From an uncultured Pelagibacteraceae bacterium (lineage in GTDB: Bacteria > Pseudomonadota > Alphaproteobacteria > Pelagibacterales > AG-422-B15), in NCBI GenBank assembly GCA_902517885.1, contig CABYDZ010000008.1, positions 1 to 45,660 on the forward strand: a stretch of 45,660 nucleotides of DNA, written 5' to 3'. This document shows, in pieces, positions 1 to 45,660 of the stretch. A program made the position numbers and the translations under genes. The first letter of the stretch is position 1. Each line of letters starts with the position of its first letter. The notes beneath the pieces are model-generated. The model ran no database searches, was not told the origin of the DNA, and saw only the letters and a program-made list of their open reading frames with translations.

Positions 1-1043
1 TCCTTATTCATTCTCATTTAATTAGAGATACATCAAATTCAATTTCAGATTCTTATACTACTGTGGTTTGCTCGCCATATAATGAGAAAATTATTAAAGA
101 ATACGACTTTATTGACGAAACAATCCCCTATCATAAAGATTTTAGTCTCTATCAAAAAATAAAGATATTACTAAGGATACTAAGGCGCAATTATCACACA
201 TCTGTAGCAATTGATGGCAAGAAGTTTTCATATTTTTGTTCACTCTTAGCAAAGTCGCATAATAAAATTGGGCTTGTTTACAGAGTAAAATCAAGTTTTT
301 TAGGTTTTTTTAAATATACTAGGTATAGACCATTTACTTTTAGATTTATTAGCAAAAACCTCATATTTGATTACATTAAAGTTATAACTGGAAGAGGTTC
401 TTTGCAGGAAGTAGAGCATCTTCCATCAATTTATATAAGTTTGTTAGAAATTATCCAAAAAAAAACAAAAAATACTGACCCCTATGTTTTCCCAGTGAAT
501 AAACATTCTGAGGAATATATTCTAAAATTACTAAATAAAATAAAATACAAAGAATTTCTTTTAATACATCTAGATGAAAAATGGGTTGATATTCATAATT
601 TTAATACGGAATGTCATAAACTTATAAAAGAGATACAGCAATCAATAAATATGAAAATTGTTATTACTTCATTTAATAATACCTTGAGTTATATGAATAA
701 TGTCAGGGAAAGCTTTGCCACTTATGATTATAATATTGATAACACTTTAATATTTGAGAGTTTTAATGAAAATATCATTCACTTAGAAAATATACCTATC
801 TTTGAATTTGAAAGACTCATTTTCAATTCTAAGTATGTCCTTAGTTGTCATGCGGGTTTTGTTGTTCAAGTTTGTGGAGCAAATTCATCGCATGTCATAG
901 ATTTACTTAATAGTTCTGACTGCATGTGGTACGATTGTTGGGTGCCATATAACACTAAATACAGCAGGGCGCTTAAATCAGACGACAAGAGAAAATATTC
1001 TTATACTGAAATAACCGATCAGATAAAAAAGATAGTCGTTTAG
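1..1043 (+). CDS. Glycosyltransferase family 9-like protein (5' partial)
   Basis: The frame is open from base 3, and the codons before the internal GTG at 63 read as normal protein, so the gene starts outside the window; at least 346 residues are visible. I read it as a heptosyltransferase-like (GT9) enzyme that adds a sugar to LPS or another surface glycan at the cytoplasmic side of the inner membrane. Support is moderate: an alternating Rossmann-like layout, an 'AIDGKK' strand-turn near the front, and a C-terminal 'SCHAGFVVQVCGA' that resembles the GT9 sugar-nucleotide site where 'DTGPMHLAAA' is usual. The 3' end overlaps the convergent gmd gene by 4 bp. The setting beside gmd and a ColD-type enzyme supports glycan synthesis; donor and acceptor cannot be told. 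Confidence 0.6.
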   Translation, partial: LIHSHLIRDTSNSISDSYTTVVCSPYNEKIIKEYDFIDETIPYHKDFSLYQKIKILLRILRRNYHTSVAIDGKKFSYFCSLLAKSHNKIGLVYRVKSSFLGFFKYTRYRPFTFRFISKNLIFDYIKVITGRGSLQEVEHLPSIYISLLEIIQKKTKNTDPYVFPVNKHSEEYILKLLNKIKYKEFLLIHLDEKWVDIHNFNTECHKLIKEIQQSINMKIVITSFNNTLSYMNNVRESFATYDYNIDNTLIFESFNENIIHLENIPIFEFERLIFNSKYVLSCHAGFVVQVCGANSSHVIDLLNSSDCMWYDCWVPYNTKYSRALKSDDKRKYSYTEITDQIKKIVV

Positions 1044-2056
1044 CTATATTTTAAATCGTGATCTAACATAATTTTCACCAGCTCTTTTAATTTAGTGTTG
1101 GGTTTCCATCTTAAATTTTTTTTAGCTTTCATTGAGTTTCCAATTAAAAGATCAACCTCAGCTGGTCTAAAAAAGTCTTTATTAATTCTCACAATTGTTT
1201 TTTTGCTGTTTAAATCTATTACTTTAGTACTTAACCCCTTACCTACCCATTTGTATTTAATTTTTAAGTATTTAAGGGACAAGTCAATAAATTCTTTTAC
1301 ACTATGAGTTTTTCCAGTAGCTATTACATAATCATCAGGATTCTTTTGTTGTAGCATCCTATACATAGCGTCAACATAATCCCCAGCAAATCCCCAGTCT
1401 CTCTTCGCAAGTACATTCCCGACTTCTAGAACTTCACTAGACCCTTTTTTTATGCGTGTAAGTGCTGATGTAACTTTTTTTGTTACAAATTCTTTACCTC
1501 TTAGGGGTGATTCATGATTAAACAATATGCCAGAAGATGCATGCATATCGTATGATTCTCTATAATTGATTGTAATCCAATGTGAATATAGTTTGGCAAC
1601 GCCATATGGACTTCTTGGATAAAAAGGTGTCTTTTCAGTTTGAGGTATTTGAGTAACCTTACCAAACATTTCAGAGGTTGATGCTTGATAAAATTTAATA
1701 TTTTTTTTACTTATTCTAATTGCCTCTAAAATTCTTAGCGCACCCAGTGAATTTATATCGGTGGTTACTATGGGAACATTAAATGATGTGGGCACAAAAC
1801 TTTGAGCTGCAAGGTTGTATATTTCAGTTGGATTAATTTTATCTATAGTTTCCAGAATATTGCTAAATTCCAATAAATCAAAATCACAGTAAGATATTTT
1901 ATTATCAATATTTAAATGTTTAAGATTCGTGAATTTCTCTGAGGTACTTCTTCTGCACGTTCCATAAACCTTATAATTCTTTTTTAGCAGTAATTGAGCT
2001 AAGTAAGCACCATCTTGACCGGTTATACCCGTAATTAACGCAACTTTTCTTTTCAT
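1040..2056 (-). CDS. gmd: GDP-mannose 4,6-dehydratase
   Basis: Converts GDP-D-mannose to GDP-4-keto-6-deoxy-D-mannose, the branch point for GDP-fucose, GDP-perosamine, GDP-rhamnose and GDP-colitose. It is an extended SDR. The NADP-binding GITGQDGAY lies at residues 10-18, the catalytic ASTSE at 125-129, and the YxxxK pair is Tyr151/Lys155 within SPYGVAK. 'LFNHESPLRGKEFVTKK' and 'FFRPAEVD' are hallmark Gmd stretches. At 338 residues it is slightly shorter than the usual 345-375, with small deletions including after the CRRS segment. It is the last gene of a long minus-strand series and lies 9 bp after the ColD-type gene, whose substrate is the product of this enzyme. Confidence 0.95.
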   Translation of the reverse strand: MKRKVALITGITGQDGAYLAQLLLKKNYKVYGTCRRSTSEKFTNLKHLNIDNKISYCDFDLLEFSNILETIDKINPTEIYNLAAQSFVPTSFNVPIVTTDINSLGALRILEAIRISKKNIKFYQASTSEMFGKVTQIPQTEKTPFYPRSPYGVAKLYSHWITINYRESYDMHASSGILFNHESPLRGKEFVTKKVTSALTRIKKGSSEVLEVGNVLAKRDWGFAGDYVDAMYRMLQQKNPDDYVIATGKTHSVKEFIDLSLKYLKIKYKWVGKGLSTKVIDLNSKKTIVRINKDFFRPAEVDLLIGNSMKAKKNLRWKPNTKLKELVKIMLDHDLKYS

Positions 2057-2065
2057 TGCCTTTTA

Positions 2066-3250
2066 TTAAACACTTTTTTCAAATTTTTTATACACTTCAT
2101 AAAAATGATCTAATTCATTAGATAGATCCCTATGGTCATTTCCAACAAATAAGCCACTTTTATCAATCATTTCTGAATTTTCTAAATTACCGATTATGCT
2201 GTGGTCAAGGTAGTTTATAACAGGATTTTTGGTAAAATCACCAGCTACAATTGGCCTTGATTCAATCATATTTTCTTCAAGTGTTTGAATAAATTTATTT
2301 CTCTGATCCAACATTTTGTTGGTCAATATCATTGAAAAGCCAAACCATGAAGACTCGTGTACTTCTTTTTGAATTATTACATTTTCTTCACTTAAGAATA
2401 GTTTCTTATATAACTCAGCATTTGTTTTACGTTGGTTTATAAAACTATCAACTTTTTTTAACTGCTCGATTCCAATCGCGCCGCTCATCTCAAGGGGTCT
2501 TACTCCGTATCCTGGCAATACAAATTTAAAAGAATCTTCAAAATCATTTCCTGATTTATCTAAAATTAAGTTTTTTGGCGGCAGATCTCTTATCCATCCA
2601 TGAGCTCTTAAAGAGGTAGCTATTTGAAGCAAAGATTGTTCATTTGTTAATATCATTCCTCCTTCCATTGTTTGCATATGGTGCGAGAAGAAAAAACTAA
2701 ATGACCCCATATTTCCCAAAGTGCCTGTATAATCGTTATTATATTTTGCGCCCAAACTTTCACAATTATCTTCAATTAATAATAAATTATATTTCGAGCA
2801 TAACTCTTTTATCGCTGTAAAATTACACGGATTACCAAGTAAATTAACTGCCATAATAGCTCTAGTTTTGTTAGATATTGCTCTTTCTAATTGATCAGTA
2901 TCAATATTTAATGTGTGTAAATCCACATCAACAAATTTTAACTTAAGTCCATATTGAGATAATGGGTAATATGTTGTACTCCAACTTACACTAGGAACTA
3001 TTACTTCATCTTCTCTATTTAAATCGTGGTCTTTAGATAAAATTAGACTTGCTACCATTAATAAATTTGCAGTAGAACCTGAATTGACCATCAATGCATA
3101 CTTAGAGTTAAAATATTCAGCAAATTGATTTTCAAATTCTTTTACCTTTGGCCCCATAGTATACCTGTTGGATTTAATTACTTGATGAATTGCGTTGATT
3201 TCATCGTCACCCCAAGAGTCTGATGCTAAATTATATTTAATATTCTTCAT
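2066..3250 (-). CDS. colD: GDP-4-keto-6-deoxy-D-mannose 3-dehydratase (ColD type, PLP/PMP-dependent)
   Basis: Member of the DegT/DnrJ/EryC1/StrS fold in which the Schiff-base lysine is replaced by histidine: the active-site segment reads FFSHHMQTMEGG, His190/His191. In this fold, loss of the lysine marks the sugar 3-dehydratases (ColD, RfbH) rather than aminotransferases. Several stretches agree closely with what I remember of E. coli O55 ColD: 'VPSVSWSTTYYPLSQYGL', 'NLLGNP', 'IEDNCESLGA', 'LRAHGW', 'FKFVLPGYGVRPLEMSGAIG', 'ESSWFGFS'. Length (394) also fits ColD (about 388). The neighbouring gmd supplies the predicted substrate, so the pair should make the 3,6-dideoxy intermediate of GDP-L-colitose. 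ColC, the final epimerase/reductase, is not in the window. Its start overlaps the DUF6165 gene by 14 bp. Confidence 0.88.
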   Translation of the reverse strand: MKNIKYNLASDSWGDDEINAIHQVIKSNRYTMGPKVKEFENQFAEYFNSKYALMVNSGSTANLLMVASLILSKDHDLNREDEVIVPSVSWSTTYYPLSQYGLKLKFVDVDLHTLNIDTDQLERAISNKTRAIMAVNLLGNPCNFTAIKELCSKYNLLLIEDNCESLGAKYNNDYTGTLGNMGSFSFFFSHHMQTMEGGMILTNEQSLLQIATSLRAHGWIRDLPPKNLILDKSGNDFEDSFKFVLPGYGVRPLEMSGAIGIEQLKKVDSFINQRKTNAELYKKLFLSEENVIIQKEVHESSWFGFSMILTNKMLDQRNKFIQTLEENMIESRPIVAGDFTKNPVINYLDHSIIGNLENSEMIDKSGLFVGNDHRDLSNELDHFYEVYKKFEKSV

Positions 3251-3626
3251 ATGACTTCACTTCATTAATCTGAGATTTAGTATGTATATTAATTTCATTT
3301 TTTAATTTTGCCCTTTTGTCATTCATAAAATATACCTTACGAGCTAAAGAGATAAACTCGGATTTAAATAATTTATTTTTTTCAAATACTCTTAACTTAT
3401 CTTCAACATTCCACAGTCTTATATTAATATTTTTTAGTTGATTGATAAGTTTTAATATATTTCTTTTATTAATATTTTTTTTACTTACAACGTTTTTAAG
3501 AAGCTTTAATTCATTTTTAACATGTATTAATTTGTTTTTATCCTTTATCTTAACTCTCTTAATTTCAAGTATAGTTATTTTATCAAATAACTCTCCAACA
3601 GATATTGGTGTATTTATTTTTTTCAT
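3237..3626 (-). CDS. DUF6165 family protein
   Basis: Small (129 aa), highly charged, helical protein with no signal peptide or membrane segment. It carries the family landmarks: N-terminal 'ISVGELFDKITILEIKRVKIKD', central 'LWNVEDKLRVFE', then 'FISLARKVYFMNDKRAKLKNEIN' and a terminal 'EVKSYEEY'. The function of the family is unknown; members I recall sit among glycan-synthesis genes, as here between tatD and the ColD-type gene. The ATG follows the tatD stop with no spacing and the stop lies inside the ColD-type gene, so translation is probably coupled in both directions. Confidence 0.82.
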   Translation of the reverse strand: MKKINTPISVGELFDKITILEIKRVKIKDKNKLIHVKNELKLLKNVVSKKNINKRNILKLINQLKNINIRLWNVEDKLRVFEKNKLFKSEFISLARKVYFMNDKRAKLKNEINIHTKSQINEVKSYEEY

Positions 3627-4400
3627 TTATTTAGCTTTGTTAAATAATTTAAAAAAATTTTGAGTTGTTTTAATTGATAATTCGTCAACACTTACATTAA
3701 TCAAATTGGATAAATATTCAACCGTATGAATTATAAAAGATGGCTCGTTTGCCTTACCTCTCATTGGCACAGGTGCTAAATATGGACTATCTGTTTCTAC
3801 AAGCATATTGGTTATTGGAATTGTCTTTACAGATTCTCTAAGATTTTCGGAATTCTTAAATGTTATAATCCCGCTCAATGAAAAATAAAAATTATAAGGC
3901 AATAGTTTCTTTACAATTTCACTGGTACCAGTAAAGCAATGAATTAAACCTTTAAAGGCCTTTTTTTTATATTGTTCTTCAATAACTCTAAATATTTCAT
4001 CTTCAGCTTCTCTCATGTGAATAATAACAGGTAAATTAGTTTCTTGAGATATTTCTATATGCTTTATAAAACTAGAAATCTGACCCTTCTTATTTGAATG
4101 ATTATAATAAAAATCTAAACCAGTTTCCCCTATTCCAATAACTTTACTGAATTTTGATAACTCTAAGATTTGAGCAAGATTACTGTCACACGTTGACATT
4201 GCTTCATGGGGATGAATACCTAAAGAGCAATAGACATTATCATATTTTTTCGACAAATTTATTACCTTTTCAAATTCATCTTCTTTTGTGCTAATATTAA
4301 GTAATTTATTAACACCATTTTCGTTAGCATTTTTAATTAACGTATCTACATTATGATCATTCTTATGGTGCAGTAAATGACAATGACTATCCACTATCAT
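3627..4400 (-). CDS. tatD: TatD family metal-dependent hydrolase
   Basis: Amidohydrolase-fold, metal-dependent hydrolase (YcfH/TatD group) of 257 aa, the usual length. It opens with MIVDSHCHL (first metal ligands). It also has 'SLGIHPHEA', 'IGIGETGLDFYY' (Glu ligand), 'PVIIHMREA', 'GLIHCFTGT' and 'LVETDSPYLAP', the standard TatD series. Family members act as DNA exonucleases/DNases in repair or quality control; the exact role here is inferred. It overlaps metG by 4 bp (ATGA), and the metG-tatD pairing is widespread in bacteria. Confidence 0.93.
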   Translation of the reverse strand: MIVDSHCHLLHHKNDHNVDTLIKNANENGVNKLLNISTKEDEFEKVINLSKKYDNVYCSLGIHPHEAMSTCDSNLAQILELSKFSKVIGIGETGLDFYYNHSNKKGQISSFIKHIEISQETNLPVIIHMREAEDEIFRVIEEQYKKKAFKGLIHCFTGTSEIVKKLLPYNFYFSLSGIITFKNSENLRESVKTIPITNMLVETDSPYLAPVPMRGKANEPSFIIHTVEYLSNLINVSVDELSIKTTQNFFKLFNKAK

Positions 4401-5926
4401 TCTTGAACTCTTTTAAATAAGTGATTTACTTTTGATAATTTATTGCCAAATATATTTACTCTTTTCATGTCCTCAAATTTCAAATTAACCTTGTCTACTC
4501 CGACAATCTCTAGTATTTCCCTAGATATATTTGGCATAATTGGTTCAATAAAAAAAGCAATATTTTTTATTTGCTCTGCTGTTATGGCCAATACGTTTAA
4601 AAACATTTCTTCATTTTCTTTCTCTAATTCCCATGGCTTGCTATCATTAAAATATTTATTCACTTTACCAATATGTTCCCATACAAGTTTAATATAATCA
4701 TGAATCTTAAATTCATTTATTAATTTAGGCCCCTTGTCTAAAATTATTTCAATTGACTCTTGTAATGCCTTCTCTTCATTACCTTTATTAGTAATATTAG
4801 GGACAACTGATTCGAGTTTTTTTTCGATCATTGTTAGAGATCGTTGGCATAAATTTCCAAGATCATTTACAAGATCGCTGTTAATCCTATTAATCAGTGC
4901 TTTTTTCGAAAAATCTCCATCATTTCCAAATGGCACTTCTCTTAACAAAAAATACCTAAATTGCTCAAGGCCATATTCATTTATAATTTCAATTGGATCA
5001 ATTACATTTCCAAGTGATTTTGAGATTTTGCTTCCTTCATTTGTCCACCATCCGTGTGCAAATATCCTTTTTGGCAGATCTAAGTCAGCTGCCATTAAAA
5101 ATGCAGGCCAATATACCGCATGATGTCTTAATATATCTTTACCGACGATATGAGTTACATTGTCCCAATATTTATTCAATGTATCTACCGTATCATTAAG
5201 ATATCCAACTCCGTTAGCATAACAAGTTAGTGCATCTAGCCATACGTACATTATGTGGCCACCGTCAGTTGGTGTTTTTATTCCCCATTTGAAAGACGTT
5301 CTTGATATAGATAAATCATTTAAACCAGACTCCACAAATTTAACTACTTCATTTTTTTTAGATTTTGGACTTATGAAATCAGAATTATTTTTATATAAAT
5401 CAAGTAATTTATCAGACCATTCAGAAAGCTTAAAAAAATATGACTTCTCGGTAATCCATTCCACAGGTCCACCCGTTATAGTTTTGAAAGAGCCATCATT
5501 TTGTTTTGTTAAATCTTTTTCATTGTAAAAAGTTTCATCGTTAATTGAGTACCATCCAGTATATTCACCTAAGTAAATTTGATTTCTTTCATGCAGTCTT
5601 TTCCATAAGTAAGATGCACCATCAATATGCCTTTGCTCTGTAGTTCTAATAAAATCATCATTTGATAAATTTAATGATTTGGTAAGGTCTCTAAAAATTT
5701 GTGAGTTTTCGTTACATAAATCCAATGGTTCCTTTCCCCTATTTTCTGCTGCTTTCTGTATTTTGAGTCCATGTTCATCTGTTCCAGTTTGAAATCTCAC
5801 GTCATAACCTTTTTTGCGCATAAACCTTGCAACAAAGTCGGTTGCGACTGATGTATATGCATGACCTATGTGAGGCTTGTCGTTAACATAGTAAATCGGA
5901 GTTGTGATATAAAATTTATCAGTCAT
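4397..5926 (-). CDS. metG: Methionyl-tRNA synthetase
   Basis: Class I aminoacyl-tRNA synthetase that charges tRNA-Met. The HIGH motif is present exactly (residues 19-22, PHIGHAY). The KMSKS loop reads KISKS near residues 301-305, and 'FQTGTDEHGLKIQKAA' and 'VGKDILRHHAVYWPAFL' are typical of MetRS. At 509 aa it is the short form: there is no C-terminal tRNA-binding dimerisation domain, and the connecting region lacks an obvious four-cysteine zinc knuckle, as in many Alphaproteobacteria. The start overlaps holB by 8 bp and the end overlaps tatD by 4 bp. Confidence 0.97.
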   Translation of the reverse strand: MTDKFYITTPIYYVNDKPHIGHAYTSVATDFVARFMRKKGYDVRFQTGTDEHGLKIQKAAENRGKEPLDLCNENSQIFRDLTKSLNLSNDDFIRTTEQRHIDGASYLWKRLHERNQIYLGEYTGWYSINDETFYNEKDLTKQNDGSFKTITGGPVEWITEKSYFFKLSEWSDKLLDLYKNNSDFISPKSKKNEVVKFVESGLNDLSISRTSFKWGIKTPTDGGHIMYVWLDALTCYANGVGYLNDTVDTLNKYWDNVTHIVGKDILRHHAVYWPAFLMAADLDLPKRIFAHGWWTNEGSKISKSLGNVIDPIEIINEYGLEQFRYFLLREVPFGNDGDFSKKALINRINSDLVNDLGNLCQRSLTMIEKKLESVVPNITNKGNEEKALQESIEIILDKGPKLINEFKIHDYIKLVWEHIGKVNKYFNDSKPWELEKENEEMFLNVLAITAEQIKNIAFFIEPIMPNISREILEIVGVDKVNLKFEDMKRVNIFGNKLSKVNHLFKRVQE

Positions 5927-6866
5927 ATTTAAGTCGATGAAATAATGAAATCATCAGATTTTCAAAGTCAAGGTTGAGATCAATACTCTTTTTACTTAAA
6001 GAATCAATAAATGTATATATATTCAAAAATTTTATAATTAAAAATTCTTCGTTTTTATGACAAAGTTTTTTTGTTTCATCAATTATTAATAGTTGTAAAT
6101 AGTTAAAAAAAACTGGAATTGCTTGATCTACGTTTTTAAAGTTATTCAAGTAATCAATATAATGATTTGCGGTGTTGGCTTTTATCTTACTTTGATTAAT
6201 TAAAAGTGTTTTGAAATGATCACTAATCTCATAAAAATTAAATTCTATAAATTGCTTCGTTAAGTATGAAGAGCCATTTGTTATTTGATATAAATAATTC
6301 AAATACTCTTCGTTTTCAGAATGTTTATAGTAATTAGCAAAATAATCATAGCTTAGCTTTCCAAAAAATATTCTATTTGATCTTGATACAATTGTTTTTA
6401 AACATTTGCTCTTATTTTGATTGACTAGAATAAAATGACTATTTTTATTGGGCTCTTCAATTATTTTTAGAATAGAATTAGCCGCATCTAGAGAAAGATC
6501 ATCTATTAAATTTATTATACAAACCCTCTTTTGATTATTCTCATCTTTAGTTGAAAAAAAATCATTAACGTATTTTACATCTTCTCTATAAAGCTTCTTC
6601 TTAAATCTTTGCTTATCTTCAAGAAATATAGGTTCAATTCTTAAAATAAAATTAGAGTCATTATGAATAGAGTTAAATAAGTAATCTTCAAAGTCGTCAC
6701 GATTATTAATTAATGTGTTTGATATTATTAATGAAGCAAGATTTTTAGCAATTGTTGAAATAATATCAACATCTTGTCCTGTAAGTATTATTGAATTAGG
6801 TATAGGTGATTTAAATATTTTATATAAAGAGTTTACTTCACTTGTATACAGACAGTTACTTTGCAT
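5919..6866 (-). CDS. holB: DNA polymerase III subunit delta'
   Basis: Clamp-loader delta' subunit of 315 aa. The recognisable block is 'RVCIINLIDDLSLDAANSILKIIEEPNKNSHFILVNQNKSK', matching the delta' signature (DD...NaLLKxLEEPp..t.fiL). It is followed by 'TIVSRSNRIFFGKLS', the SRC-like sensor region with Ser-Arg in place of Ser-Arg-Cys. The N-terminal P-loop is not conserved ('LTGQDVDIISTIA'), as expected for a subunit that does not hydrolyse ATP. The rest is divergent and rich in Lys, Asn and Ile, as in AT-rich genomes. It overlaps tmk by 11 bp; tmk-holB pairing is common in bacteria and strengthens the call. Confidence 0.87.
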   Translation of the reverse strand: MQSNCLYTSEVNSLYKIFKSPIPNSIILTGQDVDIISTIAKNLASLIISNTLINNRDDFEDYLFNSIHNDSNFILRIEPIFLEDKQRFKKKLYREDVKYVNDFFSTKDENNQKRVCIINLIDDLSLDAANSILKIIEEPNKNSHFILVNQNKSKCLKTIVSRSNRIFFGKLSYDYFANYYKHSENEEYLNYLYQITNGSSYLTKQFIEFNFYEISDHFKTLLINQSKIKANTANHYIDYLNNFKNVDQAIPVFFNYLQLLIIDETKKLCHKNEEFLIIKFLNIYTFIDSLSKKSIDLNLDFENLMISLFHRLKYD

Positions 6867-7485
6867 TTATTTTATTTGATATTTCATTCCAGATAATGTT
6901 CTGAATTTGATTAATGTTTTGATTAGCGTCAATTAATATAAATTTTTTTTTGTTTGATTTAGCTATATTTATAAATTCTTTACGAATTTTATTATGAAAG
7001 GTTAAAGACATATTCTCATATCGAGTTTCAGTATTTGATTTTCTTTTAGACCTTTTTAAGCCAATCTTTGGATTTATGTCTAAGATAAATGTTAAACTAG
7101 GTGTCAAGTTATTAGTTATTATTTTATCAAGTTTTTTGATGAGATCTATATCAACATTTTTTCCATATCCTTGATAAACTAGAGTAGACTCCTTAAATCT
7201 ATCACATAATACCCATTTATTTTTTTTTAAGCTTGGAGCTATTACCTTATCTATATGATCTTTACGAGCAGCATACAAAAGTAGTGTTTCTACTATCCCA
7301 CTCCATTTATTCTTTTTACCTTTAACAAGTAATTTTCTGATTACCTCAGCTTCAATTGTACCACCAGGTTCCCTTGTAGTGATCACATCTCCATATTTGG
7401 ATAGTTTTTTTGCTAGCAATTTAATTTGTGTAGACTTACCTGATCCTTCTCCACCTTCAAATGATATAAATCGTGGCTTGATCAC
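6856..7485 (-). CDS. tmk: Thymidylate kinase
   Basis: Phosphorylates dTMP to dTDP in the cytoplasm. The P-loop is at residues 11-18 (GGEGSGKS), preceded by the typical 'FISFE'. 'ITTREPGGT' holds the DR(E)PG dTMP-binding turn, 'LLLYAARKDH' and 'VLCDRFKESTLVYQGYG' match the DRYxxSxxAYQG segment, and 'LDINPKIGLKRSKRK' is the lid region. Length 209 is normal. It lies 3 bp after dac and overlaps holB by 11 bp within the same minus-strand series. Confidence 0.96.
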   Translation of the reverse strand: MIKPRFISFEGGEGSGKSTQIKLLAKKLSKYGDVITTREPGGTIEAEVIRKLLVKGKKNKWSGIVETLLLYAARKDHIDKVIAPSLKKNKWVLCDRFKESTLVYQGYGKNVDIDLIKKLDKIITNNLTPSLTFILDINPKIGLKRSKRKSNTETRYENMSLTFHNKIRKEFINIAKSNKKKFILIDANQNINQIQNIIWNEISNKINAK

Positions 7486-7488
7486 AAA

Positions 7489-8625
7489 TTAAATAAATAG
7501 ATTTACTACTGAGTTGTAAATATATGAGAAGAATCTTGAAAATATATTATTTCTATTTACATCGTTTACAGATACTGCATCAAAATATTCTGGCTCTTCA
7601 TTAGGAATATCAACTCTTATTTTTCCAATAATGTCGCCTGAACTTATCGGAAATTTGATATCTTCAAATAATTCAATTTCATAATCTATATCTTTATCTT
7701 TTGTTCTTGGAACTGTAAGAATTATATCGTTAACTGCGCCAACTAAAGAACTGCTTTCATTAGAGCCGGGAATATTGATGCTTGCAAATTTTGTAAAATC
7801 TTCAAAAAGCCTAATATTTTCGAACTCTCTAAACGACCAAGTAATAAGTCTAGAAGATCCTTGCGATCTCTTTTGTGTACTGCTAAATCCGCTTGCTACA
7901 GATATTACCCGCCTATCACCATCTATAGCAGATGCTGCAAGGCCATAACCTGATACAGATAAGTAGCCTGTTTTTAATCCATCAACACCCATATTTTTAT
8001 ATAAAAGAGGATTCCTATTTTTTTGCTTGATATTTGACCATTCAAACTCAGTTTCAGCAAACATGTGGTAATATTCAGGGTAATTATTAATTAAATATTT
8101 AGATAGAATTGCAAGGTCATAGGCAGTAGAAAAATTATTTTTGTCATGCATGCCTGTAGAATTAGTAAAATTGGTATTGGCCATGCCAATATCTATAGCC
8201 TTTTGGGTCATCATTTTAGCAAAAGACTCTTCTGTACCAGCAATATTTTCGGCAACAACTATACACGCATCGTTACCAGACTGAACTATTATGCCACGCA
8301 AAAGGTCTTCTACTCTTATGTTCTTATCCACTTCAACAAACATTGATGAACCTTCTCTTTCTTTCCAGGCTCTTTCGGAGACTAAAAAAGTATCGTCAAG
8401 TGATAATGTTCCATTGGATAACTTTTCAAATACAATTAACGTCGTCATAATCTTTGTCATAGATGCTGGAAAGGTTTTTTCATCTTTATTCTTTTCAAAG
8501 AGTACTTTTCCAGTCGTTGCATCAATAACTACTGCAGTTTTAGCATCAGTATCTATGTAAGAACCAAACGCTAGTACTGAATTTAGCAAGAAAATAGATA
8601 AGACCGTTAAAATGAATCTATGCAT
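7489..8625 (-). CDS. D-alanyl-D-alanine carboxypeptidase (PBP5/DacC family)
   Basis: Periplasmic enzyme that trims the terminal D-Ala from peptidoglycan pentapeptides. All three serine-DD-peptidase motifs are present: SxxK at Ser55-Lys58 (PASMTKIM), SGN at 116-118, and KTG at 218-220 (GLKTGYL). A signal peptide is evident (about 20 residues ending near VLAFG). After the catalytic domain comes a PBP5-type C-terminal beta domain (about 265-350), and the protein ends in an amphipathic stretch 'FSRFFSYIYNSVVNLF' that should anchor it to the inner membrane. It lies between rlpA (9 bp gap) and tmk (3 bp gap), forming a wall-remodelling block with mltB and rlpA. The symbol dacC versus dacF cannot be settled. 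Confidence 0.94.
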   Translation of the reverse strand: MHRFILTVLSIFLLNSVLAFGSYIDTDAKTAVVIDATTGKVLFEKNKDEKTFPASMTKIMTTLIVFEKLSNGTLSLDDTFLVSERAWKEREGSSMFVEVDKNIRVEDLLRGIIVQSGNDACIVVAENIAGTEESFAKMMTQKAIDIGMANTNFTNSTGMHDKNNFSTAYDLAILSKYLINNYPEYYHMFAETEFEWSNIKQKNRNPLLYKNMGVDGLKTGYLSVSGYGLAASAIDGDRRVISVASGFSSTQKRSQGSSRLITWSFREFENIRLFEDFTKFASINIPGSNESSSLVGAVNDIILTVPRTKDKDIDYEIELFEDIKFPISSGDIIGKIRVDIPNEEPEYFDAVSVNDVNRNNIFSRFFSYIYNSVVNLFI

Positions 8626-8634
8626 AGAATATTA

Positions 8635-9474
8635 TTATATTAAATATATTGATAAATCTTCATATTTTTTAAATGTGTCATCATTAAGATCTATTAATAA
8701 TGACTCTACATCGCTATAGGGTCCAATTAGTACCCTGTATTCCGTATTGCCAGACAAATTTTGACTTTCAAAAATTCCAACATCATAGCTTGACAGATCT
8801 CTTTTAATTTTTTGAGCACTTTCTTTGAATGCAAAGCTAGCTATATTAATGAAGATCTTATTATATAAACTTTTATCTTTAATATTTGTATCATACGCAG
8901 ATGATTCATTTTTATCTTTTTCAATTACAACAACACTTGATACTGGAGCTTCCACAATTTTTTTCTCTTCATCGTAAGTGTATGCCTCAGAAAGAACAAA
9001 ACTTTCATTTGAATCTATAAGAGATATTTTGACTAAGTCGCCGTTCTGATTCATGTCTAGTTTTCTAAAAACAGCTTCAGATAAATTAACTACTTTAATC
9101 GAAGAAAATGCTTCTCGATGATTTACTCTTACTAATGCAGATTTGCCATTATTAAGGTTTGTAACTTCAATAATTGATGGTAATGGCAATGATCTATGAG
9201 CTCCTGTTAATGTATCATTATGATAGAATTCTCCATTTTTAGTTTTACTTCCATTCTTTAAACTTGCTTCCAATTGCGCTAAGCCAATTTCCTCAAATTT
9301 TTTATAATCATATGGGTAAAACCACTTGCCATTAACCTGATATGGCTCTTCAATTAGTTTTTCAATTAATTCAATATTATTTTTGCTATTACTGTCTTCA
9401 ATTACGAGCGGGACAACGTTTGCGATAGTGCAATTAGTAAGAATTAAAAAAATTATTAGTAAAAATATTCTCAT
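8635..9474 (-). CDS. rlpA: RlpA-like septal ring lytic transglycosylase homologue with SPOR domain
   Basis: Double-psi beta-barrel (residues about 62-140) followed by a linker and a C-terminal SPOR domain (about 203-279), the order of RlpA, which binds denuded septal glycan and in some bacteria cleaves it. The N-terminus is a lipoprotein-like signal with Cys15 (LTNC, an imperfect lipobox with Asn at -1). Family landmarks are 'GLAQLEASLKNGSKTKNGE' and 'GAHRSLPLPSIIEVTNLNNGKSALVRVN'. The usual NDRGPF reads NHREAF and the usual IDLS reads VNLS. Glu82 and His93 of the proposed active site remain, but the catalytic Asp position is His119. The start overlaps the mltB stop by 1 bp (TAATG). Confidence 0.86.
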   Translation of the reverse strand: MRIFLLIIFLILTNCTIANVVPLVIEDSNSKNNIELIEKLIEEPYQVNGKWFYPYDYKKFEEIGLAQLEASLKNGSKTKNGEFYHNDTLTGAHRSLPLPSIIEVTNLNNGKSALVRVNHREAFSSIKVVNLSEAVFRKLDMNQNGDLVKISLIDSNESFVLSEAYTYDEEKKIVEAPVSSVVVIEKDKNESSAYDTNIKDKSLYNKIFINIASFAFKESAQKIKRDLSSYDVGIFESQNLSGNTEYRVLIGPYSDVESLLIDLNDDTFKKYEDLSIYLI

Positions 9475-10469
9475 TAATAATATTCAATCATATCAGACAA
9501 TATACCAACTGATAATCCGAAGAAGAGAGATCTGTTCCATTTCATAATAACTTTAAAATTTTCGTAAACTAAAAATTTTCGGCCTTCTTCACCTTCTGGA
9601 TAAACTAAGTATGCTTGAATATCCCGAAGTGGTAATTTTTCCCCGTTCTTTTTCAATATACCTAAGGCAGCCCATTCACTAAGTGATTTTGATATATTAA
9701 TTTCTTTAGCAGACGTTGTAATAAAATCATCTGGAATAGATTTTGAAGTCATTACCTCTCTGCCCCACGTTAAATCATCATTCCAGCCAGATTCTTTTAA
9801 ATAATTTGATGATGAAGCAAATACATCCGGCAAGGTAGACCAAATATCTTTTTTACCATCTTTATCAAAATCTGTTGCGTAATTTAAAAAGCTAGACGGC
9901 ATAAATTGATTTTGCCCCATGGCTCCTGCCCATGAACCCATCATTTCATTAGCTGTAATGTGACCTTGGTCAATGATTGCTAATGCGTTTATGAGTTCAT
10001 CTGTAAAAAACTCTCTTCTTCTTAGATCGTGCGATAATGTCGATAAAGAACGTATTACATTAAATGATCCTGTATAAGTTCCAAAACTTGTTTCTATGCC
10101 CCATAGGGCTAATATAAAACGGGGTTGCACACCATACTTGTTATATATTCTCAACAGTAAATCCTTGTGTTCACTGTATAACTTTTTGCCTTTAAGCATT
10201 CTACTTTTCGGAGTCGTATTACTTAGGTATTCATTCAGTGTAAGTGTGAATTCTGGTTGAGATCTATCAAGTTCTAGAACCCTTTCATTAATAGCGATAT
10301 CTCTAAAGGATAAATCGATAGTTTCCTCAGATATCCCCTCTTTAGAGGCAATATTTTTAATATTTTCTAGCCATTCGAAAAAGCTATAGTCTTCATCTGC
10401 TTGCAATGAAGAGAGATTAATTATAGTAAATATAATTATAATTGATGATATTTTAAATTTTAAATTCAT
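9474..10469 (-). CDS. mltB: Membrane-bound/periplasmic lytic murein transglycosylase B
   Basis: Cleaves peptidoglycan glycan strands with formation of 1,6-anhydro-muramic acid. The catalytic Glu126 lies in 'ALWGIETSFGTYTGSFNV'. Further MltB blocks are 'LSTLSHDLRRREFFTDEL', 'MMGSWAGAMGQNQFMPSSF', 'FDKDGKKDIWSTLPDVFASSSNYL' and the C-terminal 'YPEGEEGRKFLVYENFKVIMKWNRS'. A signal peptide of about 24 residues has no lipobox cysteine, so the product is likely soluble in the periplasm. It is the first gene of the minus-strand series; only 25 bp separate it from the divergent cystathionine beta-synthase gene, so the two promoters must overlap or lie inside the genes. Confidence 0.94.
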   Translation of the reverse strand: MNLKFKISSIIIIFTIINLSSLQADEDYSFFEWLENIKNIASKEGISEETIDLSFRDIAINERVLELDRSQPEFTLTLNEYLSNTTPKSRMLKGKKLYSEHKDLLLRIYNKYGVQPRFILALWGIETSFGTYTGSFNVIRSLSTLSHDLRRREFFTDELINALAIIDQGHITANEMMGSWAGAMGQNQFMPSSFLNYATDFDKDGKKDIWSTLPDVFASSSNYLKESGWNDDLTWGREVMTSKSIPDDFITTSAKEINISKSLSEWAALGILKKNGEKLPLRDIQAYLVYPEGEEGRKFLVYENFKVIMKWNRSLFFGLSVGILSDMIEYY

Positions 10470-10494
10470 ACGTACCTATAAATAGCATAATTTT

Positions 10495-11466
10495 ATGAAA
10501 GATATAAAATCACTTGTAGATTTAATTGGTAATACGCCAATAGTTCAAGCTAAAAATATAGATGCAGGTAAATGCAATCTCTTCTTAAAGATGGAAAATA
10601 TGAATCCTGGCTCATCTATAAAAGACCGCGTTGCACTCCAAATAATAAACGACGCTGAAAAGAACGGAGATTTGGTAAAGGGATCAACGGTTGTCGAGGC
10701 TACAGCTGGCAATACAGGCCTTGGATTAGCACTAATAGCTTTATTAAAAGGTTATAAAGCGAAAGTCGTAATATTAGATAAAATGAATCAAAATAAGATT
10801 TTTCATTTAAAATCTCTTGGTGCTGAGGTAATGCTTGCAAAAAGCGATGTAGGTCCTGATAGTCCAGACCATTACGTAAACATGGCTAAAAGAGTTGCCA
10901 CTGAAACTCACAACTCATTTATGGCTAATCAGTTTACTAATAAATCAAATCCTCTAGCTCATGAATTGACCACCGCACCAGAGATTTTTAGCCAAATGGA
11001 TGGAGATGTAGATGCGATTGTGTGTGGTGTCGGCACTGGTGGGACTATTTCAGGTATTGGTAAATTTTTCGAAAAGAATAACCCAAAAACTGAGATGGTT
11101 CTTGCTGATCCTGAGGGCTCAATCGTAAAAGATGCTGTTGAGAAAAAACCTCTAAAAGACGCTGATTATAAGTGGTTGGTTGAAGGCATTGGAGAAGACT
11201 TTCTACCTGATACGCTAGATCTTAAATACATTAAAAAAGCTTATTCAGTGAGTAATGAAGAAGCCTTTCAAACAATTCGTACACTTGCGTTAAAAGAGGG
11301 TATATTAGGTGGATCGTCTAGCGGAACACTAATTTGTGCCGCATTAAAGTATTGTCATGAACAAAAAGAAAAGAAGAATGTTGTAACATTTGTTTGTGAT
11401 AATGGTGAAAAATATTTAAATACGGCGTATAATAGTGAATGGCTAAAAGAAAAAAATCTGATTTAA
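10495..11466 (+). CDS. Cystathionine beta-synthase (CysK/CBS-family PLP enzyme)
   Basis: PLP-dependent beta-replacement enzyme of fold type II. The PLP lysine is Lys43 (GSSIKDR), the substrate loop is 'EATAGNTGLGLA', and the phosphate loop is 'GTGGTISGIG'. Several stretches resemble eukaryotic CBS more than CysK: 'DKMNQNKIFHLKSLGAEV', 'ADPEGSIV' and 'VEGIGEDFLPDTLD'. C-terminal CBS regulatory repeats are absent (323 aa), as in many bacterial enzymes. The next gene, a cystathionine gamma-lyase type enzyme, overlaps by 28 bp. Together they form a reverse transsulfuration pair (homocysteine + serine to cystathionine to cysteine). A plain cysteine synthase remains possible but fits less well. Confidence 0.85.
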   Translation: MKDIKSLVDLIGNTPIVQAKNIDAGKCNLFLKMENMNPGSSIKDRVALQIINDAEKNGDLVKGSTVVEATAGNTGLGLALIALLKGYKAKVVILDKMNQNKIFHLKSLGAEVMLAKSDVGPDSPDHYVNMAKRVATETHNSFMANQFTNKSNPLAHELTTAPEIFSQMDGDVDAIVCGVGTGGTISGIGKFFEKNNPKTEMVLADPEGSIVKDAVEKKPLKDADYKWLVEGIGEDFLPDTLDLKYIKKAYSVSNEEAFQTIRTLALKEGILGGSSSGTLICAALKYCHEQKEKKNVVTFVCDNGEKYLNTAYNSEWLKEKNLI

Positions 11467-12605
11467 GAAAAATCAATCAATTTGATACATTGTCTGTGCA
11501 CGCAGGGATCAAAAGTGATCCGCTTACGGGCGCTGTTATGACTCCTATCTACGCAACATCAACATTTGCACAAGATACGCCCGGTAAAGATAAGGGGTAT
11601 GAATATTCAAGATCTCAAAATCCAACTCGTGAAGTTTTAGAAGCTTCACTTACTGAGTTAGAAAATGGACATAAAGCTTTTGCATTTGCATCAGGAGTTG
11701 CGGCTCAAACAGCCGTTATAGATCTTCTAAAACCTGGAGATCATGTTATTGCGTTCGATGATTTATACGGTGGTACTTTTCGATTGTTTAATGAAATTAA
11801 AGCTAAATCATCAAATATAGATTTCACTTTTGTTGATCTAAACACAAATTTTAGTAAACATATTCAAAAAAATACAAAGATGATTTGGGTAGAAACACCT
11901 ACTAACCCACTTTTAAAAATTGCCGATCTAAAGCGTATTGCTCGCATAGCAAAGAAACACAAGCTTTTAACTGTTTGCGATAATACTTTCGCAACGCCAA
12001 TTAATCAAAGACCATTAGATTTCGGTATTGATATAGTAAATCATTCAACTACCAAGTACATAAATGGACACTCTGATATTATTGGCGGATCGCTAGTCAT
12101 AGGTAAAAATAAAACATTAGAAAAGAAACTTGCATTGATACAAAACTCTACAGGAGCAGTACCAAGCCCGTTTGATTGTTTTTTAATTCTAAGAGGGATT
12201 AAGACTCTCTCGCTTAGAATAAAAAAACATAATGAAAATGGGGTCAAAGTTGCAAGGTTTTTAAAGAGTCATAAAAAACTCGCTTATGTTACCTACCCCG
12301 GCCTAACAAATCATAAGCAAAGCGATATAGCTAAAAAACAAATGAATGGATTTGGTGGAATGATTACGTTTATTCACAAAGGTACAATGTCAGATATCTC
12401 AAAGTTCATGAAGAAACTTAAGATATTTACCATTGCCGAAAGCTTAGGAGGAGTAGAATCGTTAATTGAATCTCCAGCGCTTATGACACATGCTTATTTG
12501 GAAGATAAATCATACAATCAGGTTCCCAAAAAACTTGTTAGACTTTCTGTTGGCATTGAAGATTCAGATGATCTAATTAATGATCTATTTCAAGCTTTAA
12601 AGTAA
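11439..12605 (+). CDS. Cystathionine gamma-lyase / gamma-synthase family enzyme
   Basis: Cys/Met-metabolism PLP enzyme (388 aa, usual length). The PLP lysine is Lys206 in 'NHSTTKYINGHSD'. Other family blocks are 'SVHAG', 'PIYATSTFAQ', 'YEYSRSQNPTREVLE', 'FASGVAAQTAV', 'DDLYGGTFRLF', 'ETPTNPLLKIAD' and 'SLGGVESLIESPALMTHA'. Lyase and synthase share these motifs; its coupling to a CBS-type gene favours cystathionine gamma-lyase, that is, cysteine from cystathionine. The ATG at 11439 lies inside the upstream gene, a 28-bp overlap that suggests coupled translation. The stop abuts the stop of the convergent phosphate acyltransferase gene with no spacer. Confidence 0.93.
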   Translation: MAKRKKSDLRKINQFDTLSVHAGIKSDPLTGAVMTPIYATSTFAQDTPGKDKGYEYSRSQNPTREVLEASLTELENGHKAFAFASGVAAQTAVIDLLKPGDHVIAFDDLYGGTFRLFNEIKAKSSNIDFTFVDLNTNFSKHIQKNTKMIWVETPTNPLLKIADLKRIARIAKKHKLLTVCDNTFATPINQRPLDFGIDIVNHSTTKYINGHSDIIGGSLVIGKNKTLEKKLALIQNSTGAVPSPFDCFLILRGIKTLSLRIKKHNENGVKVARFLKSHKKLAYVTYPGLTNHKQSDIAKKQMNGFGGMITFIHKGTMSDISKFMKKLKIFTIAESLGGVESLIESPALMTHAYLEDKSYNQVPKKLVRLSVGIEDSDDLINDLFQALK

Positions 12606-13502
12606 TTAAAGTGTACTCAAAACAGCATTAACAATTGAAGACAGACGTGAACTTGAACTGTCTGATCTGCTTGTTATTACCACAGGGGACACACCCCCTG
12701 TAACAAAACCTCCAGCTGTACAGTTCATGAAATTAACCATGATTTTTACTAATGAATTACCTGTTTCAACATTGGGCACTACAATTACATTTGCGTTGCC
12801 TGCAACACTATTACTAATACCTTTAATTTTAGCTGCATCAGATGATATTGCATTATCGAAGGCAAAGGGGCCATGAATATCCATGGTTGGATGCTCTACT
12901 CTAGACCACTCAACTAAATCTTTTGCATCAACTGAACTTTGCATTTGTGGTAAAATTTCTTCAGTAGCAGAAAGAATTGCAATTTTTGCATCAAAATTTG
13001 GCAGCTTTGAAGTAAATTCAATAACGTTATTTATAATATGTTTTTTTGTTTCAACATTGGGACTTATATTCAGTGCACCATCAGTGATAATTATGGGACT
13101 TCTGGTATTATTTGGAAAAGTCATAAACCATATATGACTTAGTCGTCTTCCTTTAATTAAAAGCTTGTATTCAGATTTAATATACTCTGACATTAAAACA
13201 TCGGTATGTAAGTGGCCCTTAACGATCAAATAAGGATCATTAATACGCCCACTGGCCAATTTGCATGCGATCTTGGAGGACTCTTCTTCATTGTTAGAAT
13301 TTATGATTTTATCAGTTTGTAAATGCCAACTTAAATCATTCAATAATGATTCAATAATAACTTTATCTCCTATTAAAAATGGTTCTATGAAACCTGCTTC
13401 AGAAGCTTCTTTAATAGGTTCTAATGAGACTCTGTTAATTGGATTTACAATTAATGAGTCTATTTTTAAATTTTTATCAATAAAATCAATGTTTTGTATC
13501 AT
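12606..13502 (-). CDS. Phosphate acetyl/butyryltransferase family protein
   Basis: Resembles the PTA/PTB fold: 'INRVSLEPIKEASEAGFIEPFLIGDK' near the N-terminus, then 'PIIITDGALNISPNVETKKHIINN', 'DIHGPFAFDNAISSDAAKIKGI' and 'ANVIVVPNVETGNSLVKIMVNF' in the C-terminal half. These enzymes move an acyl group between CoA and phosphate. At 298 aa it is the size of phosphate butyryltransferase rather than the long Pta, so acyl specificity is open. No acetate or butyrate kinase gene lies beside it in the window, which would be the usual partner. It is convergent with the cystathionine lyase gene (0 bp). Confidence 0.85.
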   Translation of the reverse strand: MIQNIDFIDKNLKIDSLIVNPINRVSLEPIKEASEAGFIEPFLIGDKVIIESLLNDLSWHLQTDKIINSNNEEESSKIACKLASGRINDPYLIVKGHLHTDVLMSEYIKSEYKLLIKGRRLSHIWFMTFPNNTRSPIIITDGALNISPNVETKKHIINNVIEFTSKLPNFDAKIAILSATEEILPQMQSSVDAKDLVEWSRVEHPTMDIHGPFAFDNAISSDAAKIKGISNSVAGNANVIVVPNVETGNSLVKIMVNFMNCTAGGFVTGGVSPVVITSRSDSSSSRLSSIVNAVLSTL

Positions 13503-13815
13503 TTATTTAATGTTCAAATATTTTATTTAAGTGTTACATAATAATAATTGAATTAAGTATTGTTATTACTTCATATTTTTAAAATAATTTAATAAATAAG
13601 CTCCAATTATTAGTATTAATATGATGGCAGAAAATGAATAAAAGATCATTGAGAGATCTTGGAATAATGAGACAAAAAAGTTGATCATGATATCTAGAAT
13701 ATCAAAGTTAAGGCCCAATAAAGTAAATAAAAGAAAGAAATTGTAACTAAGCCACCTATTATCCAGTCTAACATGCTACAATACTTAGCACATAAAGGCT
13801 TATATTTATACAATT
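13503..13815. other. 313-bp intergenic region between divergent genes
   Basis: Very AT-rich. It must hold promoters for the phosphate acyltransferase (minus) and the saccharopine-dehydrogenase-like gene (plus), but I cannot point to a convincing -35/-10 pair. Two short overlapping-region minus-strand ORFs encode hydrophobic peptides (13694-13774, 26 codons, starting MLDWIIGG; and 13566-13688). No repeat, tRNA or terminator stands out. Confidence 0.5.
13566..13688 (-). CDS. Possible small membrane protein (40 aa)
   Basis: Short ORF starting MINFFVSLF with one strong hydrophobic segment of about 20 residues ('IILILIIGAYLL') and a basic tail, the layout of a single-pass membrane peptide. The frame stays open upstream of this ATG for about 30 more codons and also encodes hydrophobic residues. 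A second ORF in another frame (13694-13774) ends just before it. The whole could be one small gene with a frameshift, a gene with a non-ATG start, or chance coding in AT-rich DNA. No clear Shine-Dalgarno is visible. Confidence 0.25.
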   Translation of the reverse strand: MINFFVSLFQDLSMIFYSFSAIILILIIGAYLLNYFKNMK

Positions 13816-15009
13816 ATGAAAAAAGACTATGATTTAATCATATATGGCGCAACTGGTTTTACTGGCAGTTTGGTAGTTGAATATTTAGACAAAAATTACC
13901 CTGATATCAGTTGGGCAATTGCAGGCAGAAATGAAGAAAAATTACGAAAGATATCAAACAGTACCTCCTATAAGCCAAAATATTTTATTGCTGATAGCGA
14001 AGATATAACTGGCTTAAATAACATTGCCACGCAAACAACTGTTATCGCTTCATTAGCGGGCCCTTTTAATAGATACAGTGACAAATTGGTAGATTGTTGT
14101 ATAAAAAATAACACTCATTATGTAGATATCACTGGTGAAAATATATGGGTAAGAGATTTAATAGATAGACACCATGAAGAAGCAGAAAAAAAAGGAATTA
14201 AAATTATTCCTTCGTGTGGCTATGACTCAATACCATCAGATATGGGGTGTTTTTATTTACAAAGATCGCTTGGTGAAAACTTATTATCAGTTGATGGCTA
14301 TCACCGAGGAGGCGGGGGTGTAAGTGGTGGAACGATTGAAAGTGCCTTTACAATGAAAAATTATAAAACAAACTATTCAATTGGACATCCTTTCTTATTA
14401 AATAGTAGAGATTTCATAGGAAAACAGAATAGAGAAGCTAACAAAGATACTTTTAAAATAAAGTACATTGATAGTATTCAATCATGGTCTGCCCCTTTTG
14501 TTATGTCAATTGCTAATACAAGAGTCGTCAGAAGAAGCGCTGAATTGCATGAGTTGAATCAGTCGGGCTATGGATCAGACTTTATTTATAAAGAGTTCAT
14601 GAATGTTAAAAAATATTCTTCTGCTTTAATGGTATCAATTGGACTTGCAGTACTAGGACTAATGATTGTTAGCCCTATAAGCTCTCTATTTAGAAAATTA
14701 TTCACAAAACCAGGAAATGGACCTGATAAGAAAACTCGTGATAACGGATGGTTTGAAAGTATATTTGTTGGTAAAAATTCCAATAATGAAGCCTATAAGT
14801 TGAGAATGTATGGCGACGGTGATCCAGGCTATAAAACTACAGCAAAATTCATATGTGAATCTGCATTGTGCTTGATTAAATCTGATGGGTATTTAGAAAA
14901 TACAAACAGCGGAGGCGTCTTAACTACGTCAACTGGACTTGGAGACCACTTAATAGAACGTCTCAAAAAAGCAGGTATTCTATTTGAAGGTCCAGAAAAG
15001 ATAGCATAA
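13816..15009 (+). CDS. Saccharopine dehydrogenase-like oxidoreductase
   Basis: N-terminal NAD(P)-binding Rossmann domain: 'YDLIIYGATGFTGSLVVEYL' carries GxTGFTG, followed by 'WAIAGRNEEKL' and 'TTVIASLAGPFNRYSDKLVDCCIKNNTHYVDITGE'. This is the arrangement of the saccharopine-dehydrogenase-like/trans-acting enoyl reductase group. A hydrophobic segment near residues 268-290 ('LMVSIGLAVLGLMIVSPISSL') suggests a membrane-associated insertion, as seen in the membrane-linked members of this group. The C-terminal 'GGVLTTSTGLGDHLIERLKKAGILFE' also fits. The true substrate is unknown; a lysine-pathway role is unlikely. The ATG is 315 bp from the divergent neighbour. Confidence 0.8.
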   Translation: MKKDYDLIIYGATGFTGSLVVEYLDKNYPDISWAIAGRNEEKLRKISNSTSYKPKYFIADSEDITGLNNIATQTTVIASLAGPFNRYSDKLVDCCIKNNTHYVDITGENIWVRDLIDRHHEEAEKKGIKIIPSCGYDSIPSDMGCFYLQRSLGENLLSVDGYHRGGGGVSGGTIESAFTMKNYKTNYSIGHPFLLNSRDFIGKQNREANKDTFKIKYIDSIQSWSAPFVMSIANTRVVRRSAELHELNQSGYGSDFIYKEFMNVKKYSSALMVSIGLAVLGLMIVSPISSLFRKLFTKPGNGPDKKTRDNGWFESIFVGKNSNNEAYKLRMYGDGDPGYKTTAKFICESALCLIKSDGYLENTNSGGVLTTSTGLGDHLIERLKKAGILFEGPEKIA

Positions 15010-15093
15010 ACATAGACTTACGTATCAACCCAGAATGGGTATTCAAAATCGTACAAATATTTATTTATAGTGCATAACAAATAGTTATATCAT

Positions 15094-15414
15094 ATGATTT
15101 TACAGAAAATAAACGCTGGAGTTTTTAACGAAATGGTTCAAGATGAAACCGGCACATTTGTTATGAATAAAAACCAACCTTCTCATGTAAGTAGTGAAAT
15201 TGACAGTGACACTGTAAAAAAGATAAGAGAACTATCTAAATTAAGAAAAAGTATTGAACTTGATTTAAAGGCAATTGCTACCGCGACAAAAATCTCTACA
15301 AATCAACTAAAAAATATTGAATCTTTTAAGTTTGAAAAATTACCTCCCAACCCAATGAGATTATCATTTATTGATCAATATTGTTCAGTAATTGAAAAAG
15401 CAAATAAAAATTAA
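15094..15414 (+). CDS. RodZ-like helix-turn-helix protein
   Basis: The segment from about residue 44 to 100 ('KIRELSKLRKSIELDLKAIATATKISTNQLKNIESFKFEKLP...FIDQYCSVIE') follows the HTH_25 pattern of RodZ: an Lr.aR-like start, A..tkI...L..iE...f..LP, and an aromatic C-terminal helix. Only the HTH domain is present; the membrane segment and periplasmic domain of true RodZ are absent (106 aa). About 40 residues of unrecognised sequence precede the HTH. It could be a DNA-binding regulator or a stand-alone MreB-binding module; the sequence does not decide. The start ATG is the first in frame but has no obvious ribosome-binding site. Confidence 0.6.
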   Translation: MILQKINAGVFNEMVQDETGTFVMNKNQPSHVSSEIDSDTVKKIRELSKLRKSIELDLKAIATATKISTNQLKNIESFKFEKLPPNPMRLSFIDQYCSVIEKANKN

Positions 15415-15420
15415 TTCTAC

Positions 15421-15876
15421 TTAAGGATAATTTCTTTTAAGAAGCTTGTTATACAAATAAGCAAATACAACCAGCATAAAAGCACCAACTGCTACAGGAA
15501 ATAAAACAAACGATATTCCCTGCCCTGTTAAAATAACTATAATTGGATTAGCGCCCGCTGGTGGATGTATCGTGTCAGTAAAGATCATCACGAAGACTGC
15601 TAGAGCAACAGCAATTCCAAGGGCAAGAAAATTATCACCTATTAAATATAAGATGATGACGCCCGATAAGGCGGATATTATATGTCCTAGTAATATATTT
15701 TTTGGTTTCGCTAAAGGACTCTCATGCACAGCCATCACCAAAACCATTGATGCTCCAAATGGCGGAATCAGCCAAATCATGCCGTCAAATGAATTATCTA
15801 GAAAAGCTAATAAACTAATAAAGATTAATGCGCCAAGTGCACTCAATAATGCATTGATTAAAACTGCTTTATTCAT
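15421..15876 (-). CDS. HPP family integral membrane protein
   Basis: Four hydrophobic segments in 151 aa, with the motif 'TDTIHPPAGANPII' that names the family and 'WLIPPFGASMVLVMAVHESPLAKPKNILLGH', also diagnostic. Some members are reported to move nitrite across membranes, but most are uncharacterised, so no substrate is assigned. The start lies 13 bp from the divergent DUF2177 gene, and the stop lies 6 bp from the convergent RodZ-like gene. Confidence 0.88.
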   Translation of the reverse strand: MNKAVLINALLSALGALIFISLLAFLDNSFDGMIWLIPPFGASMVLVMAVHESPLAKPKNILLGHIISALSGVIILYLIGDNFLALGIAVALAVFVMIFTDTIHPPAGANPIIVILTGQGISFVLFPVAVGAFMLVVFAYLYNKLLKRNYP

Positions 15877-15889
15877 TAATTTATTGTCT

Positions 15890-16288
15890 ATGATTAAACT
15901 CTATTTGACCACTTTATTCTACTTTTTGATAATAGATACAATTGGAATTCAAACATTTGTTATTCGTATTTATAATAAAAATCTTCCTGATAACTTAAAG
16001 ATTAATTTAGATATAGCATCTGCTGTAATTTTTTACCTAATATTTGTTTTCGGCCTGGTATATTTCGTAGTTGCACCATATAAAAATGCTTCATTATTTA
16101 ATATAATTATACCAGCGGCTATGTACGGACTTGTTACATATGCTACGTATGCATTAACTGTAAAAGCTGTGTTTAATGTATTCAATTGGACAATTGTTAT
16201 TTCAGATATTGCATGGGGTATGACGCTCTGTACCACAATCTGCGTATTGACTTTATACTCAATTCAGAAAATAAGTTTTTTAAATTAG
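15890..16288 (+). CDS. DUF2177 family membrane protein
   Basis: Integral membrane protein of 132 aa with about four hydrophobic segments. Family marks are 'FYFLIIDTIGIQTFVIRIYNKNL', 'FYLIFVFGLVYFVVAP', 'MYGLVTYATYALTVKAVFNVFNW' and 'VISDIAWGMTL'. Function is unknown. I chose the ATG at 15890. The open frame extends upstream to 15572, but that part lies antisense to the HPP gene, is not hydrophobic like the family, and has no family match. The divergent HPP gene starts 13 bp away. Confidence 0.8.
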   Translation: MIKLYLTTLFYFLIIDTIGIQTFVIRIYNKNLPDNLKINLDIASAVIFYLIFVFGLVYFVVAPYKNASLFNIIIPAAMYGLVTYATYALTVKAVFNVFNWTIVISDIAWGMTLCTTICVLTLYSIQKISFLN

Positions 16289-16326
16289 CATTGATACAAA
16301 ATCAATTCTTATAATTAAAATATATT

Positions 16327-17346
16327 TTGAGCATTTATATAAATAAAATAAAGCATAAGCTATGGGAAAGTTATATTTATAACCCTCCCCTTAAGTATTC
16401 ATATTTCAAATTTTGTGCAAAAAGTGAGCATACATTTAATAAAATAAATGAAAATAATAAGAAGAAAATCATTGAATTTGAACAAATTTTATTAATGACG
16501 GGTGACTCATTCGATTACGAATTGATGTTATCTAAAAAAAATAATCTCATCGATAGATTAGCTCAACAAGATATTAAATATTTAATTACCCCTACGAATA
16601 AATCTAAGATAGATGCACTTTATTATCTGAAAAATAATTCAATTATAGAAAAAAAGATTAGAGTTGTTAATCCCAGTATAAATCTAATGAGGTTTAAAAA
16701 TAGATTAAACAAAAAAAATACAATTAAGGAGAAATTAAATTTATTATTTATAGGTCAAAGATTTTATGGGAAGGGTGGCCCGATATGCTTTGAAATTGCG
16801 AATGAACTCAACAAAAGAAAAATTAATTTTAAGTTTAAATTTGTCTCTAGGGACGTGCCAGACGGTTATGACATACCTGAAAATGTAGAGATTATTAATT
16901 ATAAAATAAGTGAAGATAAGAAATATGAACTTTATAATTGGGCGCACTTATTTCTATTTCCAGTAGTTCAAGACTCCTTTGGTGTATACTTAGAATGCAT
17001 AGAGTCTTGTACCCCAATCATTTCAACTAATATATTTGATAAATCTGACATAATTATTGATAATGAAATGGGAAGAATGATTGAAACTCCTTTTCAACTA
17101 TATGATTATACTAAATTTGGAACTAAATGGAAAAATTGGGTGGAATTTAATAAATGCTTTATTAGTGAATTTAATAGGGGTCTCTTCAATGATATGATTG
17201 TGAATTTTATAAAAGCTATTGAGTATTATTTAACATATCCGGAAATGTACGAAAAAGTTATAAATAATATTGAACGTATAGCGATCGAAAAGTTCCATCC
17301 CCAGAAACGAAATAATACGTTGCTTTCTATTTATAAAAATCTATAA
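16327..17346 (+). CDS. Family 4-type glycosyltransferase
   Basis: Predicted cytoplasmic GT-B glycosyltransferase (339 aa). A Rossmann-like start of the C-terminal half is visible at 'EKLNLLFIGQRFYGKGGPICFEIANELNKR'. The donor-site block 'ELYNWAHLFLFPVVQDSFGVYLECIESCTPIISTNIF' matches the usual 'ADvfvlPS..E.fGl..lEAmA.G.PVI' with its EX7E-like acidic pair. The C-terminal 'FHPQKRNNTLLSIYKNL' fits GT4 ends (W...a..l..iY). The start is a TTG at 16327; an in-frame stop 15 bp upstream rules out an earlier ATG, and the next Met is about 56 residues in. It stands alone between membrane-protein genes and tRNA-Ser, away from the polysaccharide genes at the window start. Confidence 0.72.
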   Translation: MSIYINKIKHKLWESYIYNPPLKYSYFKFCAKSEHTFNKINENNKKKIIEFEQILLMTGDSFDYELMLSKKNNLIDRLAQQDIKYLITPTNKSKIDALYYLKNNSIIEKKIRVVNPSINLMRFKNRLNKKNTIKEKLNLLFIGQRFYGKGGPICFEIANELNKRKINFKFKFVSRDVPDGYDIPENVEIINYKISEDKKYELYNWAHLFLFPVVQDSFGVYLECIESCTPIISTNIFDKSDIIIDNEMGRMIETPFQLYDYTKFGTKWKNWVEFNKCFISEFNRGLFNDMIVNFIKAIEYYLTYPEMYEKVINNIERIAIEKFHPQKRNNTLLSIYKNL

Positions 17347-17379
17347 AAGTTTAGTCGTTCATTATATTAATACTCACTT

Positions 17380-17469
17380 GGAGAGGTGTCTGAGCGGTTG
17401 AAAGAACCAGTCTTGAAAACTGGCAACGGGGAAACTCGTTCGTGGGTTCGAATCCCACCCTCTCCGCCA
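17380..17469 (+). tRNA. tRNA-Ser (anticodon UGA)
   Basis: A complete class II tRNA. Acceptor stem GGAGAGG (17380-17386) pairs with CCTCTCC (17459-17465), followed by discriminator G and an encoded CCA (17467-17469). The anticodon stem CCAGT/ACTGG closes the loop CTTGAAA with anticodon TGA. A long variable arm (roughly CAACGGGGAAACTCGTTCG) is typical of tRNA-Ser. The T arm GTGGG TTCGAAT CCCAC is perfect. It reads UCA and, with wobble, other UCN codons. No integrase or attachment repeat was seen beside it. Confidence 0.97.
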
Positions 17470-17494
17470 CTATTAATTATTTGGAATTATTATT

Positions 17495-18346
17495 ATGAAA
17501 TCTATTGTTATTACTGGCACCTCAACTGGAATTGGATATGCATGTTCAAAAATCTTTATAGAAAAAGGCTATAAGGTATTTGGATCTGTTCGAAATGATG
17601 ACGATGCAAATCGAGTTTCTAATGAACTTGGTAGTAATTTTGTTCCTCTAATATTTGATGTTACAGATGAAATTGCTGTGAAGGAATCTGTCAAGGTTGT
17701 AAAAAATCAAATTGGTGATCAAAAATTATCTGGCCTAATAAACAATGCTGGTCTTGGTGTAATGGGAACTATTCAGAGCCTTTCAGCTGAACAGTTTAAG
17801 TATCAATTTGATGTTAATGTCTTGGGAGTATTTCATTGCTGTCAGGCTTATTTAGATTTATTGGGAGCAGATAAAAACCGTAAAGGAGACCCTGGTAAGA
17901 TAATAAATATAAGTTCTGTTTCAGGTGAAATAGGAATGCCTTTCATGTCTGCATATAATATGAGCAAGTTTGGCTTAGAAGGATTTTCAGAGGGCATTAG
18001 ACGTGAATTATTGATGTATGGAATTGATGTTGTTGTTATTGCACCAGGACCAGTTAAAACACCAATCTGGAATAAATTAATGCAAAAAAATGAAGCTAAA
18101 AGATACGACAATTCAGACTATAGAGAGTCAGTATCTAAATTAATGAGAATGTCAGAAAATATGGAAAAAGCTGGTGTAGAAGCAAGTGTCATAGCTGAAC
18201 GAGCATTATCTGTTATAGAAAATATAAAAAATAAGACGCGTTACCGAATTGATCCAACTAGGATGCAGAATATTATGCTCCAGCTTTTCCCAAAGCGTGT
18301 AGCAGATAGAATGATTGCTAAGCGAATGAAAATTATAAAAGAATAA
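17495..18346 (+). CDS. Short-chain dehydrogenase/reductase
   Basis: Classical SDR of 283 aa. The cofactor motif TGTSTGIG is at residues 7-14, 'LINNAGLG' follows the fourth strand, the catalytic Ser lies in 'IINISSVSGEIG', and the YxxxK pair in 'SAYNMSKFGLEGFSEGIRREL'. Later comes 'VVVIAPGPVKTPIW'. Substrate is unknown. It starts 26 bp after the tRNA and ends 5 bp from the convergent GMC oxidoreductase gene; both act on alcohols or carbonyls, but a joint pathway is only a guess. Confidence 0.93.
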   Translation: MKSIVITGTSTGIGYACSKIFIEKGYKVFGSVRNDDDANRVSNELGSNFVPLIFDVTDEIAVKESVKVVKNQIGDQKLSGLINNAGLGVMGTIQSLSAEQFKYQFDVNVLGVFHCCQAYLDLLGADKNRKGDPGKIINISSVSGEIGMPFMSAYNMSKFGLEGFSEGIRRELLMYGIDVVVIAPGPVKTPIWNKLMQKNEAKRYDNSDYRESVSKLMRMSENMEKAGVEASVIAERALSVIENIKNKTRYRIDPTRMQNIMLQLFPKRVADRMIAKRMKIIKE

Positions 18347-18351
18347 TCATT

Positions 18352-20022
18352 TTATCGTTGTTCAGTCTGATAATTTGGACTCTGCCAAGTTTGCAACTCT
18401 ATTCGATTTAAAGCATCAACTCCTAATATTTTGTCACTAATTTTTTCAGCAATCATTATTGTAGGTGCGTTTATATTGCCATTTGGAGCAAAAGGCATAA
18501 TAGAAGCATCAACAACTCGTAAACCAGTAAAACCGTGAACATTACCTGAATTATCAACTACTGAGTATTTGTCTGATTTTAGCCCCATCCTTGCCGTACA
18601 TGCTAAATGCCATTGGCTCGTAGTATGCGAATTCATTTTTTCATCTAGGTCAGAGTCTGACTTGCAATCATTACCAGGAAAAATCTCCTCGCCTTTTAAG
18701 TCGGAAAATGAAGGCTGATCCAATAATTCTCGAACCAAATGGATACCCTTACGCATTAATTCCCTATCGCGTTTATCTTTTAGATAATTAACTAATATTC
18801 GAGGCGGATCAGTGGGGTTACTAGAGCGTAATTCAATCTTTCCACGGCTGTGTGTTCTCATTAAGCCAACATGAACCTGAAACGCATGCTCTTTTAAAGG
18901 TTGCCAAGTGTTATCATCCATCGCAATTGGTGAAATACACAATTGTAAGTCCGGATAATCAATGCCTGGCCCTGACCTAACGCACGCTACTGCATCAAAA
19001 TGATTAGATGCACACATACCCTCTTTGGTTAATAGCCATTGAATGCCAGCGCCAATACTTCTTAGTCTTTTTGTCTTTGGCCAAAGCGTAACTGGCTTTA
19101 AGCATTTATATTTGATCATGAAATCAGGATGATCTTGAAGATTCTGGCCAACACCTGGTAAGTCAGCTTTAAGATTGATACCCATTGAATTTAAATGATC
19201 TTTTGGGCCAATTCCTGAAAGCATGAGTATGTGTGGTGTTCCTACTGCACCAGCACTTAGGATGACTTCTTTTTTAGATTTAACATTAAATACTTTATCT
19301 CTGTTATCTATAAAAGAAACTCCTGTTGCCTTCTTATTTTCAAGAATTAATTTACATACAAGTACTTTCGTTAAAATAGTTAAGTTGTCTCTATCTCGCG
19401 CTGGATCAAGATAGCCACGTGTTGTACTCCATCTTTCTCCTTTAAATACTGTTCGATCAAAAATACCAAAACCTTCTTGGCAATATCCACTGATATCGTC
19501 TGTTTGTTTGTACCCTGCTTCTTTTCCTGCATTTATAAATGCGAGAGAAAGGGGATCTTTGGGTATGCTTCTATGAACCTTTAATGGACCTGAATCGCCT
19601 CTGAAATCATCACCTCCACCACTATAAGACTCCATTTTCTTAAAATAAGGCAAGACATCTGCATACCCCCAACCTTCACAACCCATTTGTCTCCAGCCTT
19701 CGTAGTCCAGTGAATTTCCTCTAATAAATACCATGCCGTTTATTGAAGATGACCCCCCAAGGGTTTTACCGCGATCATGTTGCAGCTGTCGACCCGCAAG
19801 CTCAGGCTCTGGTTCGCCTTTAAATGCCCAATTATGCTTAGTGCTTTTTAGATTTAATAAAACAGCTGCAGGCATTTTCAAAGTTATTGATTTATCTTCC
19901 TTACCCGCTTCAAGAAGAAGAACGCGGTTTTTTGGATTTTTTGATAGTCTGTTTGCTAATACACAACCAGCTGAGCCAGCACCAACGATGATATAATCAT
20001 ATTCAGAATCTATGTATTTCAT
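18352..20022 (-). CDS. GMC family FAD-dependent oxidoreductase (choline dehydrogenase-like)
   Basis: FAD enzyme of 556 aa that oxidises an alcohol. The dinucleotide motif 'YIIVGAGSAGCVLANRLS' is at residues 9-26. GMC signature 1 is visible as 'RGKTLGGSSSINGMVFIRGNSLDYEGW', signature 2 as 'GAVGTPHILMLSGIGP', and the catalytic His lies in 'SQWHLACTARMG', followed by 'LRVVDASIMPFAPNGNINAPTIMIAEKISD'. It resembles BetA, but many marine GMC enzymes of this type act on other alcohols (for example polyethylene glycol or aliphatic alcohols), and no betaine-aldehyde dehydrogenase is adjacent, so betA is not assigned. Confidence 0.93.
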   Translation of the reverse strand: MKYIDSEYDYIIVGAGSAGCVLANRLSKNPKNRVLLLEAGKEDKSITLKMPAAVLLNLKSTKHNWAFKGEPEPELAGRQLQHDRGKTLGGSSSINGMVFIRGNSLDYEGWRQMGCEGWGYADVLPYFKKMESYSGGGDDFRGDSGPLKVHRSIPKDPLSLAFINAGKEAGYKQTDDISGYCQEGFGIFDRTVFKGERWSTTRGYLDPARDRDNLTILTKVLVCKLILENKKATGVSFIDNRDKVFNVKSKKEVILSAGAVGTPHILMLSGIGPKDHLNSMGINLKADLPGVGQNLQDHPDFMIKYKCLKPVTLWPKTKRLRSIGAGIQWLLTKEGMCASNHFDAVACVRSGPGIDYPDLQLCISPIAMDDNTWQPLKEHAFQVHVGLMRTHSRGKIELRSSNPTDPPRILVNYLKDKRDRELMRKGIHLVRELLDQPSFSDLKGEEIFPGNDCKSDSDLDEKMNSHTTSQWHLACTARMGLKSDKYSVVDNSGNVHGFTGLRVVDASIMPFAPNGNINAPTIMIAEKISDKILGVDALNRIELQTWQSPNYQTEQR

Positions 20023-20055
20023 TGTAAATTAAATTTTTTTATATGCTCATCAATA

Positions 20056-20085
20056 TTGTTTAACTAGTGCATAGTAGGCTATTAT
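20056..20085 (+). promoter_or_regulatory. Candidate sigma-70 promoter for the DMT transporter gene
   Basis: TTGTTT (20056-20061) and TATTAT (20080-20085) are separated by 18 bp, ending 22 bp before the ATG at 20108. The spacing and hexamers fit a vegetative promoter, but in such AT-rich DNA chance matches are common. Confidence 0.4.
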
Positions 20086-20107
20086 TCAAATAAAAAAAAC
20101 GTGCTAA

Positions 20108-21052
20108 ATGAAGGAAAATAATTTTCTTGCAATAACATATATCATGCTGGGTATGACAGCTTTTGCATTGCAAGATACTGTCATAAGATTACTAGCTGTC
20201 GATATTTCAATTCTACAGGTAATGTTTGCTCGTAGCGTTGTTGCATTAATACTTCTCATGCTCTTTTTAAAAATTACTAAAAAAGAAATTATATTAAAAA
20301 CGGAGTTTCCTAAATTATCAATTTTCAGAACGGTAATGTTTATTTTAGCTTTTGTTTTTTATTATATTGGTCTTCATTATTTAACATTTGCTGAAGCAAC
20401 CGCCTTATTTTTTACCGCGCCATTTTTCATTACGATATTTTCAGGAATATTTTTAAAAGAAAAAATAGGTTTAATAAGATGGGCAATCATTGTTTATGGC
20501 TTTATTGGCGTATTGTTCATTGTCTCACCAGATATCAACTCATTCAATATTTACATGATCTATCCAATTCTCTGTGCAGCAGGCTACTCAGCGAACATGA
20601 TTATTATTAAATACACTTCTGAAAAAGATAATGTTTACACTCAAACATTGCATGTTTACATCGCTACTATAATAATTTGTCCTATAATTACGTTTTCAGG
20701 AATATTTTTAGACTTTGGTAATTCGAATAGTGAAGTTTTAAATTTTCTTTTTAGAGACTGGTTTTTTAACGATCCAAAGTCCTTGCTCATGATATTTGTT
20801 GTAGGTGTATCTGTGATATTCGGATTTGTTTTTCTCTTTAATGCATATAGACATGGACGGCCTTACATTATAGCCCCATTTGAATATATATTTCTTATAT
20901 GGGCTGTTATATTAGGTTGGTTTATATGGAGTGAAACAGTGGATCTTAAAACCTGGACCGGGATTGCTATAATTGTTTCAGCTGGAATATTTATTTTATA
21001 CAGAGAAAAAATTAGAGATCAGAATATCACAACAGATCAACCAATAAGGTAA
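20108..21052 (+). CDS. DMT (EamA) family transporter
   Basis: About ten membrane segments in 314 aa arranged as two EamA repeats. The first begins 'FLAITYIMLGMTAFALQDTVIRLL' and ends near 'GVLFIVSP'. The second runs from 'YMIYPILCAAGYSANMIIIKY' to 'WTGIAIIVSAGIFILYREK'. 'YYIGLHYLTFAEATALFFTAPFFITIFSGIFLKEKIG' and the matching 'PFEYIFLIWAVILGWFIW' are typical of drug/metabolite exporters such as the YdcZ/RhaT superfamily. Substrate cannot be predicted. The stop abuts the stop of yajQ on the other strand. Confidence 0.9.
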   Translation: MKENNFLAITYIMLGMTAFALQDTVIRLLAVDISILQVMFARSVVALILLMLFLKITKKEIILKTEFPKLSIFRTVMFILAFVFYYIGLHYLTFAEATALFFTAPFFITIFSGIFLKEKIGLIRWAIIVYGFIGVLFIVSPDINSFNIYMIYPILCAAGYSANMIIIKYTSEKDNVYTQTLHVYIATIIICPIITFSGIFLDFGNSNSEVLNFLFRDWFFNDPKSLLMIFVVGVSVIFGFVFLFNAYRHGRPYIIAPFEYIFLIWAVILGWFIWSETVDLKTWTGIAIIVSAGIFILYREKIRDQNITTDQPIR

Positions 21053-21538
21053 CTAATCTCTAAAATTAACAAATTGTAATGGCAATTCTAATTTCAATTC
21101 ATTAATCTTAGTCATCACATCTTGCAAATTATCTTTTTTAGCACCGCTTATTCTTAGCTCATTACCCTGAATTTTTGCTTGCACCTTTAATTTTGTATCT
21201 TTTATCATTTTAGTAATTTTCTTCCCCATTTCCTGATCAATGCCTTCCAGCAAATCATACTTCTGTCTGATAGTATTGCCTGAGGCATTTTCAGAGGATT
21301 TTAACTTTACAGCTTTTGGGTCTATTTTTCTTTTTATTAAGTGTGATGTTAGTACTTCTATTACTTGTTTTGCCTTCATATCATCCTCTGTTAAGAGAGT
21401 GACAACATTATCAGATCTCTCTAATTTCGATATAGAACCCTTAAAATCATATCTTTGAGTTATTTCTTTCATTGCATTAGATACTGCATTGTCAATTTCT
21501 TGCATCTCTAATCTACTTACTACATCAAAACTTGGCAT
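21053..21538 (-). CDS. yajQ: YajQ family cyclic-di-GMP-binding protein
   Basis: 161 aa, the standard UPF0234 length, with the landmarks 'MPSFDVVSR', 'NAVSNAMKEITQRYDFKGS', 'LRISGAKKDNLQDVM' and the terminal 'LPLQFVNFRD'. The family consists of two ferredoxin-like domains; some members bind cyclic di-GMP or nucleotides. The physiological role here is unknown. It is the last gene of the minus-strand series sdhE-mfd-CoA-transferase-yajQ, starting 2 bp after its upstream neighbour. Confidence 0.95.
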   Translation of the reverse strand: MPSFDVVSRLEMQEIDNAVSNAMKEITQRYDFKGSISKLERSDNVVTLLTEDDMKAKQVIEVLTSHLIKRKIDPKAVKLKSSENASGNTIRQKYDLLEGIDQEMGKKITKMIKDTKLKVQAKIQGNELRISGAKKDNLQDVMTKINELKLELPLQFVNFRD

Positions 21539-21540
21539 AG

Positions 21541-22671
21541 CTAAATAACCTCATTTTCATAAAACTTTTTAATTTCTTCATCACTGTAACCAATTTCCTT
21601 CATAATATCATTATTATCTTGCCCAATTTCAGGTGCTTTTTTAATTTCAGCTTTATCATCAGAACTAAATCTAGGCGCAGGCGCTGGTTGAATAACTCCA
21701 TCTACTTCAATAAAATTATTTCTGTCTATCATGTGTGGGTGATCTTTAGCTTCATTTATCGACAATACAGGTGAATAACACACATCAGTGCCTTCAAATA
21801 ATTTATTCCATTCGCTTATATTTTTAGATTTAAATATAGATTCTAATTTATCTTTTAATTTTGGCCATTCTTTCATGTCTAATTGGTTACTAAATTCACT
21901 CTGAAGATCTAGTTTTTCAATTAATAATTGATAAAACTGTGGCTCTAGTGAGCCTAGAGATATAAATTTATGATCTTTTGTTTCATAGACTTGATAAAAT
22001 GGAGCACCCCCATCAAGTAAATTCATTCCCCTCTTATTAACATCCCATAGTCCTGATTGTGATAAGCTGTAAAAAATTGACGTGAGAGTTGAAACACCAT
22101 CTATCATAGCTGCGTCAACTACCTGGCCTTTACCTGTTTTTGAAGCTGACAATAAAGCAGCACAAACACCAAATGCTAGAAACATTGTACCTCCACCATA
22201 ATCACCAATAAGATTTAATGGCACTGTTGGTTTTTCAATAATTCCTATTGAATGCAACGCGCCAGCTAGTGCTATGTAATTTATGTCGTGTCCAGCAACT
22301 TTTGATAGTGGTCCTTTTTGTCCCCAGCCTGTAATTCTGCCATAGACCAATTTTGGGTTTATTTTCATACAATCATCAGGTCCAACTCCCAGCTTTTCTG
22401 TAACTCCAGGCCTGAAGCCCTCTATTAAGGCATCTGCATTTTTTATAAGTTTATTAAATACATTAAGGGAATCTGCATTTTTAAGATTAAGACTTATAGA
22501 TTTCTTATTTCTTCCTGTGATATCGTACTTTGGTTTTGAATTAGGTAATGTTGTTTTTTTTCGATCTATTCTGATCACTTCTGCACCAAGGTCTGCAAAT
22601 AACATACCGCATAACGGTCCAGGTCCTATTCCTGATAATTCAATTATTCTATACCCACTAAGTACACCCAT
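21541..22671 (-). CDS. CaiB/BaiF family CoA-transferase or alpha-methylacyl-CoA racemase
   Basis: Family III CoA-transferase fold, 376 aa. N-terminal 'LSGYRIIELSGIGPGPLCGMLFADLGAEVIRIDR' and 'NKKSISLNLKNADSLNVFNKLIKNADALIEGFRPGVTEKLGVGPDDC' are textbook for the group. 'GRITGWGQKGPLSKVAGHDINYIALAGALHSIG' follows, and the acidic residue of 'GDYGGGTMFLAFGVCAAL' lies where the catalytic Asp of AMACR-type enzymes is found. The 'GHDINYIALAGAL' wording favours alpha-methylacyl-CoA racemase over CaiB. It lies 8 bp downstream of mfd, probably co-transcribed without functional link. Confidence 0.9.
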   Translation of the reverse strand: MGVLSGYRIIELSGIGPGPLCGMLFADLGAEVIRIDRKKTTLPNSKPKYDITGRNKKSISLNLKNADSLNVFNKLIKNADALIEGFRPGVTEKLGVGPDDCMKINPKLVYGRITGWGQKGPLSKVAGHDINYIALAGALHSIGIIEKPTVPLNLIGDYGGGTMFLAFGVCAALLSASKTGKGQVVDAAMIDGVSTLTSIFYSLSQSGLWDVNKRGMNLLDGGAPFYQVYETKDHKFISLGSLEPQFYQLLIEKLDLQSEFSNQLDMKEWPKLKDKLESIFKSKNISEWNKLFEGTDVCYSPVLSINEAKDHPHMIDRNNFIEVDGVIQPAPAPRFSSDDKAEIKKAPEIGQDNNDIMKEIGYSDEEIKKFYENEVI

Positions 22672-22679
22672 ACCGTTAA

Positions 22680-25049
22680 TTATAGCGAGGCCAATTCTTT
22701 TGCAAAGCTAAAAGCTTTGTAAATTCTCTGTTTATCGTTGATTTTACTAAAGTTATAAACGAGTGTTTGGTCAGTTCTTAATTTTATATCAAATTTATTA
22801 AGATTTATAAAATCAATCAATTTATCAGTTTTTTCAAACTTATTATTTCTAAATTTAATTGTGAGACCTCTTTTCCCAAGATCAAATTTCTCTACACTTA
22901 ATTGTTTACAGAGAATTCTCAACTCAGTTATTTTAAATAAGTGATTAACTTCGTTTGGCATTAAACCAAATCTTTCTTCCATTTCTTTTTTAACTTCAAT
23001 CAATTCACTATTGGAATTTAAATATGCTAATTTCCTGTAAAAGAATAATCGTGTATTTAAGTTAGGTATATATTTTTCAGGGATTAAGATACTTAAACCT
23101 AAATTAAGTTGTGGAGACCAATCGTTATCTATAGAAACACTATCATTCTTCAGTTCTATTATTTTATCTTTTAATAAACGATGATATAGCTCTAATCCGA
23201 TTTCCTTTATATGACCTGATTGTGCATCACCAATTATATTGCCTGAGCCTCTCATATCAAGATCATGACTAGCTAAGTTAAAGCTAGAACCCCTACTATT
23301 AAATTTTTTAAGTAAAGAAAGCCTTTTAAATGAATTTTCAGTAATGCCATTAATATCTTTAACGGTGTAATAACAAAAAGCCTCGATATTTGAGCGGCCT
23401 ATCCTTCCTCTCAATTGATAAAGTTGCGATAATCCAAACTTGTCGGCATTATGAATGATCATCGTATTCGTTTTTTGTAAATCTAAACCTGATTCAACAA
23501 TAGTTGTGCATAACAATAATTGGAATTCATTATTGTAGAAATCAATCATAGTATTCTTAAGATTTTTTGGTGACATTTGCCCATGAGCTATTTTATATTT
23601 TAGTTCAGGCATTGCCTTTTTTAAAAAATTCTCCACTTCTTGTAATTCTTTGATGCGCGGACATACATAATAAATTTGTCCGTTTCTTTCTAATTCCTTT
23701 TCAATAGCTTTTGTAAGGTCTTTTTCATTAAAATTTATGACCTCTGTCGCTATAGATTGCCTATTTAAGGGAGCGGTAGAAATAATAGATAAATCTCTTA
23801 ATCCCACCAAAGACATTTGAAGTGTTCGGGGAATCGGCGTTGCAGTAAGAGACAATACATGAATATCTGACCGTAAGTTCTTTATTTTTTCTTTTTGGGA
23901 AACGCCAAAATGTTGCTCTTCATCTATAATGAGCATACCAAGATTTTTAAATTTTATTTTATTACCTAGTAGTGCATGTGTACCAACAATAATATCAAGC
24001 TCCCCATTATTTATTTTATCTAGAGTTAAACTAGTTTCTGAGGCTGAAACTAATCTTGATAATTGACCTATTTTGATTGGATAATTTTTAAATCTTTTTA
24101 TAAAGTTTTCATAATGTTGCTGACATAAAAGTGTCGTGGGAACTATAATTGCAACTTGAGCTCCATTCAATGCAACATTGAATGCGCCTCTCAGTGCAAC
24201 CTCAGTTTTACCAAAGCCCACATCACCACAAATCAGTCGGTCCATAGGCACGCCATGACTTAAGTCTGATAAAATATCTGATGTAGCGGTTACTTGATCC
24301 TCTGTGTCTTGAAACTCAAATTCATTAATAAAGTTAGAGTAGTAAGGTTCTTGAATTCTATATTTTTTACCTTTTTTTAAAGATCTTTTTGCTGCAATGA
24401 TAATTAATTCTTCAGCTATTTCTTTAATTTTATTTTTCGCACTCGCTTTTCTGAATTGCCAATGAGAATTACCTAATTTATCAACTTGTATATATTCATT
24501 GTTGCCACCATATTTACTCAGCAGCTCTATATTTTCGACAGGAACATAAAGTTTATCATCATTAAAATAATTTAATTCAATACAATCATGACTATTTCCT
24601 AAGACTTCTAATTTCTTTAAGCCTCGAAATTTACCAATTCCATGATTAGCATGCACTATTAGATCATTTTCCTCAAAACTACTTAGGTCAGATAAAAAAG
24701 TATCTGCTTTTATTGATCTCTTTCCTTGATTAAATGCAAATTCATTGAATGGTCGAATGATTGCTCTATTAATTTGTTGAATGGTTTTTTGTGTTTTTAA
24801 TTCAAATTCTTCAAATTTTTCTATTTTATCACCAAATAAATTTATTCTAATAGGTTTAGCAAATTCTGAAGGAAATATATCGATAACGTCACCCTTTACA
24901 GAAAACTCCCCTGGTTCACGTATTGAACTTACCCTAACATACCCATTCGATGATAAGTAATTAAGAGTGTATTCGTAATCAAATTCACTTTCAAAATTAA
25001 TATTTAAGTTTGAAAGCGTTGAGGCTGTAACTAGTGCTTCTGATGGCAT
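22680..25049 (-). CDS. mfd: Transcription-repair coupling factor Mfd, reduced form
   Basis: ATP-dependent translocase that removes stalled RNA polymerase and recruits repair enzymes. Visible order: a short piece of the UvrB-like domain (residues about 1-100, including 'GYVRVSSIREPGEFSVKGDVIDIFP'), the RNA-polymerase-interaction domain (about 126-185, 'DLIVHANHGIGKFRGLKKLEV'), the RecG-like translocase with Walker A at 275-282 (GDVGFGKT), 'IDEEQHFG' and 'TATPIPRTLQMSL', then 'LRGRIGRSN' and a C-terminal TRCF domain. Length is 789 against about 1150. The first roughly 110 residues and some 230 residues between domain 1b and the RID are missing. The start is firm: TAATG overlap with sdhE, and an in-frame stop 36 bp before the ATG. 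Confidence 0.93.
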   Translation of the reverse strand: MPSEALVTASTLSNLNINFESEFDYEYTLNYLSSNGYVRVSSIREPGEFSVKGDVIDIFPSEFAKPIRINLFGDKIEKFEEFELKTQKTIQQINRAIIRPFNEFAFNQGKRSIKADTFLSDLSSFEENDLIVHANHGIGKFRGLKKLEVLGNSHDCIELNYFNDDKLYVPVENIELLSKYGGNNEYIQVDKLGNSHWQFRKASAKNKIKEIAEELIIIAAKRSLKKGKKYRIQEPYYSNFINEFEFQDTEDQVTATSDILSDLSHGVPMDRLICGDVGFGKTEVALRGAFNVALNGAQVAIIVPTTLLCQQHYENFIKRFKNYPIKIGQLSRLVSASETSLTLDKINNGELDIIVGTHALLGNKIKFKNLGMLIIDEEQHFGVSQKEKIKNLRSDIHVLSLTATPIPRTLQMSLVGLRDLSIISTAPLNRQSIATEVINFNEKDLTKAIEKELERNGQIYYVCPRIKELQEVENFLKKAMPELKYKIAHGQMSPKNLKNTMIDFYNNEFQLLLCTTIVESGLDLQKTNTMIIHNADKFGLSQLYQLRGRIGRSNIEAFCYYTVKDINGITENSFKRLSLLKKFNSRGSSFNLASHDLDMRGSGNIIGDAQSGHIKEIGLELYHRLLKDKIIELKNDSVSIDNDWSPQLNLGLSILIPEKYIPNLNTRLFFYRKLAYLNSNSELIEVKKEMEERFGLMPNEVNHLFKITELRILCKQLSVEKFDLGKRGLTIKFRNNKFEKTDKLIDFINLNKFDIKLRTDQTLVYNFSKINDKQRIYKAFSFAKELASL

Positions 25050-25306
25050 TACAATAAGGTGTAATCTTTGAGTAGTGTGAATACTCTATTGTTTAAAGAA
25101 TCTGGAATTTCTTGTTTATTTAATGCGTATTGGTAAATATCATTATCATCCATTTCAAGTATTGCTTCAAGCATCTTCAATTCATCTTCGTTGAATAAAG
25201 TTAGATACTTATTCGCAAATTTTCCCAAAATTAGATCCATTTCTTTAGACCCACGATGAGTTGACTTGTATAATAGTTTTTTTTGAAATGTTGATAAATC
25301 TTCCAT
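25049..25306 (-). CDS. sdhE: FAD assembly factor SdhE
   Basis: 85-aa member of the SdhE/Sdh5 (DUF339) family that helps covalent FAD attachment to succinate dehydrogenase. The essential RGxxE motif is Arg18-Gly19-Ser-Lys-Glu22 (HRGSKEMDLILGKF). 'FNEDELKMLEAILEMDDNDIYQYAL' matches the following helices. Its place between recG (divergent, 30 bp) and mfd (1-bp overlap) is a conserved alphaproteobacterial arrangement. Confidence 0.95.
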   Translation of the reverse strand: MEDLSTFQKKLLYKSTHRGSKEMDLILGKFANKYLTLFNEDELKMLEAILEMDDNDIYQYALNKQEIPDSLNNRVFTLLKDYTLL

Positions 25307-25336
25307 ATTTTTTAATTAATTTGATACATTAGATAT

Positions 25337-27394
25337 ATGAGGCCTAAAATCTTATACAAGCTTTTTTCAAATATAATGTCACTTAAAGGTATTGGACCAA
25401 AAAATGCTAAGGTAATCGAACGGTTATGTGGCAAATACGTTATAGATCTCTTATTTCATAAGCCATCTACATACATTGACAGAAGAAACAGTCCAAAGAT
25501 AGTAGATCTGGAAGAAGGTAAAATTGCAACAATCATAGTCACGATAGACAGTCATTCACCATCATTCAATAAAAGGATGCCCTATCGCATTAATTGCACC
25601 GATGATACTGGGGCTATTTCAATTGTATATTTTAACTTACGAGGCCCTTACCTAAAAAAAATATTTCCAGTGGGAAGACAAAAAGTAATTAGTGGCAAAT
25701 TTGAAAAATTTAATGAAAACTTTCAAATAACGCACCCGCAACATGTAGTAGACTTAGAAAATCTTGATAACGTTAAAAAAATTGAGTGTATTTATCCACT
25801 TACTGCTGGATTAACCTCAAAAACTATACAAAAATCTATAAATTCTGCATTGATTAATCTTGACCCGCTACCTGAGTGGATACCTGATGACAAAATAAAA
25901 GGAAATAATTGGCCTAATTGGAATGAAGCCATTAAGAAAATACATAACCCAGTCAATACATCAGATTCGGTTAATTCTCTTTTTTTAGAAAGATTAGTTT
26001 TTGATGAACTATTAGCTCAGCAATTAACGATACGACTTATAAAAAATAAAATAAGCCATACACAGGGCATGGCTATAAAAAGAAGTAATAAATTTATAAA
26101 ACAATTAGAAGAAAATCTTGATTTCAATCTCACTAATGATCAATTAAAAACTATAGATGAGATATCAAGCGATCAGTCAAAGCCAAACAAAATGCTTAGA
26201 CTGTTACAAGGAGATGTTGGGAGCGGTAAAACAATTGTAGCATTGTTTGCTATGATGCAATGTTTAGAAAATAACAAAAGATCTATACTCATGGCACCAA
26301 CAGAGATACTTGCTGAGCAACATTTCAACACAATAGCAAAGATCGTTAACTCAATGGATCTAACATGTTCATTGATAACGTCTTCAACAAAAGATAGTCA
26401 TAATTTTGACGCAGATATTTTGATTGGTACTCATGCTCTATTTCAGGAAAAAGTATCTTTTGCTAACATTGGCTTAGTTGTGATTGATGAGCAGCACAAA
26501 TTTGGTGTTCATCAAAGAATCTTACTTAATGAAAAAGCAGGAAACGAATGTGATGTATTGCTCATGACCGCCACTCCTATTCCACGAACATTAGAGCTTG
26601 CTGCTTATGGAGACACTGATATTTCTAAAATCATGGAAAAGCCAAAAAATAGAAAAGAAATAAACACTAAATCAATAAATATAACTAAAGTTGAAGATCT
26701 GAAGAAAAGTCTTAACAAAATAATTGATAAAGGTGAAAAAATCTATTGGGTTTGCCCCTTAGTTGATGAATCTGAAAAACTGCAACTACAATCTGTAAAT
26801 GAAAGACTAAAAGATCTCAGAAATTATTATAATGATTATTCAGTTGAAATTGTTCACGGTCAAATGCAGCAAGAAGATAAGAATTCTGTAATGCAAAAAT
26901 TTAAATCTGGAAAAGTTAATATTTTAGTCGCAACTTCAGTAATAGAGGTGGGCATAGATGACCCTGATGCTACAGTAATAATTATTGAAAATGCTGAAAG
27001 ATTTGGCCTTTCGCAACTTCATCAATTACGAGGCAGAGTTGGAAGAGGTGAAAAAATATCCACATGCATTTTATTATTTAACGGCCCTCTAACTGAAAAC
27101 GCTAAAAGACGCATAAAAATTATGAAAGAAACCAATGATGGATTCAAGATTGCTGAAGAAGATCTAGATATAAGAGGTGCAGGTGAAATTCTTGGTTCCA
27201 AGCAAAGTGGCATGCCAAACTTTAAACTATCAAACCTCGATAAGCACAAGCATCTCCTAGAAGAAGCAAGGGAAACAGCTATAAAGACTATTAAAGATGA
27301 TCCTCAATTAAAATCTCCTCTTGGAAAAGCGCAAAGAGTTCTGCTTCATTTATTTAGGAATGATGTCGCAATTGATTATCTTAAAACGGGTTGA
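25337..27394 (+). CDS. recG: ATP-dependent DNA helicase RecG
   Basis: Branch-migrating helicase that acts on stalled forks and recombination intermediates, 685 aa (normal). N-terminal wedge/OB domain with 'LFHKPSTYIDRR' and 'VISGKFEKFNENFQITHPQHV'. Walker A is near residues 293-300 (QGDVGSGKT), the DExH box reads DEQH near 383, and motif III is 'LLMTATPIPRTLELAAYGD'. Later come 'VEVGIDDPDATVIIIENAERFGLSQLHQLRGRVGRG' and 'LDIRGAGEILGSKQSG', the C-terminal TRG-like element. It runs divergently from sdhE-mfd and abuts the convergent DUF502 gene. Confidence 0.97.
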   Translation: MRPKILYKLFSNIMSLKGIGPKNAKVIERLCGKYVIDLLFHKPSTYIDRRNSPKIVDLEEGKIATIIVTIDSHSPSFNKRMPYRINCTDDTGAISIVYFNLRGPYLKKIFPVGRQKVISGKFEKFNENFQITHPQHVVDLENLDNVKKIECIYPLTAGLTSKTIQKSINSALINLDPLPEWIPDDKIKGNNWPNWNEAIKKIHNPVNTSDSVNSLFLERLVFDELLAQQLTIRLIKNKISHTQGMAIKRSNKFIKQLEENLDFNLTNDQLKTIDEISSDQSKPNKMLRLLQGDVGSGKTIVALFAMMQCLENNKRSILMAPTEILAEQHFNTIAKIVNSMDLTCSLITSSTKDSHNFDADILIGTHALFQEKVSFANIGLVVIDEQHKFGVHQRILLNEKAGNECDVLLMTATPIPRTLELAAYGDTDISKIMEKPKNRKEINTKSINITKVEDLKKSLNKIIDKGEKIYWVCPLVDESEKLQLQSVNERLKDLRNYYNDYSVEIVHGQMQQEDKNSVMQKFKSGKVNILVATSVIEVGIDDPDATVIIIENAERFGLSQLHQLRGRVGRGEKISTCILLFNGPLTENAKRRIKIMKETNDGFKIAEEDLDIRGAGEILGSKQSGMPNFKLSNLDKHKHLLEEARETAIKTIKDDPQLKSPLGKAQRVLLHLFRNDVAIDYLKTG

Positions 27395-28051
27395 TTATTT
27401 GGTTGGAGGAACAACCATTCCTGCTGAAACAACTAATTTGATTGCATCCTCAACAGACATTTCAAGTTCTACAGCGTCTTCCTTGGGAATAAAGAGTAAA
27501 AACCCTGACGTTGGATTTGGAGTTGTTGGAACGAATACGTTTACCATATCGATTTTTTTACGATCTTTGATTTCTCCTTTTGTTTCACCGGTCATGAAGC
27601 CAATCGCATAGATATCTTTCCTTGGGTATTCAATTAAGACAACTTTTTGATAAGCAGCATCTGCATTAGAGAATGTTTCAGTTATTTGTTTTATTGCTTT
27701 ATAAACATTACCTGCAAATGGTATTCTGGTAATTAAGTTATCAAAGTAACCTAATAACGCTTTTCCAAATAATGTTGAAAAAATCAATCCAATTAAAATA
27801 AAGGATATAAAAGCAATAATTAATTCTAAACCAGGAATCTCATATCCAATTATCTCTGGCAGCAAGCCATTTGGATTAAATCTTTGGGGGACTAATCCAG
27901 CAATAAATTCAACAATAAATATGGTTATATAAATTGTTGCCCCTATAGGAGCTGAAATTAATAATCCAGTGAAGAAATACCTTTTTATAAAGTTTACGAA
28001 GCTATTTCCTTTTTTCTTATCTAATTCTGGCATAAGCTTAATATTGAACAA
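27395..28051 (-). CDS. DUF502 family membrane protein
   Basis: 218-aa inner-membrane protein with two clear hydrophobic segments (about residues 28-52 and 70-95). Diagnostic stretches are 'RYFFTGLLISAPIGATIYI', 'IPFAGNVYKAIKQITETF', 'VVLIEYPRKDIYAIGFMTGET' and 'VNVFVPTTPNPTSGFLLFIPKEDAVELEMSVEDAIKLVVSAGMVVP'. Function unknown. It commonly sits beside recG in Alphaproteobacteria; here the two genes are convergent with no spacer. Confidence 0.93.
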   Translation of the reverse strand: MFNIKLMPELDKKKGNSFVNFIKRYFFTGLLISAPIGATIYITIFIVEFIAGLVPQRFNPNGLLPEIIGYEIPGLELIIAFISFILIGLIFSTLFGKALLGYFDNLITRIPFAGNVYKAIKQITETFSNADAAYQKVVLIEYPRKDIYAIGFMTGETKGEIKDRKKIDMVNVFVPTTPNPTSGFLLFIPKEDAVELEMSVEDAIKLVVSAGMVVPPTK

Positions 28052-28088
28052 TTAGAATATCACATTTTTTAAATTAGGATAATTAATA

Positions 28089-29607
28089 ATGGCTATATTT
28101 GTGGAGTATACAAAATATGACGGTGTTGGACTAAGTGAGTTAATTAAGAAAAAAGAGATTTCTTCTGTTGACGCCCTAGACTCAGCAATAGACCTAATTG
28201 AAAGATTAAATCCAAAGCTCAATGCTGTTCACAGAAGCATGTATCACTATGCATTTGAGTCCATAAATAGAAATAATGACTTAAAGGGTCAATTTGCAGG
28301 TGTACCCATGTTATTGAAAGATATGGATAGTTCACTTGCTAATTACAACATGATGCAAGGCAGTAAATATTTAAAAAATACTAAAATGAACTATGACAAT
28401 GAATTAACCAGACAGTTTCGAAACACTGGGGCATTAATATGCGGCAAATCAGCAACACCGGAGTATGGATTAATGATCACTACAGAGCCACTTGAATTTG
28501 GACCAACAAGAAATCCTTGGGATACAAATTTAACTCCTGGAGGATCTTCTGGTGGAGCGGCTTCAGGTGTAGCAGCAAGAATGGTCCCTTTTGCACATGC
28601 CAGTGACGGTGGTGGGTCAATTAGAGTTCCTGCAGCATCTTGTGGATTAATTGGATTAAAACCAAATAGAGCACGAACTTCATTTGGACCTTCACACGGT
28701 GACAAATGGGGAGGTTTAACTCATTCAGGCATTGTATCAAGAACAGTACGTGATACTGCTCATATGTATGATGCAATTTTTGAAAACAGTGTGGGAGACC
28801 CCTATTCTGTTCATTATGAAAAAGGATCATTAATTAAATCTTTGGATGATAGAAGAAAATTAAAAATTGGCTTCAATCTAAAAAGTCCAGTGGGCATAGA
28901 TCCATCAAAAGATGCCGTAGAGGCTATAAAATATAATGCAAAACTCTGTGAAGATTTAGGACATGATGTTGAAGAAATGAATTTTACTTATGATGGCCGT
29001 TTAGCCTCAAGGGCATTTACAATAATTATAACATCTCATGTAAGTCAAATGTTCAATGAGTTAAAAGATGTTGTAGGTAGAAAATATAAATCGCATGAAG
29101 TGGAAACCGCTACAAGATTATTTGATTATTTAGGTAAAAGTTTTAGAGCAAGTGATTACACTTGGGCTCGATATACGATGCAGTCAATCGCACGTTCCGT
29201 AATGCAAGCCACTGATAAATATGATGTGGTTTTAACCCCTATTATTTCTCAGCATCCTCCTGAAATTGGAAAAATTAGACCTGACAAAAAATCAAAAAAT
29301 AATTGGTGAAATTATAATGAAGTTAAAACTTGGTTTTGTGTTCAGAATTAAACCATTACGTGATGCTATTTTAAATGGTCTTGCGCCTCAAAGTCTTTGG
29401 TATGCACCAGATGCGCTACTTCAGAACATTACTGGTCAACCATCAATATCTATTCCCACCTATTGGTCGAATAATAATATTCCTCTGGGTGTTCAATTTG
29501 CATCTAGATACGCCGATGAGCATACACTAATTTCTCTTGCTGCCCAACTAGAGGAGGCATCCCCATGGATTAATAAAGTGCCAGACATAACTAAAGAGTT
29601 AGTTTAA
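28089..29607 (+). pseudogene. Amidase, split by a frameshift (NylA/6-aminohexanoate cyclic dimer hydrolase-like)
   Basis: Amidase-signature enzyme of about 505 aa if read through. The first part (28089-29309) has the complete catalytic set: Lys77 (LLKD), the cis-Ser in GGSSGG (153-154) and the nucleophile Ser177 in 'ASDGGGSIRVPAA'. The C-terminal part, with 'NITGQPSISIPTYWSNNNIPLGVQFASRYADEHTLISLAAQLEEASPW', continues one frame over to 29607. The shift falls at two A6 runs, 29286-29291 and 29294-29299; removing one A restores the frame. All active-site residues precede the break, but loss of the C-terminal domain should inactivate the enzyme. A sequencing or assembly error is the simplest explanation; a true pseudogene or slippage is possible. 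Confidence 0.85.
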
Positions 29608-30303
29608 TTTTTTTAGTCTTTGAAAGCCAAAAGTAAACATAAACATCGAAATAAGCATCGCAATCACGATAAGTTTTTGCAATATTACATTTAACCTAAG
29701 CGTTTCAATAGATACAAATCTTACAAAATTATCACGATCATTTACTGGGTCAATTTGAGGCATATCACCCATAAAAATTATATAAGCAACAACACTTGCC
29801 AGAAGCAAGAAAGCCCCAATAGTATAGATATTACTTGCCCTGCTAAAATAAAATGCAAGCATTAAGAATAGCACACCTGGTATTGTAAGTCTAAAGGCAG
29901 TAAAAACTGCAAAAATATGAGCATTAAAATATAAATCGCCAGGGGTTAATCCTACCATTGCATAAAATATAGTTGAAAGAAATATACAAATAGCACCTAT
30001 CCAAGCAAATATATATGAAGTTTTATTTTCCTTAAAAAAATATGGCATAAATAAAAATCCAAAACCCTGTGCAACAAATAAAAACATAGCACTGTTAAAA
30101 AAAAATGATGAAAGAAAATTTATATCTTGAGAAAAAGTCTTGTAAAATCCAAGCTCACTGAAGAAGTTGAGAGTAAAATCATATCCTATTTGAGTACTAT
30201 CGAGATGATTTCCTCCAGGAAAAAGTATAATCGCTATAATATTCGCTAATATAAAGTAAAAAATAACAAATCGAGGTATATGAACTGCCCAGAAAGTATT
30301 CAT
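29599..30303 (-). CDS. DUF998-like integral membrane protein
   Basis: About seven hydrophobic segments in 234 aa. Family-like features are an early 'LFPGGNHLDSTQIGYDFTLNFFSELGFYKT' (P-G-G...N-F-FS-LG), a central 'FYAMVGLTPGD' and 'AHIFAVFTAFRLTIPGVLFLML'. No function is known. I prefer the ATG at 30303; a TTG at 30342 would add 13 residues, and neither has a good ribosome-binding site. The 3' end overlaps the end of the amidase gene by 9 bp, tail to tail. Confidence 0.7.
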   Translation of the reverse strand: MNTFWAVHIPRFVIFYFILANIIAIILFPGGNHLDSTQIGYDFTLNFFSELGFYKTFSQDINFLSSFFFNSAMFLFVAQGFGFLFMPYFFKENKTSYIFAWIGAICIFLSTIFYAMVGLTPGDLYFNAHIFAVFTAFRLTIPGVLFLMLAFYFSRASNIYTIGAFLLLASVVAYIIFMGDMPQIDPVNDRDNFVRFVSIETLRLNVILQKLIVIAMLISMFMFTFGFQRLKKLN

Positions 30304-30408
30304 ATTACGCAGAAAAACTTGAATATAAGATGAAAACAACAAATGCTGTGACTATTACATACATTATTTTGTTGTCTAGATTCATGATCGAAATATAATA
30401 GCAATTAT

Positions 30409-30747
30409 ATGAAAAATCCAGAGAGATATACAAATTACAATGATTTTTTTCCATTCTACTTAAGGGAACATAGAAAGAAAAGTACTAGAGTCTTTCATTA
30501 TTTTGGTACGATTGCGTATCAGGTTCTTTTTTGGACATTAATTACAACTCAAAATTTCTTATTTATACCTTTAATACTGCTTGCTGGATATGGACCAGCT
30601 TGGGTATCACACTTTTTTATCGAAAAGAATAAACCTGCGACTTTTAAATACCCACTGTGGTCCCTAATGGGTGATCACCATATGGTATGGTTAATGCTGA
30701 CAGGTAAGCTCAAAAAGAAATTAAATGAAGCTGGGGTTTCAGCTTAA
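30409..30747 (+). CDS. DUF962/Mpo1-like family protein
   Basis: 112 aa with the family pattern: 'YNDFFPFYLREHRKKSTRVFHYFGTI' (F..FYp.YL.eH....R..H..Gt), two membrane segments ('YQVLFWTLITTQNFLFIPLILLAGYGPAWVSHFFIEKNKPATF') and 'PLWSLMGDHHMVWLMLTGKL'. The conserved histidines (H in REH, RVFH, WVSHFF and GDHH) are those that bind iron in yeast Mpo1, a dioxygenase of 2-hydroxy fatty acid alpha-oxidation. Whether the bacterial protein has this activity is inference. Its end overlaps the convergent MAPEG gene by 9 bp. Confidence 0.85.
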   Translation: MKNPERYTNYNDFFPFYLREHRKKSTRVFHYFGTIAYQVLFWTLITTQNFLFIPLILLAGYGPAWVSHFFIEKNKPATFKYPLWSLMGDHHMVWLMLTGKLKKKLNEAGVSA

Positions 30748-31158
30748 TAAAATATAAACACTACCAACAAACATGAGAAAAAGAGCAGTTTGGGAAAATA
30801 ACCAAATAGCGCCCCGTATATTTGTATCAGTAAAACAAATGTGCCAAATTGAATGAGCTACTCTTAACAATAAGTAAACCCATGCACAGATGACTAGGAA
30901 TGCATTAGTGATATTAAAATAAATTATCATCGCTATCAAAAAGTAGAATAGAATAGGAAATTCAAATAAATTGCTGATATTGTTTTTCATCATCTTTAAA
31001 TACAAAGGCGCATCTTTGTAAGGCTCTATAGGAATACCACTTTCTTCCCAACTTTTATTCTTTCTCATTAAGTCAGTTGATGCAATTGTATGAATTAGTC
31101 CCACTATAAATGTAAGCAGGACTAATCCGATTGCAGGTAATAAAATATTTTCTGACAT
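30739..31158 (-). CDS. MAPEG family membrane protein (second of a tandem pair)
   Basis: Four-helix membrane protein of 139 aa. 'NNISNLFEFPILFYFLIAMIIYF' and 'WVYLLLRVAHSIWHICF' carry the MAPEG core (N.fE..p.Fy..., R..H...h). The family includes glutathione-dependent eicosanoid and glutathione transferases; many bacterial members are uncharacterised. The frame is open further upstream, but the ATG at 31158 is best: it overlaps the stop of the preceding MAPEG gene (TAATG) and gives the family N-terminus 'MSENILLPAIGLVLLTF'. Confidence 0.85.
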   Translation of the reverse strand: MSENILLPAIGLVLLTFIVGLIHTIASTDLMRKNKSWEESGIPIEPYKDAPLYLKMMKNNISNLFEFPILFYFLIAMIIYFNITNAFLVICAWVYLLLRVAHSIWHICFTDTNIRGAIWLFSQTALFLMFVGSVYILLS

Positions 31159-31595
31159 TACATCATCATAGAGCAAGCTCTGTACGCCATCCAACCAAGA
31201 ATGATTGTTGAAGGTAACCAAAATAGAGTCCTTACGGGTATTGCAATACCTGGAATGACCTTATTAAAGAATATATGTGTCAGAGTGTGTGCGACTCTCA
31301 ACCAGAAAAACCAAGTGGCCAATAGCACAAAATAACCATCAACATTCCCAGTTACGTAAATCATGATGCACACAGCATAGAAAAAAATTGGGAATTCGAA
31401 CAAATTGGTCAGATTTCTCTGACTATTTTGGATAGTCTCACCCCCACTATCAAATGTGGGTATTTTAAAGTCTTCTTCTTTGCTTTTTTTATCAATAATA
31501 ATGGATTTAAGCCTCAGAGTAGTCCCAAAGGCAAAAACAGCTAAAGAAAGCCATAACATATTGATGACCGGCTCAAAAATTAATTCAGGCGACAT
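31158..31595 (-). CDS. MAPEG family membrane protein (first of a tandem pair)
   Basis: 145 aa, four hydrophobic segments. The MAPEG core is 'NLTNLFEFPIFFYAVCIMIYV' and 'ATWFFWLRVAHTLTHIFFNKV'. The start has a strong ribosome-binding site (AAGGAG, 7 nt upstream on the minus strand). The downstream gene is a diverged paralogue read from a TAATG overlap, so the two products are probably made together and could form a mixed trimer; this is inference from the trimeric nature of the family. Confidence 0.85.
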   Translation of the reverse strand: MSPELIFEPVINMLWLSLAVFAFGTTLRLKSIIIDKKSKEEDFKIPTFDSGGETIQNSQRNLTNLFEFPIFFYAVCIMIYVTGNVDGYFVLLATWFFWLRVAHTLTHIFFNKVIPGIAIPVRTLFWLPSTIILGWMAYRACSMMM

Positions 31596-31666
31596 AACAA
31601 ACTCCTTGATTGAAATAAGAATCCAGTAAATTATATATACATCTATATTTTAAACCATATTTAATG

Positions 31667-31779
31667 AAAGGAGGTGATCTATGTCTATCAGTAGTATAGA
31701 GGAGCTTTGCTCGAGTAGTGAGATTCCATGTGATTGTAGATATGGAAACCTCCACTTTTTGAGTGGAGCTCCGTTTTAA
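31667..31779 (+). CDS. Small ORF (32 aa) with extended Shine-Dalgarno; possible leader peptide or regulatory transcript
   Basis: The ORF is 31681-31779; the span given includes its leader. GAAAGGAGGTGATC (31666-31679) is complementary over its full length to the usual bacterial 16S rRNA 3' tail, and the ATG follows at ideal spacing. The peptide starts MSISSIEELC and ends LSGAPF; it holds three Cys (10, 17, 19, the last two as CDC) and no membrane segment. Codons 24-30 form a hairpin: CTCCAC (31749-31754)/GTGGAG (31763-31768). A strong terminator follows the stop within 5 bp. No neighbour shares its strand and it resembles nothing I recognise. It may encode a real microprotein or be an RNA whose job is to bind ribosomes. 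Confidence 0.55.
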
Positions 31780-31783
31780 CTAC

Positions 31784-31816
31784 AATAAGCCCCCATTAAC
31801 TTGGGGGCTTATTTTT
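31784..31816 (+). terminator. Strong rho-independent terminator
   Basis: Perfect 11-bp stem AATAAGCCCCC (31784-31794) / GGGGGCTTATT (31803-31813), loop of 8, then a T run. It ends the small transcript from 31681 and touches the stop codon of the thioesterase gene on the other strand. Confidence 0.88.
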
Positions 31817-32183
31817 ATATCTTTAGATTAGGTTTAAATTTTCTTGTCTTATTTTTATCATTGATTGCAATGTATGAAAATTCCCCCACCGCCACATCAA
31901 CTTCTTTTTGATTCATTTCAGATCTTTTTGCAGTAATTTTAAAAATCATTTTGGATTGCTTAACACCTTTAACGGACCCATAAACATTAATAAATTTACC
32001 AACGTGCATTGGGTTTTTATATTTTACTTTTGATTCAACAAGTACTGCATTGCCCTTTGATACCAGTTGGGTCATGTAAATTCCTGCGTGCGCCATTTGT
32101 TTTACTACCCAAGCCCCATGTGCAGTACCGTAAGGATTGCTATCTGGTGGTTGACAAATATTTCTAATAATGAGCTTATCCAT
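31815..32183 (-). CDS. Hotdog-fold acyl-CoA thioesterase
   Basis: 122 aa with the hotdog pattern of YciA/PaaI-type thioesterases: 'PPDSNPYGTAHGAWVVKQMAHAGIYMTQLVSKGNAVLVESKVKYKNPMHVGKFINVYGSVKGVKQSKMIFKITA'. The conserved Asn-Pro-x-Gly...Gly-Trp and the 'NPMHVGK' turn are visible. It likely hydrolyses an acyl-CoA; chain preference is unknown. The start overlaps the VanZ-like gene by 8 bp, suggesting co-transcription. Confidence 0.82.
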   Translation of the reverse strand: MDKLIIRNICQPPDSNPYGTAHGAWVVKQMAHAGIYMTQLVSKGNAVLVESKVKYKNPMHVGKFINVYGSVKGVKQSKMIFKITAKRSEMNQKEVDVAVGEFSYIAINDKNKTRKFKPNLKI

Positions 32184-32538
32184 AATTTTTTCTATAATAG
32201 TTTATTAAATATATCGCTGACAAACAACCAACTATATTTGCAATTCCTTCCATCATCACAAAATCGCGAAAAGGAATAAAAAAATGTATAAACTCAATAA
32301 AAACACTTGTGACCAGAGCCAGGCTAATGCCAAATACAAAATCATTGTTTTTATTGTTAGCCAATTGTGCCAGGGCGCCAAGTATGAAAAATGAGATAAA
32401 GTGTATTCCATAATCACTAATTAAATTTGCCACTTCTCTTACTGTAGAGTCAACAGGTACAGGTCGCACATATGAGTAATAAAGATAAAATAAATAAAAA
32501 AAGAAGATTAGTCGCAGAGGATTTGCTAAAATGCTCAT
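32176..32538 (-). CDS. VanZ-like family membrane protein
   Basis: 120 aa, about four hydrophobic segments. The VanZ-like pattern is seen in 'SDYGIHFISFFILGALAQLA' (D+..Hf..f..Lg), 'FIEFIHFFIPFRDFVMMEGIANIVGCLSAIYLI' (E..Q.f.p.R..s..D..aN..G). The family name comes from a teicoplanin-resistance protein, but most members are unrelated to antibiotic resistance; the role here is unknown. It is upstream of, and overlaps, the thioesterase gene. Confidence 0.8.
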   Translation of the reverse strand: MSILANPLRLIFFFYLFYLYYSYVRPVPVDSTVREVANLISDYGIHFISFFILGALAQLANNKNNDFVFGISLALVTSVFIEFIHFFIPFRDFVMMEGIANIVGCLSAIYLINYYRKNYG

Positions 32539-32564
32539 GAACGTACTATAAGTTTATATATAAA

Positions 32565-33242
32565 ATGAGCAATATATTAATCATAGGAGCTAATCGAGGT
32601 CTGGGACTTGAATTTGTAAAGCAATACAGCAATACAAATCACAATATAATTGCAACTACTCGAAATAAAGATAACTCAAAAGAGTTGAATGAAATTAATA
32701 ATATCGATATCGCTGAACTTGACTTAACTTCTGATGCAAGCGTGAATAATTTTGTAACAAGTATAGGGTCTCAAAAAATTGACATACTCATTCACAACGC
32801 AGGAATTTTTAGTGACGAGCAATTAAAAGAAGATCTTGATATAGATGCCTGGATGAATGAAATGAGAATTAATGCTGTGATACCCATAATTCTTGCACGC
32901 AAATTAAAAAATAACTTAAAAATGGGATCTGATAAGAAAGTCATTTTTATATCCAGTCAAATGGGAAGCATTGATGACAATTACTCTGGTAGATTTTATT
33001 TTTACCGCTCATCAAAATCAGCTCTTAATTCTGCAGCAAAAAGTTTATCAATAGATTGGAAAGAAGATGGTATATCAGTCCTTATTTTGCACCCAGGATG
33101 GGTAAAAACAGATATGGGTGGCACAAGTGCCAAATTAGAGATACCTGAAAGCATTACCCAGATGATCAATATTATAAATGAACTCAATCTCGATAACTCT
33201 GGCTCATTTTTAAATTATGAAGGAAAAAAGCTCGAATGGTAA
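32565..33242 (+). CDS. Short-chain dehydrogenase/reductase (C-factor-like)
   Basis: 225 aa. Cofactor loop 'ILIIGANRGLGLEFVKQY' (GANRGLG, residues 8-14), then 'LIHNAGIF', 'VIFISSQMGSI' and the YxxxK pair in 'FYFYRSSKSALNSAAKSLS', followed by 'VLILHPGWVKTDMGG'. The GANRGLG and HPGWVxTDMGG wording is that of the C-factor/CsgA-like SDR subgroup. Substrate unknown. It overlaps the next gene by 7 bp. Confidence 0.92.
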   Translation: MSNILIIGANRGLGLEFVKQYSNTNHNIIATTRNKDNSKELNEINNIDIAELDLTSDASVNNFVTSIGSQKIDILIHNAGIFSDEQLKEDLDIDAWMNEMRINAVIPIILARKLKNNLKMGSDKKVIFISSQMGSIDDNYSGRFYFYRSSKSALNSAAKSLSIDWKEDGISVLILHPGWVKTDMGGTSAKLEIPESITQMINIINELNLDNSGSFLNYEGKKLEW

Positions 33243-33862
33243 AAGATCATACGCACGATATTCCTGATTTCTATGATGATTTAGATAAGACCTATGAAAA
33301 TATTTGGGATCAACTCATAATTGGTAAATTAAAGTCAAAATCTGAATTGCATCAAGGTTATATTTCATCATTCAATGACTCATTTCCATCAGTTAGAACA
33401 GTTGTCTTAAGACATGTTGATAAGAAAAATAATACCATAAGCTTTCATACAGACATCCGATCCAGTAAAATTGATGAAATCAAAAAAAATAGCGCTGTAA
33501 CCATGCTGTTTTACGATCATGGCAAAAAGATACAAATTAAAGTATCGGGAAAAGCTGAAATCAATCATAAAAACGATAAAGCAAAAATAGCCTGGGATAA
33601 CTCAAGGTCATTTAGCAAGAAATGTTATATTGTTGAAAAGGCTCCTGGAACGCCCTCAGATGAACCAACTTCAGGATACTTGCCAGAGCATGAAAACGAA
33701 CTGCCGGACGATGATCTTTTACAAAACGGTTATAACAACTTTACTTTAGTGGAAATGCAAATTCACTCGATTGAGTGGCTTTATTTGCATCGTCAAGGTC
33801 ATCGCCGAGCATTGTTTACATCCACAAATGGCAGTTTAAACAAGGAATGGCTAACGCCATAA
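33236..33862 (+). CDS. Pyridoxamine 5'-phosphate oxidase-like FMN-binding protein
   Basis: 208 aa split-barrel flavoprotein. 'PSVRTVVLRHVDKKNNTISFHTDIRSSKIDEIKKNSAVTMLFYDHGKKIQIKVSGKAEI' is the PNPOx-like core (R.v.LR..d.....f.Td.rS.K..el..np...l.f), and the end 'IHSIEWLYLHRQGHRRALF' is characteristic of the Alr4036-type subgroup rather than true PdxH. It may use FMN for an oxidation unrelated to vitamin B6. It overlaps the SDR gene by 7 bp and lies 36 bp before phnX, so all three may be one transcript. Confidence 0.82.
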   Translation: MVKDHTHDIPDFYDDLDKTYENIWDQLIIGKLKSKSELHQGYISSFNDSFPSVRTVVLRHVDKKNNTISFHTDIRSSKIDEIKKNSAVTMLFYDHGKKIQIKVSGKAEINHKNDKAKIAWDNSRSFSKKCYIVEKAPGTPSDEPTSGYLPEHENELPDDDLLQNGYNNFTLVEMQIHSIEWLYLHRQGHRRALFTSTNGSLNKEWLTP

Positions 33863-33898
33863 TAGTGTCTAAATAAAGCAAGAAAAGGTTAAATAGTT

Positions 33899-34735
33899 TT
33901 GAAATATTTGTCAGAAAATAGATATAAAGGAGAAATAAAAGGTTTGGTATTAGACTGGAGTGGAACTACTGCTGACGCATACGTGATTGCTCCAACTATA
34001 GTGTTTGTTGAGGTTTTTAAGAAACAAAAGGTTGTAATCTCCATGGAAGAGGCAAGAGAACCCATGGGTTTACGAAAAGATTTACATATAAAAGCACTCA
34101 CAGAGAACGCTGAAATAAGAAAGCGCTGGAACATAGTACATGGTAAAGACCCACAAATGTCTGATGTTGAAAATATGTACGCAGATTTTGTTCCACTGCA
34201 GCTTAAATGCTTAAAACAGTACTCAAAATTATTACCCGGAACAGCAGAAGTAATTAAACGGGTTCAAAATAGCGGTATAAAAGTTGGTTGCACAACAGGT
34301 TTTGTGCGGTCAATGGTTAATATTTTAGAGGAAGAATCAGCAAAACAGGGATATGTCCCTGATGCGTCAGTTGCAGGTGATGATGTTAAAAATGGCGTTC
34401 GACCCCTTCCCCACATGTTATATAAAAATTTAGATATAATGAATATAGAATCCATTCAATCAGTTATAAAAGTTGATGATACTGTTTCAGGAATTGGAGA
34501 AGCAATTAATGCTGGTTGTTGGGGTGTTGGTGTAACGCGATATTCGAATTATATGAATATAAATTCCTTAGAAGAAGCTGATGAACTGAGCAAAGAAGAA
34601 ATTGATATGAAACAAGGATATGCAAAAGATCTGCTTTATAAAGCAGGTGCGCATTACGTAATAGAAACTATTGCAGATATCGAGGCCGTTATTGATGATA
34701 TTAACAAAAGGCTTTCACGCGGTGAAGGGCCTTAA
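33899..34735 (+). CDS. phnX: Phosphonoacetaldehyde hydrolase (phosphonatase)
   Basis: HAD-fold enzyme that splits phosphonoacetaldehyde into acetaldehyde and phosphate. The nucleophile Asp19 is in 'LVLDWSGTTAD'; the Schiff-base Lys60 is in 'EEAREPMGLRKDLHIKAL', the cap-domain hallmark of PhnX. 'GCTTGFVRSM', 'VRPLPHM' and 'VIKVDDTVSGIGEAINAGCWGVGVTRYSNYM' complete the core. Two departures: Ser21 where PhnX usually has Ala (DWAGT), and GVRP where GRP is usual. Length 278 is normal. The start is a TTG at 33899 with AAAAGG about 12 nt upstream; no ATG precedes the nucleophile. No 2-AEP transaminase (phnW) is visible. It overlaps the convergent phosphatase gene by 4 bp. Confidence 0.9.
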   Translation: MKYLSENRYKGEIKGLVLDWSGTTADAYVIAPTIVFVEVFKKQKVVISMEEAREPMGLRKDLHIKALTENAEIRKRWNIVHGKDPQMSDVENMYADFVPLQLKCLKQYSKLLPGTAEVIKRVQNSGIKVGCTTGFVRSMVNILEEESAKQGYVPDASVAGDDVKNGVRPLPHMLYKNLDIMNIESIQSVIKVDDTVSGIGEAINAGCWGVGVTRYSNYMNINSLEEADELSKEEIDMKQGYAKDLLYKAGAHYVIETIADIEAVIDDINKRLSRGEGP

Positions 34736-35247
34736 AAATTGATTACAAATTTTTCTTGTTCCTCTGTCTCAATTGTACCTGGCCGGCAATTCCTTACATG
34801 ATTTATGCATTGCTTTGAATCTAGTCCTAGTGTCTTTAAAATAAGTGAAGCAAACATTCCAGATCTACCTAATCCAGCATAACAATGCAGGTAAACATTT
34901 TTATTGAGTTCTAATTGAGTGCCACAATCTCTGATAATTTGAATATATTCATTTTTTTTATTTTGAGATGGAATACCATAGTTTTTTATAGGCATGCTGT
35001 AGGCCCTAACATTGTTCTCCTCTAGATCTTTATGGAACTGATTAATTTCAAAACTTCTAATTTCATTAAGTTCAATCAATGAAACAACAAGTGATATATT
35101 TAGGTCGTTGATAATGGTTAAATCATTTTTATAAGTAAATTTATCAAATCTAGAATTACTGATACCTGGACAACTGGATACAACCAAATTACCAAGATTT
35201 GTTTTTGCTTTAACAATTTTCGAAAGCTTTATTTTAGTAAAGTTCAA
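34732..35247 (-). CDS. Dual-specificity/protein tyrosine phosphatase-like protein
   Basis: 171 aa cytosolic phosphatase fold. The CX5R signature is complete: His121-Cys122...Arg128-Ser129 in 'VYLHCYAGLGRSGMFASLIL'. The upstream loop 'SMPIKNYGIPSQ' corresponds to the general-acid loop (PI.D...P), but its Asp position is Asn89. It begins with an ATGA overlap at the end of the phnZ-type gene, so the two are translationally coupled and very probably work in one pathway. The substrate is unknown; in this setting it might be a small organophosphate or phosphonate intermediate rather than a protein. Confidence 0.8.
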   Translation of the reverse strand: MNFTKIKLSKIVKAKTNLGNLVVSSCPGISNSRFDKFTYKNDLTIINDLNISLVVSLIELNEIRSFEINQFHKDLEENNVRAYSMPIKNYGIPSQNKKNEYIQIIRDCGTQLELNKNVYLHCYAGLGRSGMFASLILKTLGLDSKQCINHVRNCRPGTIETEEQEKFVINF

Positions 35248-35843
35248 ATATAGGACTTTTTAATAAAAGGATGAAAGAATGAAATAGCTTCAGTTTTCTT
35301 TCCCCTAATTTTCGCATTGTCATCATACTTTCGAAGTCTTACTGCATCTTTAAAATATTTATGACTTTCCAGTTTTCGAATAGCATCTTTGTTTAAATAT
35401 CCGCCTTGAAGTTTAAAACTTCTTTTGGAGCCATCTGAAAGACCGTCATAATAATTTGTTTGAACAGAACATAGATATCTCTTTGCAATAACGTGCATTT
35501 TAATTGGGTAAGTAACTTCTTCAGGGAAATACTTGGATAAAAAAGATGCAGCAACGTTTTCATGATACTTGTCATTGTTTAAAAAATCATGGCTATTTAC
35601 ATCTTCGCCAGTCAACATGTGCCCTAAATCGTGAAATAGTGAAGCAGTAATAAATTTATCACTTTCATTATTTTCTTTAGCTAAGGTTGCGCACTGAAGA
35701 GCATGTTGTAATTGAGTAATCTCTTCGTCATAAAAACTGCACGAACCTCTTTGATCAATAATTTCACATAAAACATTTGTACGCTCAATAATTGAAGCTG
35801 AATTTAATTTATTTTCTAGAGATTGGATTTTATCTAATTGCAT
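35244..35843 (-). CDS. phnZ: HD-domain phosphonate oxygenase, PhnZ type
   Basis: Mixed-valent diiron oxygenases of this group (PhnZ, TmpB) cleave alpha-hydroxyphosphonates to phosphate and a carboxylate or amino acid. HD ligands seen: His47 (QLQHALQCA), His71-Asp72 (LFHDLGH), His94 (YHENVA), His117 (KMHVIAKRYL) and Asp174 (RKYDDNAK). The Tyr/Glu pair that gates the iron in PhnZ is also present (Tyr38, Glu41 in FYDEEITQ). 'AKRYLCSVQTNYYDGLSDGSKRSFKLQGG' matches PhnZ closely as I recall it. It is 199 aa, with a slightly longer N-terminus. The usual 2-oxoglutarate-dependent partner PhnY is not in the window. It faces phnC across a 133-bp gap that holds a Pho-box-like array. Confidence 0.85.
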   Translation of the reverse strand: MQLDKIQSLENKLNSASIIERTNVLCEIIDQRGSCSFYDEEITQLQHALQCATLAKENNESDKFITASLFHDLGHMLTGEDVNSHDFLNNDKYHENVAASFLSKYFPEEVTYPIKMHVIAKRYLCSVQTNYYDGLSDGSKRSFKLQGGYLNKDAIRKLESHKYFKDAVRLRKYDDNAKIRGKKTEAISFFHPFIKKSYI

Positions 35844-35888
35844 GAATTAAATGATTAATTATATTTTTTTCTATGTCAATAATTTGAG

Positions 35889-35938
35889 CTGTAACATTAT
35901 TGTAATAAATTGCAAAATATCTGTAATAAAAATGCAAC
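35889..35938. promoter_or_regulatory. Tandem Pho-box-like array between phnZ and phnC
   Basis: Half-sites recur at 10-11-bp spacing: CTGTAAC (35889), TTGTAAT (35900), TTGCAAA (35910), CTGTAAT (35921), ATGCAAC (35932). PhoB binds direct 7-bp repeats (CTGTCAT type) every 11 bp, and TGTAA variants occur in alphaproteobacterial Pho boxes. Two overlapping boxes could serve the two divergent genes. The identity of the regulator is inference. Confidence 0.65.
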
Positions 35939-35955
35939 TTTGATTTAATTTTTTT

Positions 35956-35970
35956 GTATTACTTTAATAC
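35956..35970. promoter_or_regulatory. Perfect palindrome upstream of phnC
   Basis: GTATTA CTT TAATAC, a 6-bp inverted repeat with a 3-nt spacer, ends 6 bp before the phnC ATG. It overlaps where RNA polymerase or a ribosome would act, so it could be an operator; AT-rich chance remains possible. Confidence 0.35.
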
Positions 35971-35976
35971 ATACTA

Positions 35977-36780
35977 ATGATCAAAGTAGAAAAATTAAAT
36001 AAGTATTTTGGTGACAACCGTGCGGTAAACGATGTCACATTTGAAATTAATAAACCTGAAATGATTGGTATCATTGGCAGATCTGGTGCTGGAAAGTCAA
36101 CATTACTGAGAATAATGAATCGTCTAACCGACGCAACTAGTGGATCTATTTTTATTGAAGGCAGAGATATACTTTCATTAACAAAGAAAGATAAACGCGT
36201 ATGGCAAAAAGATTGTGCCATGATATTTCAGCAATTCAATCTTGTGCCCCGTTTAGATGTTTTAACAAATGTGATTCTTGGAAGATCAAATATTCAAGGC
36301 ACTATTCGATCAAGCTTAAAACTTTTCACTAAAGATGAACGCATTGATGCATTGATGGCTCTGGATAAATTGGGAATGGCTGAAACCGCGCTGCAAAGAG
36401 CAGAGACTTTATCTGGTGGGCAGCAACAAAGGGTTGCAATTTGTAGAGCTATGATGCAGCAACCAAAAATGATTTTAGCCGACGAGCCTATTGCATCGCT
36501 AGACCCTCTTAATGCCCGACTTGTAATGGAATCACTTAGAAATATTCATAGAGAAAAGAAGATTACTGTTCTTGCAAATCTTCATACTCTTGATACCGCA
36601 AAAAATTATTGTGACAGAATCATTGGCATGAGACTTGGGGAAATTGTTTTTGATGATGTACCTTCAAGTTTAAAAGATGATGTTGCAAGAGAAATTTATG
36701 GCGCTGAAGCAGAAGAAGCATTTGAACCAACAGTTACTTCAACTTCACTTGGTGACGAACAGTTTGCAGAGGCAGGATAA
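35977..36780 (+). CDS. phnC: Phosphonate ABC transporter ATP-binding protein
   Basis: Energises uptake of phosphonates. Walker A is at residues 34-42 (GRSGAGKST), the signature LSGGQQQR at 145-152, Walker B at 165-170 (MILADE), the D-loop SLD follows, and the H-loop His is His203 (NLHTLD). '[22 protein letters not shown]' and '[18 protein letters not shown]' are typical of PhnC. At 267 aa it is normal, with a short acidic tail (EAEEAFEP...). It opens the phnCDEE operon; a Pho-box-like array and a palindrome lie just upstream. phnD follows after 52 bp. Confidence 0.96.
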
Positions 36781-36832
36781 TGTTAGCCTTTTCAAAAAAA
36801 AACTTAACAACTAACAAGGAGATATACTAAAA

Positions 36833-37792
36833 ATGATTAAAAATTTAGTAAGGTCTATTATTGCTTGTTCATTCCTTATTGTATCTGCAAATGCATACGC
36901 ATGGGATGTATCTGGCTATAAAGGGCCAACAATGGACTTGGGTAAATATCAACCTGAAATGAGACTTGGATTTTTAGGCGATGAATCAGCTCAAGACATT
37001 ATTAAGAATAATGCATGTCTTAAGGAATATGCGGAAGTTGCATATGGAGTACCAGCTAAAATTTATACTTTTAAAGATTATGCAGGAACAATGGAGTCAA
37101 TGCTTGGTGGAAGTCTAGACTATGCTTGGTTTGGCTCATCAGGATATGCGGGTGTATATTTAGAAGACCCTACCGCCGCTGTACCAATTTTAACCAGAAT
37201 GCAGCCAACAGGAGATATGGGCTATTATTCAGTCATGGTTACAAGAGCAGACTCGGGTATCAATTCACTTGATGATTTAAAAGGTAAATCTTTTGGATGG
37301 GCTGATCCTAATTCAACATCTGGTTATCTAATACCGTCAATCGAATTAAAGGCTGCAGGAATGGATCCAGACTCATACTTTGGCTCTACACAATTTTCAG
37401 GTGGTCATGAAAATAACGTTTTGGCAGTTCTTAATGGTGATATCGATGCAGGTGTAACATGGGTATCTGGAGTTGGTGAATGGAGCGAAGGTTACTCTTC
37501 TGGAAATTTAAGAAAAATGGTTGATAAAGGACTATTAAACATGGATGACATCAAGCAGATTTGGTCATCTGCTTTGATACCTAATGGACCGATTGTAATG
37601 CCAACTAATATGCCTGTGAGAGCACATCAGGTCATGGTAGGCATGAAACAGTGGATCCATGAAAATGACCCACAATGCAGCGAGAATGTTGCAAATGGAA
37701 TCGTTAAAGCTTGGGTGCCAGTCGATCATAGCTTCTATGAAACTATTGTAGCTGCTCGTAAAGCTAAAATCGAAGCTAAAAAAGCCGAATAA
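36833..37792 (+). CDS. phnD: Phosphate/phosphite/phosphonate ABC transporter substrate-binding protein
   Basis: Periplasmic binding protein of 319 aa. The signal peptide (residues 1-23) ends at 'ANAYA' before 'WDVS'. The PhnD fold is shown by 'MRLGFLGDESAQDII', 'FKDYAGTMESMLGGSLDYAWFGSSGYAG', 'SVMVTRADSGINSLDDLKGKSFGWADPNSTSGYLIPSIELKAAGMDPDSYF', 'FSGGHENNVLAVLNGDIDAGVTW' and 'IWSSALIPNGPIVMP'. It resembles PhnD closely around the ligand site (DPNSTSGYL). A good SD (AAGGAG) lies 11 nt upstream of the ATG. The gene is followed by a stable hairpin before the permeases, which should favour high PhnD levels. Confidence 0.96.
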   Translation: MIKNLVRSIIACSFLIVSANAYAWDVSGYKGPTMDLGKYQPEMRLGFLGDESAQDIIKNNACLKEYAEVAYGVPAKIYTFKDYAGTMESMLGGSLDYAWFGSSGYAGVYLEDPTAAVPILTRMQPTGDMGYYSVMVTRADSGINSLDDLKGKSFGWADPNSTSGYLIPSIELKAAGMDPDSYFGSTQFSGGHENNVLAVLNGDIDAGVTWVSGVGEWSEGYSSGNLRKMVDKGLLNMDDIKQIWSSALIPNGPIVMPTNMPVRAHQVMVGMKQWIHENDPQCSENVANGIVKAWVPVDHSFYETIVAARKAKIEAKKAE

Positions 37793-37809
37793 ATTTCGGT
37801 AGTTGTATG

Positions 37810-37858
37810 CTAATTTAAGAGGATGGCATGTTCCATCCTCTTAATTAGTTGTTTATTT
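37810..37858 (+). terminator. Intra-operon hairpin between phnD and phnE
   Basis: CTAATTTAAGAGGATGG (37810-37826) pairs with CCATCCTCTTAATTAG (37833-37848) over 16 bp with one bulged T and a 6-nt loop, followed by TTGTTTATTT. It could be an attenuating terminator or an mRNA-stabilising stem that leaves more phnCD than phnE message. Confidence 0.7.
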
Positions 37859-37868
37859 GGAGGAAACA

Positions 37869-38723
37869 GTGCAATCATCATTGCCAGAAAATTTAATTAA
37901 AATTGAAAATAATTTAAAATCTCTTACAAGAACAAGATCAATTTATTCTTTTCTCTCAATTGCGGCATTGATAGCAGTTATTTATTCGGGTTTAATTGTA
38001 GCAGAAACAGGAAATGCGACTAGCATCTGGGTTGGATTACCTAAATTTTTCGATTACCCTATTGATCTATTTGTTGGGTCATGGGAATACGGTTATAGAT
38101 GGAATTTATTGTTACTTGAATACCTTCCAGATTTAATAAGCACTATTAATATGGCTCTATTTTCAACAGCAATGGGTACGTTGCTAGCTTTTTTTTTAAG
38201 TATTTTTTCAAGTCGTAATTTAATCAAAAGTAAAGCTACTGTATTAATATTTCGACGCATCATGGATATATGCAGATCGTTTCCAGAATTAGTTATTGCA
38301 CTTGTTTTGTTGTATCTACTGGGTAAGTCAGCACTGCCTGCTGTAATTGCCATCATAATTCATACCGCAGGAGCTCTTGGCAAACTGTTTTCAGAAGCTA
38401 TTGAAAATGTCGACAAAAATCCAATTGAAGGTCTTGAGTCCTGTGGAGCTTCATGGTTTACCAGAATAAGATTTGGTGTGGTAACTCAGGCACTCCCTCT
38501 ATTTCTAACTTACACAATTTTAAGATTTGAGATTAATATAAGGGCTTCAACTATTTTGGGATTTGTTGGCGCTGGAGGTATCGGTGAGCAACTTTACACT
38601 AATATACAGTGGAAATATGAAGCTGACACTATTGCAATAATGTTTTTACTTGTGTCTACGATCATTGCATTGGATTACTTATCAAGTTATTGGCGAAAAT
38701 CATTAATAGGATTGAAATCATGA
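37869..38723 (+). CDS. phnE: Phosphonate ABC transporter permease PhnE (first)
   Basis: Inner-membrane permease of 284 aa with about six hydrophobic segments. The EAA loop is 'SEAIENVDKNPIEGLESCGASWFTRIRFGVVTQALP', and 'DICRSFPELVIALVLL' and 'ILGFVGAGGIGEQLYTNIQWKYEADTIAIMFLLV' are typical of PhnE. I set the start at GTG 37869 because a GGAGG Shine-Dalgarno lies 5 nt before it; the TTG at 37857 lies upstream of that site, and the GGAGG overlaps the TTG codon itself. It overlaps the second permease by 4 bp (ATGA). Confidence 0.93.
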   Translation: MQSSLPENLIKIENNLKSLTRTRSIYSFLSIAALIAVIYSGLIVAETGNATSIWVGLPKFFDYPIDLFVGSWEYGYRWNLLLLEYLPDLISTINMALFSTAMGTLLAFFLSIFSSRNLIKSKATVLIFRRIMDICRSFPELVIALVLLYLLGKSALPAVIAIIIHTAGALGKLFSEAIENVDKNPIEGLESCGASWFTRIRFGVVTQALPLFLTYTILRFEINIRASTILGFVGAGGIGEQLYTNIQWKYEADTIAIMFLLVSTIIALDYLSSYWRKSLIGLKS

Positions 38724-40129
38724 ACAGGTCTGAAATTATTGAAAATTATTCAGATATAGTAGTTACTAAATTTTCATCTAAAATGTGGTCAACTTTTTTA
38801 GTGCTCGGGATTATAGTGTATTTAATCATAGCAATTTTAAGCCTCGACATATTGCAGATTCATAAAAAATGGAGTCCTGAAAGAGCTTCATTGTTTGCCC
38901 TCGACACATATGCGCATAAAGACCATGTCACAATGAAATGGAGTGAACCAGATGATATAATTATATCCTTTGAAGGAAGCAGGTGGTCTCAGTATGTTGG
39001 CCCCTATCAAAAAAGTGACGGTCTTCCAGCAAGGTATCCTGAATGGACTTCCATAGGTTCAGAGGGTGAAACAAAAATAAGTTTTAAAAATGGAGGGTTT
39101 GCAAATCTATACGATGATAAAGTTACAATAGAAAACTGGCCAGACACCCAAGAAACACTTGTTTTTCGTCTTGATGCACAAGGTAAGCCTTACGTTGAAA
39201 ATGTAGATAATCTCCCAAAATGGATAAGGGTAACGGAAAATAAAATAGAGGTTAGACCATCTCTTTACGAAAGAGTTCAAGTTTATTCAAAAAAAGTTGA
39301 AGTTCATAGGTACAGTCTTGGTTGGAACTATTTCTGGTTTGACTTTGACAGTCCTCTAGAACCATATGGAATTTGGAATGCCATTTCACTTTCATTCTCA
39401 GGTGATAGAATTGACCCCAATATTTCTAATTTTTCGCTTCTAATTCAAGAATTTCTAAATAATGATATGTGGCATCATGGACAAATATTGTGGGCATTAT
39501 TAGAGACAATTTTTATGGCTCTATTGGGCACCCTACTAGCCGCTCTTCTGGGTTTTCCTCTAGCATTTTTTGCAGCTTACAATGTAACACCTTTTAAATT
39601 TGTTCGAACGATATTAAGACGATTATTTGATACATTAAGAGGTATCGATTTTTTGATTTGGAGCTTAATTTTTTTAAGAGCCTTCGGACCAGGACCATTT
39701 ACTGGAATATTTGCTATTGCAATTACAGATACAGGAACTCTTGGAAAATTAATGTCTGAAGCAATAGAAAACACTGAAGAAAAGCAACAAGAAGGTGTGG
39801 AGTCTACGGGAGCGAACAAAACTCTTCAACACAGATTTGGAATTATACCCCAAATACTTCCTATTTTTATTTCCCAAACTCTTTACTACTTAGAATCAAA
39901 CACGAGAGGAGCTGTTATTATTGGCGCCATGGGCGCGGGCGGTATAGGTTTACAATTACTTGGAGCAATAAATACGGGTACCAGTTGGGAAAAGGTTATG
40001 TATATGTCATTGTTGATTTTAGGGGTTGTGATTTTCATGGATACAATGTCCGCAAAAGTAAGAAGGGCTTTGATTGGTGATGAAACGCTAGGAGCAGAAT
40101 TGCAATTGGCAAAAATGGCAAAAAAATAA
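38720..40129 (+). CDS. phnE: Phosphonate ABC transporter permease PhnE (second, with large periplasmic insertion)
   Basis: 469 aa, far longer than a usual PhnE (about 260-290). Layout: one membrane segment (residues about 18-42), a soluble, mostly hydrophilic region of about 200 residues rich in Trp, Asp and Glu (for example 'PDDIIISFEGSRWSQYVG', 'KISFKNGGFANLYDDKVTIENWPDTQETLVFRLD'), then the permease domain from about 250. The EAA loop is 'SEAIENTEEKQQEGVESTGANKTLQHRFGIIPQILP', with 'AVIIGAMGAGGIGLQLLGAINTG'. The ATG at 38720 overlaps the stop of the first permease (ATGA); the TTG at 38690 is less likely. The two permeases presumably form a heterodimer with PhnC. Confidence 0.92.
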   Translation: MNRSEIIENYSDIVVTKFSSKMWSTFLVLGIIVYLIIAILSLDILQIHKKWSPERASLFALDTYAHKDHVTMKWSEPDDIIISFEGSRWSQYVGPYQKSDGLPARYPEWTSIGSEGETKISFKNGGFANLYDDKVTIENWPDTQETLVFRLDAQGKPYVENVDNLPKWIRVTENKIEVRPSLYERVQVYSKKVEVHRYSLGWNYFWFDFDSPLEPYGIWNAISLSFSGDRIDPNISNFSLLIQEFLNNDMWHHGQILWALLETIFMALLGTLLAALLGFPLAFFAAYNVTPFKFVRTILRRLFDTLRGIDFLIWSLIFLRAFGPGPFTGIFAIAITDTGTLGKLMSEAIENTEEKQQEGVESTGANKTLQHRFGIIPQILPIFISQTLYYLESNTRGAVIIGAMGAGGIGLQLLGAINTGTSWEKVMYMSLLILGVVIFMDTMSAKVRRALIGDETLGAELQLAKMAKK

Positions 40130-40165
40130 TTTTTTTTTATGATCTTAATATTTTTTTAACAATCT

Positions 40166-40177
40166 ATTTGTATAGTT
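40166..40177. promoter_or_regulatory. Candidate PhnF operator upstream of the 145-aa secreted protein gene
   Basis: TATTTGTATAGT, ending 4 bp before the ATG at 40182, matches TACTTGTATAGTT in the phnF-phnG gap at 43069-43081 at all but one position. A common regulator, most simply PhnF, is inferred. Confidence 0.35.
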
Positions 40178-40181
40178 AATC

Positions 40182-40619
40182 ATGGTTAAATTTATTCAAT
40201 TCTTTTTAATAACGTCGTACATGTTATCATCATTTGCTCTTGCAGACAGTCATGAAGACAATACTATTGGGCAAGCTGGAAGTGACTATTCTACCAATAC
40301 TGAAAGCACATTTGAAAAAAATATAGGAAACTGTGAAGATTTAAGTATATTAATGCTTCGTGGATCAATTAAAAACGATATACAGCGAGCTGACCCAGAT
40401 TCAGCAACGCAAGCACAGAATTTAATGCTTGAAGGAATGGAATTGTGTAATAAAAATCAAAACGTCCTTGCAAAAATGAAATTGAAAGAGGCTCAAACTA
40501 TAGCGAGAGCAGGCAATGTTGCCGGACAAGATATGAGAATTGGAATTGTTAATGAGTCAGACGAACTGCAAGAAGAGACAGAAAATGAAAAAGAAAAGTC
40601 ATGGTGGCAGATTTTTTAA
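40182..40619 (+). CDS. Secreted protein of unknown function in the phosphonate locus
   Basis: 145 aa. The signal peptide (about 1-21) ends at 'SFALA' before 'DSHEDN'. The mature part is acidic and hydrophilic with two Cys ('GNCEDLS' and 'MELCNKN') likely to pair in the periplasm, and a helical stretch 'ATQAQNLMLEGMELCNKNQNVLAKMKLKEAQTIARAG' that resembles a short helical hairpin. It ends KSWWQIF. I do not recognise a family. It lies 52 bp after phnE on the same strand; the weak motif upstream shared with the phnG promoter suggests joint regulation. Its stop abuts that of the next, convergent gene. Confidence 0.7.
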   Translation: MVKFIQFFLITSYMLSSFALADSHEDNTIGQAGSDYSTNTESTFEKNIGNCEDLSILMLRGSIKNDIQRADPDSATQAQNLMLEGMELCNKNQNVLAKMKLKEAQTIARAGNVAGQDMRIGIVNESDELQEETENEKEKSWWQIF

Positions 40620-40964
40620 CTACACCTCTTCTAATAACGTACAAAAGCCAGGATCACTACCATTAAAAAAAGTTTCTATATTAGAAGAACAGTGATTAAT
40701 CACACATTGGTCTGACTCATAAAAATAATCATCAATATTTTTAGCTGATTTAATATTCTGCAACATACAAAGACTATACTCATTGAAGTTACTGCTAGGA
40801 TGAGTATTAAAATATATTTCACAATTAATTAGTGTCTCATCGTACCCTATTTCTAGAGTTGAAGTGTTTTGAAAGTAAGCTACACAACTCTTAAAGTCGT
40901 CAGCATAGATGTTTGTGCTCAGCAGAATTTTAAAAATGAAAATTAAAAGCACGAATCGTTTCAT
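40620..40964 (-). CDS. Secreted six-cysteine protein of unknown function
   Basis: 114 aa. The signal peptide (about 1-21) ends 'TNIYA' before 'DDFKS'. The mature protein is about 93 aa and has six cysteines (SCV, NCE, LCM, QCV, HCS, FCT), an even number suited to three disulfides in the periplasm or outside the cell. Acidic and rich in Asn, Ser and Tyr; no family recognised. It is convergent with the preceding secreted protein gene. The region immediately 5' of its ATG contains TGTAAC/TGTAAT repeats like those before phnC. Confidence 0.65.
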   Translation of the reverse strand: MKRFVLLIFIFKILLSTNIYADDFKSCVAYFQNTSTLEIGYDETLINCEIYFNTHPSSNFNEYSLCMLQNIKSAKNIDDYFYESDQCVINHCSSNIETFFNGSDPGFCTLLEEV

Positions 40965-41001
40965 GTAACATTATTGTAATATTTCTTAATATTTTTGTAA
41001 T
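40963..41001. promoter_or_regulatory. Second Pho-box-like array
   Basis: ATGTAAC (40963), TTGTAAT (40974), CTTAATA (40985) and TTGTAAT (40995) recur at 10-11 bp. The array begins at the start codon of the minus-strand gene and lies about 95 bp before the MFS gene at 41097, so it more probably serves the latter. Confidence 0.5.
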
Positions 41002-41096
41002 ATTTAAAAATTGGCAAACAATCTATTTTTTAACTATTGTAAAAATAACAAATTTATTCAATGACTTATAAAAATGAATACTAAACAGGCATCAAG

Positions 41097-42310
41097 TTGA
41101 AAGAAAATAATAGTTTATTTCCTGTTCATACAATTGGAATTGTAACAATCATTGGTTACGGATTTTTATTCTATACTATTGCCCCATTAAAAGAGTATAT
41201 CTCACTGCACACCAATTTAAGTGAGGAATTAATTCTCACACTGTTTAGTTTAGCACTATTATTTCAAGCCCTATTAGCGCCTCGGATTGGAAAATGGTCA
41301 GACCATCATGGAAGCCTAGTCGTAATTAAATACGGCCTGTTATTAGGTATGATTGGCTCAATTTTTATTGGAATAACAGAGATTGATTTATTTATTTTCA
41401 AAAATATATTTTGGGTACTTATTTCTATGTCTCTAATTACCCTGGGACTTGGTATGTCAACCTATGAAGTAGCGTTCAATGCAGCAGTCCAAATGGATGA
41501 AATCAATTCTAGAAAAAATATTTCAATAATTACTTTTTATGGAGCGGTAGCAAGCACTATTACCTGGCTTTCAATTTATCCACTTATATACAATGTAGGC
41601 TTATTCTATACGTGTTTATTTATTTCAATTATTTTATTAATTGGCTATGTACTTGTGTCTTCAAAGGAAATGAAATACAAATCAAATAAAGAATACTTAA
41701 ATGAAAGTAAGTTATTATTTAATTGGAATGAGCTAAATAAGACTCAAAAAAAATCATTTTTTTACATTACAATATCATCTTCTTTACAAAATTTTTTTTT
41801 GTAGCATTCACCCTTGCATTGGTAAATTTTTTTACAGAAACATTTAATGACATTAGTATCGCGGTTTTACTTGCGAGTATATATGGACCGTTTCAACTTG
41901 TAGGAAGATACTTGGAGATGAAAATTGGAAAGCATTACGACGCAAGATATACAGGCTTAATAGCCTTTTTGTTTGTAATTTTTTCAATTTTTACAGCTCA
42001 ATTTACAAATAATATTTTTGTTGCCGCAATTAGTATGGCTTTTTTCGGAATGGGTCACGGTGTTTTAACAATAACATATGGTTATGTCACCAATTTGTAT
42101 TTTGAGTCACAAATTTATGGCCAAGCTAAAGGGTGGATGGCCCTTTCAAGGAGCATTAGCTTTGCCGTAGGTCCAGCAGTAGGTGCATTTCTTTTTGCGT
42201 ATAATTTAAACTTATTTACGATTACGATTATAATAACTGCAATCTTATCAGCGTTTTCTTTCTTACTAATAATTTTCGAGAAACCTACAAATCAAATGCA
42301 CGAATTATAA
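41097..42310 (+). pseudogene. MFS transporter interrupted by a frameshift at a T9 run
   Basis: About 404 aa and about 12 membrane segments if read through, a complete major-facilitator protein. The first part (41097-41804) holds the loop 2-3 motif 'APRIGKWSDHHGSLVVIKYG' (G...D..G) and ends at a TAG just after T9 (41792-41800). The second part continues in another frame with 'VAFTLALVNFFTETFNDISIAVLLASIYGPFQLVGRYLEMKIGK' to 42310. One added T restores 'QNFFFVAFTLALVNFF'. Start TTG at 41097. The substrate is unknown; location in the phosphonate locus with a Pho-box-like array upstream suggests a phosphorus-related compound or product export. Sequencing error, phase-variable slippage or real decay are all possible. 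The end overlaps phnF by 6 bp. Confidence 0.82.
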
Positions 42311-43006
42311 TTTGCTTACTTCTAATTGAATTTTACTTCCAACAAAATAACTATCACTTATCTCAATTGGTTTGTTATAAATATCTGTATTTATTGCTTT
42401 TGTATGTATTAACGGGTCTCCGACATTTATTTTTAAATATTTGGATTGTACATTATTCGCACTCTCTGCTGATACTGTTGTTTTTTTTCTATATATTTTT
42501 TTTAATCCATATTTATTAAAGGACAATGTCATAGAGCCAGTTTTACGAAAGAATAAATCAAAATTTTTAAATCTTTTTTCTGGGACTAATCTTTCTGTTA
42601 AAATAAGTGGAATACCATTAGCTTTAGAGATTGTATAAATATAGAAAACTGAATCATTTTTTTTTAAATTAAATTCTCTTATCTCATTGCTGTACCCTTT
42701 TCTCTTATCTATAGAAATAATATCTACAGCAATATCAGTAGTCTCTTGATTTAAATTCTGTGATGCCCTTACTGTTTTTCCGATTTTATAATTTATTTTC
42801 TTAGAGTTAAGAAAATATCCTAAACCTCTTCTCGAATAAATGATATTTTCTTTTTTAAGGGCCTCGATTCCACGTCTAACTGTATGCCTATTCACCTTAA
42901 AAAGCTTAGCATAATAGTTTTCAGAATAGATTTTTTCCCCTAATCGAAGCTTACGATCAATAATATCTTTTTTTATTGAGTCCCTTATTTCTTCCCAGGC
43001 AAACAT
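42305..43006 (-). CDS. phnF: GntR/HutC-family transcriptional regulator PhnF
   Basis: 233 aa. N-terminal winged helix: 'WEEIRDSIKKDIIDRKLRLGEKIYSENYYAKLFKVNRHTVRRGIEALKKENIIYSRRGLGYFL', where VNRHTVRR is the recognition helix pattern of PhnF/HutC. The C-terminal UTRA effector domain (about 85-230) contains 'SVFYIYTISKANGIPLILTERLVP' and 'GDPLIHTKAINTDIYNKPIEISDSYFVGSKIQLEV'. PhnF proteins repress C-P lyase or phosphonate uptake genes. It is divergent from phnG across an 87-bp gap that holds a TTGTATAG tandem repeat, its likely operator. Confidence 0.93.
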   Translation of the reverse strand: MFAWEEIRDSIKKDIIDRKLRLGEKIYSENYYAKLFKVNRHTVRRGIEALKKENIIYSRRGLGYFLNSKKINYKIGKTVRASQNLNQETTDIAVDIISIDKRKGYSNEIREFNLKKNDSVFYIYTISKANGIPLILTERLVPEKRFKNFDLFFRKTGSMTLSFNKYGLKKIYRKKTTVSAESANNVQSKYLKINVGDPLIHTKAINTDIYNKPIEISDSYFVGSKIQLEVSKL

Positions 43007-43068
43007 TTAGTTATTGTAACATAATTTTAATAAATAAATTGAAACGAATCGTCATAATCAATATAGTA

Positions 43069-43087
43069 TACTTGTATAGTTGTATAG
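43069..43087. promoter_or_regulatory. Candidate PhnF operator in the phnF-phnG gap
   Basis: TTGTATAG occurs twice in direct tandem (43072-43079 and 43080-43087), preceded by GTATAC, and ends 6 bp before the phnG ATG. GntR/HutC regulators often bind GTATA-containing sites, and the position would block the phnG promoter or ribosome site. A motif match remains at 40166. Confidence 0.5.
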
Positions 43088-43093
43088 ATTAAT

Positions 43094-43525
43094 ATGGAAA
43101 GAAAATTTTGGCTTAGTACATTGGCTACATGCAATGATGCCCACCTAACTTCTCTTTGGGAAAAATTTGGTATTGAGGTAAATTTCACATGGCTTAGAAA
43201 ACCGGAAATAGGCAGTATAATGTGTCAAGGAAAAATTGGAGTAACAGGAAATAATTTCAATTTTGGTGAAGTTACTATTACCCGTTGTCAATTGAAAACC
43301 TCACAAGGAAAAATTGGTCACGGATACGTACAAGGAAGAAATAAACATAAGGCTGAAATTGTTGCTATATGCGATGCTTTAATGCAAACAAGTAAAAGAG
43401 ATTTTTTAATTAAAAATATAATACGCCCTCTAGTTGTAAGCGATAAAAATTTAAAAAAAGATGTAATGTCAAAATCAGAGTCAACAGCTGTAGATTTCTT
43501 TACTTTGGTGCGAGGTGAAACTTGA
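43094..43525 (+). CDS. phnG: C-P lyase subunit PhnG
   Basis: Subunit of the PhnGHIJ core that attaches phosphonate to ribose of ATP (with PhnI) before radical C-P cleavage. Typical PhnG stretches: 'RKFWLSTLATCNDAHLTSLW', 'WLRKPEIGSIMCQGKIGVTGNNFNFGEVTITRCQLKT' and 'GHGYVQGRNKHKAEIVAICDALMQT'. Length 143 is normal. The ATG at 43094 lies just after a TTGTATAG repeat. The stop (TGA) is 1 nt before the phnH ATG. Confidence 0.95.
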   Translation: MERKFWLSTLATCNDAHLTSLWEKFGIEVNFTWLRKPEIGSIMCQGKIGVTGNNFNFGEVTITRCQLKTSQGKIGHGYVQGRNKHKAEIVAICDALMQTSKRDFLIKNIIRPLVVSDKNLKKDVMSKSESTAVDFFTLVRGET

Positions 43526-43526
43526 A

Positions 43527-44081
43527 ATGATTAATACAAATGAAAACGAGTCTATTATAAAAGCCGATGCATTCAGAGCTATATTATTTGCAACTTCTTA
43601 TCCTGGATCAATTGAAAAGTTTTTAGAGATAAATAAACCTAAACAAATTTCTACATCTTCAGCTTCTATTTTGTCCACTATGTGCGATCACACCAGCACC
43701 ATTTATATTGGAAAATCATTAGATACTAAATCCTTAAGAGATTGGGTAGCCTTTCATACAAACTCTAAAATAGTAGATAAAAAATTTGCAAATTTTGCAA
43801 TTGGTACTTTAAATGACATGTTGCCCCTTACAGAATTCTCTAGAGGATCAGACGAGTTTCCAGATAGATCATGTACATTAATAATTGAGACACCATTTAA
43901 ATCAGACAATGTAAGTATTTCGGGGCCCGGTATCAAAGGTAGCAAAGATATCTACTTACCACATGCGAATAAAATAAGTGATGTAAATAACTCCTTCCCC
44001 CTTGGTATAGATTTCTATTTTACCAATAAAAGCAATTTTTTTTGCATTCCAAGATCAATAAAAATTAAAAAGAAAGGATAG
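43527..44081 (+). CDS. phnH: C-P lyase subunit PhnH
   Basis: Structural subunit of the C-P lyase core complex, 184 aa. Recognised by 'ADAFRAILFATSYPGSIEKF' (FR.lL.AmarPG), 'ASILSTMCDHTSTIYI' (..iL.tL.D..T.v.l), 'WVAFHTNSKIVDKKFANFAIG', 'LIIETPFKSDNVSISGPGIKG' and 'FPLGIDFYFTNKSNFFCIPRSIKIK'. The GTG at 43515 would overlap phnG, but GAGGTG there serves better as Shine-Dalgarno for the ATG at 43527, which I chose. phnI follows 5 bp after the stop. Confidence 0.94.
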   Translation: MINTNENESIIKADAFRAILFATSYPGSIEKFLEINKPKQISTSSASILSTMCDHTSTIYIGKSLDTKSLRDWVAFHTNSKIVDKKFANFAIGTLNDMLPLTEFSRGSDEFPDRSCTLIIETPFKSDNVSISGPGIKGSKDIYLPHANKISDVNNSFPLGIDFYFTNKSNFFCIPRSIKIKKKG

Positions 44082-44086
44082 TTTCT

Positions 44087-45157
44087 ATGTATGTAGCTGT
44101 TAAAGGTGGTGAAAAAGCAATTGAAAATGCTCATAATTGGCTTTCAGAAATAAGGAGAGGTGATGTTAATGTTCCTAACCTCGAAATTGATCAAATTAAA
44201 GAACAGTTGACATTGTCTGTTGAAAGGGTTATGTCAGAAGGATCATTATATGATACTGATCTAGCAGCTCTCGCCATAAAACAATCAAGAGGTGACCTTA
44301 TTGAAGCCATCTTCTTAATCAGGGCCTATCGTACAACTCTACCAAGATTTGGAACATCCCCCCCTATTAAAACAGATGATATGGTATGCATGAGAAGAAT
44401 CTCAGCAACTTATAAAGATATTCCCGGAAAACAAAAATTGGGGCCTACATTTGATTATACACACAGACTTTTAGACTTTAGTTTACTGGCTGAAGGCAAT
44501 ATACCTAAGGCAGAAAAACGAAAAGTATTAAAGGAAAAAATACCTCACGTACTGAGATTTTTAAATAAAGAAGGCCTTATTCAAAAAGAAAAAAATAATA
44601 ATTATCAGCCAAAAGACATCACAAGAAATCCACTTGAGTTTCCAGCTAATAGAAGTGAGAGGTTACAATCACTTTCTAGAGCCGATGAAGGATTTCTTCT
44701 TGCTTTAGCTTATTCAACTCAAAGAGGCTACGCTAGAAATCATGCCTTTGTAGGTGAATTAAGAATTGGTTATGTAAAAGTAAAGTACAACATTCCAGAA
44801 TTGGACATTGAGATCGATATTGCAGAAATAATTGTTACTGAGTGCGAGAGTGTAAATCAATTTCAAGGAAGCAAAAAAACACCCGCACAATTTACACGAG
44901 GGTATGGATTGACATTTGGTCAATTAGAAAGAAAGGCAGTATCAATGGCCCTAGTCGATAGGGCATTAAGGTGGAAAGAAATTGGTGAAGAGTTTGTCGG
45001 AGCTCCTGCTCAGGATGAGGAATTTGTATTGTCACATTGTGATAATATACAGGCAACTGGGTTTTTGGAACATTTAAAGTTACCCCATTATGTTGATTTT
45101 CAATCAGAGCTGGAATTAGTTAGAAGAATTCGTAAAGAGTATGAGAAAAACAAATAA
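44087..45157 (+). CDS. phnI: C-P lyase subunit PhnI
   Basis: With PhnG, H and L makes ribose-1-phosphonate triphosphate from ATP and phosphonate; PhnI alone has nucleosidase activity. 356 aa, normal length. It starts 'MYVAVKGGEKAIENAHNWL' (family: MYVAVKGGE.AI..A..LL). 'DTDLAALAIKQSRGDLIEAIFLIRAYRTTLPRFG', 'RMCMRRISATYKDIPGKQKLGPTFDYTHRLLDF' type stretches and 'RGYARNHAFVGELRIGYV' are diagnostic. 'QDEEFVLSHCDNIQATGFLEHLKLPHYVDFQSELE' matches the C-terminal region. A ribosome site (AAAGGA) precedes the ATG. It overlaps phnJ by 17 bp. Confidence 0.97.
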   Translation: MYVAVKGGEKAIENAHNWLSEIRRGDVNVPNLEIDQIKEQLTLSVERVMSEGSLYDTDLAALAIKQSRGDLIEAIFLIRAYRTTLPRFGTSPPIKTDDMVCMRRISATYKDIPGKQKLGPTFDYTHRLLDFSLLAEGNIPKAEKRKVLKEKIPHVLRFLNKEGLIQKEKNNNYQPKDITRNPLEFPANRSERLQSLSRADEGFLLALAYSTQRGYARNHAFVGELRIGYVKVKYNIPELDIEIDIAEIIVTECESVNQFQGSKKTPAQFTRGYGLTFGQLERKAVSMALVDRALRWKEIGEEFVGAPAQDEEFVLSHCDNIQATGFLEHLKLPHYVDFQSELELVRRIRKEYEKNK

Positions 45158-45660
45158 CGTAATTAAGATTAAAGATTTCAAAGTAGACAAAGGTCTACCT
45201 TTTGATCAAGAATATAATTTTGCGTATTTAGATGAGAATACAAAAAAAATGATAAGACGTGCAATAATAAAAGCTTTGTGTATTCCAGGTTATCAGGTTC
45301 CTTTTGCCTCTAGAGAAATGCCTATGCCATATGGATGGGGAACAGGTGGAGTCCAAGTTACTGCGAGCTGCTTAACAAAAAGAGACACTTTAAAAATAAT
45401 AGATCAGGGAGCTGACGATACTACCAACGCTGTATCAATAAGAAATTTTTTCAAAAAAACTTCAAATATTAAAACTACTGAAATTACTGAAAAAGCAACA
45501 CTGATACAAACTAGACATAGAATTCCTGAAACACCATTAAAAAAGAAACAAATATTTGTTTATCAGGTACCCATCCCTGAACCCTTGGCCTTTCTAGAAC
45601 CTAAAGTATCTGAAACAATAAAAATGCACTCTCTTTCCGAATATGGCGCAATGCACGTAA
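45141..45660 (+). CDS. phnJ: C-P lyase catalytic subunit PhnJ (3' partial)
   Basis: Radical-SAM enzyme that performs the C-P bond cleavage. Starts at ATG 45141, inside the end of phnI, and runs open past the window end (173 codons seen of about 290). Clear PhnJ text: 'FDQEYNFAYLDENTKKMIRRAIIKALCIPGYQVPFASREMPMPYGWGTGGVQVTASCL', 'LKIIDQGADDTTNAVSIRNFF', 'TLIQTRHRIPETPLKKKQIFVYQVPIPEPLAFLEP' and 'MHSLSEYGAMHV'. The Gly that carries the glycyl radical in characterised PhnJ should be within the 'IPGYQ...' region; the Fe-S cluster cysteines lie beyond the window. Confidence 0.96.
   Translation, partial: MRKTNNVIKIKDFKVDKGLPFDQEYNFAYLDENTKKMIRRAIIKALCIPGYQVPFASREMPMPYGWGTGGVQVTASCLTKRDTLKIIDQGADDTTNAVSIRNFFKKTSNIKTTEITEKATLIQTRHRIPETPLKKKQIFVYQVPIPEPLAFLEPKVSETIKMHSLSEYGAMHV

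Follow-up and report, generated by a model that had tools for sequence, protein, structure and literature searches.

In a 45,660-nucleotide stretch of Pelagibacteraceae DNA (the window), a solitary structured unit on the plus strand, from 31666 to ~31818, combines an extended Shine-Dalgarno sequence, a 32-codon open reading frame (ORF) held within a long hairpin, and a terminator. We give slightly less than an even chance to the reading that this unit is one Pelagibacterales family's version of an alphaproteobacterial structured mini-mRNA, present about once per genome and partly known as CC2171, that is translated, is largely indifferent to its peptide, and works by engaging ribosomes. Class-wide sequence comparison supports retention of a start codon at a fixed distance from a maximal Shine-Dalgarno sequence and of an in-frame stop ahead of the terminator; the peptide is mostly not retained, and what counts is probably the RNA or its translation. 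A unit translated yet largely peptide-indifferent would be an unusual combination, and it would mean that conservation and a perfect ribosome site do not suffice to show that a small ORF codes for a useful protein. Part of this family was already known, in Rfam, as one Caulobacter sRNA; the present comparisons suggest a class-wide reach and a pairing of translation with indifference to the peptide.

Architecture and conservation of the unit

The elements of the unit, with the evidence on which each was placed, are as follows.

31611-31660, plus strand: putative promoter or 5′ UTR region, with candidate TTGAAA and TATATA boxes read by eye
31666-31679, plus strand: extended Shine-Dalgarno GAAAGGAGGTGATC, able to pair over 14 nt with the 16S 3′ tail of this genome
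31681-31779, plus strand: 32-codon ORF (ATG TCT ... TAA) inside the hairpin, its peptide kept mainly at the ends in family f1
31691-31695, plus strand: P1 5′ strand GUAGU, a basal helix soon after the start codon (fold, family f1 alignment)
31701-31705, plus strand: P2 5′ strand GGAGC, unvarying in 11/11 family f1 sequences
31751-31767, plus strand: P3 local hairpin UYCACUU / GAGUGGA (family f1 consensus)
31768-31772, plus strand: P2 3′ strand GCUCC (family f1 alignment)
31779-31783, plus strand: P1 3′ strand ACUAC, directly before the terminator and including the final base of the stop codon (fold, family f1 alignment)
31784-31818, plus strand: predicted intrinsic terminator, a 12-pair stem (31784-31813) plus U run (family f1 alignment)

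The ORF starts with ATG at 31681-31683, its ATGTCT set one base 3′ of the Shine-Dalgarno sequence, ends with TAA at 31777-31779, and translates as MSISSIEELCSSSEIPCDCRYGNLHFLSGAPF. A promoter scan gave one site, inside the unit, and did not report the TTGAAA and TATATA boxes. The segment 31660-31820 folds at −66.5 kcal/mol (z −7.9; none of 200 shuffles did as well), and the part from start codon to terminator alone gives z −5.2; the basal helix by itself is ordinary in this AT-rich window, with at least four pairs in 15 of 40 shuffles. P1 lacks its outermost pair in one of the 11 family f1 sequences (L432), and P3 would be an alternative to the long hairpin drawn at the genus level, with two pairs that vary on one side only (U-G/C-G and U-G/U-A).

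An initial annotation, made from the letters of the window, had described a compact structured unit of 135 bp with an internal hairpin and its own terminator, alone on its strand. The compact structure and the terminator were borne out, but the length is ~150 nt and the hairpin proves to be a single long one that contains the ORF. The flanking genes are indeed both on the minus strand, encoding two MAPEG proteins on the left and a 4HBT thioesterase on the right, the upstream gene being divergent from the unit and the downstream gene convergent to it. The adjacent pair of MAPEG-family genes (30739-31595), perhaps a tandem duplication, also lies side by side in sister genera. The terminator loop (window ~31795-31802) in L010 and L011 reads AAGTTAAT versus ATTAACTT, inverted as if the hairpin had been flipped.

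Conservation in close relatives, whose absence the initial annotation had named in advance as a refutation, was found. BLAST recovered the unit in 26 of 36 same-genus genomes, its own included, at 88-100% identity and E values of 8.7e-57 or better, and nothing better than E 0.008 in 23 genomes of the other family. The neighboring 4HBT gene was present in exactly those 26 of the 59 genomes, so the absences concern the whole locus or the assembly. A covariance model of the unit (R1) matched 32 of 43 same-genus and 8 of 10 sister-genus genomes at 57-194 bits, the sister-genus scores spanning 57-99 bits. These counts were made by hand over 147 genomes with 44 matches, 83 matchless unlisted genomes being assigned to the other family from list order; the R1 matches in four genomes of family f2 (24.7-26.9 bits) were terminator hairpins without the 5′ block and were discarded. 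Gene order is the same in the sister genera, and the next gene is convergent in eight sister-genus loci.

We compared the unit with its surroundings in two genus members. Between the window and L016, pS of the flanking genes was 0.69 and 0.80, that is, silent sites are saturated, and the RNA differed at 4 of its 110 paired positions and at 5 of the 50 unpaired ones; in the ORF, changes fell on 2 of 19 silent sites and on 2 of 77 replacement sites. Against L026, the most divergent member of the genus, 9 of 110 paired and 7 of 50 unpaired positions had changed (ORF, 5/18.8 silent and 3/77.2 replacement). An RNA nearly unchanged beside saturated silent sites indicates that constraint acts on the nucleotides themselves, also at silent sites, which agrees with the earlier expectation that so much structure should be under selection. 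Within the genus, 25 of the 29 pairs of helix 1 never vary and the alignment contained no covariation; in family f1 covariation was confined to the terminator, where three pairs carry changes on both sides. Taken together, these comparisons support conservation of the RNA both as sequence and as fold. Its persistence in the streamlined SAR11 lineage, next to saturated silent sites, suggests that it is worth its cost there.

A class-wide family and its known relatives

A reading of the element as specific to its genus was ruled out by a by-class tally, a broader class draw and a scan of GTDB. In the tally, counted by hand, the 5′ block pattern occurred in 56 of 96 alphaproteobacterial genomes (that of the window included) versus 1 of 153 other Pseudomonadota, and the reversed pattern in 2 of 249; this draw favors complete genomes and repeats some families, and 33 of 154 genera matched. 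The broader draw from the class gave 92 of 387 genomes, with the reversed pattern in 1 of 387. The GTDB scan, with GAAAGGAGGTGRTC followed within 3 nt by RTGTC, yielded at least 120 stretches, and among the 80 matches listed 73 were alphaproteobacterial by title, three were named as Proteobacteria only, and four came from other phyla. Two of these four (Paenibacillus, L085 and L125) were rejected because the site there precedes a long ORF (136 and 1282 aa); the remaining two (L082 and L106) lie on MAG contigs. These distributions suggest an element that is class-wide and present about once per genome in the Alphaproteobacteria that carry it. The extended ribosome site followed by RTG was also seen in at least 120 viral stretches.

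For class-wide tests we collected 205 sites, 164 of which exceeded the terminator score threshold; removal of near duplicates and odd lengths left 131 units, and all tests on them are conditioned on the RTGTC search pattern and a strong terminator. In the 164 units the median distance from start codon to terminator is 124 nt; at least five closing pairs near the start codon are present in 154 of them. The basal helix was found in 125 of 131 units (42.9 expected), and fold z was below −2 in 102 of 131. The genus model R1 matched 17 of 23 class-wide loci at 13-34.5 bits, the best scores (34.5 and 30.9) being in AT-rich genomes; as terminators and antisense give a background of ~27 bits, the lower-scoring matches lend support by position alone. 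In four loci (L173, L310, L313, and L395) the same extended site precedes ORFs of 56-59 aa with a signal-peptide-like start, versus the usual 13-36 codons.

Over the whole window, only a tRNA passed the Rfam gathering thresholds. Among 22 weaker matches were CC2171 and BjrC1505; the others (rimP, Phe_leader, etc.) fell mostly on the terminator or looked like chance and were set aside. The CC2171 model (RF01867) scored 22.7 bits on the window copy, short of its cut-off of 75, with E 0.0072 (E 0.0049 in its own genome). The window unit shares with CC2171 the 5′ block GAAAGGAGGUGAUC, one or two bases, a start codon and UCU, and likewise a hairpin domain that starts a short way past the start codon and extends to the terminator; it differs in having one spacer base instead of two and in an ORF that fills the hairpin. 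Rfam types CC2171 as an sRNA and its entry names no reading frame. Beyond the window, the same model recognized 15 of the 20 class-wide units sampled, with E no higher than 0.0044 and two of them above the cut-off, and 3 of 18 other units at the cut-off, so the family appears to be of the CC2171 kind in a wide sense. We regard the window copy as CC2171-like and not as a member, the homology being suggested by architecture and weak scores. As judged from these comparisons, the element is part of a class-wide family partly known as CC2171, a point missing from the initial annotation. CC2171 itself reportedly comes from the work of Landt in 2008 on Caulobacter small RNAs. The model of BjrC1505 (RF02356), an alphaproteobacterial sRNA, covered the whole unit at 21.6 bits, below its cut-off of 50, and a Bradyrhizobium unit of the family (L121) had no match to it at the gathering threshold.

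The literature on these models is sparse. Our search combining CC2171 with Caulobacter returned no paper; in the sections accessible to us, the Rfam 15 description adds one covarying pair for CC2171 and a Mesorhizobium huakuii survey lists one RF01867 match, neither section stating a function, and BjrC1505 appears as one list entry. The sections available of studies on Pelagibacter RNAs (PMC2704228) and on Bradyrhizobium (PMC5082802) contain nothing recognizable as this element. Ribosome profiling in Caulobacter found two earlier predicted ncRNAs to be translated (PMC4117421), and 33% of 54 newly found translated small ORFs in Sinorhizobium lie on annotated sRNAs (PMC10117765). In the passages on rnTrpL/peTrpL, the latter source describes a small RNA that ends at a terminator, carries a short ORF that is translated, and acts in trans, as would be the case here, but that RNA derives from the trp attenuator and is leaderless, whereas the window unit is solitary and has a maximal Shine-Dalgarno sequence.

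Ribosome site, start and stop codons, and peptide

The initial annotation had reported a 14-nt complement to the 16S tail, far stronger than any other ribosome site in the window, and both statements held. The 16S end of the genome itself, ...GGATCACCTCCTTTCT (the sole match to a 16S end in this genome), pairs with all 14 nt of GAAAGGAGGTGATC. The 13-mer core has one mismatch-free site in the window; the other 14 listed sites have three mismatches and are about as frequent as in shuffles (mean 11.7). In the assembled genome (85% complete; pattern with closing H) the 14-mer occurs in two places, this site and the antisense of the 16S end, and with a start codon it occurs once each in 26 of 59 genomes of the order. 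The same literal sequence serves as a 16S complement in PMC6943124. The term "perfect" applies to the window but not to the genus as a norm: the GATC form is found in 3 of 26 genus copies (the window, L002, and L003), and the other 23 carry GGTC, which is weaker by one G·U pair.

The site may not be simply exposed, a lead that comes from structure prediction. In the window it is predicted to be mostly paired, in a weak local hairpin with AUGUCU, the GGA having an unpaired probability of ~0.1-0.15; the class-wide median for the core is 0.34. As a lead only, this local pairing might be why TC is conserved after the start codon. An internal anti-Shine-Dalgarno closing the site was considered and rejected, since it is ordinary in the window (z −0.94), and as a general feature it fared little better: 24 of 131 class-wide units fall below −2, which is above chance, but the median is −0.39.

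Start and stop codons look selected across the class. We searched 193 genomes for the 14-mer with no start codon required and counted 78 sites by hand: 31 resemble 16S-end antisense, 46 are followed at a distance of one or two bases by ATG, GTG, or TTG, and one fits neither description; the reversed control gave ~10 sites in eight genomes. TC follows the start codon in 39 of the 46. Three different start codons at one place point to initiation and not to a mere motif. An in-frame stop precedes the terminator in 131/131 units versus 90.6 expected, the other two frames reaching 105/131 and 103/131; the stop test is empty in the AT-rich window, where all 40 shuffles contain one. The window ORF fills its hairpin, and class-wide the stop lies at about one-half to two-thirds of it.

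An alternative is a small mRNA for a functional microprotein, in which the strong ribosome site simply gives high output. We hold this to be unlikely, though it is the strongest of the competing accounts. It would explain why start, stop, and frame are kept, and why ORF length across the 11 family f1 sequences is confined to 32 or 33 codons while the post-stop spacer differs in length by 0, 2, or 3 nt. The C-terminal GNLHF-SGAP is likewise kept in all 11. Five distinct ORFs of the genus give pS 0.054 and pN 0.024, a ratio of ~0.45 on few changes, so that a mild constraint on the peptide is possible within the window's genus. A few class-wide codons vary silently only (Rhodobacterales codons 2 and 11, MSHC codon 10).

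Against this stands the behavior of the peptide outside the genus. In five class-wide peptide groups pN/pS was 0.77, 1.40, 0.93, 0.97, and 0.94 (172, 134, 12, 24, and 19 pairs, respectively), close to 1 and, except for 1.40, inside the off-frame range of 0.49-1.35. The family f1 ORF has a ratio of 0.66 overall, and in its last 13 codons pS (0.164) and pN (0.156) give 0.95, silent sites being equally constrained. In many of the conserved codons the third position is fixed as well, e.g., the first four in Sphingomonadales. The CDC motif is missing in L026, the divergent member of the genus, and in each of the seven sister-genus sequences aligned, the middle of the peptide is also replaced between genera, and the peptides of different orders look unrelated past the first residues. 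Class-wide, the peptide evolves like off-frame sequence and seems to matter little. The proposal of a Cys-containing microprotein is thus weakened by the loss of its Cys motif and by a lack of constraint beyond that of off frames across the class, but the modest excess of silent over replacement change within the genus leaves it some probability in this lineage; the comparison of synonymous and nonsynonymous changes suggested with it gave the same divided answer.

Possible mechanism and competing accounts

An RNA that engages or titrates ribosomes, one of the roles offered at the outset, is compatible with these sequence comparisons and is the one we favor. In the scheme we propose, the RNA would be transcribed alone and end at its terminator, and 30S subunits would dock on the 14-nt site, which could take up a free 16S tail. 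Initiation would force open P1, which begins a few codons after the AUG; the ribosome would then make a throw-away peptide and leave before the terminator. A 30S initiation complex covers a track reaching the first codons after the start. P1 begins within that track, so docking and P1 should exclude each other. The readout would be ribosome occupancy: either initiating ribosomes are held, or the RNA switches between a ribosome-opened and a closed form, which would differ in stability or in exposed partner sequence. Extended to the whole class, this becomes a regulatory RNA that delivers its output by being translated, with an irrelevant peptide, acting as a gauge or buffer of free ribosomes, also in a SAR11 lineage without an Hfq match; we put this forward tentatively, as a possibility well short of even. 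Should the signal indeed lie in translating this RNA, the element would provide a direct way to test how bacteria gauge the availability of ribosomes.

Less probable again is an RNA sponge, whose GGAGGU stretch would capture sRNAs with CCUCC seeds. Such logic exists in alphaproteobacteria: the relevant passages of PMC12559287 describe CrfA of Caulobacter, which pairs with the CCUCC-type sRNAs SisA-D, and CCUCCUCCC loops appear in the portion consulted of PMC3927594. CrfA was, however, found among Hfq-associated RNA pairs, and those passages mention no ORF. Our search for Hfq matched 0 of 59 Pelagibacterales genomes (31 of them at least 90% complete; that of the window, 85%) versus 5 of 14 control genomes (Caulobacter and four others), which makes a CrfA-like sponge unlikely here. 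A sponge also needs neither a start codon at a fixed distance nor an in-frame stop.

A pure ribosome decoy, which would hold 30S subunits by 16S pairing alone and be translated only incidentally, appears marginally less probable than the sponge. The full 14-nt complementarity and the uniqueness of the 14-mer in the assembled genome, bar the 16S antisense, are what a decoy would show, but the class-wide selection on start and stop codons indicates that translation matters and not 16S pairing alone. The site is, moreover, predicted to be partly paired, and one locus would need very strong transcription to matter.

That the unit is an attenuator or leader of a neighboring gene, as in the leader peptide first suggested, is very improbable: the RNA lies on the same strand between yhhQ (Vut_1) and arfB in many Rhodobacterales-type loci (e.g., L073, L087, and L155), but in the 71 class-wide loci whose flanks could be read, the next gene downstream runs the same way in 35 and the opposite way in 36, and it is convergent in the window and the eight sister-genus loci. 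A general link to arfB was rejected as well, since in Hyphomonadaceae-type loci (L079, L137, L326, and L327) arfB lies upstream on the other strand, and the association is order-specific; in Rhizobiaceae-type loci the neighbor is acs. The upstream gene is co-directional in 47 of the 71 loci, and the RNA might thus in some orders be cut from a longer upstream mRNA.
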